DNA of 64,000 nt from NCBI RefSeq assembly GCF_015694345.1, contig NZ_JADQDC010000004.1:248001-312000 (forward strand), written 5' to 3'. Below are positions 1-64,000 of this stretch, one piece after another. Below the pieces are notes generated by a model, which did no database searches, was not told where the DNA came from, and saw nothing but the letters and a program-made list of their open reading frames with translations. This stretch comes from Novosphingobium jiangmenense (lineage in GTDB: Bacteria > Pseudomonadota > Alphaproteobacteria > Sphingomonadales > Sphingomonadaceae). Within the stretch, counting starts at the first letter, position 1. Each line of letters begins with the position of its first letter. A program made the position numbers and the translations under genes.

Positions 1-277
1 CGAGCGCCAGCGATACCCAGCCAAGCTTGCGATGCAGGGCGATGTTGCCGGTCAGCGCAAGCTGGTTCTGCAGCACGAACATGCCGAGCCACGACAGCAT
101 CGCCACGCCGTGGAGATGGACCCAGATGGGCGCCGTGGTCGGCGACGACATCCCGCGCAAGGCCCACTGGCCGAACGCGAGGACGACGAACACCGCCATG
201 CCGATGGCCATGCGGGTAAAGAAGCGCTGGTCGCGCGAGTACGGATAAGCAGTTGTATTGATTGCGGCGGTAGCCAT
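1..277 (-). CDS. Integral membrane protein, N-terminal fragment cut by the window edge
   Basis: The first 92 residues are visible; the rest lies beyond base 1. Translation starts at ATG 277 (MATAAINTT). Two hydrophobic segments follow a short polar N-terminus, at about residues 23-40 and 57-72, with a histidine pair (HLHG) between them. The pattern of a short cytoplasmic head, a TM, a His-containing loop and a TM ending in an LHRKLGW motif matches an uncharacterised multi-pass family I associate with sphingomonads. No function can be assigned. The 91 bases to the next gene hold nothing obvious. Confidence 0.7.
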   Translation of the reverse strand, partial: MATAAINTTAYPYSRDQRFFTRMAIGMAVFVVLAFGQWALRGMSSPTTAPIWVHLHGVAMLSWLGMFVLQNQLALTGNIALHRKLGWVSLAL

Positions 278-368
278 TCGATGTCTCCACCAGTCCCGAG
301 GCGCCCGCTAGGCGATTCGGTCCGCTCTGGCGGTGACGACGGTCACACATGCAACCAGATTTGCGGTC

Positions 369-1025
369 CTACTTTGCGTCGAAGGTGACTTCGACCTTTG
401 CCTTGCCGTACCCTGCAACCTGCAGCGGGATCGACAGGTTCTGGGTAATGGCTTCCTTGGCGGCCTGCCGGGCGAGATTCATCAGCACCGGGTTGGCGGC
501 CTGCTGCACCGCTTGCGCTTCGGCCAGCCGGGTGTTGTCGCGGGTCAGCTTGTCCTGCGCATCGCGGCTGATCCAGATGCCGTCGCGCAAGTACTGCGCG
601 CGGGCTTCGTCGAGGTTGGGGCGGCTCACGGTGAGCGGGGGCAGACGGACCGACAGGGTCTGGCCTTCGGCATTCCACGTCAGCCGGTCACGGCCGACCT
701 GTGCCAGATTGATCGTGTAGTCGATCCGTGCGGGAATCACCGCGACCTGCTTGGAATTGACCAGACCGAACAGGCGGGAATCGTTGCTCGATACGACGGG
801 GGCGAGCTCGGCGCTGAACACCGTCAGCTTGTCCTGCTTCTCGAAGGCGACGAGGCTGGTGGCCAAGGGATCGCCGAGGTCGTCGGGCTGCCACCATTTC
901 CAGGCGAAGAACGCGGCAGCGGCCAGCGCGACGAGGAACAGGCCCCATGGCAGCAGCGAGATCCGCGCGAGGGTTGGTGCGGTTCGTGTGGGCGCTGGGC
1001 GGGGGGTCAGGCTGGGATCATCCAT
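369..1025 (-). CDS. DUF4230 family single-pass membrane protein
   Basis: A 218-aa protein with a proline-rich cytoplasmic head, one TM helix at about residues 22-43 ending in WKWW, and a long extracytoplasmic domain. The domain resembles DUF4230: a lipid-facing beta-type region followed by a charged helical C-terminus with the family-like stretch LPPLTVSRPNLDE. Function of the family is unknown. The start at ATG 1025 has a GAGGACGAG ribosome-binding site and lies inside the 3' end of the upstream metallo-hydrolase gene (19-base overlap), so the two are probably co-transcribed and translationally coupled. The family call is from memory of the pattern, not a search. Confidence 0.72.
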   Translation of the reverse strand: MDDPSLTPRPAPTRTAPTLARISLLPWGLFLVALAAAAFFAWKWWQPDDLGDPLATSLVAFEKQDKLTVFSAELAPVVSSNDSRLFGLVNSKQVAVIPARIDYTINLAQVGRDRLTWNAEGQTLSVRLPPLTVSRPNLDEARAQYLRDGIWISRDAQDKLTRDNTRLAEAQAVQQAANPVLMNLARQAAKEAITQNLSIPLQVAGYGKAKVEVTFDAK

Positions 1026-1924
1026 GTCTCGTCCTCAACCCGGACTCGTCCCTGTCGTTCCAGATCGAGCAGGTGGGCGAGCACCGAGCGGCCTGCTGCG
1101 CCATGCAGGCGCGGGTCGAGGCCCTTGTACATCGCGGCGACGAATTCCGGGATCGCGTGGGGTCCGCCATCCTCGAGCAGGCGCAGAATTTGGCGTTCGC
1201 GCTGGCGGCGGTGGCCGAGCATGCCGCGGACGAGCTGGCGCGGATTGTCGATCTGCGGGCCGTGGGCGGGATAGAGCACGCGGTCGTCGCGGTCGTGCAG
1301 CTTCTGCAGGCTGGCCATGTAGGCGGCCATGTCGCCATCGGGCGGGGAGACCACCGAGGTCGACCAGCCCATGACGTGATCGCCGGTAAACAGCGCGCCG
1401 CTTTCGACCACGCTGTAGCACAAGTGGTTCGAGGTATGGCCGGGGGTGGCGACGGCTTCGATTGTCCAGCCATCACCGCAGATGCGCTCGCCATCGGCGA
1501 GAATGCGGTCTGGCCGGTAGTCGGCGTCGAAGGCGGCATCGGCGCGGGGGCCGTCGTCCTCCATGGTCAGCGGAGCGCAGCCGATGATCGGCGCGCCGGT
1601 GGCTTGTGCCAGCGGGCGGGAGGCGGGGCTGTGGTCACGATGGGTGTGGGTGCAGACGATGGCGGTGACCTTGGCATCGCCAACGGCCGCGAGGATCGCT
1701 TCGAGATGGCCCTGGCTTTCGGAGCCGACGACGTGGTCCATGCCGTAGGGGCCGGGATCGATCACCGCGACATCGCTGCCCGCGCCGACGAGATAGGTCT
1801 GCGTGCCGGTGAAGGTATAGGGCGAAGGGTTGGGCGCGAGCACGCGGCGCACCAGCGGTTCGAGCTGCTCGGCGCGGCCGAGGGGCCATTCGCTGCGGTC
1901 GGGGATCGGGGGCATCTGGGCCAT
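1007..1924 (-). CDS. Metallo-beta-lactamase-fold hydrolase (LACTB2/glyoxalase-II-like) with C-terminal winged helix
   Basis: About 305 aa. The zinc motif THTHRDH at residues 92-98 (HxHxDH) is intact. Further metal ligands occur in TPGHTSNH, FTGDHVMG and YPAHG, in the usual order of the fold. After the hydrolase domain, the last ~70 residues form a small helical/winged-helix domain like that of LACTB2-type proteins, several of which are hydrolases or nucleases; the substrate here is unknown. ATG 1924 (MAQMPP) is preferred over an upstream start at 1972 because the family N-terminus aligns there, though no strong ribosome-binding site is seen. It overlaps the DUF4230 gene by 19 bases. Confidence 0.85.
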   Translation of the reverse strand: MAQMPPIPDRSEWPLGRAEQLEPLVRRVLAPNPSPYTFTGTQTYLVGAGSDVAVIDPGPYGMDHVVGSESQGHLEAILAAVGDAKVTAIVCTHTHRDHSPASRPLAQATGAPIIGCAPLTMEDDGPRADAAFDADYRPDRILADGERICGDGWTIEAVATPGHTSNHLCYSVVESGALFTGDHVMGWSTSVVSPPDGDMAAYMASLQKLHDRDDRVLYPAHGPQIDNPRQLVRGMLGHRRQRERQILRLLEDGGPHAIPEFVAAMYKGLDPRLHGAAGRSVLAHLLDLERQGRVRVEDETWMIPA

Positions 1925-2010
1925 CGCTGGGGTATGGGGACTGCAACGCGCCTGCGCAACCGCGCAAGTCATGTCAAATCGCGAGCAATGACGTCACGAC
2001 GCCAAACAAA

Positions 2011-2496
2011 TCACGCCGCGCTCGAATGATCCGCGACCGCACGCGCAAGGCGATCGCGCAGGCGCTGCACTGCGCTGCCATTGGCGATGGCCTCGGACCG
2101 CCACGCCTGTTCGAGCCGCTGGATGCGCTGGTAGAGCCGCTGGCTTTCGTGCACCAGCACCTGCACGTCCTCGGGCAGCGTGGCCACGACTTCGGGATCG
2201 CTGTCAGGGAAATTGGCGATCAGACGGCCGTGGCGGCGCAGTTGCAGTTCGGAAAGCTCACCGGCGAAATGGGCGCGGTGGTTGAGCAGCCAGGCGAGGC
2301 AATGCATCACCCGCGTCGTCGTGCGCAACGCTTCGCAGCTGACCTGCACGCGGCGCAGATCTTCATCGTCAGCAATGATCCGGTTGGTCTCGGTGCGCAG
2401 CCGCTCGAACCGCGTGCGCACCTCGTCGGCCAGGCTCAGCGCCTGCGCATGTAGGGCGTCGACGATACGCGGGTTGAGGCTCGGCAACAAAGGCAT
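2011..2496 (-). CDS. rcdA: DUF1465 family protein, RcdA-like (regulator of CtrA degradation)
   Basis: A 161-aa all-helical protein with the DUF1465 pattern: a conserved N-terminal block (PRIVDALHAQALSLADEVR), a central TTRVMHCLAWLLNHRA helix and a C-terminal coiled helix. In Caulobacter the family member RcdA is an adaptor that helps deliver CtrA and other substrates to ClpXP. Whether the sphingomonad homologue has the same role is inference. ATG 2496 is chosen because the family starts there; a TTG at 2532 would add 12 residues without a ribosome-binding site. The gene is monocistronic, with 86 bases separating it from the metallo-hydrolase start. Confidence 0.8.
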   Translation of the reverse strand: MPLLPSLNPRIVDALHAQALSLADEVRTRFERLRTETNRIIADDEDLRRVQVSCEALRTTTRVMHCLAWLLNHRAHFAGELSELQLRRHGRLIANFPDSDPEVVATLPEDVQVLVHESQRLYQRIQRLEQAWRSEAIANGSAVQRLRDRLARAVADHSSAA

Positions 2497-2623
2497 GGAC
2501 AGCGCATAGTCCTGTCGTGGGTCTTTCGCCAACAGGACAACGCGCGGATTGCCGTCCCGTTTCGTGAACGTTTCTTAACGGGACAACCTGCGTTTGCAGG
2601 ATCAGCGAATCAAGTGTCTGATT

Positions 2624-2821
2624 TCAGGCGATGATATCCGGGATCAGGTAATCCTCGATCATCGCGATCTGGTCTTTCAGCAGCAATTTGCGCTTCTTGA
2701 GGCGGGCGATCTGCAGCTGGTCGCGCGCGCCGTTGAGCGAAAGCGCGTCGATGGCCGCATCAAGGTCACGGTGTTCGATACGCAGCGCCGCAAGCCGCTT
2801 GCGCATTTCCTCTTCGGTCAC
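2624..2821 (-). CDS. Small YdcH/DUF465 coiled-coil protein
   Basis: A 65-aa highly charged helical protein ending in IEDYLIPDIIA. The sequence has the DUF465 (YdcH) layout: a paired helix with EHRDLDAAI and LKKRKLLLKDQI. The start is GTG 2821, with AGGAG 11 bases upstream. The longer reading frame extending to about 3001 is unlikely because its N-terminal part has no family resemblance and lies in the promoter region of the divergent paralogue. Function is unknown. A second member of the same family lies 236 bases away on the other strand. Confidence 0.82.
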   Translation of the reverse strand: MTEEEMRKRLAALRIEHRDLDAAIDALSLNGARDQLQIARLKKRKLLLKDQIAMIEDYLIPDIIA

Positions 2822-3057
2822 GTTCCGCCCAACTCCTTCGACCCGATGAACCGGTGGGTTAGCACGACTTACGGCATGACCCGTAAACTGCAACGCTCCA
2901 GCGCGGTTTGGCTTGCAAGATACGGCCAATGTGGGAGCATGACAACGCGCCGCCTGTTCGAGTCGTGCAAGAACCGGCCGAAAGGTTGCGCCGCCCCGCA
3001 CGGGGATGGCCTCGTGCGGTTTTCTGAAGGGACTTTATCCCTAAAGGAGGACAAAGC

Positions 3058-3216
3058 ATGGAATCGACGCACATCAGCGCACTCCAGACAAAGCACGCCG
3101 GACTTGAAAAGCAGATCCAGATGGAGATGTCCCGGCCCCTCCCTGACGATACGCTGGTGGCTCAGCTCAAGCGAAAGAAGCTGAAAATCAAGGAAGAGCT
3201 GTCCCGCCTCCATTGA
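3058..3216 (+). CDS. Very small YdcH/DUF465 protein (52 aa)
   Basis: A 52-aa gene with an excellent ribosome-binding site (AAAGGAGG, 8 bases before ATG 3058) and a strong terminator directly after it. The product (MESTHISAL... LKRKKLKIKEELSRLH) is a short charged helical hairpin. Its C-terminal LVAQLKRKKLKIKEEL block matches the conserved end of DUF465/YdcH proteins and the LKKRKLLLKDQI block of the divergent neighbour at 2624-2821. It is below the length limit of many gene finders and easily missed. Function is unknown; abundance is suggested by the near-consensus Shine-Dalgarno sequence. Confidence 0.87.
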   Translation: MESTHISALQTKHAGLEKQIQMEMSRPLPDDTLVAQLKRKKLKIKEELSRLH

Positions 3217-3244
3217 GCGCGAGCGCCTTCCAAGGCACCACACG

Positions 3245-3270
3245 GAGCCGCCCCACCGGGCGGCTCTTTT
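3245..3270 (+). terminator. Rho-independent terminator after the small YdcH gene
   Basis: A perfect 9-bp stem GAGCCGCCC/GGGCGGCTC with loop CACC is followed by TTTT. It lies 28 bases after the stop codon of the 52-aa gene and separates it from ptsP. Confidence 0.9.
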
Positions 3271-3369
3271 GTGTCCGGCGAAGCGAATAGCTATCCGCAG
3301 GGCAGACGCTTCCGCATCGGATTGTGCGCAACATTCCCAAACCGCGCGCACTAGGCTAATCCAGCGTTC

Positions 3370-5643
3370 ATGCTCAGCGCCGTGACCGCCGCCCGTCAAA
3401 TCCTTACCTCGTTGCACGAGGTCATGGCCTCGCGGGCCGGTGCCCAGGCCAAGCTCAACCAGATTGTCGAGGTGATCGGCGAGAATCTCGATTCCGAGGT
3501 CTGTTCGATCTACCTCCTGCGCGAGGGCATGCTCGAGCTGTTCGCCACGCGCGGCCTCAACCAGGCAGCCGTCCACGTCACCCGGCTGGCGGTGGGCGAA
3601 GGCCTGGTCGGCACGATCGCCGGCAACGTCGAGACGCTGAACCTTGCCGAAGCGGCCGCGCACCCCGACTTCGCGTTCCGCCCCGAAACGGGCGAGGAAA
3701 AGTTCCACTCCTTCGCCGGCGTGCCAATCGTGCGACGCGAACGGGCCGTGGGCGTCGTCGCGGTCCAGCATGTCGAGCCGCGCCGTTACGAAGAGGTCGA
3801 GATCGAGGCGCTGCAGACCGTGGCGATGGTGCTGTCGGAACTGATCGCCAATGCCGAGCTGATCGACGACGAGGAAACGCTCGGTGTTCCCGCGCACCTG
3901 ACCGGGCCGGATCGCATCAAGGGACTGACGCTGGTGAAGGGGCTGGCCAGTGGCGTTGCCGTCTATCACCAGCCCCGCGTCACCATTGAACACGTCGTGG
4001 CCGAAGATACCGAGGCCGAACGCCAGCGCGTCTACCTCGCCTTTGACAAGATGCGCGAACAGATCGACCGCATGGCCAGCCAGGCCGAGTTCGGCGTGGG
4101 CGGCGAGCATGAAGAGGTCCTCGAGACCTATCGCATGTTCGCCTACGACGAAGGCTGGTCGCGCCGGATCAACGAGGCGATCGATTCCGGCCTCACTGCC
4201 GAAGCCGCGATCGAGCGCGTCCAGCAGCGCACCCGCATGCGCATGCGCCAGATCGACGATCCCTTGCTGGCCGATCGCATGCACGATCTCGAGGACCTCT
4301 CGAACCGTCTGCTGCGGATCGTCTCGGGCCAGCTCGGCACGGCCGCGAGCATGGGGCTCAAGGGCGACGCCATCCTGATCGCGCGCAATCTCGGTCCGGC
4401 GGAACTGCTCGAATATGACCGGCGGCGCTTGAAGGGCGTGATCCTCGAAGAGGGCTCGCTCACCGCGCACGTGGTTATCGTGGCGCGGGCGATGGGCATT
4501 CCGGTGGTAGGCCGGATGCGGGCGTTGCGTGGCAAGGTCCGCGATGGCGATCATCTGCTGCTCGATGGCGATCAGGGCGTGGTTGACGTGCGGCCTGCGC
4601 CGACGCTGATCGAGGCTTTCGAGGCGCGCTTTGCCAAGAACCGCGAGCGCCAGGCGCATTACGCCACGATGCGCGAGGTCGAGCCGTTCACGCGCGATGG
4701 CACCCGTGTGACGGTGCTGATGAACGCAGGTCTTCGCGACGATACGCCGATGCTCAACCTGACCGGTGCGGATGGCATCGGCCTGTTCCGCACCGAGTTC
4801 CAGTTCCTGGTCTCGGCAACGCTGCCCTCGCGCGAGCGGCAGACCCGGCTCTATCGCGACGTCATGGACGCGGCGGGAGACCGTCCGGTGGTGTTCCGCA
4901 CGGTCGATATCGGCGGTGACAAGGTCCTGCCCTACTTGCGCCACAACGATGGCGAGGCGGAGGAAAACCCCGCCATGGGCTGGCGCGCCCTGCGCGTCGC
5001 GCTTGAACGTGACGGGTTGCTCAAGGTGCAGGCCCGAGCCCTGCTCGAAGCCGCAGGCGGGCGCACGCTCAACGTCATGTTCCCGATGGTCACCGAACCG
5101 TGGGAATTCGATGCGGCCAAGGCCGTGTTCGAAAGCCAGCTGGCTTTCCTGCGCAAGCAGAAGAAGATCCTGCCCGAGGCGATCCGCTATGGCGCGATGC
5201 TGGAAGTCCCGGCGCTGGCCGAATGCCTCGACGTGCTGGCGCCCAAGCTGTCGTTCCTGTCGATCGGCACGAATGACCTCACGCAGTTCCTCTTCGCGGC
5301 GGATCGCGCCAATCCCAAGCTGGCCGAGCGCTATGACTGGCTGAGTCCGGCGATTCTGCGTTTCCTGCGCCGCGTGGTGAACACTGTGGCGCCGTTCGGC
5401 ACCGACGTGACGGTATGCGGCGAAATGGGCGGGCGCAGGCTGGAGGCGCTGGCGCTGCTCGGCCTTGGCATAACCCGCCTGTCGATCACACCGGCAGCCG
5501 TGGGCCCGGTCAAGGAACTGGTGCGCAAGATCGACCTGAACGAGATTCGCACCGCGATGAACGGCTGGCTCTCCGAACCGCCAAGGGACTTGCGCTCGGC
5601 CATAGCCGAATGGGCGTTCTATCGTGGCATAGAATGTGATTGA
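3370..5643 (+). CDS. ptsP: PtsP, enzyme I of the nitrogen PTS (GAF-EI)
   Basis: 757 aa. Residues ~20-160 form a GAF domain (VCSIYLL, GLVGTIAG). The rest is an enzyme I: the phospho-His domain contains His367 in GSLTAHVVIVARAMGIP, and the PEP-binding barrel contains GLFRTEFQF, GTNDLTQF and the active-site Cys683 in VCGEMGG. Enzyme I-Ntr takes phosphate from PEP and passes it to NPr and EIIA-Ntr, linking carbon, nitrogen and potassium status to regulation; it is cytoplasmic. The usual TSH around the active-site histidine is TAH here. NPr and EIIA-Ntr genes are not in the window. ATG 3370 has no strong ribosome-binding site. Confidence 0.96.
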   Translation: MLSAVTAARQILTSLHEVMASRAGAQAKLNQIVEVIGENLDSEVCSIYLLREGMLELFATRGLNQAAVHVTRLAVGEGLVGTIAGNVETLNLAEAAAHPDFAFRPETGEEKFHSFAGVPIVRRERAVGVVAVQHVEPRRYEEVEIEALQTVAMVLSELIANAELIDDEETLGVPAHLTGPDRIKGLTLVKGLASGVAVYHQPRVTIEHVVAEDTEAERQRVYLAFDKMREQIDRMASQAEFGVGGEHEEVLETYRMFAYDEGWSRRINEAIDSGLTAEAAIERVQQRTRMRMRQIDDPLLADRMHDLEDLSNRLLRIVSGQLGTAASMGLKGDAILIARNLGPAELLEYDRRRLKGVILEEGSLTAHVVIVARAMGIPVVGRMRALRGKVRDGDHLLLDGDQGVVDVRPAPTLIEAFEARFAKNRERQAHYATMREVEPFTRDGTRVTVLMNAGLRDDTPMLNLTGADGIGLFRTEFQFLVSATLPSRERQTRLYRDVMDAAGDRPVVFRTVDIGGDKVLPYLRHNDGEAEENPAMGWRALRVALERDGLLKVQARALLEAAGGRTLNVMFPMVTEPWEFDAAKAVFESQLAFLRKQKKILPEAIRYGAMLEVPALAECLDVLAPKLSFLSIGTNDLTQFLFAADRANPKLAERYDWLSPAILRFLRRVVNTVAPFGTDVTVCGEMGGRRLEALALLGLGITRLSITPAAVGPVKELVRKIDLNEIRTAMNGWLSEPPRDLRSAIAEWAFYRGIECD

Positions 5644-5816
5644 CATCCGCGCGGGCGAGGTCCGCGCCGCCGCTCGCATCTTCAAAAGTGCGCTTCGTCG
5701 CCGAATTCTGCCATTTTTCGCCCAAGGCCGTTGACTTTCACAGCGGTCCGGCGAAGCCTGTCACACGGGTTGCAAAGCATGCCTGATCAATGGGCGCGGA
5801 AGACGGGAGTTACGCC

Positions 5817-6800
5817 TTGGCTGAAGCCGGCGGTCTGCAGGACATTACCAATACTGACGATACGCTGATGCCGGCAGGCGAACCCGCCCTGCCCAAGGCG
5901 GGTGATGTGCTGCGCGCGGCGCGAGAAGCGGCCGGGCTTGACCTGAAGCAGCTGTCCCAGGCCACGCGAGTGACGGCCCGGCATCTCGAGGCTCTGGAAA
6001 GCGGCGACTATGCCGCGTTTCCGGGGCGCCCATATGCGCTGGGTTTTGCCCGAAGCTATGCCCGCGCGGTAGGCCTCGACGAGAAAGTCGTGGCCGATGC
6101 AGTGCGCGCCGACCTTGATCGGCAAGCGCCTCCGCCGCCTCCGCGCGCGATCAACCAGTTCGAGGTCGGCGATCCGGCAAAGACGCCCTCGCGCCTGACG
6201 GGCTGGCTTGCGGCCGGCCTTGCCGTGGCAATCGCTCTCGGCGGTCTGGCGTTCTGGCGCAGCTATTACCTGCCCTCGGCCGCACTGCCTTCGCTGGTGA
6301 ACCTGGAAGAGACTCGGCCGGCGCCCGCCCAAGTGCCTCCCGCAACTCCGGTTGCTGCGCCTCAACCGACAGGTCCTGTCGTGTTTACCGCTAACGAGGA
6401 CCGCATCTGGGTCAAGTTCTATGACGGCAGCGGCAAGCAGATCCTGCAGAAGGAATTGGCCAAGGGCGAAAGCTTCACGGTGCCGCAGGACGTTGTCGAG
6501 CCGAAGCTGTGGACGGGCCGCCCCGATGCACTTTCGGTGACCATCGGCGGGCAGGCCGTTCCGCGCATTGCCGAGAAGGAAGGGATCGTGAAGGATGTGC
6601 CGGTGTCTGCGGCCGCCTTGCTGGCGCGCGGGACTCCTGCTGCTGCGCCATCTCTTTCTGCTACGCCGTTGACTGCGGCCCCTGTCGCACGGCCTGTCGT
6701 GCGTCGGCGCGCCGCACAACCGGTAGCTACGCCCGAGGCTACGATGCCTGCAGCACCTCCTCCTGCAGAAGCGGCGGCTGCACCAGCGACGCAGCGCTGA
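5817..6800 (+). CDS. RodZ-like helix-turn-helix membrane protein with DUF4115 domain
   Basis: About 327 aa. The N-terminal cytoplasmic HTH (residues ~25-90, GDVLRAAREAAGLDLKQLSQATRV and the following ESGDYAAFPGRPYALGFARSYA helix) is followed by a linker, a TM helix at ~126-150, a Pro/Ala-rich periplasmic spacer and a DUF4115 domain (IWVKFYDGSGKQI, ~190-260). This layout is that of RodZ, which links MreB to the envelope in rod-shaped bacteria; the alphaproteobacterial version may have another role. TTG 5817 is chosen because GGGAG lies 7 bases upstream; ATG 5790 lacks a site. The last ~60 residues are low-complexity Ala/Pro. Confidence 0.82.
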   Translation: MAEAGGLQDITNTDDTLMPAGEPALPKAGDVLRAAREAAGLDLKQLSQATRVTARHLEALESGDYAAFPGRPYALGFARSYARAVGLDEKVVADAVRADLDRQAPPPPPRAINQFEVGDPAKTPSRLTGWLAAGLAVAIALGGLAFWRSYYLPSAALPSLVNLEETRPAPAQVPPATPVAAPQPTGPVVFTANEDRIWVKFYDGSGKQILQKELAKGESFTVPQDVVEPKLWTGRPDALSVTIGGQAVPRIAEKEGIVKDVPVSAAALLARGTPAAAPSLSATPLTAAPVARPVVRRRAAQPVATPEATMPAAPPPAEAAAAPATQR

Positions 6801-6922
6801 AAACACGCCGCAACGGGCGGATAACCTGCCGGTCGGTCTCGACTTGATGCTGGCTATCGGGCAAACTTGCGCCGTTGATTGAGGGTGCGCGCGGGATCGT
6901 GCGCCGCTGAACGGGAACGACC

Positions 6923-7930
6923 ATGACCTTGACTATCCGGCGTGCAGCGCCGCTTGGAGCCCTTCTTCTGGGGCTTGCCGCCCCGATTGCCGCGCCGGTT
7001 CTGGCCCAGTCCACTCCACCCAAGACCACGACTGCGCAGGTCGATCCTGAAATGCGCCTGCGCCGGATCGAAGCAGAAATCCGCGCGATGCAGCGCAAGG
7101 TCTTCCCGGACGGCGCAGGCAAGACATTCGTCCCCGAAATCACGCCCGGCCAGTCGACCACGACGCCCACCGGCACGCCCGCGTCTTCGGCGGTGACCGA
7201 CATTCTGGCGCGGATGGACGCGGTCGAGGCGCAGATGGCGCGGCTGACGGCGCAGGTCGAGGAAGGACAGAACCGCTCGGCCAAGATCGAGGAGCGGCTG
7301 GCCAAGCTCGAGGCTGCGGCTGCTCCTGCACCAGCGCCAGAGGAACCGGCGGTCGCACCGGCTCCGACCGCAACCGAAACGCCTGCTCCGGCGCCGACAC
7401 CGGTCGCGCCGAAGCCCGCAGCGCCAGCGACCAGCAAGCCAGCGCCGGCCAAGCCCGCAACCCCGGCCGCCGCAAAGCCCGCGTCGCCATCGGCGGCGCG
7501 CGTCGCGGCGGTGCAGGCGATCGAAAAGCCTGCAACCGGCGATGCTGCGTTGGACGATTACAACTACGGTTTCCGCCTGTGGGAGGCAAAGTTCTATCCC
7601 GAGGCGCAGCAGCAGTTGCAGATCTACGTGGATCGCCACCCGAAGCACAACATGATCAGCTTTGGCCGCAACCTGCTGGGCCGTGCCTGGCTGGACGATG
7701 GCAAGCCGGGCACGGCGGCGCAGTTCTTCCTGCAGAACTATCTGGCCGACAAGAAGGGCGCCCGCGCGCCCGACAGCCTGCTCTACCTCGGCATCGCCAT
7801 GGTCAAGCTGAAGGATACCGAGAAGGCTTGCGGCGCCTTTGCCGAACTCGCCTCGACTTATCCGGGCGAGATCGCCGGGCGCCTCAAGGGCCAGTACGAT
7901 GCCGCACGCGGCACGGTGAAGTGCAAGTAA
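6923..7930 (+). CDS. cpoB: CpoB/YbgF-like periplasmic TPR protein
   Basis: 335 aa with a clear signal peptide (residues 1-29, cleavage near VLA-QS). A short helical region and a coiled coil (~90-130, LARMDAVEAQMARLTAQVEE) come first, followed by a ~60-residue Ala/Pro/Lys linker and C-terminal TPR repeats (~205-330: DDYNYGFRLWEAKFYPEAQQ, RAWLDDGKPGTAAQFFL, SLLYLGIAMVKLKDTEKAC). This matches CpoB (YbgF), which coordinates Tol-Pal constriction with peptidoglycan synthesis in E. coli. The linker is unusually long and low-complexity. The tol-pal genes are not adjacent; tilS follows 16-43 bases downstream, as is common in this group. Confidence 0.85.
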   Translation: MTLTIRRAAPLGALLLGLAAPIAAPVLAQSTPPKTTTAQVDPEMRLRRIEAEIRAMQRKVFPDGAGKTFVPEITPGQSTTTPTGTPASSAVTDILARMDAVEAQMARLTAQVEEGQNRSAKIEERLAKLEAAAAPAPAPEEPAVAPAPTATETPAPAPTPVAPKPAAPATSKPAPAKPATPAAAKPASPSAARVAAVQAIEKPATGDAALDDYNYGFRLWEAKFYPEAQQQLQIYVDRHPKHNMISFGRNLLGRAWLDDGKPGTAAQFFLQNYLADKKGARAPDSLLYLGIAMVKLKDTEKACGAFAELASTYPGEIAGRLKGQYDAARGTVKCK

Positions 7931-7973
7931 TGGTGCCGGGAATAGCCTGACCGCTGCCGCTGCGCGCTTTGCC

Positions 7974-8891
7974 GTGCAGTGGACGGCGGTTGCTCCCGAT
8001 GGACCCGTCGGGCTTGCCGTATCGGGCGGGTCGGACAGTCTGGCCATGCTCCTGCTGTTCCACGAAGTTGCGCCGCGCAACTTCTGCGTGGCCACGGTCG
8101 ACCATGGGTTGCGGGCCGAATCGGCGGATGAAGCGGCGCTGGTCGCTGCGGTCTGCGCGGACCGTGGCATTCCGCACCGGACGCTGAAGCTCTCGCTGGA
8201 AAAAGGCAGTGGGGTTCAGGAGCGGGCGAGGGCGGCGCGCTATGCGGCGCTGGCGGAGTGGGTGAAGGCCGCAGGTCTGGTCGCCATCGTCACCGCGCAT
8301 CATGCCGACGATCAGGCCGAGACAATGGTCATGCGCCTCAATCGCGGGGCGGGTCTGCGTGGGCTTGCCGCCATGCGAGCCGTTGCCCATGTGCCGGGAG
8401 CGCCCGACCTTCCGCTTATCCGTCCCTTGCTGTCATTGCGCCGCGCCGAATTGCAGTCGGTCGTTGCAGCGGCCGGTCTTGTTGCTTCTGATGACCCTTC
8501 CAACCGCGATCCCGGGTACGAGCGCGTGCGTACGCGCGACGCCTTGACGTCAAGCAAGGCTTTCGATGCTAAGGGCTTTGCGGCAAGCGCAAAACATCTG
8601 GCGGAGGCGGATCAGGCGCTGGAATGGATCGTTGCTCGACTCTGGAGTGACGTGACGCAGACCGGGGAGGCGGTGCTGTGGCGCCCATCCGCCGACTTGC
8701 CGGACACGCTCTCCCTCCGTGTGCTCGAACGGATTCTGTCTGCTTTCGATGCACCTGTTCCACGCGGGCCGGAGTTGCTACGCTGGCTCGGCACCTTGCG
8801 CTCGGGCGGGGTCGCTACCCTGGGCGGCGTGAAGGGCGATGCGCGCAAGGAGACTTGGCGTTTCACGCTTGCGCCCAAGCCCCGGCACTAA
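7974..8891 (+). CDS. tilS: tRNA(Ile) lysidine synthetase TilS
   Basis: The enzyme modifies C34 of the tRNA-Ile CAU anticodon to lysidine using ATP, changing its codon specificity from AUG to AUA. The PP-loop SGGSDS, the DHGLR segment and HHADDQAETMVMRLNRGAGLRGL are all present, so it is the ATP-pyrophosphatase core (N-type). At ~305 aa it is a short form. The start is uncertain. GTG 7974 is the only canonical in-frame start, but the conserved ARF residues just before it suggest translation may begin at CTG 7947, where LTAAAARFAVQW would align with the family. Confidence 0.93.
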   Translation: MQWTAVAPDGPVGLAVSGGSDSLAMLLLFHEVAPRNFCVATVDHGLRAESADEAALVAAVCADRGIPHRTLKLSLEKGSGVQERARAARYAALAEWVKAAGLVAIVTAHHADDQAETMVMRLNRGAGLRGLAAMRAVAHVPGAPDLPLIRPLLSLRRAELQSVVAAAGLVASDDPSNRDPGYERVRTRDALTSSKAFDAKGFAASAKHLAEADQALEWIVARLWSDVTQTGEAVLWRPSADLPDTLSLRVLERILSAFDAPVPRGPELLRWLGTLRSGGVATLGGVKGDARKETWRFTLAPKPRH

Positions 8892-9032
8892 GGGACATTC
8901 GCCTTCAAGGCAGGTCGCCGAAAAACCACAATTCCATTATATTGCGATTCAGGCGTTATTGAGAATCGGGTGGCCAACCCTACATTGGCTCCAGAGCCGC
9001 CCGCGTTCCCGGGCGATTGCGGAAAGACAGCG

Positions 9033-10964
<1,932 letters not shown>

Positions 10965-10987
10965 TCACCGGATCAGCTTGAAACAAG

Positions 10988-11020
10988 GAAGGCCGGGGGG
11001 AAACCTCCGGCCTTCTTTGT
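10988..11020 (+). terminator. Terminator after ftsH
   Basis: The inverted repeat GAAGGCCGG.../...CCGGCCTTC is followed by TTTGTTT, 23 bases after the ftsH stop. It also lies just 3' of the convergent DUF3667 gene and may serve both strands (the minus side has an A-rich lead TTTC). Confidence 0.85.
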
Positions 11021-11034
11021 TTCAGACATCAGGT

Positions 11035-12078
11035 TCAGCCACCCGCCTCGACGAGGATGATGACTGCGAACAGCATCATGGCCATGAAAGCAAACATGCT
11101 GAGGAACCACGTGCGCCACCATGCGCCGAACCATGACAGGCCGTAAGTGCCGCGCAGTTGCAGGAGCATGTGGATCGGCGGAAGGATGGCGACTACGCCG
11201 ATGCTGACGATGCCGAGTTTCCCGCCAATCGTCGCTACGATTCCCAGCAGGGTCATGAAGCACAGCGAGTAGGTCACGAACACGGTGTGATCGTAAAGCC
11301 CGAAGCGGCGGCTGAACGGGAACAGCAGCCATAGGAACGGCACCGAGATCGGGATCAGCGCCCAGCTCAGCTTGTAGCTGTAGGTCTGCACCTTGTAGAG
11401 CGCGAGACCGGGGTTGGCCTTGGCCTTCTTCACCGCCTCGTTGATCCAGCCGACGTCGCCCGCTGTCTCGAGGCCGCTGGTGTCGACATTGGCCACGCTG
11501 ATGCCGCTTGCCTTGACCTGCTCAAGCCCCGCAATGTTCTTGCGCGTTTCGGCGATGGCCGCATCGATCTTCGCCAATTGTGCCGCGTCGCTGGTAGCCG
11601 AGCTGCGCTCGGCCTTCAGTTTGACCAGATCCTCGCGCTCCTGCTTGAGGCCCTGCTCTACGGTCGTGTTGACGCTGGCGCCGATATCGCCGCCCAGCGA
11701 ATTGATCGTGGTGAACAGCAGGAACACACAGAACAGGAACAGCGCAATCGGGCTGACGTAGCTTGCGCGCTTGCCGTCGATGTACTCCCGGGTCAGCTTG
11801 CCCGGTTTGGCAACCAGCATTGGCAAGGTGCGCCAGATCTTGCCCTCGAAATGGAACACGCCGTGAAGCAGATCGTGGAAGAAAGCGCCCAGTGTCTTGT
11901 GGACGTGGGCGGCTTGCCCGCAGGCGTGGCAATGGCTGCCGACCAGCGGCGTTGCACAATTGAGGCAGGCGGATTCGTGGGTGTGGCCATCGGCGCGATA
12001 CTCGCCCGCAGTCGGCTCCACAGTCCGCGCCGCAGCCAGCGCGCCAGCCATGTCACCCAAAGTCTCCGTGCCGCTCAA
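11035..12078 (-). CDS. DUF3667 family membrane protein with zinc ribbon
   Basis: About 347 aa. The N-terminus carries a four-cysteine zinc ribbon (CLNCATPLVGSHCHACG). It is followed by the family motif (THKTLGAFFHDLLHGVFHFEGKIWRTL), an IDGKRASYVSPIALFLF block, a long soluble coiled region and four C-terminal TM helices. DUF3667 proteins are uncharacterised; yheS/SMR-like roles have not been established. TTG 12078 is preferred because AGGGGGA lies 6 bases upstream and the family starts close to this point; ATG 12135 would add 19 residues of no resemblance. It is convergent with ftsH. Confidence 0.82.
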   Translation of the reverse strand: MSGTETLGDMAGALAAARTVEPTAGEYRADGHTHESACLNCATPLVGSHCHACGQAAHVHKTLGAFFHDLLHGVFHFEGKIWRTLPMLVAKPGKLTREYIDGKRASYVSPIALFLFCVFLLFTTINSLGGDIGASVNTTVEQGLKQEREDLVKLKAERSSATSDAAQLAKIDAAIAETRKNIAGLEQVKASGISVANVDTSGLETAGDVGWINEAVKKAKANPGLALYKVQTYSYKLSWALIPISVPFLWLLFPFSRRFGLYDHTVFVTYSLCFMTLLGIVATIGGKLGIVSIGVVAILPPIHMLLQLRGTYGLSWFGAWWRTWFLSMFAFMAMMLFAVIILVEAGG

Positions 12079-12223
12079 TCCCGTTCCCCCTGTAACCTGT
12101 TCCAGCATAGCGAGCGCCGGTGTGTACTGCCACACCCTTGAGCCAAGGCGACAAAGTGGCCGATTTCACCGAACATTAACCTTGTCCGTGCAGTCCGGAG
12201 CGCAAGAGGGTAAGGCAGCAATC

Positions 12224-13777
12224 GTGTTCACGCCACGGGACCAGATCTGGGCACTCGCCGGAGCGGGTGGGGGGAGCGGCTTCGGCCAGCGCACCGCGCC
12301 ACCGCGCGTACCGGTACCGCCGACGCGCTGGCAGTTGCTGCTTGGTCGCCTGGAACATGGACTCGAGCGGCATTGGCCGCGCCTTACGGCACCGGTCGAA
12401 CGCGCCTTCGCGAAGTTCGATCTCGTTCCCGATCTGGCCGAGGACCTCGGCAGTGCCCGCTGGTTCCGGGGCTTTGGCACCATGCTCGGCCTTGGGGCGG
12501 CTGCTGTGCTGATGTGGCCCAGCTTTGCACCGCTGCAGGCTGCGCCGCTGACCTTGCTCGACGACGCCGCGCACGACGAATTCCGCGTGCAGGGCATCCG
12601 TCCGTTGGCATTTGGCGCGGACAACGGGCGGCGGATGAACGCTACGTCTGCAGTGATCCCGCTGGCCGCCGCGCCCGAACGCCCGAGCATCGACCTCACC
12701 GCCACGCTCGGCGCAGGCGACAGCTTCCCGCGCATGCTGCAACGGGCTGGCCTTGCCAGCACCGACATCGTGCGGGTGCTCGATCTGGTCGGTGGGCAGG
12801 TCAAGCCGGGCGCGATTCCAGAGGGCACGCGTTTCTCGATCCGCCTGGGCGCGCGCACCAGCCCGGCCCAACCGCGCCCGCTGGAGCAGCTTTCGTTCCG
12901 CCCGCGCTTCGATCTCGCGCTCGACATCCGGCGCAGCGGTGGTGGTCTGGCGCTGGCCAGCAACGCCATTGCCGTCGACACCTCACCGCAGCGCATTCGC
13001 GGCATCGTCGGGGCAAGCCTCTATCGCTCGGCCCGCGCGGCCGGGGCGCCACCGTCTGCGGTGCAGGACTATCTGCGCACGATCGACGAACACATGGCAT
13101 TCGAGGAAATCGCGCCGGGTGACGAGTTCGATCTGGTCTTTGCCAACCGCCGCGCCGGAACGGGCGAGCAGCAACCGGGCGATCTGCTCTATGCTGGCGT
13201 GGTCCGGGCCGGGAAGCCGGTGCTGCAACTCCTGCGCTGGGGCAACGATGGCGCGTTCTACTCACCACAGGGCATGGCCGAAGGCGCGCAGGAAACGACC
13301 GGCTTCCTCGGTGCGCCGGTCAATGGTCATATAACCTCGGGCTACGGCTCACGCCGCCATCCCATCCTCGGCTATGTGCGCATGCACGCCGGGATCGACT
13401 TTGCCGCCAGCTGGGGCGCGCCGGTCTATGCCGCCACCGATGGCCGCGTGAGCTTTGCCGGGTGGCATGGCGGGCATGGCAATTACGTCCGCCTCGATCA
13501 CGGCGGCGGCATCGGCACCGGCTATGGCCACATGAGCCGCATTGCCGTCGCGCCGGGCATGAGCGTGCGACGTGGGCAGGTGATCGGCTATGTCGGCTCG
13601 ACCGGGCTTTCGACCGGTCCGCACCTCCATTACGAGATGTATCGAGGGGGCCAGACCGTGAATCCGATGTCGATGACCTCGATCGTCCAGCGCGCCACCG
13701 TCGATCCGGCGCAACTTGCCGCCTTCCGCAGCAAGCTTGCGCAGATCACCGCGATTCCCGCAAACCGCTCTCACTGA
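12224..13777 (+). CDS. M23 (LytM) family endopeptidase with N-terminal membrane anchor
   Basis: About 517 aa from GTG 12224, which has AAGG 8 bases upstream. The anchor TM is at ~88-105 (MLGLGAAAVLMW), then a periplasmic OapA/LysM-like region (~165-225, SFPRMLQRAGLASTDIVRVLDL) and an M23 domain. Zinc ligands are intact: His388 and Asp392 in MHAGIDF, and HLH at 467-469 in GPHLHYEMY. It should therefore be catalytically active and cut peptide bridges in peptidoglycan. The reading frame is open upstream to 11897, but that stretch overlaps DUF3667 in antisense. Divergent from DUF3667; hemB follows after 37 bases. Confidence 0.92.
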   Translation: MFTPRDQIWALAGAGGGSGFGQRTAPPRVPVPPTRWQLLLGRLEHGLERHWPRLTAPVERAFAKFDLVPDLAEDLGSARWFRGFGTMLGLGAAAVLMWPSFAPLQAAPLTLLDDAAHDEFRVQGIRPLAFGADNGRRMNATSAVIPLAAAPERPSIDLTATLGAGDSFPRMLQRAGLASTDIVRVLDLVGGQVKPGAIPEGTRFSIRLGARTSPAQPRPLEQLSFRPRFDLALDIRRSGGGLALASNAIAVDTSPQRIRGIVGASLYRSARAAGAPPSAVQDYLRTIDEHMAFEEIAPGDEFDLVFANRRAGTGEQQPGDLLYAGVVRAGKPVLQLLRWGNDGAFYSPQGMAEGAQETTGFLGAPVNGHITSGYGSRRHPILGYVRMHAGIDFAASWGAPVYAATDGRVSFAGWHGGHGNYVRLDHGGGIGTGYGHMSRIAVAPGMSVRRGQVIGYVGSTGLSTGPHLHYEMYRGGQTVNPMSMTSIVQRATVDPAQLAAFRSKLAQITAIPANRSH

Positions 13778-13814
13778 TTGCAGCAGGGCGGGCCAAGCGC
13801 TAGGCCTGCTTGCC

Positions 13815-14807
13815 ATGACGACTTATCCGATGACTCGCCTGCGCCGCACCCGTGCCACCGCATGGAGCCGCGCCATGCACCGCGAAGTGCTGGTCACCCC
13901 CGCCGACCTGATCTGGCCGCTGTTCGTGACCGAGGGCGATGGCGTCGAGGACCCGATCCTCTCGCTCCCCGGCGTCTCGCGCTGGTCGGTCGACGGTATC
14001 GTCGCACGAGCGAAGGAAGCCGTGGCGCTTGGCATTCCCTGCCTCGCCCTGTTTCCCAATACCCAGCCAGATCGCCGTAGCGAGGATGGCAAGGAAGCCC
14101 TGAACCCCGACAACCTGATGTGCCGCGCGATCAAGGCGATCAAGGACGCCTGCGGCGACGACATTGGCGTGCTGACCGACGTCGCCCTCGACCCCTATAC
14201 CAGCCACGGCCAGGACGGGCTGATCGACGAGCAGGGTTATGTCCTCAACGACCAGACCGTCGAGATGCTCGTCGGCCAGAGCCTCAACCAGGCCGCCGCC
14301 GGGGCTGACATCATTGCGCCCTCGGACATGATGGACGGCCGCATTGGCGCGATCCGCGAGGCGCTCGAAGGCGCGGGCCATATCAACGTGCAGATCATGT
14401 CGTACGCGGCCAAGTACGCCTCTGCGTTCTACGGCCCGTTCCGCGATGCGGTCGGCTCGCGCGGGCTGCTCAAGGGCAACAAGAAGACCTACCAGATGGA
14501 CCCGGGTAACGCCGAGGAAGCGCTGCGCGAGGTGGAAATGGATCTGGCCGAAGGCGCGGACAGCGTGATGGTCAAGCCGGGGCTGCCTTATCTCGACATT
14601 GCGTGCCGCGTGAAGGAAACCTTCGGCGTGCCGGTCTTCGCCTATCAGGTGAGCGGCGAATACGCGATGATCGAGGCGGCGGTGGCGGCAGGCGCTGCCG
14701 ATCGCGATGCGATGGTGCTCGAAACGCTAGTATCGTTCAAGCGCGCGGGCTGCTCTGGCGTGCTGACCTACCATGCTGCCCATGCGGCGCGCCTGATGAG
14801 CAAGTAG
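13815..14807 (+). CDS. hemB: Delta-aminolevulinate dehydratase (porphobilinogen synthase)
   Basis: 330 aa from ATG 13815 (MTTYPMTRLRRTR). HemB condenses two 5-aminolevulinate molecules to porphobilinogen in haem and tetrapyrrole synthesis. The paired active-site lysines are visible: K200 in SYAAKYASAFYGPFRDA and K254 in VMVKPGLPYLD. The metal-site segment VALDPYTSHGQDG lacks the cysteine cluster, so it is a magnesium-type HemB rather than a zinc-type. The stop codon is immediately followed by the start of the carbonic-anhydrase-like gene, indicating one operon. Confidence 0.97.
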   Translation: MTTYPMTRLRRTRATAWSRAMHREVLVTPADLIWPLFVTEGDGVEDPILSLPGVSRWSVDGIVARAKEAVALGIPCLALFPNTQPDRRSEDGKEALNPDNLMCRAIKAIKDACGDDIGVLTDVALDPYTSHGQDGLIDEQGYVLNDQTVEMLVGQSLNQAAAGADIIAPSDMMDGRIGAIREALEGAGHINVQIMSYAAKYASAFYGPFRDAVGSRGLLKGNKKTYQMDPGNAEEALREVEMDLAEGADSVMVKPGLPYLDIACRVKETFGVPVFAYQVSGEYAMIEAAVAAGAADRDAMVLETLVSFKRAGCSGVLTYHAAHAARLMSK

Positions 14808-15374
14808 ATGACTTACCCTGACGTTTCGATCATCCCCTTCAACGGCAAGACACCGCGCATCCACGAATCCGCGTTCATCGCGCCGGGGTGCCGAATCATC
14901 GGTGATGTTGAAATCGGGCCTGACGTGTCCATCTGGTACAATTGCGTGCTGCGCGGCGACGTCAACTTCATCCGCATCGGCGCGCGTTCCAACATCCAGG
15001 ATGGCAGCGTCATCCACGTCGACAGCCCTGCGCCGAACAAGCCCGAGGGCTTCCCGACAATCATCGGCGAGGACGTGCTGGTCGGACACCTCGCCATGGT
15101 CCACGGCTGCGTGATCGAGGATCGCGGCTTCGTCGGCCTCGGCGCGATCGTGATGAGCGGCGCGCATATCGAAAGCGACGGCATGCTGGCGGCGGGCGCC
15201 ATGCTCACCGGCGGCAAGCGCGTGCTTTCGCGCCAGCTGTGGAGCGGGCGTCCCGCAGTGTACATGCGCGATCTCAACGACGTTGCGATCACCGAGATGC
15301 AGCGTGGCGTCCAAGGGTATGTCCGCAACGGGCAGGCGCATAAGGCGGCCGTTCTTGGCGCGACCGAAGGCTGA
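14808..15374 (+). CDS. Gamma carbonic anhydrase family protein (YrdA/CaiE type)
   Basis: 188 aa, beginning on the base after the hemB stop (TAGATG). The sequence is a left-handed beta helix of hexapeptide repeats (IGPDVSIWYNCVLRGDV, IEDRGFVGLGAIV). The three zinc histidines of this subgroup are at positions 70 (VIHVD), 94 and 99 (VGHLAMVHG). Most YrdA-type homologues have not been shown to have carbonic anhydrase activity; some are acyl-CoA or unknown enzymes. Adjacent to hemB and overlapping the DUF167 gene by 20 bases. Confidence 0.9.
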   Translation: MTYPDVSIIPFNGKTPRIHESAFIAPGCRIIGDVEIGPDVSIWYNCVLRGDVNFIRIGARSNIQDGSVIHVDSPAPNKPEGFPTIIGEDVLVGHLAMVHGCVIEDRGFVGLGAIVMSGAHIESDGMLAAGAMLTGGKRVLSRQLWSGRPAVYMRDLNDVAITEMQRGVQGYVRNGQAHKAAVLGATEG

Positions 15375-15639
15375 TCTTCCACCGCCCGAGGCCTTGCGCG
15401 CCTTGGCGGATGGTGAGGGGCGGCTCGCGGTGCGGGTCACGCCCGGCGCACGTGGCGAAGGGATCGAGATAGAAGCCGGCCGCGTGGCGGTGAAGGTCCG
15501 TGCCAAGCCAGAGGATGGCAAGGCCACCGCTGCCGTTCTCGAACTGCTGGCGCAGGCCTTGCAAGTTGCGCCCTCGAAGGTCGAAATGTTGCGCGGCGCA
15601 ACTTCTCGGGAGAAGCTGTTCAGGATCCCGCCGGCCTAG
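15355..15639 (+). CDS. DUF167 (YggU) family protein
   Basis: About 94 aa, with the DUF167 pattern: a beta strand block (GRLAVRVTPGARGEGIEIE), then VKVRAKPEDGKATAAVLELLAQALQVAPSKVEMLRGATSREK. The family is a small alpha/beta fold found in all domains of life with no agreed function. TTG 15355 is proposed because AAGG lies 9 bases upstream and the resulting length is typical; frames extending back to 15283 would overlap the preceding gene by over 90 bases. It ends the hemB operon. Confidence 0.83.
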   Translation: MARPKADLPPPEALRALADGEGRLAVRVTPGARGEGIEIEAGRVAVKVRAKPEDGKATAAVLELLAQALQVAPSKVEMLRGATSREKLFRIPPA

Positions 15640-15649
15640 GGTGCGGACC

Positions 15650-16288
15650 CTAGCTTTCAGCGGGAACCTTGAAGGCGATCGCCACCATCAAAGCGCTCCA
15701 CGCGCTGGCGATCCACAGGCAGCCCAGCGGCAGGCGGTCCTGCAGGAACGCGCCGAGCACCGCGCCAGCCAGCAGGCCTGCCCAGAGTTGCGCCCAGGAC
15801 GCCCAGGCGCCATCGCGCTTGCCCGAAAGACGTCGCGCAAGACCAAGGCCAAGCTTGACCAGCGCGCCGGTCATGTAGGTCAGCCCAACGGTCACCTCGC
15901 CATCGCGCTGAAAGGTGTTGTTGAGCGCGCCCATCGCCAGCACCAGCGCCGCCATCATCAGCGCTCCGTGATCGGCGAAGCGGGCAAGCGAGGCGGCGAC
16001 CAGCAGCGTGGTGACCAGCGCCAGAACGGCGGGCTTGCGAAAGGAACCGGCGCGCTCCGAGACCAGCGCGCCGCCGGTCACTCCAGCGATGAACCCGAGA
16101 ATGAGCAGCATCGGGACCAATGCATCGGCGGGAGCGGTGCCCAGCGCGACGCCAAGGCGCGTGGTGTTTCCCGACATGAACGACACGAAGTATCCATGCG
16201 CCGACAGGAAGCCAACCGAATCGACAAAACCGGCCATCCCGGCAAGAGCCATGGCAAACGTCCGGCGCTGGCGGTCGTTGAGGATCAC
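15650..16288 (-). CDS. DUF1275 (YoaK) family membrane protein
   Basis: 212 aa, GTG start at 16288. Six predicted TM segments follow the conserved N-terminus MAGFVDSVGFLSAHGYFVSFMSGNTTRL; the FVDSVGF and MSGNTTRLG motifs are the family signature, along with GALNNTFQRDGEVTVGLTYMTG. Proteins of this family are inner-membrane and uncharacterised. It converges on the DUF167 gene with only 10 bases between stop codons. Confidence 0.92.
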   Translation of the reverse strand: MILNDRQRRTFAMALAGMAGFVDSVGFLSAHGYFVSFMSGNTTRLGVALGTAPADALVPMLLILGFIAGVTGGALVSERAGSFRKPAVLALVTTLLVAASLARFADHGALMMAALVLAMGALNNTFQRDGEVTVGLTYMTGALVKLGLGLARRLSGKRDGAWASWAQLWAGLLAGAVLGAFLQDRLPLGCLWIASAWSALMVAIAFKVPAES

Positions 16289-16323
16289 GCGCGCCTTCTA
16301 GCGCGGCTTCGCGCGCAAGGGAA

Positions 16324-16719
16324 TCAGGTGCGCGCCATGCCTTTGGCCATCTGGCCAAGGACCTCGCTGAGCCCTGCTGCAATCTCGCTGTCTTCGGGAG
16401 ACACGTCGGCGATGGCGCGGGACATGCAGTCGGCCCATTGCGTGGCCGTCTCGCGCGTGATCGGGAAGGGCTTGTGCATTGACATCATGCACTTGCCGGG
16501 ATGCGCCTCGAACCAGTCGCGCGGGCCGCCGCTCCACCCTGAGAGGAAACCGGGGAGGGATTCGCGCATCGGCGCAAGGTCGGGCGCGTGCATCGCGCGC
16601 AGTTCGGCATAGGCCGGATCGGCGTCCATTAGGTCATAGAAGCGGTCGGTGATGCGGCGCAGAGTGTCGATGCCGCCAAGGCGGTCGTAGGGGCTTTTTG
16701 CGGGGGCCTGGGTAGCCAA
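16324..16719 (-). CDS. Group II truncated haemoglobin
   Basis: 131 aa from TTG 16719 (GGAG 7 bases upstream). The 2-on-2 globin pattern is clear: PYDRLGGIDTLRRITDRFYDLM, then LPGFLSGWSGGPRDWFEAHPGKCMMSMHKPFPI with the proximal His in the MHKPF region, and the G8 Trp in ATQWADCM. Group II trHbs bind oxygen and can act in NO or peroxide detoxification; no partner is adjacent. A longer start at 16794 would add 25 residues of no resemblance. Followed closely by the divergently unlinked small membrane protein gene upstream. Confidence 0.92.
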   Translation of the reverse strand: MATQAPAKSPYDRLGGIDTLRRITDRFYDLMDADPAYAELRAMHAPDLAPMRESLPGFLSGWSGGPRDWFEAHPGKCMMSMHKPFPITRETATQWADCMSRAIADVSPEDSEIAAGLSEVLGQMAKGMART

Positions 16720-16806
16720 GGAATTGCTCCGGAACTGGGATCTGGAGCCTTGCTTCTGCCCGCGATCTGCGCCCGCAACATTGACCGCAATCAATCACTT
16801 GGCGCT

Positions 16807-16995
16807 TCATTCGCGGTGGGGAAGGGCCTTGGCCGCCAATCCTGCCGCCATGCCGCCGAGCACGGCACCGATGGCCCAGTTCGTCGCCACTGCATCCCAC
16901 TGGCGATAGCGGGTCCACTCGCTCCCGGTGCGCAGCGATGTCCATGCGAGTCGGCCCAGGGCATAGGCCGGAGCGGCGAACAAAAGGTTGGCCAT
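16807..16995 (-). CDS. Small hydrophobic protein (62 aa), unknown
   Basis: A 62-aa frame with a good ribosome-binding site (GGGAGAG, 7 bases before ATG 16995). One central stretch is amphipathic or hydrophobic (NWAIGAVLGGMAAGLAAKAL, residues ~40-58), and the N-terminus LLFAAPAYALG is weakly hydrophobic. It looks like a small membrane protein of a kind often found beside the ligase gene in sphingomonads, but I do not recognise a family. 62 bases lie between it and the ligase stop. Confidence 0.6.
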   Translation of the reverse strand: MANLLFAAPAYALGRLAWTSLRTGSEWTRYRQWDAVATNWAIGAVLGGMAAGLAAKALPHRE

Positions 16996-17057
16996 TAGCG
17001 TTCTCTCCCAGAGCTTTACGGAAGAACGGCAATGGCGTTGCAGGGTTCCGCCAGAGC

Positions 17058-18653
17058 CTAGTCCGCGATCAGGTTCCTGAGCGTTTCAAGCCGGTCAGCT
17101 TCATGAGCCGGTTTGTCGTTGCGGATGCGGCTGATGCGGGGGAAACGCATGGCGACGCCGGACTTGTGGCGCTTGCTGGCGTGGACCGAATCGAAGGCGA
17201 CTTCGAACACCAGCGACTTGTCGGTCTCGCGCACCGGGCCGAACTTCGCTACGGTGTGCTGCCGGACGTAGCGATCGAGCCATTTCAGCTCCTCGTCGGT
17301 AAAGCCGAAGTAGGCCTTGCCGACCGGAAGCAGCTCTGCGCCCTCGTCCGGATCGCCGTTCCAGCAGCCGAAGGTGTAGTCCGAGTAGAAGGAGGACCGC
17401 TTCCCCGAACCCCGCTGCGCATACATCAGCACGCAATCGATCAGCAGCGGATCGCGCTTCCACTTGTACCACAGCCCGGTCCGCCGTCCGGCGACGTAGG
17501 GACTGTCGCGCCGCTTGAGCATGACTCCTTCGATCGCCTCGTCACGCGCCCTTGCACGAATCTCGGCGAGTTCGTCGAAGCTCCGGGCCTCGATCACCTG
17601 CGAGATATCGAAGCGGTTCTGGTCCAGCTTGGGCACCAGTGCTTCCAGCCGCGCCCGGCGCTGTTCCCAGGCCCATTCGCGCAAGTCTTCACCATCCTCG
17701 ATGAGCAGATCATAGAGGCGCACGAACGCGGGATAATCGCTGAGCATCGCCTTCGACACGGACTTGCGGCCAAGACGCTGCTGCAGGGCATTGAAGCTTG
17801 CCGCCCCGCCAGTCTCGCCGCCCTGATGCGCCCCGCGCACCAGCAGTTCGCCGTCGAGCACGCAGGGCGTGGTCAGCGCAGCGGTCACTTCGGGAAAGGT
17901 GCCGGAAATGTCGTCGCCGCTGCGCGAATAGACGCGCGTCTCGCCCGCGACATGAACAATCTGCACGCGAATGCCGTCCCATTTCCACTCGGCTGCGAAT
18001 TCCGAGAGGTCGAGGCTTTCCGCTTCGAGCGGATGGGCCAGCATGAAGGGCCGGAACAGCGGCAGTAGGTCGGTGCGGGGCGGTGCCGCGCCATTGGCGG
18101 CCCAGTCGAACAGGGGCAGGTAAGGTGGTGCCTGCCCGTGCCAGTATTCCTCCACATCCTCGACGCTGACTTCAAAGGCCTGCGCAAATGCGACCTTGGC
18201 GAGGCGCGCGGAAATGCCGATGCGCATTGCGCCGGTGGCAAGCTTCAGCAGAGCATAGCGACCGTTGACGTCAAGACGGTCCATCAGGTCGGTGAGAATT
18301 CCGGGTGCTGTGCTGCGCGTGCTGGCGTGCAAGGTCTCGACCACTTCGGCGACCGAGGGCGGGGGCAGGCGCTCGCCGATCGGCTCAGGCCAGAGCAGGC
18401 TGGCGGTCTCGGCCGTATCGCCCACGTAATCGCGGCTCAGCGTCCACAGCACCGGGTCGACCCGCTCGGCCATCAGCGAACGGATCAGGCTCGCCTTTAC
18501 TGCCGGGAAGTCCAGCCCATCGGTGAGCGCGGCCAGCGCCCAGCCCCGATCGGGATCGGGCATCTCACGCAAGTACTCGGCCAGCAGCGCCAGCTTGGCA
18601 TTGCGTGATGGCGTGAGGACGAGCGCGTCGAGCAGGGCGGCGAAGCGCTCCAT
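17058..18653 (-). CDS. Cisplatin-damage-response ATP-dependent DNA ligase
   Basis: 531 aa. Domains in order: an N-terminal DNA-binding domain (residues ~1-200), the adenylation domain with nucleotidyl lysine K224 in EWKWDGIR, motif III VIARSFDELAEIR region and motif IV/V LKRRDSPY and YKWKRDP, then an OB fold. The layout matches the bacterial ligase called LigC-like or the TIGR04120 cisplatin-damage ligase, which joins breaks in a repair pathway distinct from NHEJ LigD. ATG 18653 overlaps the stop of the exonuclease gene by one base (TGATG). In most genomes this pair sits beside a DEXH helicase and the PdeM endonuclease; neither is here. Confidence 0.92.
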   Translation of the reverse strand: MERFAALLDALVLTPSRNAKLALLAEYLREMPDPDRGWALAALTDGLDFPAVKASLIRSLMAERVDPVLWTLSRDYVGDTAETASLLWPEPIGERLPPPSVAEVVETLHASTRSTAPGILTDLMDRLDVNGRYALLKLATGAMRIGISARLAKVAFAQAFEVSVEDVEEYWHGQAPPYLPLFDWAANGAAPPRTDLLPLFRPFMLAHPLEAESLDLSEFAAEWKWDGIRVQIVHVAGETRVYSRSGDDISGTFPEVTAALTTPCVLDGELLVRGAHQGGETGGAASFNALQQRLGRKSVSKAMLSDYPAFVRLYDLLIEDGEDLREWAWEQRRARLEALVPKLDQNRFDISQVIEARSFDELAEIRARARDEAIEGVMLKRRDSPYVAGRRTGLWYKWKRDPLLIDCVLMYAQRGSGKRSSFYSDYTFGCWNGDPDEGAELLPVGKAYFGFTDEELKWLDRYVRQHTVAKFGPVRETDKSLVFEVAFDSVHASKRHKSGVAMRFPRISRIRNDKPAHEADRLETLRNLIAD

Positions 18654-19669
18654 CAGTCGTCCTCGTCCTCATACCCCACCAGCGCCAGGGCACGGGCCTT
18701 GCGCTGCGTCAGTTCGCACCAGCGCAGCAGCGCTTCCTCGCGACCGTGGGTGATCCAAGTCTCGGCCGGGTTCACCTGCGCGATGGTGTGGGTCAGTTCA
18801 TCCCAGTCGGCGTGATCCGAGATGATCAGCGGCAGTTCGACATTGCGCTGCCGCGCCCGCTGCCGCACGCGCATCCAGCCTGACGCCATAGCGGTGACCG
18901 GATCGGGCAGGCGACGGCTCCAGCGGTCGTTGAGCGCGGACGGCGGGCAGATCACAATGCTGTTGACCAGCGCCGCCTTTGGCACGCCCGCGACGGCCTT
19001 GAGATCGCCCAGATCGACGCCGTGGTCCTCGTAAAGCCGGCACATCCGCTCCATCGCGCCATGCAGCCAGATTGTTTCGCTGTAGCCGGCAGCACGCAGT
19101 TCGGCGATCACGCGTTGCGCCTTGCCGAGTGCATAGGCACCCACGAGCACGCAGCGCCCCTGATCGTTTTCTCGCGCAGAGAGCAGCTTGGCCATTTCAT
19201 CTGCAATCGGCGGGTGGCGGAACACCGGCAGCCCGAACGTCGCCTCCGTGATGAACACGTCGCAGGGTGTCACCTCGAACGGTGGGCAGGTCGGATCTGC
19301 GCGGCGCTTGTAGTCCCCGGTGATGACGACGCGCTCGCCAGCGTGTTCCAGCAGGATCTGGGCCGAGCCGAGGACATGACCGGCGGGTACGAACGTCGCG
19401 CGCACGCCGCCGCGCAGTTCCAGCGTCTCGCCATAGGTAACAGGAGCCGCCCGAACTGCGCTGTCCGCTTCAACCCCGTACCGCAGTTGCATGATCGCCA
19501 GGGTTTCCGGCGTCGCCACCGTGCGACCGTGGCCGCCGCGAGCGTGGTCGGCATGGCCATGGGTGACCAGAGCCGTCTCCACCGGACGTGCCGGGTCGAT
19601 CCATACGTCGGCAGGCGCAACGTGGATGCCCATCGGCTCCGCCCTGATCCACGAGAATGCCGCTGCCAT
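18653..19669 (-). CDS. Ligase-associated DNA exonuclease (metallo-beta-lactamase/beta-CASP type)
   Basis: 338 aa from ATG 19669. The N-terminus aligns with family members (WIRAEPMGIHVAPADVWIDP). Metal ligands are intact: HGHADH at 37-42, VPAGHVLGSAQ, TGDYKRR. The fold is that of SNM1/Artemis-like beta-CASP nucleases and of the TIGR04122 exonuclease found only beside the ATP-dependent ligase. It probably trims ends before ligation. A start at 19732 is possible but adds 21 residues without resemblance. It is translationally coupled to the downstream ligase by a one-base stop/start overlap. Confidence 0.9.
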   Translation of the reverse strand: MAAAFSWIRAEPMGIHVAPADVWIDPARPVETALVTHGHADHARGGHGRTVATPETLAIMQLRYGVEADSAVRAAPVTYGETLELRGGVRATFVPAGHVLGSAQILLEHAGERVVITGDYKRRADPTCPPFEVTPCDVFITEATFGLPVFRHPPIADEMAKLLSARENDQGRCVLVGAYALGKAQRVIAELRAAGYSETIWLHGAMERMCRLYEDHGVDLGDLKAVAGVPKAALVNSIVICPPSALNDRWSRRLPDPVTAMASGWMRVRQRARQRNVELPLIISDHADWDELTHTIAQVNPAETWITHGREEALLRWCELTQRKARALALVGYEDEDD

Positions 19670-19804
19670 GCCGGAACAATGGCTGCCCGCCGGGATTCGT
19701 TCCAGATGCACCAATGCCACAGGTTTCGACACGCGGGACAGGCAAGGTTCAGGTCATGGAGTTAGCTTGCCCCAGCCCTCCACCAGCGATCCGGGAGACA
19801 AGCC

Positions 19805-20320
19805 ATGCTCCGCAAAAGCCCCCTCCTGCTCGCGCCGTTGTGCGCAGCCGTGCTGCTGGCGGGGTGTGACGGCAAGGGGAAGGAGACCGGCCCCGATGTC
19901 TCGCCCACGGCTTCGATACCGGCGGTCGCTCCGCCGGAACCTCCCGTCACCGCTGTCCCGCCGTCACGCAATCCGCTGGCCAGCTTCGACCGGCTTGATG
20001 CAGCGCACGACGGCAGCATTTCCAGCGCCGAATACGCTCAGGGCGCGCAAAGCCTGTTCGAGATGATGGACATGGAACACGACGGCAATCTCAACGCCGC
20101 GGAGCTTCAGGCCGGGGCAGCGATGCTGGCGGAGCTGGATGGACTCACCCCGCAGAGCCTGCTCGCGGTGGCCGACACGGACAACGACGGCAAGCTGACC
20201 CTGTCGGAATGGATGGCGTTCAACAACACGCGCTTCACGATGATCGACAGCAACGGCGACGGCCTGATCGACCGGGGTGAATGGGCAGCGCCGCATACGC
20301 CGCTGCCCGAGGCGCGATAA
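19805..20320 (+). CDS. EF-hand calcium-binding lipoprotein
   Basis: 171 aa with a lipobox (LLAGC, lipid-modified Cys21), so it should be attached to the outer or inner membrane on the periplasmic side. After a Pro-rich linker come four EF-hand-like loops at ~61-72 (LDAAHDGSISSAEY), ~85-96 (DMEHDGNLNAAE), ~117-128 (DTDNDGKLTLSEW) and ~143-154 (DSNGDGLIDRGEW). The third and fourth loops match the consensus best; the first is degenerate. Function is unknown; it resembles sphingomonad EF-hand proteins. It stands alone, divergent from the exonuclease gene and convergent with clpA through a shared terminator. Confidence 0.87.
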   Translation: MLRKSPLLLAPLCAAVLLAGCDGKGKETGPDVSPTASIPAVAPPEPPVTAVPPSRNPLASFDRLDAAHDGSISSAEYAQGAQSLFEMMDMEHDGNLNAAELQAGAAMLAELDGLTPQSLLAVADTDNDGKLTLSEWMAFNNTRFTMIDSNGDGLIDRGEWAAPHTPLPEAR

Positions 20321-20328
20321 ATCCCAAA

Positions 20329-20367
20329 GGAAAGGGCGGCACCTTGCGATGCCGCCCTTCCTTTCCT
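20329..20367. terminator. Bidirectional terminator between the EF-hand gene and clpA
   Basis: GGAAAGGGCGGCA pairs with TGCCGCCCTTCC through an 8-9 bp GC stem, with A-rich and T-rich flanks on both sides (CCCAAAGGAAA and TTCCTTTCCTT). It lies between two convergent genes and can serve both. Confidence 0.82.
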
Positions 20368-20381
20368 TCAAGGCCTGAAGC

Positions 20382-22745
20382 TTATTCGGCTTCGTCCGCG
20401 CTCGGCTCTTCGGTCGCCGCGCTTCCGGCCTTGCCCTTGCGGGCCTTCTTCTTGACCAGCTTGGGCGCGGCCGGCGTCAGCTCGAAGGAAAGCGCGTCCT
20501 CCTTGAGGCTGACGTGGACTTCGCCGCCATTGGCGAGCTTGCCGAACAGCAGTTCCTCGGCGAGCGGCTTCTTGACCTTTTCCTGGATCAGGCGGGCCAT
20601 CGGGCGGGCACCGTAGAGCTTGTCATAGCCCTTCTTGGCCAGCCAGCTGCGCGCTTCGGCATCGAACTGGATGTGGACGTTCTGTTCGGCCAGCTGCAGT
20701 TCGAGCTGCAGCACGAACTTGTCGACCACGCGGCTGACAACCTCGGGCGGCAGGTAACCGAACGGCACGATCGCATCGAGACGGTTGCGGAACTCGGGCG
20801 TGAACATCTTCTTCACGGCCTCGTCACCCGCGTCGGCCTTCGACACATCGCCGAAGCCGATGCCCTGGCGCGCCATGTCCGAAGCGCCCGCATTGGTGGT
20901 CATGATCAGGACCACGTTTCGGAAATCCACCGTCTTGCCGTGGTGGTCGGTCAGGCGGCCGTTGTCCATCACCTGCAGCAGTATGTTGAACAGGTCGGGG
21001 TGGGCCTTCTCGATCTCGTCGAGCAGCAGGACGCAGTGCGGCTGCTGGTCGATCGCGTCGGTCAGCAGACCGCCCTGATCGAACCCGACGTAGCCCGGAG
21101 GCGCACCGATCAGGCGCGAAACCGAGTGGCGCTCCATGTATTCCGACATGTCGAAGCGCTGCAGCGGGATGCCCATGATCTGGGCGAGGCTGCGGGCAAC
21201 TTCGGTCTTGCCGACGCCGGTCGGGCCCGAGAACAGGAACGAGCCGATCGGCTTGTCTGCATCGCGCAGGCCTGCACGGCTCAGCTTCATTGCCGAGGAC
21301 AGGACCTCGATCGCCTTGTCCTGACCGAACACCAGACGCTTCAGGTCGCGCTCGAGATGTTCGAGCACCTTCTTGTCGTCCGAGCTGACCGACTTGGGCG
21401 GGATGCGCGCCATCGTCGCGATGACCTGCTCGATCTCGCGCGCGGTGATGGTCTTCTTGCGCTTGTTCGGCGGCACCAGCATCTGCATCGCGCCCACTTC
21501 GTCGATCACGTCGATCGCCTTGTCGGGCAGCTTGCGATCATTGATGTAGCGCGCCGAAAGCTCGACTGCGGTCTTGATCGCATCAGGCGTGTACTTGACC
21601 TTGTGGTGTTCCTCGAACGCGGTGCGCAGGCCACGCAGGATCTTGATCGTGTCCTCGATGGTCGGCTCGTTCACGTCGATCTTCTGGAACCGGCGCAGCA
21701 GGGCGCGGTCCTTTTCGAAGTGGTTGCGGAACTCCTTGTAGGTGGTCGAGCCGATGCAACGGATCGTCCCGCCCGAAAGCGCAGGCTTCAGCAGGTTCGA
21801 GGCATCCATGGCCCCGCCGCTGGTCGCGCCGGCACCGATCACGGTGTGGATCTCGTCGATGAACAGCACCGCGTGCGGCATCTTCTCGAGCTCCGAGACG
21901 ACCTGCTTGAGGCGTTCCTCGAAGTCGCCGCGATAACGCGTTCCGGCCAGCAGCGACCCCATGTCGAGCGAGTAGATCACCGCTTCGGACAGCACTTCCG
22001 GCACTTCGCCTTCGACGATCTTGCGCGCCAGACCCTCGGCGATGGCGGTCTTGCCGACGCCCGGATCGCCCACGTAGAGCGGGTTGTTCTTGGAACGGCG
22101 ACACAGGATCTGGATCGTGCGGTCCACTTCGGGCCCGCGCCCGATCAGCGGATCGACCTTGCCGTTCAGCGCCTTCTCGTTGAGGTTGACGCAGAACTGG
22201 TCGAGCGCGGTTTCCTTCTTCTGGCCCTTGGCGTCGGCCTTTTCTTCCTGCTGCTTCGGAGCCTCTTCCTCGGCGCCCTTGGGCGTGCGGCCTTCAACCT
22301 GCCGGCCGCCCTTGCCGATGCCGTGGCTGATGAAGCTGACCGCATCGAGGCGGCTCATGTCCTGCTGCTGGAGGAAGTAGACCGCATAGGAATCGCGTTC
22401 CGAGAACAGCGCGACCAGCACGTTCGCCCCCGTCACGGTGTCCTTGCCCGAGGACTGCACGTGCAGGATGGCGCGCTGGATCACCCGCTGGAACCCGGCG
22501 GTCGGCTGGGGATCGGCCTTTTCCTGGGTCTTGAGCGACTGGTATTCCTGATCGAGGTACTGGCGCACCACGTCACCAAGATCGCCAAGGTCCACGCCGC
22601 AAGCCTGCATGACCTGCGCCGCATCCGGATCGTCGATCAGGGCCAGCAGGAGATGCTCGAGAGTCGCGTACTCGTGGCTGCGCTCGGACGCGTTGGCGAG
22701 CGCGGTGTGCAGCGTTTTCTCGAGACTCTGGGCGAAACTGGGCAT
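20382..22745 (-). CDS. clpA: ClpA, ATPase subunit of ClpAP
   Basis: 787 aa from ATG 22745 (MPSFAQSLEKTLHTALANASERSHEYATLEHLL). The N-domain is followed by two AAA+ modules with Walker A GDPGVGKTA and GPTGVGKTE, and Walker B LFIDEIHTVIGAG and LLLDEIEKAHPDLF. The C-terminal ClpP-docking loop region is near IGFGDV. ClpA unfolds substrates for ClpP, including N-degron proteins delivered by ClpS. No clpS lies immediately upstream, where it often sits. The C-terminus carries a Lys/Ala-rich extension (KLVKKKARKGKAG) beyond the usual end. A start at 22799 is unlikely. Confidence 0.96.
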   Translation of the reverse strand: MPSFAQSLEKTLHTALANASERSHEYATLEHLLLALIDDPDAAQVMQACGVDLGDLGDVVRQYLDQEYQSLKTQEKADPQPTAGFQRVIQRAILHVQSSGKDTVTGANVLVALFSERDSYAVYFLQQQDMSRLDAVSFISHGIGKGGRQVEGRTPKGAEEEAPKQQEEKADAKGQKKETALDQFCVNLNEKALNGKVDPLIGRGPEVDRTIQILCRRSKNNPLYVGDPGVGKTAIAEGLARKIVEGEVPEVLSEAVIYSLDMGSLLAGTRYRGDFEERLKQVVSELEKMPHAVLFIDEIHTVIGAGATSGGAMDASNLLKPALSGGTIRCIGSTTYKEFRNHFEKDRALLRRFQKIDVNEPTIEDTIKILRGLRTAFEEHHKVKYTPDAIKTAVELSARYINDRKLPDKAIDVIDEVGAMQMLVPPNKRKKTITAREIEQVIATMARIPPKSVSSDDKKVLEHLERDLKRLVFGQDKAIEVLSSAMKLSRAGLRDADKPIGSFLFSGPTGVGKTEVARSLAQIMGIPLQRFDMSEYMERHSVSRLIGAPPGYVGFDQGGLLTDAIDQQPHCVLLLDEIEKAHPDLFNILLQVMDNGRLTDHHGKTVDFRNVVLIMTTNAGASDMARQGIGFGDVSKADAGDEAVKKMFTPEFRNRLDAIVPFGYLPPEVVSRVVDKFVLQLELQLAEQNVHIQFDAEARSWLAKKGYDKLYGARPMARLIQEKVKKPLAEELLFGKLANGGEVHVSLKEDALSFELTPAAPKLVKKKARKGKAGSAATEEPSADEAE

Positions 22746-22807
22746 GTTGCGGCTACTTTCTGGCTTGCGCCGGTGGGTTCTCCGACATGGAGAGTGCACA
22801 CGCGTTA

Positions 22808-22822
22808 TTAACCCGGGCTAAA
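22808..22822. promoter_or_regulatory. Candidate CtrA box upstream of clpA
   Basis: TTAA-CCCGGGC-TAAA matches the CtrA consensus TTAA-N7-TTAA with one mismatch. It lies 63 bases from the clpA start on the minus strand. Chance matches are possible in any genome, so this is a lead only. Confidence 0.3.
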
Positions 22823-22913
22823 CCACGTGTGAGGGTGAGAACAGATGCCTGAAAGACACCCGTATATGCCGGGATATGGTGACGCCCTTCGGCAAAGGGA
22901 AGGGCGCGCGAAT

Positions 22914-23150
22914 TCATCCGGCCTCGCCTGAAGGAGGAGGCGTTCGGAACAGGGCTTCAGCTGCGGCGCGATGGGCGCTCGCCTTGTCGCGATGGGCAAC
23001 CGTGCGCATGATTTCGAGTTCGAGCAGGCGGATGCGCTCGTTCAGTTCGTCGTGCGAATAAGGGTCAAGCACCTCGGTTGCCAGCTGGCTGGCCAGATCC
23101 CCTTTCGGGCGAGGGCGCTCATCAAGGTCCATATCGGGCAGTTTGGGCAT
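22914..23150 (-). CDS. DUF1192 family protein
   Basis: 78 aa, charged and mostly helical. DUF1192 members are small and alpha-proteobacterial; the block DELNERIRLLELEIMRT is the signature, with a conserved leading DLDERP and a HRAAAEALF end. Function is unknown. It is monocistronic between clpA and the divergent quinone oxidoreductase gene; an 8-bp inverted repeat (CGCCCTTC/GAAGGGCG) at 22883-22906 lies after its stop but lacks a T tract. Confidence 0.87.
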   Translation of the reverse strand: MPKLPDMDLDERPRPKGDLASQLATEVLDPYSHDELNERIRLLELEIMRTVAHRDKASAHRAAAEALFRTPPPSGEAG

Positions 23151-23225
23151 TGCAGTGCCTTGCTGTCAACGCCTTGCATGGCTAGCCAAGGGCAAATTGG
23201 TATTCGCTAGCGACAAGGGCGGTGG

Positions 23226-24224
23226 ATGAGCGGCATTCCTGCAACAATGACGGCAATCGGCTGGGACGCCCCGGGCGGGCCGGAAGTGCTTCGGCCCGAG
23301 ACTGTCCCGGTTCCGCAACCCGGTCCCGGGCAAGTGCTGGTCAGGGTAGCGTTCGCCGGCGTGAACCGGCCTGACGTGATCCAGCGACAGGGCTTCTATC
23401 CGCCGCCGCCCGATGCCTCGCCGCTGCCGGGACTGGAGATTTCCGGACAGGTCGTCGCCATGGGCGAAGGGGTGACCTGGCCCTTCACCGGCACGATGGT
23501 CTGCGCGCTGGTGGCAGGTGGCGGCTATGCCGAATACTGCATTGCCGAGGCGGCGCAGTGCCTGCAGGTGCCGACGGGCCTCTCGCTGGCCGAGGCGGCG
23601 GCAATCCCGGAAACGCTGTTCACCGTCTGGCACAACGTGTTCGAACGCGGCATGGCGGCTCCCGGTGAGACGATCCTTGTCCACGGCGGCACCAGTGGCA
23701 TCGGCTCGATGGCTGTGCTGCTCGGCAAGCTGTTCGGTGTCACGGTCATCGTCACCGCAGGCGGCCCGGACAAGTGCCGCCAGGCGCTGGAGATCGGCAC
23801 GGCCCATGCAATCGACTACAAGGCGAGCGATTTCGTCGAGGAAGTGAAGCGCATCACCGAAGGGCGGGGCGTCGACCTCGTGCTCGACATGGTCGCGGGC
23901 GATTACGTCGCACGCAACCTGAAGTGCCTTGCCGACGACGGCCGCCACGTGACGATTGCGGTGCAGGGGGGGCTGAAGGCCGAACTCAACATGGCCGAAG
24001 TCATGCGCCGCCGCTTGACGCTGACCGGTTCGACCCTGCGCCCGCGTTCGAAGGCATTCAAGGCCGCGCTGGCCTCGGAAATCCGCGATACGGTCTGGCC
24101 GCTCGTGGCGGCAGGCGAGTTGCGCCCGATCATGGACCAGACCTTTGCGCTGGCCGAGGCATCTGCCGCCCACGTCCGGATGGAACAGGGCAGCCACATC
24201 GGCAAGATCGTGCTGGCGATCTGA
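23226..24224 (+). CDS. NAD(P)H-quinone oxidoreductase, zinc-free MDR (PIG3/QOR type)
   Basis: 332 aa from ATG 23226. The N-terminal GroES-like fold (GVNRPDVIQRQGFYPPPPDASPLPGLEISG) lacks the zinc-ligand cysteines of alcohol dehydrogenases. The Rossmann domain holds the NADPH motif HGGTSGIGS, and the C-terminal substrate lid aligns with PIG3/QOR proteins. These enzymes reduce quinones or enals with NADPH. Substrate cannot be told. Single gene, ending in a strong terminator shared with trcR. Confidence 0.88.
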   Translation: MSGIPATMTAIGWDAPGGPEVLRPETVPVPQPGPGQVLVRVAFAGVNRPDVIQRQGFYPPPPDASPLPGLEISGQVVAMGEGVTWPFTGTMVCALVAGGGYAEYCIAEAAQCLQVPTGLSLAEAAAIPETLFTVWHNVFERGMAAPGETILVHGGTSGIGSMAVLLGKLFGVTVIVTAGGPDKCRQALEIGTAHAIDYKASDFVEEVKRITEGRGVDLVLDMVAGDYVARNLKCLADDGRHVTIAVQGGLKAELNMAEVMRRRLTLTGSTLRPRSKAFKAALASEIRDTVWPLVAAGELRPIMDQTFALAEASAAHVRMEQGSHIGKIVLAI

Positions 24225-24240
24225 GCCTGTTGCAAAGGCA

Positions 24241-24282
24241 ACGAAAAAGGGCCGCCCCTTCGCAAGGGCGGTCCTTTTTCGT
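24241..24282. terminator. Bidirectional terminator between the oxidoreductase gene and trcR
   Basis: The repeat ACGAAAAAGGGCCGCCC...GGGCGGTCCTTTTTCGT forms a stem of about 16 bp with one bulge and loop TTCGCAA-like. T tracts flank it on both strands. Confidence 0.92.
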
Positions 24283-24299
24283 CAGCCTGAGGCGGAAGT

Positions 24300-25004
24300 T
24301 CAGCTGTCCGAGATACCCTCGGCGCGGCGCGCGGCGAGCCACGCGGCGGCTTCGGCTTCCTGCGCGGCTTCCGAGGCAGCCTTGGCACTGGCCTGACGCT
24401 CGGCGCGCAGTTCCTCGATCAGGGCTTCCCGGTCGGTGCCGAGGCGCAGGGCGGCCTCGCCGTTGTCCTCGATGCCGGCCTTCTTGGCGGCCTTGGCTAC
24501 CAGCGAATCGAGTTCGCGCTGCGAGCACAGGCCCAGCGTCACCGGGTCCTTCGGGTTGATGTTGCCGATGTTCCAGTGGCTGCGATCGCGGATCGCGGCG
24601 ATGGTGGTGCGCGTGGTGCCGATCAGCTTGCCGATCTGTGCGTCCGAAACTTCCGGATGGTTGCGCAGGATCCAGGCGATGCCGTCGGGCTTGTCCTGAC
24701 GCTTGGAAACCGGGGTGTAGCGCGGGCCCTTGGTGCGGCTGACCGAGATCGGCGCGCGCTGCATCTTGAGCTTGTAGTCCGGGTTTGCCTGACCCTTGTC
24801 GATCTCGGCCTGGTTCAGTTCGCCCGAGTGGATCGGATCGCGCCCGGTGTACTTCTGCCCGGCCAGATCATCGGCCATGGCCTGCACTTCAAGGATGTGC
24901 AGCCCGCAGAACTCGGCGATCTGCTCGAACGTCAGCGCGGTGTTGTCGACGAGCCAGGACGCGGTGGCGTGCGGCATCAGCGGATACGTGGGCTGGTTGC
25001 TCAC
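24300..25004 (-). CDS. trcR: TrcR, cell-cycle transcriptional regulator (DUF1013)
   Basis: About 234 aa. It starts at GTG 25004, with GGGAGA 7 bases upstream (VSNQPTYPLMPHATASWLVDNTALTF). DUF1013 signatures include FEQIAEFCGLHILEVQAMADD, an HTH (DAQIGKLIGTTRTTIAAIRDRSHWN), and NINPKDPVTLGLCSQRELD. In Caulobacter TrcR is an essential cell-cycle transcription factor; the same role here is inferred. The last ~45 residues are Ala-rich and coiled. A hairpin ending in six T residues lies between the bactofilin operon and this gene, so it is likely its own unit. Confidence 0.9.
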   Translation of the reverse strand: MSNQPTYPLMPHATASWLVDNTALTFEQIAEFCGLHILEVQAMADDLAGQKYTGRDPIHSGELNQAEIDKGQANPDYKLKMQRAPISVSRTKGPRYTPVSKRQDKPDGIAWILRNHPEVSDAQIGKLIGTTRTTIAAIRDRSHWNIGNINPKDPVTLGLCSQRELDSLVAKAAKKAGIEDNGEAALRLGTDREALIEELRAERQASAKAASEAAQEAEAAAWLAARRAEGISDS

Positions 25005-25014
25005 GGACAATCTC

Positions 25015-25080
25015 CCGAAAAAAGCGGCTCCGCGAAAAGCGGATACAATAAGGGCCGCCCCTCGCGGAGCGGCCTTGAAC
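25015..25080 (-). terminator. Stem-loop with T tract upstream of trcR
   Basis: On the minus strand a GC-rich arm near 25063-25073 pairs with CGCGGAGCCGC (25024-25034, one mismatch) followed by TTTTTTC. An inner GGCCGC/GCGGCC hairpin (25053-25074) competes with it. It lies after the bactofilin stop and before trcR, so it likely ends the bactofilin operon; an attenuator role for trcR cannot be excluded. Confidence 0.6.
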
Positions 25081-25248
25081 CTCGCCGATGTAAGCCGGGA
25101 ATGGCGAATCGGCAAGAAAAGAGTTGCGGCGCCGGCCCGCTCCGCTGCCCGGACGCCCTTTACGGCAGGATTTGGGTGGCCGGGCGGGGGATCGGGCCGG
25201 TGCCGCAAGCCCTTGACGGATGTCAGGGGCGTACGATGCAAAGCACCC

Positions 25249-25599
25249 TCAGCTGACCAGAGTCAGCGACGGCTCCTCGCCCGCATGGACGCGGTGGGCG
25301 AAGCGCCCGTCGACCTGCGCGCCCTGCTCGATCGTCAGCGTGTCGTAGCTCACGTCGCCATGGATGCGCGCCGTCTTGAGGATCACCAGCTCGCCCGCCT
25401 CGATCGAGCCGTGGACCGTGCCCGAAAGCCGCGCGCTCTGCGCCTTGATCGCACCGGTCACCGTGCTCTTCTCGCCCTGCACCAGTGCGGCGCAAGTAAT
25501 GTCGCCCTCGATGCTGCCGTCGATGTGCAGATCGGCACTGGCGGAAAGATCGCCCTTCACGGCAACGTCGGCACCCAGCACGGAGAAAGTCGCGGCCAT
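25249..25599 (-). CDS. Bactofilin (DUF583) polymer-forming cytoskeletal protein
   Basis: 116 aa from ATG 25599 with GGGGAG about 10 bases upstream (the M23 stop codon TAA sits in between). The core is the bactofilin right-handed beta-helix pattern: VLGADVAVKGDLSASADLHIDGSIEGDI, SARLSGTVHGSIEAGELVILKTARIHGDV. Bactofilins self-assemble without nucleotides into filaments that localise peptidoglycan enzymes. The gene follows the M23 peptidase by 7 bases, the same pairing seen for H. pylori CcmA and Csd1-type peptidases. Confidence 0.92.
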   Translation of the reverse strand: MAATFSVLGADVAVKGDLSASADLHIDGSIEGDITCAALVQGEKSTVTGAIKAQSARLSGTVHGSIEAGELVILKTARIHGDVSYDTLTIEQGAQVDGRFAHRVHAGEEPSLTLVS

Positions 25600-25606
25600 T
25601 GCTGAA

Positions 25607-26755
25607 TTACTCCCCGATACGGTGCGCGGCGCTTCCGGCGCGGATTTCCTGAACATGCCTGTTTGCCTCAAGGAAGGGGCGCGGATTGACCGGACGGTCG
25701 TTGATCCGCACTTCGAAATGGAGGTGGGGCCCGGTCGAGCGCCCGGTATTGCCGATCTTGCCGATCTCGCTGCCGGCTTCAACCTTCTGGCCGAACCGCG
25801 CCTCTGTGCGCGACATATGGGCATAGCGCGTCATCAGACCGTTGCCGTGGCTGACCTCGACGACATTGCCATAGCCCTGCCGCTGGCCAACGAAACTTAC
25901 CGTACCCGCAGCAGCGGCATAAATCGGCGCGCCAACCGGGCCGCGAAAATCAAGGCCAGCATGAAATGCCGGGCCGCCGGTAAACGGGTCCGAACGATAG
26001 CCGAAGCCGCTCGAGATGTATTCGAGGCTGGCGGGCAGGGTGTTGGGAATGCGGCGCAGACCTTTTTCCAGCGCCGCCATCCGCTCAAGGCTGGCACCAA
26101 GCCGGGCAAAGCGCGGATCGACGGTCGCGTCGCTGTCGGTAAACAGTCGGATCAGCGGACCGCCCTGGCCCTCACGTGAGGATGCGCGGAGAATCGCCGG
26201 GTTCAGGCCAACGCGCCGGATCGCGGTTTCGGCCTGCGCCGAACGCGCATCGGCAAACCGGGTCAGCCGCTCGATGAAGGCGAGCTGGCGCGCCTCGACT
26301 TCGGCAAGGCGCTTGGCCTCGGGCAGTTCCATAGAGATCTTGCGCACGGTCTTCTGCGCCTCGCCGCTGCTGTCGGACACGGTGCCTTGCGGCAGGTCCT
26401 TGGGCAGTTCGCCGATGGTGCCTTCGATGGCCTTCTCGATGAAGTCCTGACGGCGATTGAGATCGTCGGCCACGCCCTCCAGCCCGCCGCGATACTTGGC
26501 CACGCGGCTTTCTGCCGAGGCCACTGCGGCTTCCCGTTCGAGCAATGCCGTCCGGTCGCGCGAGGCGGTGAACGTGGAAAGCAGCGTTGCGGCCATGACC
26601 ACCAGCCACAGCAGCACGGCTGCGGCAATGCCACCGGCCACAGTCATCTGCAGGCGCGAGGAGATGCGGATGAAGCGGACCTGACCCTGCGAGCGCATGA
26701 AGAACTCACGCTCGGGAAACCAGCTGCGGACCCGCGCAAGCGCTTCCTTTGCCAT
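25607..26755 (-). CDS. M23 family peptidoglycan endopeptidase, membrane-anchored with coiled coil
   Basis: 382 aa from ATG 26755 (396 if GTG 26797 is used; the ribosome-binding site does not settle it). A short cytoplasmic end is followed by a TM helix (MTVAGGIAAAVLLWLVVMAATLL, ~37-59). A coiled coil (~65-180) precedes an M23 domain with intact ligands: H and D in AFHAGLDF, and HLH in GPHLHFEV. It should cut peptidoglycan cross-links. Its operon partner is a bactofilin 7 bases downstream, so filaments may position it. Two other M23-type genes are in this window. Confidence 0.93.
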   Translation of the reverse strand: MAKEALARVRSWFPEREFFMRSQGQVRFIRISSRLQMTVAGGIAAAVLLWLVVMAATLLSTFTASRDRTALLEREAAVASAESRVAKYRGGLEGVADDLNRRQDFIEKAIEGTIGELPKDLPQGTVSDSSGEAQKTVRKISMELPEAKRLAEVEARQLAFIERLTRFADARSAQAETAIRRVGLNPAILRASSREGQGGPLIRLFTDSDATVDPRFARLGASLERMAALEKGLRRIPNTLPASLEYISSGFGYRSDPFTGGPAFHAGLDFRGPVGAPIYAAAAGTVSFVGQRQGYGNVVEVSHGNGLMTRYAHMSRTEARFGQKVEAGSEIGKIGNTGRSTGPHLHFEVRINDRPVNPRPFLEANRHVQEIRAGSAAHRIGE

Positions 26756-27046
26756 AGCTGGCGCAGCCGCAAAGCGGGCAGGCTTTATCGATGGCACAGG
26801 CAGGCGACCCCCGTCGTTTATCTGCGTTGGTTGGTTAATTCAGATCCCGTCGCGGCGCGAACTAGCCAGCGGGTTCCCGACTAGCGAATCCGAATCTGCA
26901 AAGGCGCGGCGAAGCGTGTGAGTCCCCCGATGAATCGTTTGCACTGGTTTAAGCAGGCGCACATCCAGCCTTATCGAGTGCTTCGAGTCGCCCTGCAATC
27001 ACCCATCCGGATGACATCGCGCAACGCAGGTGCTAGGGCGCAGCCC

Positions 27047-28324
27047 ATGTCCAGTCAGCCCGCACAGCAGCCCGAATCCGTGACCGATCTGGTCGAAGGC
27101 CTCGCCCGCGCCGCCCGCACGGCGCAGCGCCAGTTGGCGCGGATGGATTCGCCAGCCAAGGAACGCGCGCTCAAGCTTGCCGCTGCATCGCTGCGCGCCG
27201 CCGAGGCGGAAATCCTTGCCGCCAACGCGCAGGACATGGCCAATGGCGAGGCGAATGGCCTGACCGGCGCCATGCTCGACCGCTTGAAGCTGACGCCCGA
27301 GCGGCTTGCCGGGATCGCCGATGCCGTCGATCAGGTGGCCAGCCTTGCCGATCCCGTCGGCGAAGTGATTTCGGAAGCCGCGCGCCCCAACGGCATGGTT
27401 CTGCAGCGCCTGCGCATCCCCGTGGGCGTCATCGGCATCATCTACGAAAGCCGTCCGAACGTGACCGCGGATGCCGCCGCGCTCTGCGTACGCTCGGGCA
27501 ACGCCACGATCCTGCGGGGCGGTTCCGAAGCCGTCCACTCCAACCGCGCAATCCACAAGGCGCTGGTTGCGGGCCTCGTCGAGGGCGGCGTGCCTGCCGA
27601 TGCTGTGCAACTGATGCCCACTCAGGACCGAGCCGCCGTCGGCGCCATGCTCGCGGCGGCCGGCCTGATCGACATGATCGTGCCGCGCGGGGGCAAGAGC
27701 CTTGTCGCCCGCGTCCAGGCCGACGCCCGCGTGCCCGTGCTCGCCCACCTTGATGGCATCAACCACACCTTCGTCCACGCCGCTGCCGATCCGGCCATGG
27801 CCAAGGCGATCGTACTCAACGCCAAGATGCGCCGCACCGGCATCTGCGGGGCGATGGAAACGCTGCTGATCGATGCGACCTATCCCGATCCGCACGGCCT
27901 TGTCGAACCTCTGCTCGATGTGGGTTGCGAGCTGCGCGGCGACGCCCGCGCCCGCGCCATCGATCCGCGCATCGTGCCCGTTGCCGCCAACGACTGGGAC
28001 ACCGAGTATCTCGACGCGATCCTCTCGGTCGCAGTGGTCGATGGGCTGGACGAGGCGCTTGCCCATGTCGCCGCCCATGCCTCGGGCCACACCGACGCGA
28101 TCGTTACCGAAGATCAGGCTGTGGCCGACCGCTTCCTCACCGAAGTCGACAGTGCGATCGTGATGCACAACGCCTCCAGCCAGTTCGCCGATGGTGGCGA
28201 GTTCGGCCTTGGTGCGGAGATCGGCATCGCCACCGGTCGCCTGCACGCGCGGGGCCCGGTCGCGCTCGAAGGCCTCACCACCTACAAGTGGCTGGTCCGT
28301 GGCTCGGGTCAGGTTCGCCCCTGA
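27047..28324 (+). CDS. proA: Gamma-glutamyl phosphate reductase
   Basis: 425 aa from ATG 27047 (MSSQPAQQPESVTDLVEGLAR). It reduces gamma-glutamyl phosphate to glutamate-5-semialdehyde with NADPH in proline synthesis. The aldehyde-dehydrogenase-type fold is clear: RIPVGVIGIIYESRPNVTADAAALCVRSGN, the catalytic cysteine in MRRTGICGAMETLL, and TGRLHARGPVALEGLTTYKW at the end. proB is not upstream in the window. Its stop overlaps or abuts nadD, forming the start of the proA-nadD-rsfS-rlmH cluster. Confidence 0.96.
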   Translation: MSSQPAQQPESVTDLVEGLARAARTAQRQLARMDSPAKERALKLAAASLRAAEAEILAANAQDMANGEANGLTGAMLDRLKLTPERLAGIADAVDQVASLADPVGEVISEAARPNGMVLQRLRIPVGVIGIIYESRPNVTADAAALCVRSGNATILRGGSEAVHSNRAIHKALVAGLVEGGVPADAVQLMPTQDRAAVGAMLAAAGLIDMIVPRGGKSLVARVQADARVPVLAHLDGINHTFVHAAADPAMAKAIVLNAKMRRTGICGAMETLLIDATYPDPHGLVEPLLDVGCELRGDARARAIDPRIVPVAANDWDTEYLDAILSVAVVDGLDEALAHVAAHASGHTDAIVTEDQAVADRFLTEVDSAIVMHNASSQFADGGEFGLGAEIGIATGRLHARGPVALEGLTTYKWLVRGSGQVRP

Positions 28325-28977
28325 GGAATCCCGCCGCGCCCCTGACCGGCCTGTTCGGCGGCAGCTTCAACCCGGCGCACGGCGGCCACCGCCGCGTCAC
28401 GCTCTTTGCGCTTCAAGCGCTGAGGCTGGACGAAGTGTGGTGGCTGGTTTCCCCCGGTAATGTGCTCAAGCCGGTCGAAGGTATGGCCCCGCTCGCAGCG
28501 CGGCTGGCTTCGGCGCGTCGACAGAGCCGCAATGCCCCGATCCGCGCCACGGCGATCGAACGCGAACTTGGCACGCGCTTCACCGTCGACACCTTGCGCG
28601 CGATCAAGCGGCGCTACCCCAAACGCCGCTTCGTCTGGCTGATGGGCGCGGACAATCTTGCCCAGTTCCACAGGTGGAAACACTGGCGGCAGATCGCGAG
28701 CGAGATGCCGATTGCGGTGATCGCCCGTCCGGGTTATGATTCGGCTGCCTTGGCAAGTCCTGCCATGGCCTGGCTGCGCCGCTGGCGCCAGCGGCCCGGG
28801 CGGTTCGTCTCCGGCGCAATGCGGAGCGCTCCGGCGCTGACCATTCTTCGCTTCGATCCTGACCACCGGTCGGCCAGCGCGATTCGCGCCCATGACCCGG
28901 ATTGGTCCCGCCGCTACGCACCGGCGGCCATGCGCGATGCTGTCACGCATTGCCTTGTCGGGCGAGGAAAACCCTGA
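28288..28977 (+). CDS. nadD: Nicotinate-nucleotide adenylyltransferase NadD
   Basis: Converts nicotinate mononucleotide and ATP to deamido-NAD in NAD synthesis. The nucleotidyltransferase motifs are intact: GGSFNPAHGGHRR (HxGH) and the later SPAM-like turn; KRRFVWLMGADNLAQFHRWKHW is characteristic. The start is uncertain. GTG 28288 would overlap proA by 37 bases. CTG 28321 gives a CTGA stop/start overlap with proA and an N-terminus of LRNPAAPLTGLFGGSF that fits the family better. From 28288 it is 229 aa. Confidence 0.92.
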   Translation: MAGPWLGSGSPLRNPAAPLTGLFGGSFNPAHGGHRRVTLFALQALRLDEVWWLVSPGNVLKPVEGMAPLAARLASARRQSRNAPIRATAIERELGTRFTVDTLRAIKRRYPKRRFVWLMGADNLAQFHRWKHWRQIASEMPIAVIARPGYDSAALASPAMAWLRRWRQRPGRFVSGAMRSAPALTILRFDPDHRSASAIRAHDPDWSRRYAPAAMRDAVTHCLVGRGKP

Positions 28978-29086
28978 CCGCGCAACACCTTGATCCATGT
29001 TCCGCCATAGTGCGGAGCATAGAAACTCTTGCGCGTTCCAACCGTTATCACTTGACTCTTGAGCCACGGAGGCCATTTCGCGCATC

Positions 29087-29479
29087 ATGACCAGCGTACA
29101 ACCGCTGTCGGCCAATGCCGGCACCGCTCCCAAGACTCCTTATACCCCCGCCGCGCTGCACGATCTCGTGCTGCAGTCGCTCGACGACGATCAGGCGCAG
29201 GAGGTGGTTTCCATCCCGCTCGAGGGCAAGAGCTCCGTGGCCGATTACATGGTGATCGCCTCGGGCCGCTCGACCCGTCAGGTCGCTGCCATGGCGCAGA
29301 AGCTGGCCGAGCGGATCAAGCACGGTGGTTTCGGCCACGTGCGGATCGAGGGTCTTCCGGCGGCGGACTGGGTGCTGATCGATGCGGGCGACGTCGTCGT
29401 TCACCTCTTCCGCCCGGAAGTGCGCACGTTCTACAACCTCGAACGCATGTGGGCCTTCGGAGACGCTGGCGCGGCGTAA
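29087..29479 (+). CDS. rsfS: Ribosome silencing factor RsfS
   Basis: 130 aa with the Iojap/RsfS fold: VLQSLDDDQAQEVVSIPLEGKSSVADYMVIASGRSTRQVAAMAQKLAERI, then RIEGLPAADWVLIDAGDVVVHLFRPEVRTFYNLERMW. RsfS binds ribosomal protein L14 and blocks subunit joining when nutrients are low. Start ATG 29087 has GGAGG 14 bases upstream, rather far. The gene lies between nadD and rlmH, the usual order. Confidence 0.95.
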   Translation: MTSVQPLSANAGTAPKTPYTPAALHDLVLQSLDDDQAQEVVSIPLEGKSSVADYMVIASGRSTRQVAAMAQKLAERIKHGGFGHVRIEGLPAADWVLIDAGDVVVHLFRPEVRTFYNLERMWAFGDAGAA

Positions 29480-29487
29480 GCCGTTTT

Positions 29488-29585
29488 CGTCATTCCCGCG
29501 CAGGCGGGAATCCGGCGCACTAAAACTTCGTCGTTTTGCGACGACAATTCGCGCACTCTGGATCCCCGCCTGCGCGGGGACGACG
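29488..29585. repeat. REPIN-like dispersed palindromic element, about 98 bp
   Basis: A left arm (CGTCATTCCCGCGCAGGCGGGAATCC reduced here to its core CGTCATTCCCGCGC) matches in inverted orientation a right arm ending GCGCGGGGACGACG, 26 bp each with two mismatches. Both arms fold into small hairpins (CCCGCnnnnGCGGG), and a third hairpin around CGTCG/CGACG lies in the middle. It sits between rsfS and rlmH. The core CCCGC-N4-GCGGG recurs at 34469 and 58587. Confidence 0.8.
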
Positions 29586-29642
29586 AACTGAAGGGATGGA
29601 TCGGGGATTCTCACGCAGCCCAATCCCCGCTAGACCGTTTCC

Positions 29643-30068
29643 ATGCTGCTCCACGTCATCGCCCGCGGGAAGATCGGCCGTTCGCCGGAGGCGGAGTTGG
29701 TCGAGCGTTATGCCAAGCGCATTTCGTGGGGCTGGAAGATGACCGAACTGCCCGACCGTGGCGGCTCAATCCCCACGCCATCGCAAACGCCTTCGCGCAC
29801 CGTCGCGCTCGATGAACGCGGCAAGCAGCTCACCTCCAGCGAGTTCGCCGCGATCCTTGGCCGCTGGCGAGACGATGGCGTGCGCGAATGCCGCTTCCTG
29901 ATCGGTGCGGCGGACGGTCATGACGATCCCTTGCGAGAATCAGCCGACCTTTTGATCGCGTTTGGCAAGGCCACCTGGCCGCACATGATGGCGCGCGCCA
30001 TGCTTGCCGAACAGCTCTGGCGCGCCACCAGCATTCTTGCTGGTCATCCCTATCACCGCGAAGGATAG
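29643..30068 (+). CDS. rlmH: 23S rRNA pseudouridine-1915 N3-methyltransferase RlmH
   Basis: 141 aa, SPOUT-class methyltransferase. It methylates N3 of pseudouridine 1915 in helix 69 of 23S rRNA. The C-terminal knot motif RFLIGAADGHDDPLRESADLLIAFGKATWPHMMARAMLAEQLWRATSI aligns well with the family (GxxGH and HPYHR end). It overlaps nothing and precedes an EnvC-like gene by 7 bases, so they likely share a transcript. Confidence 0.95.
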   Translation: MLLHVIARGKIGRSPEAELVERYAKRISWGWKMTELPDRGGSIPTPSQTPSRTVALDERGKQLTSSEFAAILGRWRDDGVRECRFLIGAADGHDDPLRESADLLIAFGKATWPHMMARAMLAEQLWRATSILAGHPYHREG

Positions 30069-30075
30069 TGGCGGC

Positions 30076-31290
30076 ATGACGTCACGCCTTGCTTTCGTTT
30101 TCATCTGCCTGGGCCTTGCAGGAGTGCTCGGCTGGCAGGTGACGGCGCAGCAGGCGACGCCCTATGCCGATGCCGGTGAGGCAGGCGAAGTCCTGCGCCG
30201 CGCCGGGCAGGCACTCGCGCAATCACGCACCCGCGCCGAACAGCTCGAACAGGCTGCACTGAAAGCCACTGCCGAGGCTGATCGCACCGCCCGTGAAGCT
30301 GCCGCCGTAGCTGCCCGTATCCAACAGTCCGAGGCCGAGATCCAGCTCGCGCAGGCAAGGATCGTGCTGATCGACCGTCAGCGCGAGACCCTGCGAAATC
30401 GCATGGCGGAGCGGCAGGAGCCGGTCGTGCGCCTCACCGCCGCGCTGCAGATGATGGCCCGCCGCCCACTCGCCTTCAGCCTCGTTCGCGCCGATTCCGT
30501 GCGAGACACCATTCACCTGCGCGCGGTGATGGAGACCATGCTCCCCGAAGTGCAGCGCCGCACCGCTTCCCTGCGCGCCGAGATCGTCCGTGGCCGCAAG
30601 CTGCAGGACGAAGCGCGCCTTGCCGCGACGCAACTGCGCGAAGGTGAAAAGTCGCTCAGCGCCCGGCGCACTGAACTTGCCGCGCTCGAAAGCCGCCAGC
30701 GCCTTGCATCGCGCGCGGCGCAAGGCGTCGCCGCGCAGGAATCGGATCGCGCGCTGGCATTGGCAGAGCAGACGCGCGATCTGTCCGGCCTGATGGGCAA
30801 GCTTGAGGCCGATGGTGCCTTGCGCCAGCAACTCGCCGCACTTCCCGGACCGGTGCTGCCACCGACGCGTCCGGGCGAGGTCCTCAAGGCCGTCGACGCC
30901 CCGCCGCCGATGACGGCCACCTCCTCCCCGAAGCTCGCGTGGATCATGCCGGTATCCGGTCGTCTCGTTTCCGGCTTCGGAGCACAATCGCCAACGGGTC
31001 TGACGACCGGTGTCTCCCTAGCCCCTGCAGGCGGCGCACAGGTGGTCTCCCCCGCCGACGGTCGCGTCGCCTTCGCCGGGCCCTATCGCGGCTATGGCAC
31101 CATCGTGATCGTCGAGCATTCCGGCGGATGGACCACGCTCGTCACCAATCTCGGCCGCGTTGCCGCGCGGGTGGGCGACAAGGTCGTGCAGGGCTCGCCG
31201 CTGGGAATCGCCGGACCGGGCCGTCCGGTGCTGACGGTGGAACTCCGCCGCGATGGCACGCCGGTCAACCCGCTCGACTTGCGCAGTTGA
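30076..31290 (+). CDS. EnvC-like murein hydrolase activator with degenerate LytM domain
   Basis: 404 aa from ATG 30076. A signal or anchor segment (LAFVFICLGLAGVLGWQVTA) is followed by a long coiled coil (~35-230, many REREAAVAARIQQSEAEIQL-type heptads) and a C-terminal LytM fold (~290-395). The zinc ligands are missing: the HxxxD site reads LTTGVSLAP and the HLH site reads RPVLTVELR. Loss of zinc ligands and a long coiled coil are the hallmarks of EnvC, which activates amidases in cell separation rather than cutting peptidoglycan itself. Downstream gene is ctpA. Confidence 0.85.
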   Translation: MTSRLAFVFICLGLAGVLGWQVTAQQATPYADAGEAGEVLRRAGQALAQSRTRAEQLEQAALKATAEADRTAREAAAVAARIQQSEAEIQLAQARIVLIDRQRETLRNRMAERQEPVVRLTAALQMMARRPLAFSLVRADSVRDTIHLRAVMETMLPEVQRRTASLRAEIVRGRKLQDEARLAATQLREGEKSLSARRTELAALESRQRLASRAAQGVAAQESDRALALAEQTRDLSGLMGKLEADGALRQQLAALPGPVLPPTRPGEVLKAVDAPPPMTATSSPKLAWIMPVSGRLVSGFGAQSPTGLTTGVSLAPAGGAQVVSPADGRVAFAGPYRGYGTIVIVEHSGGWTTLVTNLGRVAARVGDKVVQGSPLGIAGPGRPVLTVELRRDGTPVNPLDLRS

Positions 31291-31393
31291 AGACGCTGGT
31301 CGGGCCGAATCCGCCTTTGGTCGATGCAGGGCACTCGCCCTGTCCCAAAACCTCATCTGGTGTTAATTCAGCGGGGGTTATAAAAACTCCGCA

Positions 31394-32770
31394 ATGACTG
31401 CCTCTTCGCGAAAGGCCCCCGGGCAAATGAAGTTCGCCCCCCTGCTGCGCGCCACCGCGCTTGTTACTGCCGTTGCCCTGATCCCGGCTGCGACCACCGG
31501 CCTTGCCGCGGTCGACGCGCAATCCGGCCCCGACTTTGCCAAGCTGATGGCGGTCTACGAACGGATCAAGTCGAGCTACGTCGAGCCGGTCGACGACGAC
31601 AAGCTGCTCAAGGGCGCGATTGATGGCATGCTGGCCACGCTCGATCCGCACAGCGCCTATCTTGACGAGCGCGCCGACGAGAACCTGCGCATCCAGATGG
31701 ACGGCGCTTATGGCGGGCTGGGGCTGTCGGTGACGATGGACGATGGCGCGGTCAAGGTCATCGCGCCGACCAAGGGCAGTCCGGCGGATCTGGCGGGCAT
31801 CAAGGCGGGCGATTTCATCACCCACCTCGATGGCAAGCTCATCTATGGCGGCACGCTGGATGACGCTGTCGACCAGATGCGCGGCTCGCCGGGCACGCAG
31901 ATCAAGCTCAGCGTGTTCCGCCCCGGTCGCGACGAACCCTTCGACGTGACGCTCACCCGCAAGATCATCGAACTGAAGCCGGTGGAGCTGGAAATGATGG
32001 GCAACGTCGCCGTCATTTCGGTCTCCAGTTTCAGTTCCGATGTCGGTACTTCGGTCCAGCGCGCATGGAATGAAGCCAAGGCGAAGACCGGGGGCAAGGT
32101 CACCGGCCTCGTGCTCGACTTGCGCGGCAACCCCGGCGGGTTGCTCGACGAAGCCATTGCCCTGTCGGACCTGTTCCTTGAACGCGGCACCATTGTCTCG
32201 CAGCGCGGCCGCTATGCGCGCGACACCGAGGTCTATCCGGCCGAGATCGATACCAAGGGGGATATCGCCAAGGGCGTGCCGATGATCGTCCTGATCGATG
32301 AAGGCTCGGCGTCCGCATCGGAAATCGTCGCAGGTGCCCTGCAGGACCAGCATCGCGCCGTGATCATGGGCCAGCGCAGCTTCGGCAAGGGCAGCGTCCA
32401 GACCAAGTTCAACCTCACCAGCAATACCTCGGTAAAGCTGACCACGGCCCGCTACTACACGCCGTCGGGCCGCTCGGTCCAGGAAGGCGGCATCGATCCG
32501 GACATCGCCGTGCCGCAGATTTCCGATCCCGATCTGCGCAAGCGCGCGAAGATGACCTACCGCGAAAGCGACCTGCAGCGGCATCTTCAGAACGAGATCA
32601 AGGTGGAGGACAAGGACCTCGAGAAGGACAAGGTCGAGGACCCGCGCTTCCGGATGACGCCCGAGGAGCTGAAGGCGAAGGACATCAAGGATTTCCAGCT
32701 GTACTACGCGGTGCAGACCTTGAACCGTACCCAGCCCCGCGCCGCGCTTGCCGCCAAGCTGAAGCGCTAA
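31394..32770 (+). CDS. ctpA: S41 family carboxy-terminal processing peptidase CtpA
   Basis: 458 aa with a signal peptide (LRATALVTAVALIPAATTGLAA). The PDZ domain (GGLGLSVTMDDGAVKVIAPTKGSPADLAGIKAGD) precedes the protease core. The catalytic Ser is in IDEGSASASEIVAGA and the Lys in RSFGKGSVQT, both intact. Periplasmic CtpA/Prc-type enzymes trim C-termini of envelope proteins and amidase activators. It follows the EnvC-like gene by 103 bases, consistent with a shared role in cell-wall hydrolase control. The C-terminal ~90 residues are charged. Confidence 0.95.
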   Translation: MTASSRKAPGQMKFAPLLRATALVTAVALIPAATTGLAAVDAQSGPDFAKLMAVYERIKSSYVEPVDDDKLLKGAIDGMLATLDPHSAYLDERADENLRIQMDGAYGGLGLSVTMDDGAVKVIAPTKGSPADLAGIKAGDFITHLDGKLIYGGTLDDAVDQMRGSPGTQIKLSVFRPGRDEPFDVTLTRKIIELKPVELEMMGNVAVISVSSFSSDVGTSVQRAWNEAKAKTGGKVTGLVLDLRGNPGGLLDEAIALSDLFLERGTIVSQRGRYARDTEVYPAEIDTKGDIAKGVPMIVLIDEGSASASEIVAGALQDQHRAVIMGQRSFGKGSVQTKFNLTSNTSVKLTTARYYTPSGRSVQEGGIDPDIAVPQISDPDLRKRAKMTYRESDLQRHLQNEIKVEDKDLEKDKVEDPRFRMTPEELKAKDIKDFQLYYAVQTLNRTQPRAALAAKLKR

Positions 32771-32783
32771 TAAGGCGCCGGCC

Positions 32784-33266
32784 ATGACCTCGCAGCAGTC
32801 CCGCAACGCCGCCTACGCGCTCGCTCTGATCGTCCCCGCCGCGTTGATGGGCGGGGCGCTGATCTCGCAATACGTGTTCGGGCTCTACCCCTGCCAGATG
32901 TGCTGGTGGCAACGCTATCCGCATATCGCCGCGATCGTGCTGGCGCTTCTGGCGCTGACGATGAAGGGCAAGGGCTCCGGCGATCTGGCGGTGACGCTCG
33001 CGGCTACCGCCATCGGCATTTCCGGCCTGATCGGCGGGTTTCATGCCGGCGTCGAATATGGCTGGTGGGAAGGCGTCACCGCCTGTTCGACCGTTGCTGG
33101 CGGCGGTAATCCGCTGGATGCGATCATGAACGCGCCGGTCGTGCGCTGCGACGTTGCCCCTTGGGACCTCTTCGGAATCAGCCTCGCCGGGTTCAATTTC
33201 CTGATCTCTACAGCAGGCGCGATCCTTGTCTTCGCGCTGCTCGGCAAGAGCCGCAAGGGAGCCTGA
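32784..33266 (+). CDS. dsbB: Disulfide bond formation protein B (DsbB)
   Basis: 160 aa with four TM helices. The quinone-linked CxxC (YPCQMCWWQR) is on the first periplasmic loop, and the second pair is at TACST and VRCDVAPW. DsbB reoxidises DsbA using ubiquinone. No dsbA lies in the window. ATG 32784 is 13 bases after the ctpA stop, and the coq7 gene begins one base after its own stop, so all are likely one operon. The residue R of CWWQR, needed for quinone interaction, is present. Confidence 0.92.
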   Translation: MTSQQSRNAAYALALIVPAALMGGALISQYVFGLYPCQMCWWQRYPHIAAIVLALLALTMKGKGSGDLAVTLAATAIGISGLIGGFHAGVEYGWWEGVTACSTVAGGGNPLDAIMNAPVVRCDVAPWDLFGISLAGFNFLISTAGAILVFALLGKSRKGA

Positions 33267-33267
33267 C

Positions 33268-33777
33268 ATGACCAAGTTCGCCGAAATGCTTCGCGTCGAC
33301 CAGGCCGGCGAATTCGGCGCGACGCGGATCTATGCAGGCCAACTCGCCGTCATGGGCAACCGCGCCCCGCACTCGGCGGAAATCGCCGCCATGGCCGAGC
33401 AGGAAGCCGGTCACCGCGAAAAGTTCGATGCGCTGATCGCCAGGCGCGGCGTGCGTCCCACGGCGCTTCAGCCGGTATGGTCGGCCGCAGGCTTTGCCCT
33501 GGGCGCAGCCACCGCGCTGATCGGCCCCGAAGCGGCGATGGCGTGCACCGCCGCGATCGAGACCGAGATCGACCGGCACTATACCGAACAGCTCGAGGAA
33601 CTCGGCGACGAGGACCCCGAACTTGCCGCCATGATCCGCGAATTCCGCGACGATGAGCGCGAGCACCGCGATGCGGCGCTGGCGGCGGGGGCGGAAAAGG
33701 CGCCTGCCTATCCGGTGCTGTTCCACGCCATCCGCTTGGGGTGCCGCGCCGCCATCGCGCTTTCGAAGCGGATTTGA
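33268..33777 (+). CDS. coq7: Coq7/demethoxyubiquinone hydroxylase family protein
   Basis: 169 aa from ATG 33268 (AAGGGAG upstream; one base after the dsbB stop). The carboxylate-bridged di-iron ligands occur in LRVDQAGEFGATRI, MAEQEAGHREKF, IETEIDRHYTEQL and FRDDEREHRD (ExxH motifs). Coq7 hydroxylates 5-demethoxyubiquinone in the late steps of ubiquinone synthesis. Its neighbour DsbB uses the quinone product. The two related alpha-proteobacterial UbiF/Coq7 forms are not separated by sequence alone. Confidence 0.93.
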   Translation: MTKFAEMLRVDQAGEFGATRIYAGQLAVMGNRAPHSAEIAAMAEQEAGHREKFDALIARRGVRPTALQPVWSAAGFALGAATALIGPEAAMACTAAIETEIDRHYTEQLEELGDEDPELAAMIREFRDDEREHRDAALAAGAEKAPAYPVLFHAIRLGCRAAIALSKRI

Positions 33778-33861
33778 TCCAGCGCAGGGAAGTGCGCTCC
33801 TTCATCTACCATTCAGAGCCCGCGCGCCCTATATCAGGGCGAGCCTGACCGGAGACCAAAG

Positions 33862-34443
33862 ATGAAGCGCCTGATCCCTGCCGCCCTGCTGCTCTCGAGC
33901 GCCTTTGCCGCTCCGGCCTTTGCGCAAGGCGCCGACCAGCCGCTGCTCGATCCATCGGGCGAAAAGGTCAATCAGCTCATCGTCTATGGCGACGATCCCT
34001 GTCCGAAGTCCGAAGGCAACACGATCACCGTCTGCGCGCGCAAGGACGAGGCCGAGCGCTTCCGCATCCCCAAGCCGCTGCGTGACAACCCCAACGCCCC
34101 GGTCAACCAGGCATGGAGTCAGAAGGTCCGCGCCTATGAGACGGTGGGCAACTTCGGCACCAACTCGTGCTCCGCGGTCGGCGCTGGCGGCGCCACCGGC
34201 TGCCTCACCCGCCTGATCGACCGCGCCTATTCCGAGAAGAAGAATGGCTCCGACGTCCAGTTCGGCAAGCTGATCGAGGAAGAGCGCGCCAAGCGCCTCC
34301 AGACCATCGACGCCGATGCCGCCGCCGAACAGGCGCGCGTCGAGCAGATCGAGAAAGAATATGAGGCAAGGCTCAAGCGCGAGCGGGAGCGGGAGCAGGC
34401 GGGCGAACAGGCTCCGGGCACACCTGCACCCACGCAGCCCTGA
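33862..34443 (+). CDS. Secreted protein of unknown function, cysteine- and charge-rich
   Basis: 193 aa with a signal peptide (LIPAALLLSSAFAAPAFA-QG). Four cysteines (DPCPKS, TVCARK, NSCSA, TGCLTR) could form disulfides; the middle part has a conserved-looking RFRIPKPLRDNPNAP stretch. The last 55 residues are a highly charged helix (EEERAKRLQTIDADAAAEQARVEQIEK) followed by a short Ala/Pro/Gln tail. I recognise a sphingomonad-typical secreted protein but no function. Good ribosome-binding site (GGAGACC) before ATG 33862. It precedes a REP-like hairpin. Confidence 0.8.
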   Translation: MKRLIPAALLLSSAFAAPAFAQGADQPLLDPSGEKVNQLIVYGDDPCPKSEGNTITVCARKDEAERFRIPKPLRDNPNAPVNQAWSQKVRAYETVGNFGTNSCSAVGAGGATGCLTRLIDRAYSEKKNGSDVQFGKLIEEERAKRLQTIDADAAAEQARVEQIEKEYEARLKREREREQAGEQAPGTPAPTQP

Positions 34444-34468
34444 AGCCTGCAAGGGGCTGGATTCCATA

Positions 34469-34504
34469 ACTTCGTCATTCCCGCCTTCGCGGGAATGACG
34501 AAGT
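34469..34504. repeat. Perfect 16-bp palindromic hairpin (REP-like)
   Basis: ACTTCGTCATTCCCGC pairs perfectly with GCGGGAATGACGAAGT across a CTTC loop, between the convergent secreted-protein gene and fabI. The core CCCGC-N4-GCGGG matches the REPIN arms at 29488. There is no T tract, so termination is not implied. Confidence 0.8.
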
Positions 34505-34513
34505 CTGAGAGCA

Positions 34514-35317
34514 TTACCCCAGCGCGATATCCGGCGCGTCTTCCTGCTTCATGCCGACGGTGTGGTACCCGGCATCGACATGATGCGTCTCGCCGGTCAC
34601 GCCCGACGACAGGTCCGACAGGAAGTACAGCCCCGCGCCGCCCACGTCCTCGATGGTCACGTTGCGGCGCAGCGGGCTGTTCAGCTCGTTCCACTTGAGG
34701 ATGTAGCGGAAGTCGCCGATGCCGCTGGCGGCCAGCGTCTTGATTGGCCCCGCCGAAATCGCATTGACGCGCACACCCGCCGGTCCGCAGTCGTTGGCGA
34801 GGTACTTCACGCTGGTTTCCAGCGCCGCCTTGGCCACGCCCATCACGTTGTAGTGCGGCACGACCTTTTCCGCGCCGTAATAGGTCAGTGTCAGGATCGA
34901 ACCACCGTTCGGCATCATCTCCATCGCCCGCTTGGTCACGGCGACGAGGCTGTAGGCCGAGATGTTCATCGTCATCAGGAAGTTGTCGAGCGTGGTGTCG
35001 TAGAAACGCCCACGCAGCTGGTTCTTGTCGGAATAGCCGATGGCGTGGACGATGAAGTCGATCGTCGGCCACCGCTCTTTCAGCGTCTCGAACGTCTGGT
35101 CGAGCGCGGCCATATCGGACACGTCGCATTCGATCAGGAAATCGCTGCCAAGGCTTGCCGCCAAGGGGCGCACGCGCTTTTCCAGCGCCTCGCCCTGATA
35201 GGAGAAGGCCAGTTCGGCGCCATGTTCGTGCAGTTGCTTGGCGATGCCCCAGGCGAGCGACTTGTCATTGGCAAGGCCCATGATCAGGCCGCGCTTGCCT
35301 TGCATAAGTCCGGTCAT
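34514..35317 (-). CDS. fabI: Enoyl-[acyl-carrier-protein] reductase FabI
   Basis: 267 aa. The NADH-dependent last step of fatty acid elongation; target of triclosan. The N-terminal GLANDKSLAWGIA segment and the catalytic Tyr/Lys in YYGAEKVVPHYNVMGVAKAAL (Y-x6-K) are intact; GPIKTLAASGIGDF is also typical. ATG 35317 overlaps the preceding brkB stop by four bases (ATGA), indicating coupling. The reading frame is open far upstream, but that stretch belongs to brkB in another frame. Confidence 0.96.
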   Translation of the reverse strand: MTGLMQGKRGLIMGLANDKSLAWGIAKQLHEHGAELAFSYQGEALEKRVRPLAASLGSDFLIECDVSDMAALDQTFETLKERWPTIDFIVHAIGYSDKNQLRGRFYDTTLDNFLMTMNISAYSLVAVTKRAMEMMPNGGSILTLTYYGAEKVVPHYNVMGVAKAALETSVKYLANDCGPAGVRVNAISAGPIKTLAASGIGDFRYILKWNELNSPLRRNVTIEDVGGAGLYFLSDLSSGVTGETHHVDAGYHTVGMKQEDAPDIALG

Positions 35318-36360
35318 GCGTTTTCGTTCTCGCTTCTTGTTTCGTTCCCGGCGCTCGCCGCCGAGGCGCGTGCGCGATTGTCGGCTTGTCCCAGCATGTC
35401 GCGCTCTTCCGGCGTTTCGGCAAGTGCGGCGTTGAGTTCGGCCCCCACAACCATCCCTAAGCCGACCAGCCAGAAAAAGAAAAGGGCGATCATCATCCCG
35501 GCCAGACTTCCGTAGGTGAGATCGTAGGAGAAAAAGGTCCGGAGTGCGGTCGGCAGCAGCGTCGTCACCGCGATCCACCAGACCGTCACGAACAGCGCGC
35601 CGGGCCACTTGGGATAACTGCGACCGCGATAGGCACCCGGTGTCAGCGAGATGAAGAGCAGCCAGAGCGCGCCGTAGAGGACGCCGGCCGGGATGAAGCG
35701 CGAGAGGGCAAGGCTGTCGACCAGAGTGCCGAACTGGGGCAGCCACGCCTCGATCACTTCCTGCGCCGCGCCGATCAGCACCTGCGCGAAGATCGCCAGC
35801 AGGATCAGCACCACCGAAGCGAGGGTTATGCCGGTGGAGGCCAGTCGATAGCGCCAAAAGGCGTGTTCCCAGCGCGTGCCGTAAGCGCGGCGCAGGATGT
35901 CGCGGATCGTCTCGACAAGGCTGCCCACTGTCCACAGGCCGACGATGCCGCCGATCCACAGCAGCCAGCCGGTTCGCGCTTCGATCACGCTGCGGGCGAC
36001 CGGCTCGATCGTCGAGGCGACCACCGGGGGCAGGGCAATAAGCACCGTGTCGATCGCGGCGGCGCGCTGGCTCGCCTCGCCGATGAACGAGAACAGCGCC
36101 GCGCCGGTAATGAAGAACGGGAACAGCGCGATCACGATCATGTAGGCGAGGTTGCCAGCATGGATCGAGCCGTCGTTGAATACGCCGGTCCACACGCGCT
36201 TGACCACTTCCCAGGCACGGCTCCCCGGGCCTAGGCGTTCGCGCGCCTCGGCGAGGCCCGAGCGCCAACGCAGCGCTTCGCGGCGCCGTGCCTCCGGCGA
36301 AAGGTCGGGCATGTCGACAAGCGGTCGCGCGTCCGGCGGATGCTGGCCGGGCGCCTTCAT
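35314..36360 (-). CDS. YihY/BrkB family membrane protein
   Basis: 348 aa with six TM helices. Family markers are NLAYMIVIALFPFF, the GxxxGLWTVGSL region and AGMMIALFFFWLVGLGMVVGAELNAAL near the end. BrkB-like proteins were once annotated as ribonuclease BN; the present view is inner-membrane proteins of unknown transport role. It lies between a DnaJ-like gene (TGAATG junction) and fabI (ATGA overlap), so the three are one transcription unit. Confidence 0.92.
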   Translation of the reverse strand: MKAPGQHPPDARPLVDMPDLSPEARRREALRWRSGLAEARERLGPGSRAWEVVKRVWTGVFNDGSIHAGNLAYMIVIALFPFFITGAALFSFIGEASQRAAAIDTVLIALPPVVASTIEPVARSVIEARTGWLLWIGGIVGLWTVGSLVETIRDILRRAYGTRWEHAFWRYRLASTGITLASVVLILLAIFAQVLIGAAQEVIEAWLPQFGTLVDSLALSRFIPAGVLYGALWLLFISLTPGAYRGRSYPKWPGALFVTVWWIAVTTLLPTALRTFFSYDLTYGSLAGMMIALFFFWLVGLGMVVGAELNAALAETPEERDMLGQADNRARASAASAGNETRSENENA

Positions 36361-37308
36361 TCAGACCCCGAGTTTGTCGCGAACGTTGCGCATGTCCTGC
36401 CAACCCTCGAGACGGGCATTCAGATCCGCATCGTCGGCAGGAATGTCGATCTGCAGGGTGACGAGCTGGTCGCCGCGCGTACCGTCTTTGCGGGTGAAAC
36501 CCTTGCCCTTGAGGCGCAGCGTGCGCCCGCTAGAACTGCCGGGCGCAACGGTCAGCATCACTGCGCCGTCGACCGTCGGGACTTTTACCTTCGCACCACC
36601 GACCGCTTCGGAAAGGCTGATCGGCAAGTCGAGCCGGATGTTGTCGCCGTCCCGCTCGTAGAACGGGTGGCTGCCGATCTCGATGGTGACAATGGCGTCG
36701 CCGTTGCCGCCGGGGCCTGGTTCGCCCTTGCCGCCAAGCCGCATCTGCTGGCCGGATTCGATCCCGGCGGGCAGCTTGAGGTCGATGGTCTTGCCATCCG
36801 ACAGCGTGATGCGCTGGTTGGCGCGCGTTGCCGCGTCGACGAACGAGACCTGCAGGCGATAGTTCACGTTGGCGCCCTTGGGTGGAGGACCGCGACGCGC
36901 GCCGCCGCCCCCACCGAAGCCGCCGCCCATTCCGCCGCGCCCGCCGAACAGGCCTTCGAAGATGTCGCCGATGTCGGGGCCGCCGCCACCGAAGCCGCCC
37001 TCGAAGCCACCGTCGTGGCGGAACCCGCCCTGGTGACCGCCAAAGCCACCACCGCCCCCGAAACCACCGCCAAACGGTCCGGTCGGATTGCCATCGGCGT
37101 CGATTTCACCGCGGTCGAACTTGGCCCGCTTGTCCTTGTCGGACAGCAGGTCATAGGCGCGGGTCACTTCGGAAAAGCGCTCCGCCGCCTTGGGATTGTC
37201 CTTGTTGGTGTCCGGGTGCAGTTCCTTTGCGAGCTTGCGATAGGCAGACTTGATGTCCTTCTCGCTTGCGCTGCGCGGAACTCCCAGGATCGAATACGGA
37301 TCGGCCAT
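36361..37308 (-). CDS. DnaJ-domain (CbpA-like) co-chaperone
   Basis: 315 aa. The J domain (residues 1-68) contains the HPD tripeptide in [11 protein letters not shown] ~70-residue Gly/Phe linker follows, and then two DnaJ C-terminal substrate-binding domains; the zinc-finger CxxCxGxG repeats of classical DnaJ are absent, so this is a CbpA/DnaJ type B form. It stimulates DnaK ATPase. Start ATG 37308 has AGGGAGCC upstream. First gene of the unit with brkB and fabI. Confidence 0.93.
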
Positions 37309-37540
37309 GGCTCCCTAGCTAGGATTTGCGAGGCCTGCCCGCAAGGTTGCCTTTCCTACATTGCGCGGGAGGAGTAGGTCGGTTCCATGCAATTGATCCC
37401 GGTCATGGAAAACCTCTGCCCGAAGCGCAGAGTCCCCGCGAAGGCGGAGGCCGCTCTCGTGCAAAGACTTCGCCCGAACCGCCCCTGACGCCTTTTTTCA
37501 GGACAGTGTAAACCCCGTAAACCCCCTTCAGGAAATCCCG

Positions 37541-38152
37541 GTGCAACCTGAACAGAATTCCGACGCGATCCCCCACGACGATCCTTTCGCGATCTTCGAA
37601 TCGTGGTTTGCCGAAGCTAAGGCCAGCGAGCCCAATGATCCGAACGCGATGGCCCTCGCCACGTCCACGCCTCACGGTCACCCGTCGGTACGCATGGTGC
37701 TGCTGAAAGGCCACGGTCCCGACGGCTTCGTGTTCTACACCAACTTCCACAGCCGCAAGGGCGGAGAGCTGGCCTCGAATCCGAATGTCGCGCTGCTGTT
37801 CCACTGGAAATCGCTGCGCCGCCAGATCCGCATCGAAGGCACGATCGCCGAGGTGACGGCGGCAGAGGCCGACGCCTACTTCGCCAGCCGCCATCCCGAA
37901 TCACGTCTCGGCTCAGCCGCGTCGGACCAGTCGCGCCCGCTGCCGGATCGCCAGGTCTATCTCGACCGCGTTGCCGCACTGCGCGAGCAGTACCCCGATG
38001 GCAACGTGCCCCGCCCGGCGCACTGGTCGGGCTATCGCGTGACGCCCTCCGCTATCGAGTTCTGGCAGGATCGCGACTATCGCCTGCACGAACGCCGCCG
38101 CTTCGTCGGCGATGGCGCGGGCGGCTGGACCAGCACCCTGCTTTACCCTTAA
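37541..38152 (+). CDS. pdxH: Pyridoxamine 5'-phosphate oxidase
   Basis: 203 aa from GTG 37541 (AGGAAATCCCG upstream). FMN enzyme that makes pyridoxal 5'-phosphate (salvage and final step of vitamin B6 synthesis). Motifs: PSVRMVLLKGHGPDGFVFYTNFHSRKG, LLFHWKSLRRQIRIEG and the C-terminal RPAHWSGYRVTPSAIEFWQ. 231 bases separate it from the divergent dnaJ-like gene; the leader includes an imperfect CCCCGC-GAAG-GCGGAG hairpin at about 37433. Confidence 0.95.
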   Translation: MQPEQNSDAIPHDDPFAIFESWFAEAKASEPNDPNAMALATSTPHGHPSVRMVLLKGHGPDGFVFYTNFHSRKGGELASNPNVALLFHWKSLRRQIRIEGTIAEVTAAEADAYFASRHPESRLGSAASDQSRPLPDRQVYLDRVAALREQYPDGNVPRPAHWSGYRVTPSAIEFWQDRDYRLHERRRFVGDGAGGWTSTLLYP

Positions 38153-38163
38153 GGCTCTGAATC

Positions 38164-39141
38164 ATGGACATGACCCGCACCGACGCGCACAACGATCTCA
38201 ACCGCAAGGCGGCGCTTGCCAGCATCTCTGTGGCGGTGCTGCTCGTGGGCATGAAGGCGTGGGCGGTGATCTCCACGGGGTCCACGGCCATGCTCGGCTC
38301 GCTGGCAGACACTGCGCTCGATCTCGTCGCCAGCCTCGCCACGCTGATGGGCGTCTGGGTCGCCTCGCAGCCTGACGACCACAACCACCGCTTCGGGCAC
38401 GGCAAGGCCGAGGCGCTCGCTGCAATGTTTCAGGTCGTGCTGATCTCGATCTCGGCGATCGGCCTTGCCTTCCGCGCCGTCGGCCAGTTCCTCGGGTCTG
38501 CGCAAGTAGCCGAAGCGGAATCGGGCGTGATCGTCTCGACGATCGCGCTGGCCGCAACGGTCGCGCTGCTGGCCTACCAGCGTCACGTGATCCGCCAGAC
38601 CGGCAGCCTCGCGATCAGCACCGACAATGTGCATTACAAGTCGGACCTGTTCCTCAACCTCGCGGTGATCGCGGCGCTGGTGCTGGATACCTACGTCGGC
38701 ATCAAGGGCGCGGACGCGGTCTTCGCCTTCGGCATCGCGCTGTGGCTCGGCTGGGGCGCATGGGGTGCCTCGCAGGAAGCGATCGAGCAGCTGATGGACC
38801 ACGAATGGCCACTCGAAAAGCGCGAGCGGTTCCTTGAGGTTGTTGCCCAGCATCCGGAACTCAAGGGCCTGCACGACTTGCGAACCCGCACCAGCGGCAA
38901 CCGCGATTTCGTCCAGTTCCATGTCTGGGTCGACGGACGCATGACCGTGACCGAAGCCCACCGTGTTATGGACGAGATCGAGGACAAGCTGACGGCGGAA
39001 TTCCCCGGTGTCGAAATTCTCATCCACCCCGATCCGGAAGGGCTGGTCGACGAGGACATGATGGGCGCTGAAAACCTGCTCAATCCCGGACCTGACGGCA
39101 CCAGCCCGGCCATCCTGGCGCAAGGAGCACCCGGCGCGTGA
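38164..39141 (+). CDS. Cation diffusion facilitator (CDF) transporter, FieF type
   Basis: 325 aa with six TM helices and a C-terminal cytoplasmic domain (~200-300). Metal-site residues of the FieF/MamM type are present: SLADTALD (two Asp, second membrane helix) and HYKSD (His and Asp, fifth helix). The C-terminal domain carries LRTRTSGN and VHVWVDGRM-type His residues. CDF proteins export divalent metals (Zn, Fe, Cd or Mn) with proton antiport. Specificity cannot be told. The last residues overlap the PhzF gene by four bases (GTGA). Confidence 0.92.
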   Translation: MDMTRTDAHNDLNRKAALASISVAVLLVGMKAWAVISTGSTAMLGSLADTALDLVASLATLMGVWVASQPDDHNHRFGHGKAEALAAMFQVVLISISAIGLAFRAVGQFLGSAQVAEAESGVIVSTIALAATVALLAYQRHVIRQTGSLAISTDNVHYKSDLFLNLAVIAALVLDTYVGIKGADAVFAFGIALWLGWGAWGASQEAIEQLMDHEWPLEKRERFLEVVAQHPELKGLHDLRTRTSGNRDFVQFHVWVDGRMTVTEAHRVMDEIEDKLTAEFPGVEILIHPDPEGLVDEDMMGAENLLNPGPDGTSPAILAQGAPGA

Positions 39142-39953
39142 GCGATTCGAAGGTCCCCTACTTCCACGTCGATGCCTTCACCGCCCGCGCGCTCGGCGGC
39201 AACCAGGCGGCGGTGATGATGCTGGAAGCCTGGCCCGACGATGCAACGCTGCAGGCCATCGGCGCGGAAAACATGTTCGCCGAAACCGCATTTCTCGTGC
39301 CCGACCACAGCGGTGCGGCGGATTTCGAACTGCGCTGGTTCACGCCTGCTGTCGAAGTCGCGATGTGCGGCCATGCCACACTTGCTTCGGGTCATGTCGT
39401 GCTGGCGCAGGACCCAATGCGGGGGCGGGTGACCTTCTCGACCCGCAAGGCAGGCGTTCTGGAAGTGTCGCGGGATGGCGAGCGCTACGTGCTCTCGCTC
39501 CCCGCCGTGCCCACTGCGCCCGGCGCGTTTGACGAGGCGGTGCCGTTGCTGGGGCCGGGGCAACCGGACGAGGTTTGGCAGGGTGATGGCTACAACATCT
39601 TCCATTATGCCACCGCCGACGAGGTGCTCGCGCTGGCCCCGGATTTCAAGGCGCTGCTCCGGTTCGGGGACGTGCAGTTCATCGCAACGGCGCCCGGTAC
39701 AGCTCATGCTTCGGGCGCCGACATCGTCAGCCGCGTGTTTGTGCCCGGTGGCGGGATCGACGAGGATGCTGCGACAGGATCGGCCCATGCTGCCCTGACG
39801 CCCTATTGGGCGGCCAAGCTTGGGCGTACGGAATTCACTGCGCATCAGGCGTCGGCGCGCGGGGCGGATTTCGTCTGTCGTCTCGAACGGGACCGTGTGC
39901 TGCTCGGCGGCGATTGCGTGACAGTGGTCGAGGGCCTGTTCCGCCTGCCTTGA
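39138..39953 (+). CDS. PhzF family isomerase
   Basis: 271 aa from GTG 39138, which overlaps the transporter stop (GTGA). The two-domain PhzF fold is seen: N-terminal FTARALGGNQAAVM, catalytic Glu in NMFAETAFLV, RWFTPAVEVAMCGHATLASGH, and C-terminal GGGIDEDAATGSAHAAL. In the phenazine pathway PhzF isomerises DHHA; most homologues act on other unknown substrates. No phenazine genes are nearby, so the name reflects fold only. Confidence 0.92.
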   Translation: MSDSKVPYFHVDAFTARALGGNQAAVMMLEAWPDDATLQAIGAENMFAETAFLVPDHSGAADFELRWFTPAVEVAMCGHATLASGHVVLAQDPMRGRVTFSTRKAGVLEVSRDGERYVLSLPAVPTAPGAFDEAVPLLGPGQPDEVWQGDGYNIFHYATADEVLALAPDFKALLRFGDVQFIATAPGTAHASGADIVSRVFVPGGGIDEDAATGSAHAALTPYWAAKLGRTEFTAHQASARGADFVCRLERDRVLLGGDCVTVVEGLFRLP

Positions 39954-39962
39954 AGTTCGCTC

Positions 39963-41087
39963 TCAGCGATACAGCGAGACGATATCCGCAAGTCCGTCGA
40001 CGACCGGTGCCAGCTTGTCGTCCTGCGTCTTGCCGAGGCGGACCACGGTGAGGCCGCGGCTCGGACTGACCATCACGTACTGGCCGAGATGGCCGATGCA
40101 CGAGAACAGGTCCCTCGGGCCACGCTCCGGAAAGAGCGAGGATTCGCCGTTCGTCGGTGTCCGGTTGAGCCAGATCTGCGCGCCATACTGCGCCTCGCGC
40201 GGCGAGGGCGTGAGCATGAACTCGATCCACTGGCGCGGGATGATCTGCGCGCCCTTGACCGAGCCCTTGTTACGCAGGAACTCGCCGAACCTGGCCCAGT
40301 CGCGCGCGGTGCCGTGGATCAGCGAACCACCGATCAGCGTGCCCGATGCGTCGAATTCGGGCAGCATCGACTTCATGCCCGCCGGTTCGAACAGCCGCGT
40401 GCGCAGATAGTCTGCCACGGCGCGGCGGCGGCTCTCGGGATCAGGCGCAGGCGAAAGCACGCGGGCGGCGAGGTCCGCCAGAATCACGCTGGTCGCCGAA
40501 GAGTACTCGAACTTGCGCCCCGGCTCTGCCTCCAGCGGCTGGTCCTCGGCATAGCGCGCCATGTCGTCGCGACCGTCGAGGAAGAGCATGCGCACTTCAT
40601 CGGATTCGTAGACCGGATTTATCGCCTCGGAATGGCGCAGACCCGACCGCATCTGCAGCAACTGGCGCAGGGTGATCTCGCCGCGCGGATCGCCCGGGCG
40701 CTGCCAGGCCGGAACCGGTGCGCTCTCGTCAAGCCGCAGGCGACCATCGGAAACGAGCATGCCGATCATCACCCCGGTGACCGACTTGGCCATCGACCAG
40801 CTCACGAACCGTGTGTTCTCGTGATAGCCCTCGGCGTAGCGCTCGGCGACAATGCGGCCGTTCTTCATCACGATCACCGCGCGCGTCTCGCCCATTTCGG
40901 GAGCGAACAGGGCATCGACGGCGCGGGCGAGCTTGTCCCGGTTGGTGCCGGGGTCTTTGACCACCGCCTTGAGCGCGGCTTCGGAGACCGGCGGCGGGCC
41001 GTCAGGCGCGTTCTTCCCCTGCGAACAGGCTGCCACGGCTGGCAGCAGCGCGAGGGTCACGATAAGGGAGAGCGAGCGGCGGGCCAT
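39963..41087 (-). CDS. Serine hydrolase, class C beta-lactamase/esterase fold, lipoprotein
   Basis: 374 aa with a lipobox (VAACSQG). Active-site signatures: SxxK in WSMAKSVTG, YSS in FEYSSATS (YxN variant) and HLG in CIGHLGQY. The family includes esterases, D-aminopeptidases and beta-lactamases; no substrate is implied. It diverges from a small membrane protein gene across 32 bases, and converges with the PhzF-like gene. Confidence 0.9.
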   Translation of the reverse strand: MARRSLSLIVTLALLPAVAACSQGKNAPDGPPPVSEAALKAVVKDPGTNRDKLARAVDALFAPEMGETRAVIVMKNGRIVAERYAEGYHENTRFVSWSMAKSVTGVMIGMLVSDGRLRLDESAPVPAWQRPGDPRGEITLRQLLQMRSGLRHSEAINPVYESDEVRMLFLDGRDDMARYAEDQPLEAEPGRKFEYSSATSVILADLAARVLSPAPDPESRRRAVADYLRTRLFEPAGMKSMLPEFDASGTLIGGSLIHGTARDWARFGEFLRNKGSVKGAQIIPRQWIEFMLTPSPREAQYGAQIWLNRTPTNGESSLFPERGPRDLFSCIGHLGQYVMVSPSRGLTVVRLGKTQDDKLAPVVDGLADIVSLYR

Positions 41088-41119
41088 CGGGCCAGTCCTT
41101 TCGACCAGAATCGGCAGTC

Positions 41120-41488
41120 ATGGCAACCGGCAACCACAGTTCCCCCACAGCTCCGTCGCTGACCATCGCGCCCAGGCGCAGCTGGCGCCTGCGCGCGGCA
41201 CTGATCCTGCTGGTGATCGTGCTGGCGCTGCTGGCGACATTCTGGTCGGCGATTCGCGGCTATGCGACGACGGGTGCAAGCTATGGCGCGCGCGTCGCCT
41301 GCTCGTGCCGCTTTGTCGGCGGGCGCGAACTGTCGGATTGCCGCAAGGACTTCGAGCCCGGCATGGAACTGGTGACGCTGAGCGAGAACGCCGAGGCAAG
41401 GAGCGTGACCGCGCGCTTCGCCCTCGTGTTCAGCCAGACCGCAACTTATCGCGAAGGTCCAGGCTGCGTGCTCGAGCCGTGGAAGTAG
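41120..41488 (+). CDS. Small membrane protein of unknown function
   Basis: 122 aa with one N-terminal TM (LRAALILLVIVLALLATFWSAI, ~24-46) and an exported C-terminal domain. Cysteines lie in RVACSCRFVGG, LSDCRKDF and GPGCVLEPWK, plausible disulfides. Start ATG 41120 is 32 bases from the divergent serine hydrolase start, a close arrangement that suggests shared regulation. I know this pattern from sphingomonads but no function. Confidence 0.75.
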   Translation: MATGNHSSPTAPSLTIAPRRSWRLRAALILLVIVLALLATFWSAIRGYATTGASYGARVACSCRFVGGRELSDCRKDFEPGMELVTLSENAEARSVTARFALVFSQTATYREGPGCVLEPWK

Positions 41489-41492
41489 CCGC

Positions 41493-42632
41493 TCAGGCTT
41501 CCCAGCGCTCGGTCGAATCGATCCAGCCACCGCCGACGACGCGTTCGCCGGCATAGAGCACGGCGGCCTGACCGGGGGCGACGCCGAACTCCGGCTGGAG
41601 AAAGCGGATCTCAGCCGTCGCACCTTCTCCGAGCGGCCCTTCCAGTTCGACCGGGACGGGCTTGGCCAACGAGCGGACCTTGGCCGTCAGGGGGCCCGCC
41701 GGGAGCGGACCGATGCGGTTCGTCTCGATGATCTTGGCGCGGCTGACGGCGAGCATCTGGCGTGGCCCGACCAGCACCCGGCGCTGCGGCGCATCGAGGC
41801 CGATGACGTAAAGCGGTTCGGGCTGCCCGCCGATCTCCAACCCGCGCCGCTGGCCGACCGTGTAATGGATGATGCCGCGATGCTGCCCGAGCACCTCGCC
41901 GCTGGCCGCGTGCACGATCTCGCCGGGCGCGTCTCCCTCGGGACGCACCGCGCGGACGATCTTGGCGTAGTCGCCATCCGGCACGAAGCAGATGTCCTGG
42001 CTGTCGGGCTTGGCGGCGACGACGAGACCCAGTTCTTCGGCGATCCGACGCGTCTCGGTCTTGGGCAGCCCTCCCAGCGGGAACCGCAGGTAATCGAGCT
42101 GGGATTCGGTGGTGCCGTAAAGGAAGTACGACTGGTCGCGGGCGGGATCGACGGCTCGATGCAGTTCGGCGCCAGCAGCGCCCATGACCCGGCGCACGTA
42201 ATGCCCCGTGGCCAGGCAATCCGCGCCGAGTTCGCGCGCCATCGCCAGCAAGTCTGTGAACTTTGGCCCCATGTTGCAGCGAACGCAGGGGATCGGGGTG
42301 CGACCGTTGAGATAGTCGTCGGCAAAGCGCTCGACCACTTCCTCGCGGAAGCTGGATTCGTGGTCGAACACATAATGCGCGATGCCCAGACGGTCGGCGA
42401 CCGCGCGCGCATCGCGGATGTCGTCGCCGGCGCAGCATGCGCCCTTGCGGCCGGTTGCCGCGCCGTAGTCATAGAGCTGCAGCGTCACGCCGATCACTTC
42501 GGCGCCACTGGCAGCGGCGATGCCCGCAACCACGGAGCTGTCCACGCCGCCCGACATGGCAACCACGATGCGCCGCGCCTTGAGTGGTGCGGACAAGTCG
42601 AAAAGGTCGGGAAGGGCAGCGGTATCGAGCAT
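41493..42632 (-). CDS. mnmA: tRNA-specific 2-thiouridylase MnmA
   Basis: 379 aa from ATG 42632 ([12 protein letters not shown]). Adds sulfur to the wobble uridine of tRNA Lys, Glu and Gln. The PP-loop SGGVDSS, active-site cysteines in TPIPCVRCN and [10 protein letters not shown] (Cys at the second site), and the later QRRGLEIGG and RDQSYFLYG motifs are intact. A longer start at 42707 adds 25 residues and is not favoured. It converges with the 122-aa membrane protein gene (4 bases between stops). Confidence 0.95.
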
Positions 42633-42711
42633 TGCGCGCCCATAGGCTTTTTCCTGCTGAAGCGCAAAGCGTGCCAGGGTGGGGCCGACGCAAGCCAGAA
42701 TGAACAACCGC

Positions 42712-42737
42712 TAAACAGGGCCTTTACCAGACCTTAG
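42712..42737. promoter_or_regulatory. Tandem CtrA-box-like sites upstream of the sciP pair
   Basis: TAAA-CAGGGCC-TTTA and TTTA-CCAGACC-TTAG share the middle TTTA, giving two TTAA-N7-TTAA-type half-site pairs in register, each with two mismatches. They lie 27-52 bases before ATG 42764. In Caulobacter sciP is a CtrA target, which makes these worth testing. Confidence 0.3.
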
Positions 42738-42763
42738 CCATCTTGGGTCTAAGTCTTCTGGCA

Positions 42764-43105
42764 ATGGACATGAGCTTCAACAATCCGGCTGCTTTCACCA
42801 GCGGCGATGCGGCTTTCGAGGGCGGGGCTGCGCTAAGGCCGCTGTCGTGGCACATGTTGTGCGCACGGATCACCGCATCACAGGATCTGCGCCGGACCTT
42901 GCAGTTCCTGGGCGAGGACGAACAGGGTGCAATCGGCAGCTTCCACCAGGGTGCAGCCAGCTTCCTTGCGTCCGCAAATTCGGGCGTTCCGGCGCATGAA
43001 CGGGTCGTTAACCCAAACTCTTCAGCGAATGGCAAAGCAACCTTGGGCACAGCCTTCGCCACACAGAACGTGACGCGGCAAGGCCGCGCCGAAGCACGAG
43101 ACTGA
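42764..43105 (+). CDS. Uncharacterised protein encoded directly upstream of sciP
   Basis: 113 aa from ATG 42764 (MDMSFNNPAAFT). The N-terminal half has a conserved-looking helical block (LRPLSWHMLCARITASQDLRRTLQFLGED) followed by a low-complexity C-terminus rich in Asn, Ser, Ala and Gln. One base separates its stop from the sciP ATG, so the two are co-translated. I do not recognise a family. The tight pairing and the presence of CtrA-like boxes upstream make a role in the same regulatory circuit possible. Confidence 0.7.
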   Translation: MDMSFNNPAAFTSGDAAFEGGAALRPLSWHMLCARITASQDLRRTLQFLGEDEQGAIGSFHQGAASFLASANSGVPAHERVVNPNSSANGKATLGTAFATQNVTRQGRAEARD

Positions 43106-43106
43106 C

Positions 43107-43406
43107 ATGATCGAGAACCAGAAAATCCGTCCGGCCCAGGTCATCGGTCCGCTTGGTGAGCCGCTCACCATCGACAGTCTGCCCCCGGCGAACACGACCC
43201 GTTGGGTCGTCCGTCGCAAGGCCGAGGTTGTCGCTGCCGTTAACGGCGGACTTCTGACCATCGACGAGGTCTGCGAGCGCTATGGCCTCACGCTCGAGGA
43301 GTTCGCCTCGTGGCAGCGCGCGGTCGACCGTTCGGGAATGCAGGGCCTGAGGGTTACCCGCATCCAGCATTACCGCGATCTGTATGAGCGCCAGCTCAAG
43401 TATTGA
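43107..43406 (+). CDS. sciP: SciP, CtrA inhibitory protein (DUF1153)
   Basis: 99 aa with the DUF1153 HTH: RWVVRRKAEVVAAVNGGLLTIDEVCERYGLTLEEFASWQRAVDRSGMQGLRVTRIQHYR. In Caulobacter SciP binds DNA and CtrA and blocks CtrA-driven transcription late in the cell cycle. The same role here is inferred from near-identity of the core in alphaproteobacteria. A strong terminator follows at 43431. Confidence 0.95.
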   Translation: MIENQKIRPAQVIGPLGEPLTIDSLPPANTTRWVVRRKAEVVAAVNGGLLTIDEVCERYGLTLEEFASWQRAVDRSGMQGLRVTRIQHYRDLYERQLKY

Positions 43407-43747
43407 TCTCCCAACCAGCTCCATCCGCGGCGGCCGCTTCCTTCGGGAGGCGGCCGTTGTTCTTTGGGTCATCTTTTCAGGGCGCGCGACCTGAACCAAT
43501 GCGCGCCTTTCGATACCGGACCGGTTACAAAAAGTTACAGGTGCAAGAAAGACACGGAGTCCAATTCGGCTTAAGTCCTTCGTCGAGACGGAATTGCGCC
43601 TTGTCGGAAGGGTGTCTATTGGACGCGAGGTAGCTGCCAGAAGGCGGCGCCGCGTGCTTGCGGCAAGTGCGTTATGAAGATAACACACCTACTCGAGTTA
43701 CAAGGGGCCCGCCCTCGCCCCGCCATGGGACGAAGGCAGTGACAGAC
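43407..43747. other. Intergenic region between sciP and the RND efflux operon (341 bases)
   Basis: The first part is the sciP terminator. Beyond it I see a short palindrome ACCGG-A-CCGGT near 43527, a direct repeat GTTACA-N4-GTTACA at about 43533-43552 and another palindrome CTTGC-G-GCAAG near 43657. They are candidate operator sites for the efflux operon, whose regulator is not in the window. No convincing ORF or RNA gene is visible. Confidence 0.5.
43431..43465 (+). terminator. Terminator after sciP
   Basis: CGGCCGC-TTCC-TTCG-GGAG-GCGGCCG forms a stem of about 11 bp with a TTCG loop, followed by TTGTTCTTT. It separates sciP from the efflux operon. Confidence 0.87.
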
Positions 43748-44917
43748 ATGAATTACGAAACCACCATCAATATGACCGGCGCGCTTCCGCAGTCCGACGG
43801 AGAGCCACAAGACCCCGCTTCCACGCGGCGGCTGTGGGTCATTGGCGGCCTCATCGCTGCCGCGCTGATCGGCGTGTGGTTCTTCATGCATTCCGGCGAC
43901 AGTGCCGCTCCCGACGAAGGCAAGAACGCGCAGGCGCAGGTGGTCACGGTCGTCGTGCCCGGCACCACAACGATACCTCGCAGCATTACCGCCAGCGGTA
44001 CCATCGCTGCGCGTCGGGAAATGCCGGTGGGCGTGGCGGGCGAAGGCGGCCAGATTGTCCAGGTGCTGGTGGATGCCGGTGACTGGGTCAAGGCCGGGCA
44101 GGTTCTCGCCGTGATCGACCGCTCGGTGCAAAGCCAGCAGATCGCCAGCCAGGCCGCCAATGTCGAAGTCGCCGCAGCCGATGCCCGGCTGGCTCAGGCC
44201 AATCTCGATCGTGCGCTCAAGCTGGTCGAGCGCGGCTTCATCTCGAAGGCTGACGTCGACCGTTTGACCGCAACGCGCGATGCTGCCGTGGCTCGGGTGC
44301 GGGTTGCCCGCGCGAGCCTTGGCGAACTCGGCGCGCGCGCTGCCCGTCTCAACATCGTCGCGCCTGCTTCGGGCCTGGTGCTGACGCGCGCGGCGGAACC
44401 CGGGCAGGTCGTCAGCCCCGGTGCCGGCGTGCTGTTCTCCATGGCCCGCGACGGCCAGATGGAAATGCAGGCGCGCCTGTCCGAAGCCGATCTCGCGCGC
44501 CTTTCGGTCGGAGCGAGCGCCGAAGTGACGCCGGTCGGCACGACGCGGGCCTTTTCAGGACAGGTCTGGCAGCTTTCGCCGACGATCGACCAGACCAGCC
44601 GCGAAGGCATCGCCCGTATCGCGCTGAGCTATGACAATGCCCTGCGTCCCGGCGGCTTTGCCACGGCGACCCTGACCTCTGGCATGATCACCGCGCCCCT
44701 GCTGCCGGAATCGGCGATCCTTTCGGACGACAAGGGCTCGTATGTCTTCGTCATCGACGGTGACAACAAGGCCGTGCGCCGTCCGGTCAAGACCGGTGAG
44801 GTCAGTGCGCGGGGCATTGCCGTTGTCGAAGGGCTGTCCGGCCGGGAACGCGTGGTTCTGAGAGCGGGCGGCTTCCTCAACCCCGGGGACAAGGTCCGAC
44901 CGGTCGTTCAGAAGTAA
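43748..44917 (+). CDS. RND efflux periplasmic adaptor (MFP)
   Basis: 389 aa from ATG 43748. Cytoplasmic head, one TM (VIGGLIAAALIGVWFFM), then the lipoyl domain (~100-150, GGQIVQVLVDAGDWVKAGQVLAVIDR), a coiled hairpin (~160-230) and beta-barrel parts. It links the RND pump to an outer-membrane channel. No TolC-like gene follows. The RND permease starts 9 bases downstream. Confidence 0.93.
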   Translation: MNYETTINMTGALPQSDGEPQDPASTRRLWVIGGLIAAALIGVWFFMHSGDSAAPDEGKNAQAQVVTVVVPGTTTIPRSITASGTIAARREMPVGVAGEGGQIVQVLVDAGDWVKAGQVLAVIDRSVQSQQIASQAANVEVAAADARLAQANLDRALKLVERGFISKADVDRLTATRDAAVARVRVARASLGELGARAARLNIVAPASGLVLTRAAEPGQVVSPGAGVLFSMARDGQMEMQARLSEADLARLSVGASAEVTPVGTTRAFSGQVWQLSPTIDQTSREGIARIALSYDNALRPGGFATATLTSGMITAPLLPESAILSDDKGSYVFVIDGDNKAVRRPVKTGEVSARGIAVVEGLSGRERVVLRAGGFLNPGDKVRPVVQK

Positions 44918-44926
44918 GGGCTGGCG

Positions 44927-47900
44927 ATGAACTTCCAGAACATCTCGGCCTGGTGCATCCGCAACCCGGTCGTGCCGATCGTGCTGTTCCTCGGGCTGAC
45001 GCTCGCGGGGCTGGTGTCCTTCATGCAGATGAAGGTCCAGGACAATCCCGACATCGAATTCCCGGTCGTCATCGTCCAGATCAGCCAGCCCGGCGCTGCA
45101 CCGACCGAAATCGAGAACCAGATCACGCAGCGCGTGGAATCGGCTGTCCGTTCGATCGCCGGCGTGGACACGCTGACTTCGACCGCATCGGAAGGCAGCA
45201 GCCAGACCCAGGTCCAGTTCAAGATCGGGCAGGACATCAATGCCGCGGTCAACGAGGTCAAGAACCAGGTAGACCAGATCCGTTCGGACCTGCCCGAAGG
45301 CATTCTCGAGCCGCAGGTGTTCAAGGTCGAAACCTCGTCGAACCCGATCGCCTATTACGCGGTCCAGGCCGACGACATGACCATCGAGCAGCTCTCGTGG
45401 TTCATCGACGACACGATCGCCAAGCGATTGCTGACGGTGCCCGGCATGGCCGAGGTCAGCCGCTCGGGCGGGGTGAACCGCGAAATTGCGGTCACGCTCG
45501 ATCCGATGAAGATGAAGGCGCTTGGCGTGACCGCAAGCCAGGTCAACGCGGCACTGCGCCAGGTCAACATCAACGCTGCCGGCGGCAAGACCGAAGTTGC
45601 CGGTTCGCGCCAGTCGGTCCGCGTGCTGGGCAACGCCAAGTCTGCCTACGACCTGTCACAGACCGAGATCGCCCTTTCCGGCAATCGCACTGTCCGCCTC
45701 GCCGACGTTGCCGATGTGCGCGATTCCTACAGCGAACTGACATCCATCGCGAAGTTCAACGGCAAGGGCGTCGTGACCTTCTCGTTCTCTCGCGCGCGCG
45801 GCGAATCCGACGTCTCGGTCTACGACGGCGCGCTCAAGGAAATGAAGAAGATCGAGCAGGAGCAGGGTGGCAAGATCCACTTCGAGTTGCTGTTCACCTC
45901 GGTAAACTACACCAAGGACCAATACCGTTCGTCTATGAACGCGATGGTCGAGGGCGCCGTGCTGGCGGTCGTGGTGGTGTTCCTGTTCCTGCGCGACTGG
46001 CGCGCGACGATCGTCTCGGCCCTGGCCATCCCGCTGTCGTCGATCCCGACCTTCTGGGTGCTGGACCTGATGGGCTTCACGCTCAACCAGATGTCGCTGC
46101 TGGCGCTGGGTCTGGTAGCGGGGGTGCTCGTCGACGACGCGATCGTCGAGATCGAGAATATCGTCAGACACATGCGAATGGGCAAGACCGCCTATCAGGC
46201 GGCCATCGATGCCGCTGACGAGATCGGTCTGGCGGTCGTTGCGACCACGTTCTCGATCGTGGCGGTGTTCTTCCCGGTTGCGCTGATGCCGGGCGTGTCG
46301 GGCCAGTTCTTCAAGAACTTCGGCCTTACCGTGGTCATCTCGGTGCTGTTCTCGTTGCTTGTCGCGCGCATGATCACGCCGATGATCGCGGCCTACTTCC
46401 TGCAGGCCCATGGCGAGGCCGAGCACGGCGGCGGGCCGTGGATGGACAAGTACATGAAGGTGCTCGGCTGGTCGCTCGATACGTCGAAGGCCAAGGCCTA
46501 CCGCGCCGAACATCCGCGCCGTCGCTTCCGCGCGCGCTTGCGCGATCACCGCCTGTGGATGATGGGCATCGGCGTGGGCGCATTCGCCCTGACGCTGATC
46601 ATGTTCGCGTCGATCCCGGCCCAGTTCTTCCCCGACGCAGACAGCGATTCCAGCACGGTCACCATCGAGATGGTGCCGGGCACGACGCTGCAGCAGACCG
46701 AGCGCAAGGTTGCCGAAGTGGTTGCCTTGCTGGCCAAGCAGCAGGAAGTCGAATCCCAGCTCGCCTCGGTGCGCGAGGCGCGCGCCAACATCTATGTCAA
46801 TCTCCGGCCGGACCGGAAGCGCACGAGCCTCGATTTCGAGCGCGAGCTGACACCACAGCTGCAGGCAATTCCCGACATTCGCGCGAACTTCCAGGCGCAG
46901 GGCCCCGGCGGCCCGGGTGGTGGCTCGGGCCGTCCGATCAGCATCATGCTGGCCGGCTCCGATCCGGACCAGTTGCAGAAGACCGCGCAGACCCTTGTCG
47001 ACCAGATGAGCGCTCTGCCCTTGGTCGTGGCCCCGCGCATCAGCGCCGACTTGCGCCGTCCGGAAGTGATCATCAAGCCGCGGCTCGATCTCGCGGCGAA
47101 CCTCGGCGTCAACACCCAGACACTGAGCCAGGTGATCCGTATCGCCACGCAGGGCGAGATCGACCAGAACAGCGCGAAGTTCTCGCTGTCCGATCGTCAG
47201 GTGCCGATCCGGGTGAAGCTTCCCGAATCCTCGCGCCGCGACCTCTCGACCATCGAGAACCTGCCGGTTCCGACGGCTTCCGGCGGGTCGGTGCCGCTGT
47301 CACGGGTGGCCGAGATCGGCTTCGGTTCAGGCCCGACCCAGATCCAGCGCTACAACCAGAGCCGCCGCGTCTTCGTGGGTGCCGACCTTCCTCCGGGAGT
47401 GGTCAAGGGCGATGCCATGGCCGCGATCATGAAGCTGCCGGTGATGCAGAACCTGCCGCAGGGCGTGTCCAACACCGCGGCCGGCGAAGACAAGTTCCAA
47501 GCCGAGCTGATGAAGAACTTCGTCATCGCCGTCGCCTCGGGCATCCTGCTCGTGTTCTCGGTGCTGGTGCTGCTCTATCACCGCTTCATCTCGCCGCTGG
47601 TCAACATGGGGTCGCTGTTCCTCGCCCCCCTTGGCGGCCTGATCGCGATCTGGCTGATGGGGCAGGCGCTGTCGTTGCCGGTGTTCATCGGCATCCTCAT
47701 GCTGTTCGGCATCGTCGCGAAGAACTCGATCCTGCTGATCGATTTCGCGATCGAGGAAATGGCGACCGGCAAGGACAAGCTCGCCGCGATCACCGAGGCG
47801 GGTCACAAGCGTGCCCAGCCGATCATCATGACCACGGTGGCAATGGTTGCGGGCATGATCCCGACGGCGGTCTCGGTTGGCAGCGACGGCGGGTGGCGGG

Positions 47901-48130
47901 CGCCGATGGGCGTTGTGGTGATCGGCGGCCTGACCCTGTCGACCGCGCTCACGCTGCTGATCGTGCCGGCGGGCTTCAGCATTGCCGATGGCATCGAAAA
48001 GCGGATCGGACCATGGCTGGCCCGCAAGGTGCTCGGCCATGAACCATCGGCGGGAGCAACGGCGCCCGCGCAGCCGGTCATCTCCGCGCATCGGAACGAA
48101 CCGCAGCACGAGGCATTTCCGGCGGAGTGA
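44927..48130 (+). CDS. RND efflux permease (HAE-1 type)
   Basis: 1067 aa with 12 TM helices in two halves and large periplasmic loops. The proton-relay motif is seen as [14 protein letters not shown] in TM4; the porter-domain repeats ([26 protein letters not shown]) are typical of multidrug pumps. Adaptor upstream, DUF445 gene overlapping downstream by four bases (GTGA). The C-terminus carries an Ala/Pro/His tail. Substrate is unknown. Confidence 0.96.
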
Positions 48131-49443
48131 CCGCCGAATTGCCTCACCCTGCCGAACCACCCGTTTCGGCCACCAGCGGCCCCGGCCGCCCGATACCGAA
48201 GCGCGCCGGACAATCGCCTGCGGATCGTGCCCGGCGCATGCGGATCGTCGCGACCTGCCTGCTTGTCGCAATGGCGCTGATCTACATCGTCACGCGTCGT
48301 CTTGAAGGCCTGCACCCGGCGCTCGGCTTCGTCCGGGCCTTTGCCGAGGCGGCCATGGTCGGCGGCCTGGCTGACTGGTTTGCGGTTACCGCCTTGTTCC
48401 GCCACCCGCTCGGCCTGCCGATCCCGCACACCGCGATCATTCCCGAGAACAAGGACCGCATCGCCGATACGATGGCCGCGTTCCTGCAGGCCAACTTCCT
48501 GACTCCGCAGGTGGTCGCCCGTCGCATGGGTGCGGTGAATGCCGCTGCCGCTGCCGGTGCGTTCCTTGCCGATCCCCGGACGGGCGAAAGCCGACTGCGG
48601 GACGGAGCGGCGGGATTGCTGGCCGACGTCCTCGAATCGCTCGATCCCGAAGAGCTTGGCGGGCTGGCCAAGGGGGCCTTGCGCTCACAACTGGAGAAGC
48701 TCGATCTCGCGCCGCTGCTGGGGCAACTGCTCGGTGCCGCGATAGCCGATGGCCGGCACATGCCGGTGATCGAAAGCCTGATCCGCAAGGCGGCGGAGAC
48801 GATCGAGGCCAATGAGCCGCTGATCCAGTCAACCATCCACGAGCGGGCGAACACCATCCTGCGCTGGACCGGGCTCGACGAGAAGCTCGCCAACGCCATC
48901 CTCGATGGCCTCTACAAGCTGCTGGCCGAGACGCTGGTGGTTCCCGACCATCCCTTGCGCCGGAAGATCGAGGAAGGCCTCAAGACGCTCGCGCATGATC
49001 TGGTCCACGATCCGGACATGAAGGCCAGGGTCGAGCGCATGAAGCGCGAGGTGCTCGCCAATCCCGCGTTCGGCCGCTGGCTCGACGGAATGTGGGAACG
49101 CGGCCGCGCGCGTCTGTTGCAGGTTGTGCGCAATCCGAAAGGGGCGCTCGGCGGGCAGTTCGGGGCGAGTCTGGCAGAACTCGGTCAGGCACTGCAGCGG
49201 GACGTGCGCCTGCAACAAGTCGTCAACCGCTTTGCCCGGCGCACGCTTGTCGGCATTTCGACCCGCTACGGAGCCCAAATCGTCCGCCTCGTTTCGGAAA
49301 CGGTCAAACGCTGGGATGCCAGGACCGTAACCGATCGCATCGAAGGCGCAGTCGGCCGGGACCTCCAGTTCATCCGCATCAACGGAACGCTGGTGGGCGG
49401 GCTTGTCGGCCTTGCATTGCATGGGCTCGATGTGCTGCTCTGA
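48127..49443 (+). CDS. DUF445 family membrane protein
   Basis: 438 aa from GTG 48127, overlapping the pump stop. One N-terminal TM (RIVATCLLVAMALIYIV) and the family core GLADWFAVTALFRHPLGLPIPHTAIIPENKDRIADTMAAFLQANFLTP, then long amphipathic helices and a C-terminal hydrophobic segment (GTLVGGLVGLALHGLDVLL). DUF445 (YjiN) proteins are inner-membrane and uncharacterised. Downstream GNAT gene follows after 4 bases. Confidence 0.9.
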   Translation: MTAELPHPAEPPVSATSGPGRPIPKRAGQSPADRARRMRIVATCLLVAMALIYIVTRRLEGLHPALGFVRAFAEAAMVGGLADWFAVTALFRHPLGLPIPHTAIIPENKDRIADTMAAFLQANFLTPQVVARRMGAVNAAAAAGAFLADPRTGESRLRDGAAGLLADVLESLDPEELGGLAKGALRSQLEKLDLAPLLGQLLGAAIADGRHMPVIESLIRKAAETIEANEPLIQSTIHERANTILRWTGLDEKLANAILDGLYKLLAETLVVPDHPLRRKIEEGLKTLAHDLVHDPDMKARVERMKREVLANPAFGRWLDGMWERGRARLLQVVRNPKGALGGQFGASLAELGQALQRDVRLQQVVNRFARRTLVGISTRYGAQIVRLVSETVKRWDARTVTDRIEGAVGRDLQFIRINGTLVGGLVGLALHGLDVLL

Positions 49444-49447
49444 CGCG

Positions 49448-49975
49448 ATGACCACGATCACTACCGAACGCCTGATACTGTCGGTGCCCGGCCGCGAGGA
49501 CTACCTGCTGCTGCGCGATCTCGTTGCCGATCCCGAGGTGCACCGCTTTCTCGGCCCCCGGCCAGACGATCCGACCACCGACATGTTCTCCCGCGCGATG
49601 CGCGCGGCCGGATGCTGGCATCTCTACGGCTACGGCCTCTTTCTGGCACACGAACGGACTTCCGGAGCCTTTGTCGGACAGCTCGGCGTGTTCCATTCGA
49701 TGCGCGGCTTCGGCAAGGGCATGGACGATGTCGTCGAGGCCGGCTGGATCGTGGCGCGAGAGCACTGGGGCAAGGGCTATGCCGCGGAGGGGATGCGGGC
49801 TGCGCTGGACTGGTTCGACGCCACGCACGACGCAGTGCGCGTCGCCTGCATGATCGAGCGGGGTAATGATGCCTCGGTCTCTCTGGCTGCAAAGCTCGGG
49901 TTCGTTCGATATGGCGAGCATGCGCTCGACGAGGACACCGTGGTCGATCTGTTCGAAAGGATCAGGCCGGGCTGA
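49448..49975 (+). CDS. GNAT family N-acetyltransferase
   Basis: 175 aa from ATG 49448. RimJ/RimL-like GNAT fold: ITTERLILSVPG at the N-terminus, GWIVAREHWGKGYAAEGMRAAL (acetyl-CoA pyrophosphate loop, R/QxxGxG/A as HWGKGYA) and a NDASVSLAAKLGFVRYGE end. It transfers an acetyl group to an unknown amine. The end converges with, and overlaps by 14 bases, the hybrid kinase gene on the other strand. Confidence 0.9.
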   Translation: MTTITTERLILSVPGREDYLLLRDLVADPEVHRFLGPRPDDPTTDMFSRAMRAAGCWHLYGYGLFLAHERTSGAFVGQLGVFHSMRGFGKGMDDVVEAGWIVAREHWGKGYAAEGMRAALDWFDATHDAVRVACMIERGNDASVSLAAKLGFVRYGEHALDEDTVVDLFERIRPG

Positions 49976-51641
49976 CCTGTCCGCGGTCTTCGGTTGCGCC
50001 ACTCGCAATCAGGCTCGCGGCCCTGCGTTGCAGGTCGTCGATCAGGAACGGTTTGGTCAGCACGTCGGTCCCGAGTTCGACTTCGGAGCCCTTTTGCAGC
50101 ACCACGCTGTCGGCATAACCGGTCACGAACAGGACGCCGAGTGCGGGAATGCGCCGGCGCGCTTCGTCTGCTACCTGACGGCCGTTGAGCCCGCCGGGCA
50201 GGCCGACGTCGGTGATCAGCAGATCGATCGCGGGATGCCGGTCGAGCATGGCCAGCGCAGAAGCCCCGTCTGCAGCTTCGATGCATTTCATGCCGATCAA
50301 CTGCAACCCGTCGATCATCATCATGCGCACGCTTGGCTCGTCATCGACCACCAGCACGGTCGCGCCGATCTGCCCATCAAGTGCGCCCACGACCGGTTCT
50401 TCGGCCGTTGCATCGGTGCAACCTTCGTGCCGTGGCAGATAGATTCGCACCTGCGTGCCCAGCCCGGGGGTGGACCGGATGCGCACCAGCCCGTTGCTCT
50501 GGCGGGCAAAGCCGTAGACCATGGACAGGCCTAGACCAGTTCCCTTGCCTGTCGGCTTCGTCGTGAAGAACGGCTCGAACACGCGGTCGAGATCTTCGGG
50601 CGGGATGCCGACGCCCGTGTCTCCGACCGTGATGGTTACATAGTCGGCAGGCGCAAGCCCACGCTTGCGAGCGCCTTCCTCGTCGAGGGTCACGTTGCCC
50701 GTCCAGATCGACAGCTGCCCGCCGTCCGGCATGGCGTCGCGGGCGTTGATGCACAGATTTAGCAGGGCGTTTTCGAGCTGGTTCGCATCGACCAGCGCTG
50801 GCCACAGGTCCGGATCAAGTTCAACGCCGACCGAAATCGCAGGCCCCATCGTGCGCCGCACCAGATCGATGAAGTCTGCCACGAGCTGGTTGGCGTGGGT
50901 CGGTCGGGGAGACAGGGTTTGCCGCCGCGAGAATGCGAGCAGCCGATGGGTCAGGGCTGCAGCGCGCTGTGCCGCGCCAAGGCCCACATCGACGTAACGG
51001 TTGACCTCGTCGAGCCTCCCCTGAACCAGACGACGTCCGATCAGTTCGAACGCGCCGGTGATTCCGGCGAGCAGGTTGTTGAAATCGTGCGCGAGACCGC
51101 CGGTCAGCTGGCCTACCGCTTCCATCTTCTGCGCCTGGCGCAGGGCGCTTTCGGCATGTTCGCGTTGCGCAAGGGCATCGGCCACCCGCTGCTCGAGCGT
51201 CTCGTTGAGCTGGTGCAGTGCCCCTTCCGCGCTGACGCGCTCGGTCACGTCCTTGAACAGCACGGCGACGAGCCGGTCCTCGAAGGTGCCGATCCGGAAC
51301 GAGGAGACCTCCAGGTGACGCCCTGTCACCACCAGTTCGTTGCGGAAGCGGATCGGTTCGCCGGTTTTCAGGACCTTGCCGTAGAAGGCGATCCAGTCAT
51401 CCGCCTCGTCGGGCACCATCTGGCGCAAGTACTGTCCGACCACGTTGGGAATGCCGGTATGCCGCTCATAGGCCGGATTGGCGAGCACATGGACATAGTC
51501 GCTCAAGGGACCGTGCGGGCCATCGAGAAACTCGATGACGCAAAAGCCGTCTTCCATGTTCTCGAAGAGGATGCGGTAGATCTCGCGGTCGATCGCCGCT
51601 GCCCGGGATGAGGGACGCGCCGCCGCAAAGCCGTCCTTCAT
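49962..51641 (-). CDS. Hybrid histidine kinase (PAS-HisKA-HATPase-REC)
   Basis: 559 aa from ATG 51641; start not strongly defined. A PAS domain (~25-145, [15 protein letters not shown]) leads to a HisKA region with the phospho-His in [14 protein letters not shown], an HATPase_c (N box [18 protein letters not shown]1 [11 protein letters not shown]2 [12 protein letters not shown]) and a C-terminal receiver with Asp in [11 protein letters not shown]. No TM is seen, so it is a cytoplasmic sensor. No response regulator is adjacent; its own REC may relay to a phosphotransfer protein. Convergent with the GNAT gene. Confidence 0.92.
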
Positions 51642-51737
51642 GGTCGGGTCAGTTCGACGGGGCCGGGCTGCACGCAGTTCATCCCGCAAAGAACGCAGTC
51701 CGTCGCCAGTTGTTCCCGCTTTGCATCCTGCCGATAC

Positions 51738-51770
51738 GAAAAAGGCCGGGAAGATCGCTCCTCCCGGCCC
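51738..51770 (-). terminator. Terminator after groEL
   Basis: Read on the minus strand, GGCCGGGA...TCCCGGCC forms an 8-bp GC stem with a ten-base loop, and ends in CCTTTTTCG. It lies 29 bases beyond the groEL stop. Confidence 0.9.
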
Positions 51771-51798
51771 AATTCGTGTCAGCGTGAGCTGCTTGGAC

Positions 51799-53472
<1,674 letters not shown>

Positions 53473-53494
53473 TCAGGAAATCCGGAAGGTCGGC

Positions 53495-53782
53495 TCAGCC
53501 GATCACGCCCAGGATGTCCGATTCCTTCATGATCAGCAGGTCTTCGCCCGAAACCTTGACTTCGGTGCCGGACCACTTGCCGAACAGGACGCGATCGCCG
53601 ACCTTGACGTCGAGCGGAGTGACGGTGCCGTTCTCGGCGCGCGCGCCGGTGCCGACGGCGACGATTTCGCCTTCAGCGGGCTTTTCCTTGGCGCTGTCGG
53701 GGATGATGATCCCGCCGGCAGTCTTTTCCTCGGCCTCGACGCGGCGTACGAGCACGCGATCGTGCAGCGGACGGAATGACAT
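53495..53782 (-). CDS. groS: Co-chaperonin GroES
   Basis: 95 aa from ATG 53782 ([34 protein letters not shown]). The mobile-loop region and the C-terminal [17 protein letters not shown] match the family. First gene of groESL. A perfect-spacing CIRCE operator lies 38 bases upstream of the start, so HrcA repression is expected; hrcA itself is not in the window. Confidence 0.98.
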
Positions 53783-53819
53783 AGGGTTGCTCCCTCTTCC
53801 AAGTTGCAAAAATTGAGGC

Positions 53820-53846
53820 TTGGCACTCTCAAGGGGAGAGTGCCAG
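53820..53846 (-). promoter_or_regulatory. CIRCE operator of groESL
   Basis: TTGGCACTC-N9-GAGTGCCAG has the exact 9-base spacer and 7 of 9 positions per half matching CIRCE (TTAGCACTC-N9-GAGTGCTAA). It is placed just downstream of the predicted promoter. HrcA binds CIRCE to repress groESL at normal temperature. Confidence 0.92.
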
Positions 53847-53853
53847 CGGGCGG

Positions 53854-53882
53854 CATATGGGTGCCTGCCAAGGTAGCGTCAA
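53854..53882 (-). promoter_or_regulatory. Predicted sigma-70-type promoter of groESL
   Basis: On the minus strand TTGACG, a 17-base spacer and CATATG; the -10 lies 8 bases before CIRCE, so the operator covers the start of transcription. Confidence 0.75.
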
Positions 53883-53934
53883 TGGGTGTGGCGCAGATTC
53901 TTTTCGCGCCGATGAACAAACCGGCAAAGCGCTT

Positions 53935-55311
53935 TCAGGCAGGCAGGAGTCCCAGTCTTGCCCGGTTGCGCCAGCGCCAGTGCATCAGGCCGGCGACGAA
54001 GATGAGTCCGACGAGCAGGCCGAACCACACCCCGAGCCCGCCGAAACGGGTAAGCAGTCCGAGCCCCAGCGCCGTGCCGACGCCGGGCACCCAGTAGCCG
54101 AAGATCGCGATCAGCATCGGCACCCGCGTGTCCTGCAGCCCGCGCAGCATGCTCGCACCGACGGCCTGGGCGCCATCGAACAGTTGGAACGCGGCTGCCA
54201 CCATCATGTACAGCACGGCAAGTTCGACCACCCGGGCGTTTTCGATGGCACTCGGGTCGATGTAGAGCTGCAGCAGCTGGTGCGGGAACAGTAGCATCAC
54301 GCCGGCAGACAAGGCCATGAAGCCGATGCCGAGTTGGGTGGCGACCCTCCCGGCCAAGGTGATGGCGGCGTTATTGCGCGCTCCGAAGGCAAGGCCGACG
54401 CGGATCGTTGCGGCCTGCCCGACCCCGAAGGGGACCTGAAACGCGATGGCCGCGAACTGCAGCGCCAGCGTATGCGCGGCGAGCTCGGTCTCGCCGATGC
54501 GGCCCATCAGAAAGGCCGCGCCGTTGAACATGCCGGCCTCGGCAATGATCGTGCCGCAGATCGGCAGGCCGATTCTGAGGACATCGCCGAAGCGCTGCCA
54601 TTCCGGTTTCCACCATCGGCCGAGCAGGCGGTAGCGGTGGAGGCGCCGATCGAAGCGGATGACCAGCATGAATGCCACCAGCATCGCCGTGCTGGTGACC
54701 ACGCTGGAGATCGCCGAGCCGAGCAGGCCGAGTTCCGGCGCGCCGAAGTGCCCGAACACGAAAACCCAGTTGCCCAGCGCGTTGATCGCCACCGCCATGC
54801 CGGTGATGGCCGTGCCGATGCCGGGGCGGCCCAAAGTCGCGACCACGGTGCGCAGCAGTGCGGCCAGTACTGCCGGGATCGCGGCCCACATCAGGACTTG
54901 CAGGAAGGGAACCGCCCGCGCGATTACGCCCGGATCCTGCCCGGTCACGCGCATCAGCGGTCCGCCGAGCAAGCACACGCCGATCGCCAGGAAAGATGCC
55001 AGAAGCCCGGCCCAGGCCGCCATCCGCACCGTACGGCGCACTTCACGGATAGCATGGCGACGGCGTCCGAGTTCGGCGGCAATCAGCGGCGATGCCGCAC
55101 CGACCAGGCCCGACAGGCTCCATATCAGCAGCCCGAACAGCGAAACCGAGAGCGACGATGCGGCCAGCGCCTCCGGCCCGAGGCGTGCGACGAACACCAC
55201 GTCCACCGCGAAGACCGCCATCTGCAGCAGGTTTGCGCCGACCAGCGGCGCTGCCAGGCGCAGCATCGCGCGGAGCTCGTCGATCCATTTGTGCGGCGGT
55301 TGTTCAAACAT
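53935..55311 (-). CDS. MATE family multidrug efflux transporter (NorM type)
   Basis: 458 aa from ATG 55311 (MFEQPPHKWIDELRAML). Twelve TM helices in two pseudo-symmetric halves, each opened by the MATE segments LRLAAPLVGANLLQMAVFAVDVVFVARLGPEALAA and RIGLPICGTIIAEAGMFNGAAFLMGRIGE. Exports cationic drugs with Na+ or H+ antiport. Conserved acidic residues (D near VDVVF) are intact. The gene diverges from a sensor-kinase gene across 298 bases. Confidence 0.93.
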   Translation of the reverse strand: MFEQPPHKWIDELRAMLRLAAPLVGANLLQMAVFAVDVVFVARLGPEALAASSLSVSLFGLLIWSLSGLVGAASPLIAAELGRRRHAIREVRRTVRMAAWAGLLASFLAIGVCLLGGPLMRVTGQDPGVIARAVPFLQVLMWAAIPAVLAALLRTVVATLGRPGIGTAITGMAVAINALGNWVFVFGHFGAPELGLLGSAISSVVTSTAMLVAFMLVIRFDRRLHRYRLLGRWWKPEWQRFGDVLRIGLPICGTIIAEAGMFNGAAFLMGRIGETELAAHTLALQFAAIAFQVPFGVGQAATIRVGLAFGARNNAAITLAGRVATQLGIGFMALSAGVMLLFPHQLLQLYIDPSAIENARVVELAVLYMMVAAAFQLFDGAQAVGASMLRGLQDTRVPMLIAIFGYWVPGVGTALGLGLLTRFGGLGVWFGLLVGLIFVAGLMHWRWRNRARLGLLPA

Positions 55312-55609
55312 GGGACGGGTCGTGTAGGCCGGAGCACGCGCGAAGGAAAGCGCTTGGTCTGCGAGTCGTGCCGGGCGCTGCAGCAGCAGTGAGGAAGCCG
55401 CCAGGACTGCACCGAAGTCTGCGGGCAAGATCGCAAGGTAATGAAAAACGGCTGTTTTCCGTTGGCAAGTGTCACAAAAGATGTCCGCGTCGCCGCAATG
55501 GTTGACCCGTCGGTCGGCGAGTGACAGCGTTTCCGGAATGGAAGGGTTCGGCCAGTTGGCAAGCAGGATGCGCGTGGGGCGCAGTCCGGCAAGACGATCG
55601 GCGGGCGGC

Positions 55610-56956
55610 ATGGGCCGCCTGCGCGCGTGGCTTGAGTCGCATCCTCCGCATGGGCCGAACCTGTCCCGTCTTGCCGTCCGCGCCGCAACGCTGCTGCTGG
55701 TGCTGGCAGCGGTGCAGGCAGTGGCCAGCCTCGCGTTCTACGATGTCATCGACAAGGAGACCCTGCGCGAGGATCACGCGCGGCGCGTGGCCGAACTGCT
55801 GGTCGTCAGCAACCGGCTGCATGAGCTGCACCCGGAGGCGGTGGGCTCGACCATGAGCACGAGCCATCTCGAAGTGGCGCTCGCGAACTCCCCCCACGCG
55901 ATTCCGGGCCGCGATGCCGAGGCCGTCGCCGAGATAAGGGGCTATATCCTGCGCTGGGAGCCGACGCTGGCGGGCCAGCAGCTGATGCTCGGGCTGGAGC
56001 CGTCCCGTCTCGGTTATGGCAATCTCGTGGGCGCGATGCGCCTGCGCGACGGGCACTGGCTGAACTTCCGCTCGCGCGATGTCACGTCAGGTTGGCCGAT
56101 CGCGTTGCGCGCGACAGTACTGACTTTGATCACCGCCGTGGTCGGCTTCGCCCTCTCGCTCTGGTCCTTGCGGATCATTACCCGTCCCTTGCGTGAACTG
56201 ACGGACGCTGCCGATGCGATCGGCAAGGGGCAGGTGGTGCCGGTGCGCGAAAGCGGCCCGGACGACTTGCGCAGCCTCGCCCGTTCGATGAACGCCATGC
56301 AGGAGCGCATCGCCGCCATGCTCGAGGACCAGGCGCGCTCGTTCGAGGCGATCAGCCACGATATGCGCACGCCGCTGTCGCGCGTGACCATCGCCGCCGA
56401 CCTGATCGACGATCGCGAGATTTCAGAGCTGGTGCGCGATGCGACCGGCGAGATGGAAGCGATGCTGATGTCGCTCCAGCGCTATCTGCGCGCGCAGCAT
56501 CTGGCACCCGAACCGGTCACCATCGACCTCGGCCTCGCCGTTACCGATCTCGTGCTGGGCGGGTTCCCCGACAGGGCTTCGGTCGAGGTCGTGCCGGGCG
56601 CAGTCGTCCAGACCTGGCGCGAGCCCGTGCTGATGGCCCTGCATCCGCTGATCGCCAATGCCGTCCACTACGGCGGCAAGGCGAGGGTCAAGGTCGAAAC
56701 GGATGCCAACGGCCGCTGGCACGTCCTGATCGCGGACGATGGGCCGGGCATATCAGAAGATCAGTTCGAGCGGATCCTGGCACCCTTCTACCGTATCGAC
56801 GATGCGCGGGCGCGCGACACGGCAGGCTTCGGCTTGGGCATCCCCACGGCACACCGGCTGCTGCAGCGTTTTGGCGGCGAGTTGTCCTTCGCCCGCAGCG
56901 AAAGCGGCGGGCTGCTGGTGGACGTGCTGGTGCCGATTGCGGGCGATATCCCCTAG
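55610..56956 (+). CDS. Membrane sensor histidine kinase (EnvZ-like layout)
   Basis: About 448 aa from ATG 55610 (ATG 55538 would add 24). Two TM helices (~19-39 and ~162-184) flank a short periplasmic domain, followed by HAMP (~185-240), HisKA with the phospho-His in SHDMRTPLSRV and HATPase_c (GFGLGIPTAHRLL G box, DDGPGISEDQ). No response regulator gene is adjacent on either side, so it is an orphan. It sits divergent from the MATE transporter, a possible hint to the regulon but not proof. It ends 22 bases before the convergent 2-TM gene stop. Confidence 0.87.
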   Translation: MGRLRAWLESHPPHGPNLSRLAVRAATLLLVLAAVQAVASLAFYDVIDKETLREDHARRVAELLVVSNRLHELHPEAVGSTMSTSHLEVALANSPHAIPGRDAEAVAEIRGYILRWEPTLAGQQLMLGLEPSRLGYGNLVGAMRLRDGHWLNFRSRDVTSGWPIALRATVLTLITAVVGFALSLWSLRIITRPLRELTDAADAIGKGQVVPVRESGPDDLRSLARSMNAMQERIAAMLEDQARSFEAISHDMRTPLSRVTIAADLIDDREISELVRDATGEMEAMLMSLQRYLRAQHLAPEPVTIDLGLAVTDLVLGGFPDRASVEVVPGAVVQTWREPVLMALHPLIANAVHYGGKARVKVETDANGRWHVLIADDGPGISEDQFERILAPFYRIDDARARDTAGFGLGIPTAHRLLQRFGGELSFARSESGGLLVDVLVPIAGDIP

Positions 56957-56978
56957 GAGCCCGACCGGCCGACCGGTT

Positions 56979-57449
56979 TCAGGCGCCCGTTGCGGGATTC
57001 ATCTCGGGAATTTGCAGAATTCTCTGCCGACGCTTGGGCGGGACATCGTTGCTGGTCGCCCGCAGTTCGTGCAGGCGGGCTTCGGCCTTGCGCAAGGCGT
57101 CGGCGACCTTTTCGTCTGCCAGTGCCGCAATGCACTCGTAATCCTCGATGATGCTGCGCACGGCTTGCGTCGTTCGCTTGAGGGCGCTCTGATAGGCCTC
57201 GCAGTTCAGTCCGCGATGCAGCGCGACAGCGGCGGCGCCAACGAAGCTGAGGGCCGCGACATAGCTGTCATCCGTTGTGGAAAGTGCCACGGAACCGGCC
57301 GCTACCGGCAGTACGATACTGATCAGCTGAAGCGGCCAACTGCCCACACGGACCCAGAACAACTGGCGGCGAAGGCTCTCGTCCTCGTATCCGAGTTGCT
57401 CCACCCGGATTGCGGCAAAGTGACGATAGCGCGTAACCTCTTCCGACAT
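56979..57449 (-). CDS. Two-TM protein, SLATT/DUF4231-like
   Basis: 156 aa from ATG 57449 (GGGGGGAACGTC upstream). A polar N-terminal helix (~5-35) leads to two TM helices (residues ~37-55, PLQLISIVLPVAAGSVAL; ~62-78, VAALSFVGAAAVALH), then a long charged C-terminal helix (~85-140, QSALKRTTQAVRSIIEDYECIAALAD). This head-TM-TM-coil plan and length resemble the SLATT/DUF4231 group, some of which are effectors in nucleotide-sensing defence. The similarity is from pattern only and no sensor gene is near, so the function is open. Confidence 0.7.
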   Translation of the reverse strand: MSEEVTRYRHFAAIRVEQLGYEDESLRRQLFWVRVGSWPLQLISIVLPVAAGSVALSTTDDSYVAALSFVGAAAVALHRGLNCEAYQSALKRTTQAVRSIIEDYECIAALADEKVADALRKAEARLHELRATSNDVPPKRRQRILQIPEMNPATGA

Positions 57450-57502
57450 GACGTTCCCCCCGGAAAGCCATGAAAGAGTGTCGCAACCCTGCGGTTTTGC
57501 CA

Positions 57503-57535
57503 AACGAAAAAGGCGGAGCCGAAGCCCCGCCTTTC
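57503..57535 (-). terminator. Terminator after rplL
   Basis: On the minus strand AGGCGGGGC-TTCG-GCTCCGCCT (one G-U pair) is followed by TTTTTCG. It closes the rplJ-rplL transcript and separates it from the two-TM gene. Confidence 0.9.
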
Positions 57536-57566
57536 CCTGTATCTTGTCCGGAAGACCGGAAGAAGA

Positions 57567-57944
57567 TTACTTGACTTCGACGGTGCCGCCGGCTTCTTCG
57601 ATCTTCTTCTTGATGTCTTCGGCTTCAGCCTTCGACACGCCTTCCTTGATCGCCTTCGGAGCGCCTTCGACCAGCGCCTTGGCTTCGGTCAGGCCCAGGT
57701 TGGTGATCGCGCGGACTTCCTTGATGACCTGGATCTTCTTGCCACCGTCGCCGGTCAGGATGACGTCGAATTCGGTCTTCTCTTCAGCGGCTTCAGCAGC
57801 GGCGCCACCGGCAGCCGGAGCAGCAACGGCGACAGCGGCAGCAGCCGAAACGCCCCAGGCTTCTTCAAGAGCCTTGGCGAGGTCAGCGGCTTCGAGGACG
57901 GTCAGCTTCGAAAGTTCTTCAACGAGCTTGGCGATATCGGCCAT
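57567..57944 (-). CDS. rplL: 50S ribosomal protein L7/L12
   Basis: 125 aa. N-terminal dimer domain ([28 protein letters not shown]), Ala-rich hinge ([17 protein letters not shown]) and C-terminal domain that binds elongation factors ([36 protein letters not shown]). Start ATG 57944 with a good site (CAGGAGTG). It follows rplJ by 72 bases. It is transcribed away from rpoB. Confidence 0.98.
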
Positions 57945-58016
57945 GGTATTTCACTCCTGATCTTGTGGTGCCCGCGTGCCCGAGTGGCGCGGCGAGCGTA
58001 AATCGAACGAACTGTC

Positions 58017-58529
58017 TTATGCGGCTTCCTTGGCGTAGGCACCGAAGACGCGGGCCAGCTTGGCCGCCGGAGCGGTTGCGAGCTGAGCGATCTTGGTTGC
58101 CGGAGCCTGGACGAGGCCGATGAGCTTGGCGCGCAGCTCGTCGAGCGAGGGCATCGAGGCCAGAGCCTTCACGCCTTCCGCGTCGAGAACCTGCGAACCC
58201 ATTGCACCGCCGACGATTTCGATCTTGTCGGTGGTCTTGGCGAACTCGACGACTGCCTTGGCGGCGGCGACGGGATCGGCCGAGGCAGCGATCGCGGTCG
58301 GACCGGTGAAGAAATCACCCAGACCTTCGTAATCGGTGCCTGCAACGGCAAGCTTGGCAAGACGGTTCTTCGCAACCTTGTAGGTCGCGCCCGCTTCACG
58401 GATCTTCGTGCGCAGGGCGGTGGACTGGGCCACCGTCATGCCGAGGTTGCGGGTGATGACCACCGCGCCGGCCTCGTTGAAGACGCCGTTCAGGAAGGCG
58501 ACCGAATCGGCTTTCTGCGAACGATCCAT
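58017..58529 (-). CDS. rplJ: 50S ribosomal protein L10
   Basis: 170 aa from ATG 58529 (AAGGAG, 6 bases upstream). [35 protein letters not shown] and the C-terminal L7/L12 binding helices are typical. L10 forms the ribosomal stalk base and represses its own operon through the leader RNA. It is the first gene of a two-gene unit with rplL; rplK and rplA are not upstream in this window. Confidence 0.97.
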
Positions 58530-58586
58530 GCCATACTCCTTCACATGTGACTGAACCGGGAGGCCCGGACAGTCGGCTACTGCTTG

Positions 58587-58604
58587 CCCCCGCGAAAGCG
58601 GGGG
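58587..58604. repeat. REP-like hairpin in the rplJ leader
   Basis: CCCCCGC-GAAA-GCGGGGG, a perfect 7-bp stem with a GAAA loop on the plus strand. The core CCCGC-N4-GCGGG is shared with the repeats at 29488 and 34469. Confidence 0.6.
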
Positions 58605-58784
58605 TCGATGGCCCGAAGGCCACCGGCGAGTCCGTGACAAGGGAAGGAGATGCGCCATAAAAGACGCGAGGGGCGCCACGATCCTGAAGGAGCGAGGGGC
58701 CTTGAAACTCTTTTCCCCGTCTAGGCTGGAGATTAAGTGCGGGCAGATCCCGCACGCCAACTGTCTCGGACGGATGATCGGCAA

Positions 58785-58817
58785 ACCAAAAGAGGCCCAC
58801 CGGTCGGGGCGGGCCTC
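58785..58817 (-). terminator. Terminator after the HTH/DUF2975 operon
   Basis: On the minus strand GAGGCCC...GGGCCTC (7-bp stem, 12-base loop) is followed by TTTTGG. It lies 29 bases after the HTH gene stop. Confidence 0.82.
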
Positions 58818-58845
58818 TGGAGGATTCGGGTCCGGAAGTCAAGCT

Positions 58846-59067
58846 TTACGCGGATTCGGCCCCGTCCCGTTCATATCCGAGCACATCGCCGGGTTGGCAG
58901 TCGAGTTCCCGGCAGATCGCCTCGAGCGTGGAGAAGCGGATTGCCTTGGCCTTGCCGGTCTTGAGGATCGAGACATTGGCGAGCGTCAGGTCGATGCGGT
59001 CGGCCAGTTCCGTCAGCGTCATGCGGCGGGCGTGGAGCAGGTCGTCGAGTTTGACATTGATCGGCAT
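58846..59067 (-). CDS. Small HTH (XRE/YozG-type) transcriptional regulator
   Basis: 73 aa from ATG 59067; ATG overlaps the DUF2975 stop by one base (TGATG), so coupling is expected. The XRE-like HTH is complete: MPINVKLDDLLHARRMTLTELADRIDLTLANVSILKTGKAKAIRFSTLEAICRELDCQPGDVLGYE. In Bacillus and many other genomes YozG-type regulators sit beside DUF2975 membrane proteins, as here. It probably binds the repeated sequences upstream of this operon. Confidence 0.93.
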   Translation of the reverse strand: MPINVKLDDLLHARRMTLTELADRIDLTLANVSILKTGKAKAIRFSTLEAICRELDCQPGDVLGYERDGAESA

Positions 59068-59597
59068 CACACGGTCCCTTCCAGATCTTCGCGCATCTGC
59101 GCTCCGGTGCGGAACACACGGGCGAGGATGAACAGGACCAGCGCGAGCAGCAGGCCGTTGCCCGAGATCGAGAGGTCGACGTCGGTCGGCTCCACCTTGT
59201 CGCCTACCCAGGCGCCGAACAGGCCCACCGGCACGGCGATGAACTGCAGCGCGATCGACATCCACGCCATGACCTTCAGGCGCTCGGCGTTCTCCGGGAT
59301 GAACGGATCGCCCGCAGCAACGCTGTCGACGATCTGCTTGAGCTTCAGGGTGAAGAACCACATCGCCGCAACCAGCGCTGCCACCGCGACCATCAGTCCG
59401 GCAAGGGCCCAGACGAACTGGGCGTTCGCGGCCTTTGGCGCTTCCTTGGCGATCTCGGCGATGATGTCGCCCTGCATGAACAGGATTACCGGCACGGCGA
59501 TCACGCAGGCGGCAGCGGCAACGATGAACACTGCCATGAAGAAGACCAGCAGGGCGCGGGCAAGGCCGAGCAGCGGGTCGGATCGGAACGAGGACAT
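59067..59597 (-). CDS. DUF2975 family membrane protein
   Basis: 176 aa from ATG 59597 with GGAGGG 8 bases upstream. Four TM helices (~13-40, ~60-82, ~110-132, ~143-163). Family features include the FxPENAERLK segment between helices 2 and 3 (GDPFIPENAERLKVMAW). DUF2975 members are uncharacterised and usually neighbour a small HTH gene. The HTH gene overlaps its stop. Confidence 0.9.
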   Translation of the reverse strand: MSSFRSDPLLGLARALLVFFMAVFIVAAAACVIAVPVILFMQGDIIAEIAKEAPKAANAQFVWALAGLMVAVAALVAAMWFFTLKLKQIVDSVAAGDPFIPENAERLKVMAWMSIALQFIAVPVGLFGAWVGDKVEPTDVDLSISGNGLLLALVLFILARVFRTGAQMREDLEGTV

Positions 59598-59626
59598 GGT
59601 GTTTCCCTCCTGTTGAACGGTGACGG

Positions 59627-59779
59627 TCAGGCGACGAGCGGAAGCTGGTAGGTCGCCATGACCGGACCTTCGGCGCGTGCGAACGATGCCGGGCCCGCGT
59701 CCACCGTCGGCAACCACAGCGTGGCAGCCAGCAGCAGCGAGAGGATCGCGGCGGCGGTCTGGGGAATGAGGCGGGGCAT
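59627..59779 (-). CDS. Small exported or membrane peptide (50 aa)
   Basis: 50 aa from ATG 59779, with GGAG (CGGAGAACGATCA) 9 bases upstream. One hydrophobic helix (TAAAILSLLLAATLWLPTV, ~8-26) is followed by a short Ala-rich tail ending YQLPLVA. It may be a signal-anchored or secreted peptide. 29 bases separate it from DUF2975, so it is the first gene of the operon. Below usual length limits; pattern is familiar in sphingomonads, function unknown. Confidence 0.65.
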   Translation of the reverse strand: MPRLIPQTAAAILSLLLAATLWLPTVDAGPASFARAEGPVMATYQLPLVA

Positions 59780-59801
59780 TGATCGTTCTCCGATATGGTC
59801 G

Positions 59802-59875
59802 ATATCGAAATTCAATAATGCCGATTCGGCTTATCGTCAATCAATAATATCGAAAAACAATATTTGGCTTATCGT
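59802..59875 (-). promoter_or_regulatory. AT-rich operator and promoter region with repeated elements
   Basis: The element ATATCGAAAwwCAATA occurs twice (59802-59817 and 59847-59862), and GGCTTATCGT occurs twice (59828-59837 and 59866-59875). Such paired repeats next to an HTH gene suggest autoregulation by the downstream XRE protein. The AT content is well above that of neighbours. Confidence 0.65.
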
Positions 59876-59903
59876 TTCTCGGATGTGATGCGTAGGCAGC
59901 ACG

Positions 59904-59941
59904 CAAAAGCGGCCCCGTCCGGAGGGGTGGACGAGGCCGCT
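59904..59941 (-). terminator. Terminator after the proline-rich membrane protein
   Basis: On the minus strand GCGGCCTCGTCC...GGACGGGGCCGC (12-bp stem, one mismatch) is followed by TTTTGCG. It lies about 50 bases after the gene. Confidence 0.8.
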
Positions 59942-59992
59942 TCCCTTCACCACGACGTGGCGACGGGTGAAGGATTGGGGGAGTTCGAAGGA

Positions 59993-60841
59993 TCAGGCGC
60001 TGGCGTAGTCGCCCGCGATTGCGGGCTCGGTCGGGCGAGGTGTCCCGGTCGGGACGTCGCTCCGCGCCGCCATCGACTGGACCATGATCCGCGCACGACG
60101 GCGGCGCGCCTTGCGCGAACGGAACGGGTTCGCAGCGTCCGGCGGCGAGGCGACGATGCTCTCGATCAGGGCTGCACGCTCACCGGAAGTGCCGACGACC
60201 GGGGTGGAAGCCATGGGCACCGCAGAGAGGCGCGCAGGCGGTACAGGTGGAGTAACGCGGCTCTCGGGCTGCGGTCGCAGGGCAGGGCGGGTGGCGACAG
60301 GCGGCACGAAGTCCACGTCCTCTTCATAAGGACGCCGCCTGCGGCTCATGGCAAGGCCAACGCCGCCAAGGACGAGCAGCGTCGCCGCAGCGCCAACCGG
60401 CAGCGCCCAGTCCGGCGCGCCCGGTTCATTGCTGGCGACAGGCGGCGGCGGAGCTGCCTCCCGCGTATCCGGGGCGGGGGCAGCCACCGGCGCCGTGACT
60501 GGCGGCGTCACCGTTTCGCTATCCTCGCGTGCAGCAGCCGGGCTGGCGGGAGCAGCGGTTCTGGCCGCAGTCCGCGCCGTTGTCGGCGAGCGCGCCGCCG
60601 GCTTTGCTATATCCGTGGCAACGGGCTCCGCTACGGGCGCACTGGTCACTACCGGAGCAGGCGCAGGCGAAACGGGCTCCGGCACCGGGATCACGATGGT
60701 CGGCGCAACCGGTGCTGCAACGACCGGCGCATCAGTCACGGGTACGGTAGCGTCCTGTGCAAAGGCGGTTCCTGCAGAAAGCATCAGCATGGCAGAAATC
60801 GCCATGGTGTTGCGGGGCGACATGGTGTTGAGCTTGTTCAT
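59993..60841 (-). CDS. Proline/alanine/valine-rich single-pass membrane protein
   Basis: 282 aa. A signal peptide (AISAMLMLSAGTAFA-QD) is followed by a ~120-residue exported stretch that is almost only Pro, Ala, Val, Thr and Ser. A TM (WALPVGAAATLLVLGGVGLAMS, ~145-166) ends in RRRRPYEEDVDF, and a cytoplasmic tail is rich in Arg (RKARRRRARIMVQSMAARSD). No domain is recognised; the composition suggests a wall-spanning or structural protein. It is divergent from rpoB across 444 bases. Confidence 0.78.
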   Translation of the reverse strand: MNKLNTMSPRNTMAISAMLMLSAGTAFAQDATVPVTDAPVVAAPVAPTIVIPVPEPVSPAPAPVVTSAPVAEPVATDIAKPAARSPTTARTAARTAAPASPAAAREDSETVTPPVTAPVAAPAPDTREAAPPPPVASNEPGAPDWALPVGAAATLLVLGGVGLAMSRRRRPYEEDVDFVPPVATRPALRPQPESRVTPPVPPARLSAVPMASTPVVGTSGERAALIESIVASPPDAANPFRSRKARRRRARIMVQSMAARSDVPTGTPRPTEPAIAGDYASA

Positions 60842-60909
60842 GAAGCGAAAACGCGACGAACCGCAGATAAGGTTCCCTATTGGCGATGAACGGTGACGTT
60901 ATTGCCAGT

Positions 60910-60947
60910 AAGATGCAGCATCTTGCGACGCCTGAAACAATGTTTCA
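60910..60947. promoter_or_regulatory. Pair of 15-base palindromes between the divergent genes
   Basis: AAGATGC-A-GCATCTT (60910-60924) and TGAAACA-A-TGTTTCA (60933-60947) are both perfect 7+1+7 palindromes, eight bases apart. They look like dimeric-repressor operators, 84-121 bases before the rpoB -35 box and 69-106 bases from the start of the proline-rich gene. The binding protein is unknown. Confidence 0.5.
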
Positions 60948-61030
60948 TGGTTTCTGAACCGTTGTTCATGGACTGCATTCATTACTTGCGGCGCCTGCGG
61001 CCGTGAGCTTCCGCCTCGCGGTCCACCCCT

Positions 61031-61059
61031 TTGACTTCGCAACAGCCGTGCCCTATATG
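61031..61059 (+). promoter_or_regulatory. Predicted promoter of rpoB
   Basis: TTGACT, a 17-base spacer and TATATG form a near-consensus housekeeping promoter. It gives a leader of about 220 bases before ATG 61286. Confidence 0.75.
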
Positions 61060-61285
61060 CCGCCCCTGTTCGTCGCTTCGAGCAAGGCCGTCCCATGCGC
61101 AGGGGGTGGCTCGGGAAGGAAGCGAAGGGCAATCCATCTGACGCAAAAGGCTGCGGGCCATGGCTTCCGTTCGACGGAGCGCCGTGCGCTGTGCGGCCTT
61201 TCGCTGTTTGGTGGCGCCATCCTTGCGCGTGGCAGAATTTCCGCCGGTTTTCCGGCCATTTGTTGAGAAGAGGCTCGCAACCTTT

Positions 61286-64000
<2,715 letters not shown>

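Follow-up and report, generated by a model that had tools for sequence, protein, structure and literature searches.

The sciP gene of Novosphingobium jiangmenense is, on a reading that we consider fairly probable, the second of two genes in a unit that is controlled at two sites of the CtrA type: one before the first gene, here called the partner, and the other inside the partner coding sequence. SciP inhibits CtrA, a master cell-cycle regulator of the Alphaproteobacteria. The window, i.e., the whole stretch of DNA that was analysed, is 64,000 nucleotides long and belongs to a genome of 4.08 Mb in 31 contigs.

Organization of the Locus

As the sequence-only reading had stated, a 113-amino acid open reading frame (ORF) ends one base 5' of sciP; the base between its TGA and the sciP ATG is the C at 43106. 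The identity assigned to SciP was likewise borne out. The window protein scores 141.5 bits with NF051866 (cut-off 100) over model positions 1-90 of 90, which places it in that family, and 140.7 bits with Pfam DUF1153 (cut-off 23.5). The features are listed in Table 1.

Table 1. Features of the partner-sciP region, in window positions
Feature	Position	Strand	Basis or detail
mnmA, divergent neighbour of the partner	41493-42632	-	family matches
Conserved element before the partner, CtrA-like half-sites	42710-42739	+	conservation across relatives
Half-sites of this element	GCTAAA 42710-42715; TTTACC 42723-42728; TTAGCC 42734-42739	+	second and third 11 bp apart
Near-matches to TTAA-N7-TTAA	TAAACAGGGCCTTTA 42712-42726; TTTACCAGACCTTAG 42723-42737	+	2 mismatches each
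TCTAAG, possible -10 of a partner promoter	42748-42753	+	columns +31/+32: T 0.70, A 0.69
Partner gene, uncharacterised family, 113 aa	42764-43105	+	ATG 42764, TGA 43103-43105
Partner codons 1-78; W29, L32, R35, A38, R43, G58-S59-F60; predicted helix 29-50	42764-42997	+	protein-level purifying selection
CtrA-type composite element overprinted by the partner, probable sciP promoter	42997-43036	+	conservation
Parts of the composite element	TGAA 42997-43000; TTAACC 43008-43013; TTCA 43021-43024; ATGGCAAA 43029-43036	+
Partner C-terminal tail, would double as sciP 5' leader	43037-43102	+	frame kept open to sciP start
sciP, CtrA inhibitor SciP, DUF1153, 99 aa	43107-43406	+	ATG 43107, family profile matches

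An HlyD-type gene and an AcrB-type gene lie 3' of sciP. On the other side, the ORF list gives mnmA an outer TTG start at 42707, but the ATG at 42632 agrees better with the family matches. Of 102 family loci (L001-L099 and L117-L119), 101 have mnmA upstream in divergent orientation, the exception, L090, being without it in the fetched flank. Therefore, the order mnmA-partner-sciP is typical of the family as sampled. No mnmA was seen in the ~0.8 kb fetched upstream at 17 order-level outgroup loci or 16 sciP paralog loci. The nearest named loci, among the best 80 of 559, are those of Novosphingobium.

A consensus scan of positions 42600-43560 found no terminator, which fits co-transcription of the partner and sciP. 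A sigma-70 consensus scan of the same interval found no promoter, and Rfam gave no match at the gathering threshold in 42500-43800. An antisense ORF (42724-43062, 112 aa) was rejected as a gene: the mean entropy of codons 24-75 is 1.33/1.30/1.66 by plus-strand codon position, which is the pattern of a plus-strand gene.

A CtrA-Type Element inside the Partner Gene

The best CtrA-like site of the region, TGAACGGGTCGTTAA (42997-43011, 1 mismatch to TTAA-N7-TTAA), lies within the partner gene and was absent from the sequence-only reading. It is part of a composite element with the consensus TSAA-N7-TTAACC-N7-TTYA, followed by about RTGGMAA, some 100 bases 5' of sciP. The TTAACC half-site is found at -140 to -60 of sciP in 115 of 118 sequences, mostly at -85 to -119 from the ATG, and TTAAC is present at -125 to -85 in all 30 same-genus loci.

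The codons of the partner that cross this element behave unusually. For example, V82 is always written GTT (100 of 100 V codons) and N83 always AAC (117 of 117), and the entropies of codon 86 are 1.50, 1.73 and 0.07, i.e., the first two bases vary and the third is fixed. Third bases do vary at codons 84, 85, 88, 90 and 91. The pS of codons 79-91 is 0.050, versus 0.354 in the partner core. Presumably, several third bases in codons 82-91 are frozen because a CtrA-type composite site sits there. The peptide VNPxxSANGK, common to loci of the genus near the partner C-terminus, was thus ruled out as a protein motif; on the codon evidence, its conservation is that of DNA and not of protein.

When 169 of 182 family loci (duplicates removed) were scored for the element, 158 reached at least 6.5, versus 1 of 3380 shuffles, a comparison that was not blind because the scorer, like the TTTAC-N6-TTRR-like regular expression used below, was devised after the alignments had been viewed. 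With the same scorer and threshold, 10 of 17 order-level outgroups (6 of 340 shuffles) and none of the 16 sciP paralogs (1 of 320 shuffles) qualified. A TTNR-N7-TTAAC box is present in 12 of the 17 outgroups and a TTAG-N7-TTAA box in 14; these boxes sit in DNA where the partner profile, which was the sole check for coding, finds no ORF.

Position served to assign the partner in further genera of the family. Of 29 such loci, 20 have the stop of the partner frame ahead of the element or within it, and the frame that crosses the element in L038 is a different one. Twenty-five position-assigned ORFs, short and extended, were compared with the partner profile and gave a profile comparison probability of 94.7 (E 5.9e-8), values to be read with the facts that the aligned range takes in part of the element, that the 25 were picked by eye from 37, and that the choice favoured ORFs with GSF or GAF. 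The best reading of these patterns is that the sciP promoter is the older feature and that the partner gene was later extended across it. We suggest that the partner gene overprints a CtrA promoter that probably belongs to sciP itself, because the embedded element is frozen and because TTAACC-N7-TTCA recurs before ctrA (see below).

GTCGC, a SciP half-motif, was considered for the interval from the element to sciP and set aside. It occurs in 34 of 118 sequences versus 8.6% of shuffles, but 22 of the sites are at -38 only, and there is no excess over shuffles in the outgroups, the paralogs or the 38 loci outside the 118; being weak, it was not used.

The Junction with sciP

The sequence-only reading had the two genes co-translated, and the pair does look translationally coupled. 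The test used 123 non-redundant loci scoring at least 40, of which 121 have the element by regular expression. In 107 of these 121 loci, the partner frame stops between -2 and +8 relative to the sciP ATG, as compared with 9 and 8 of 121 for the other two frames. The partner frame relative to sciP varies among the 107 loci (80, 24 and 3), yet the place of the stop is constant; therefore, indels in the tail are balanced by other stops there. The amino acids of the tail are little constrained (pN/pS 0.81). This open partner frame up to the sciP start suggests selection for translational coupling.

The Partner Protein

A partner profile was seeded with 57 ORFs chosen in these loci by the pattern W..[LVI].[AST][RQ][LF]. 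It recognises the partner beside sciP in 29 of 30 same-genus loci (L001-L030, of which the window is one and L006 the exception) and in 69 of the 80 named loci (best 80 of 559), with matches in L001-L119 being partly by construction and W29, L32 and R35 partly selected. The partner is a conserved neighbour of sciP among these relatives. Eleven of these best 80 of 559 named loci fall below a score of 40, seven of them titled Sphingopyxis. By position alone, an ORF starting at -450 to -280 and stopping at -20 to +12 of sciP is present in 78 of the same 80; a loose W motif occurs in 68 of these 78 ORFs, and of the ten that lack it, seven are titled Sphingopyxis. An order-wide search with an alignment profile matched 29 of 147 genomes, once each and all within the window's own family, and the 19 of these 29 matches that could be checked all lie directly 5' of sciP.

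Some individual loci display patterns of their own. In seven loci titled Sphingopyxis (L190, L195, L203, L205, L216, L218 and L219), the position-defined ORF stops at the sciP start and is unrecognised by the profile, and their element reads GTTTACC...TTTCAG. L166, from a record titled Sphingomonas sp. IC081, has a partner, element and sciP all of the Novosphingobium type, and its genus label may be wrong. L006, L041 and L155 retain the sciP element, but none of their ORFs exceeds 40 bits with the partner profile; these three are a possible natural test of whether the partner is dispensable.

Codon conservation was followed in an alignment of 118 of 130 sequences, all non-redundant coding sequences; dropped were L031, L095 and L213, which have no ATG by our rule, L069 and L222, whose frame ends ahead of the element or inside it, together with 12 duplicates. 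W29, a residue of the seed pattern, is found in 118 of 118. F60 (116 of 117) and A38 (111 of 118), neither of them in the seed pattern, are conserved with varied third bases, and the G-S-F motif is written with different codons among relatives. Over codons 1-78, pS is 0.354 and pN 0.119, giving a pN/pS of 0.34 in 17 disjoint close pairs; sciP gives 0.02 in the same comparison. A first pass gave 0.53 for the core, from 17 pairs picked by sciP similarity that include distant, poorly aligned partners. Judged from its codons, the partner is a real, fast-evolving protein under purifying selection in its first ~78 codons.

The family of the partner is less easily named. No Pfam or NCBIfam model matched the window protein, its best PDB sequence match had an E of 0.4, and 68 family members gave only stray single-member matches to families (citrate synthase, sigma factor). 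An AlphaFold model has a mean pLDDT of 67.5 and a pTM of 0.33, with helix 29-50 its sole confident part.

Second copies of sciP were found in 16 same-genus loci (L120-L135) and are 53-80% identical. None has an upstream ORF above 7.4 bits with the partner profile, and two ORFs at 7.4 and 6.2 bits are at noise level. Since these copies have neither a profile match nor the composite element, the partner is not a companion of every SciP. TTAAC-type sites are present within 300 nt upstream of 15 of the 16, none being listed for L135. In L259, ligA- and sdhA-like genes (named by eye) are near a second sciP copy.

It is quite possible, if short of probable, that the partner has nothing to do with the CtrA/SciP circuit, has another function and shares a transcript with sciP by happenstance. 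We found no functional link between them, the window protein and region have no match among families, solved structures or RNA families, and the second sciP copies do without a partner. However, the single match per genome directly 5' of sciP, wherever this could be checked, and an open frame to sciP that looks selected speak against it.

The sequence-only reading went further and suggested that the partner may act in the same feedback loop as SciP. The conserved partner beside sciP, the apparent coupling and the conserved upstream boxes agree with this. However, the strongest CtrA-type site lies inside the 3' end of the partner and resembles a promoter of sciP itself, and no result connects the protein itself with the activity of CtrA or SciP. 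We would call a role in the loop conceivable but improbable, and what likelihood it has comes from the position and coupling of the partner.

The Upstream Element

The two near-matches to TTAA-N7-TTAA reported 27-52 bases 5' of the partner ATG are present. By number they are no more than chance would supply: the window has 22 matches with at most 2 mismatches versus 21.1 expected, and 46 of 100 shuffles have at least 22. Conservation tells a different story. Within the 100 nt preceding the partner, 113 of 118 sequences (95.7%) contain a match with no more than 2 mismatches, as do 15.2% of mononucleotide shuffles. The TTTAC-N6-TTRR-like expression, devised with the alignments in view as noted above, matches 89 of 118 sequences versus 8 of 2360 dinucleotide shuffles, and 85 of the 89 matches are at -38 to -42 from the ATG. 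The consensus is GGTAAA-N7-TTTACC-N5-TTGACC, with ~8 of the 118 best matches clearly misplaced, and the window reads GCTAAA-N7-TTTACC-N5-TTAGCC. Hence, chance by motif count, the near-matches are non-random by conservation in these alignments. CtrA co-regulation of the pair is plausible because the upstream boxes are phylogenetically conserved.

A TA-containing stretch lies ~12-14 nt before the partner ATG, and an SD-like 4-mer precedes the partner in 26 of 118 sequences, versus 63 of 118 for sciP. The near-constant spacing from element to ATG, the TA stretch and the fewer SD-like motifs than at sciP together suggest a partner mRNA that is leaderless or nearly so.

Are the Sites Bound by CtrA?

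The ctrA gene of these genomes is recognised by NF045991 at 427 bits (cut-off 350). TTAACC is present at -90 to -120 of ctrA in 21 of 21 same-genus loci, and as TTAACC-N7-TTCA in 20 of the 21; the sciP element has the same architecture. Nine order-level ctrA loci have other arrangements. In the same ctrA promoters (L223-L243), a TTAACCTTT block is found at -90 to -120 in 21 of 21, followed by TTCA in 20, and this block is a candidate CtrA autoregulation site.

An exact TTAA-N7-TTAA site was not found at either element: the composite element is 1 mismatch away (42997-43011) and the upstream matches 2 (42712-42726 and 42723-42737). TTAA-N7-TTAA is present at 1 place in the genome, versus 12 for the reversed control AATT-N7-AATT, which suggests that this genome avoids the full CtrA site or uses another in its stead, although TTAA-N7-TTAA is described as conserved and functional across the Alphaproteobacteria (excerpt of PMC9437464). 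With the full site so scarce, CtrA sites in this genome would need a half-site basis. TTAACC-N7-TTYA is present at 5 places versus 3 for its reversed control and so is not clearly enriched; two of the five are the sciP and ctrA sites and a third lies at a fliJ/fliK-like junction (genes named by eye from their protein sequences). The upstream arrangement TTWACC-N5-TTRRCC (3 versus 2 for the control) is not clearly enriched either; TAAA-N7-TTWACC gives 3 versus 0, and the other genomic matches of these two motifs showed by eye no clear pattern of CtrA targets.

It is rather unlikely, in our judgment, that some regulator besides CtrA, such as another OmpR-type protein, is what binds the sites, or that the upstream element belongs to mnmA. 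The upstream half-sites TTTACC and TTGACC do depart from TTAA, the full site is scarce, and mnmA leaves this spacer in the opposite direction at 101 of 102 family loci, so the upstream element might serve mnmA instead or as well. However, TTAACC-N7-TTCA occurs in the sciP element as well as before ctrA at 20 of 21 same-genus loci, and the near-constant distance from the upstream element to the partner ATG fits the partner, that distance having been taken on the partner side only. Excerpts from the literature point the same way. In Brevundimonas subvibrioides, sciP was no longer transcribed once its CtrA site had been mutated (PMC7987155), and CenR of Rhodobacter, the one alternative regulator compared, recognises TGA-N8-TGA (PMC9275681). 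We infer that CtrA acts at both elements.

That the partner ORF is only a translated leader, which sets sciP translation, keeps the promoter DNA in place and makes no functional protein, is very unlikely: its rapid divergence and its weakly constrained tail, held open to the sciP start, would suit such a leader, but the core pN/pS of 0.34, the different codons for G-S-F, the 20 of 29 position-assigned ORFs that end before or in the element and so fall short of sciP, and the 25 position-assigned ORFs that still resemble the partner profile (with the selection caveats given above) do not.

A Model for the Locus

The two-gene unit that we favour would work as follows. CtrA at the upstream element would start a leaderless, or nearly leaderless, mRNA at the partner ATG that covers the partner and sciP, and the partner frame, by reaching the sciP start, would couple sciP translation to that of the partner. 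The element in partner codons 79-91 would be the CtrA-activated promoter of sciP itself and give rise to a sciP-only mRNA. The partner might then be a small accessory protein of helical structure, produced alongside SciP whenever there is active CtrA, and might perhaps act in or beside the CtrA/SciP feedback. The history of the locus is likely that of a gene of ~90 codons, ending before the sciP promoter, which was lengthened through the promoter by loss of its stop codon; the direction of this change is taken from the outgroups. The bolder proposal that the partner is a new, family-specific CtrA/SciP component, with its gene extended over a CtrA promoter and CtrA driving sciP from two promoters, we regard as doubtful.

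If the model is correct, a single DNA segment serves as coding sequence and also as an operator for CtrA, and of the two sciP promoters one is coupled to the partner and the other is independent of it. Of interest here are the conserved partner gene and the use of the same DNA for a promoter and a protein, with the overprinting seen at stages across genera: the stop is before the promoter, inside the promoter, or beyond it after read-through in differing frames. It also carries a caution: a C-terminal peptide can owe its conservation to a regulatory site in the DNA that encodes it.

Comparison with Known Systems

Among the literature matches listed, there is no study of sciP in sphingomonads, and DUF1153 as a search term matched no paper. 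The closest structures to the window SciP, the DUF1153-type 2jrt and 2oa4 (SiR5), are sequence relatives of it (E 1e-18 and 1.7e-17) and are uninformative on the partner.

The sciP genes of Caulobacter crescentus and Brevundimonas subvibrioides resemble that of Novosphingobium in encoding a SciP family protein and in having a CtrA-type site before the gene, and that of C. crescentus is stated to be CtrA-activated (excerpts of PMC7987155, citing Tan et al. 2010). However, in Novosphingobium the site is inside an upstream coding gene that ends at the sciP start, an overlap that was examined here only. A second likeness is to the CtrA activator promoters of Caulobacter that have a TTAA half-site near -35 (excerpt of PMC4287350). 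The Novosphingobium element differs from these in being a composite, TSAA-N7-TTAACC-N7-TTYA, and it was placed by sequence and not by transcription starts.
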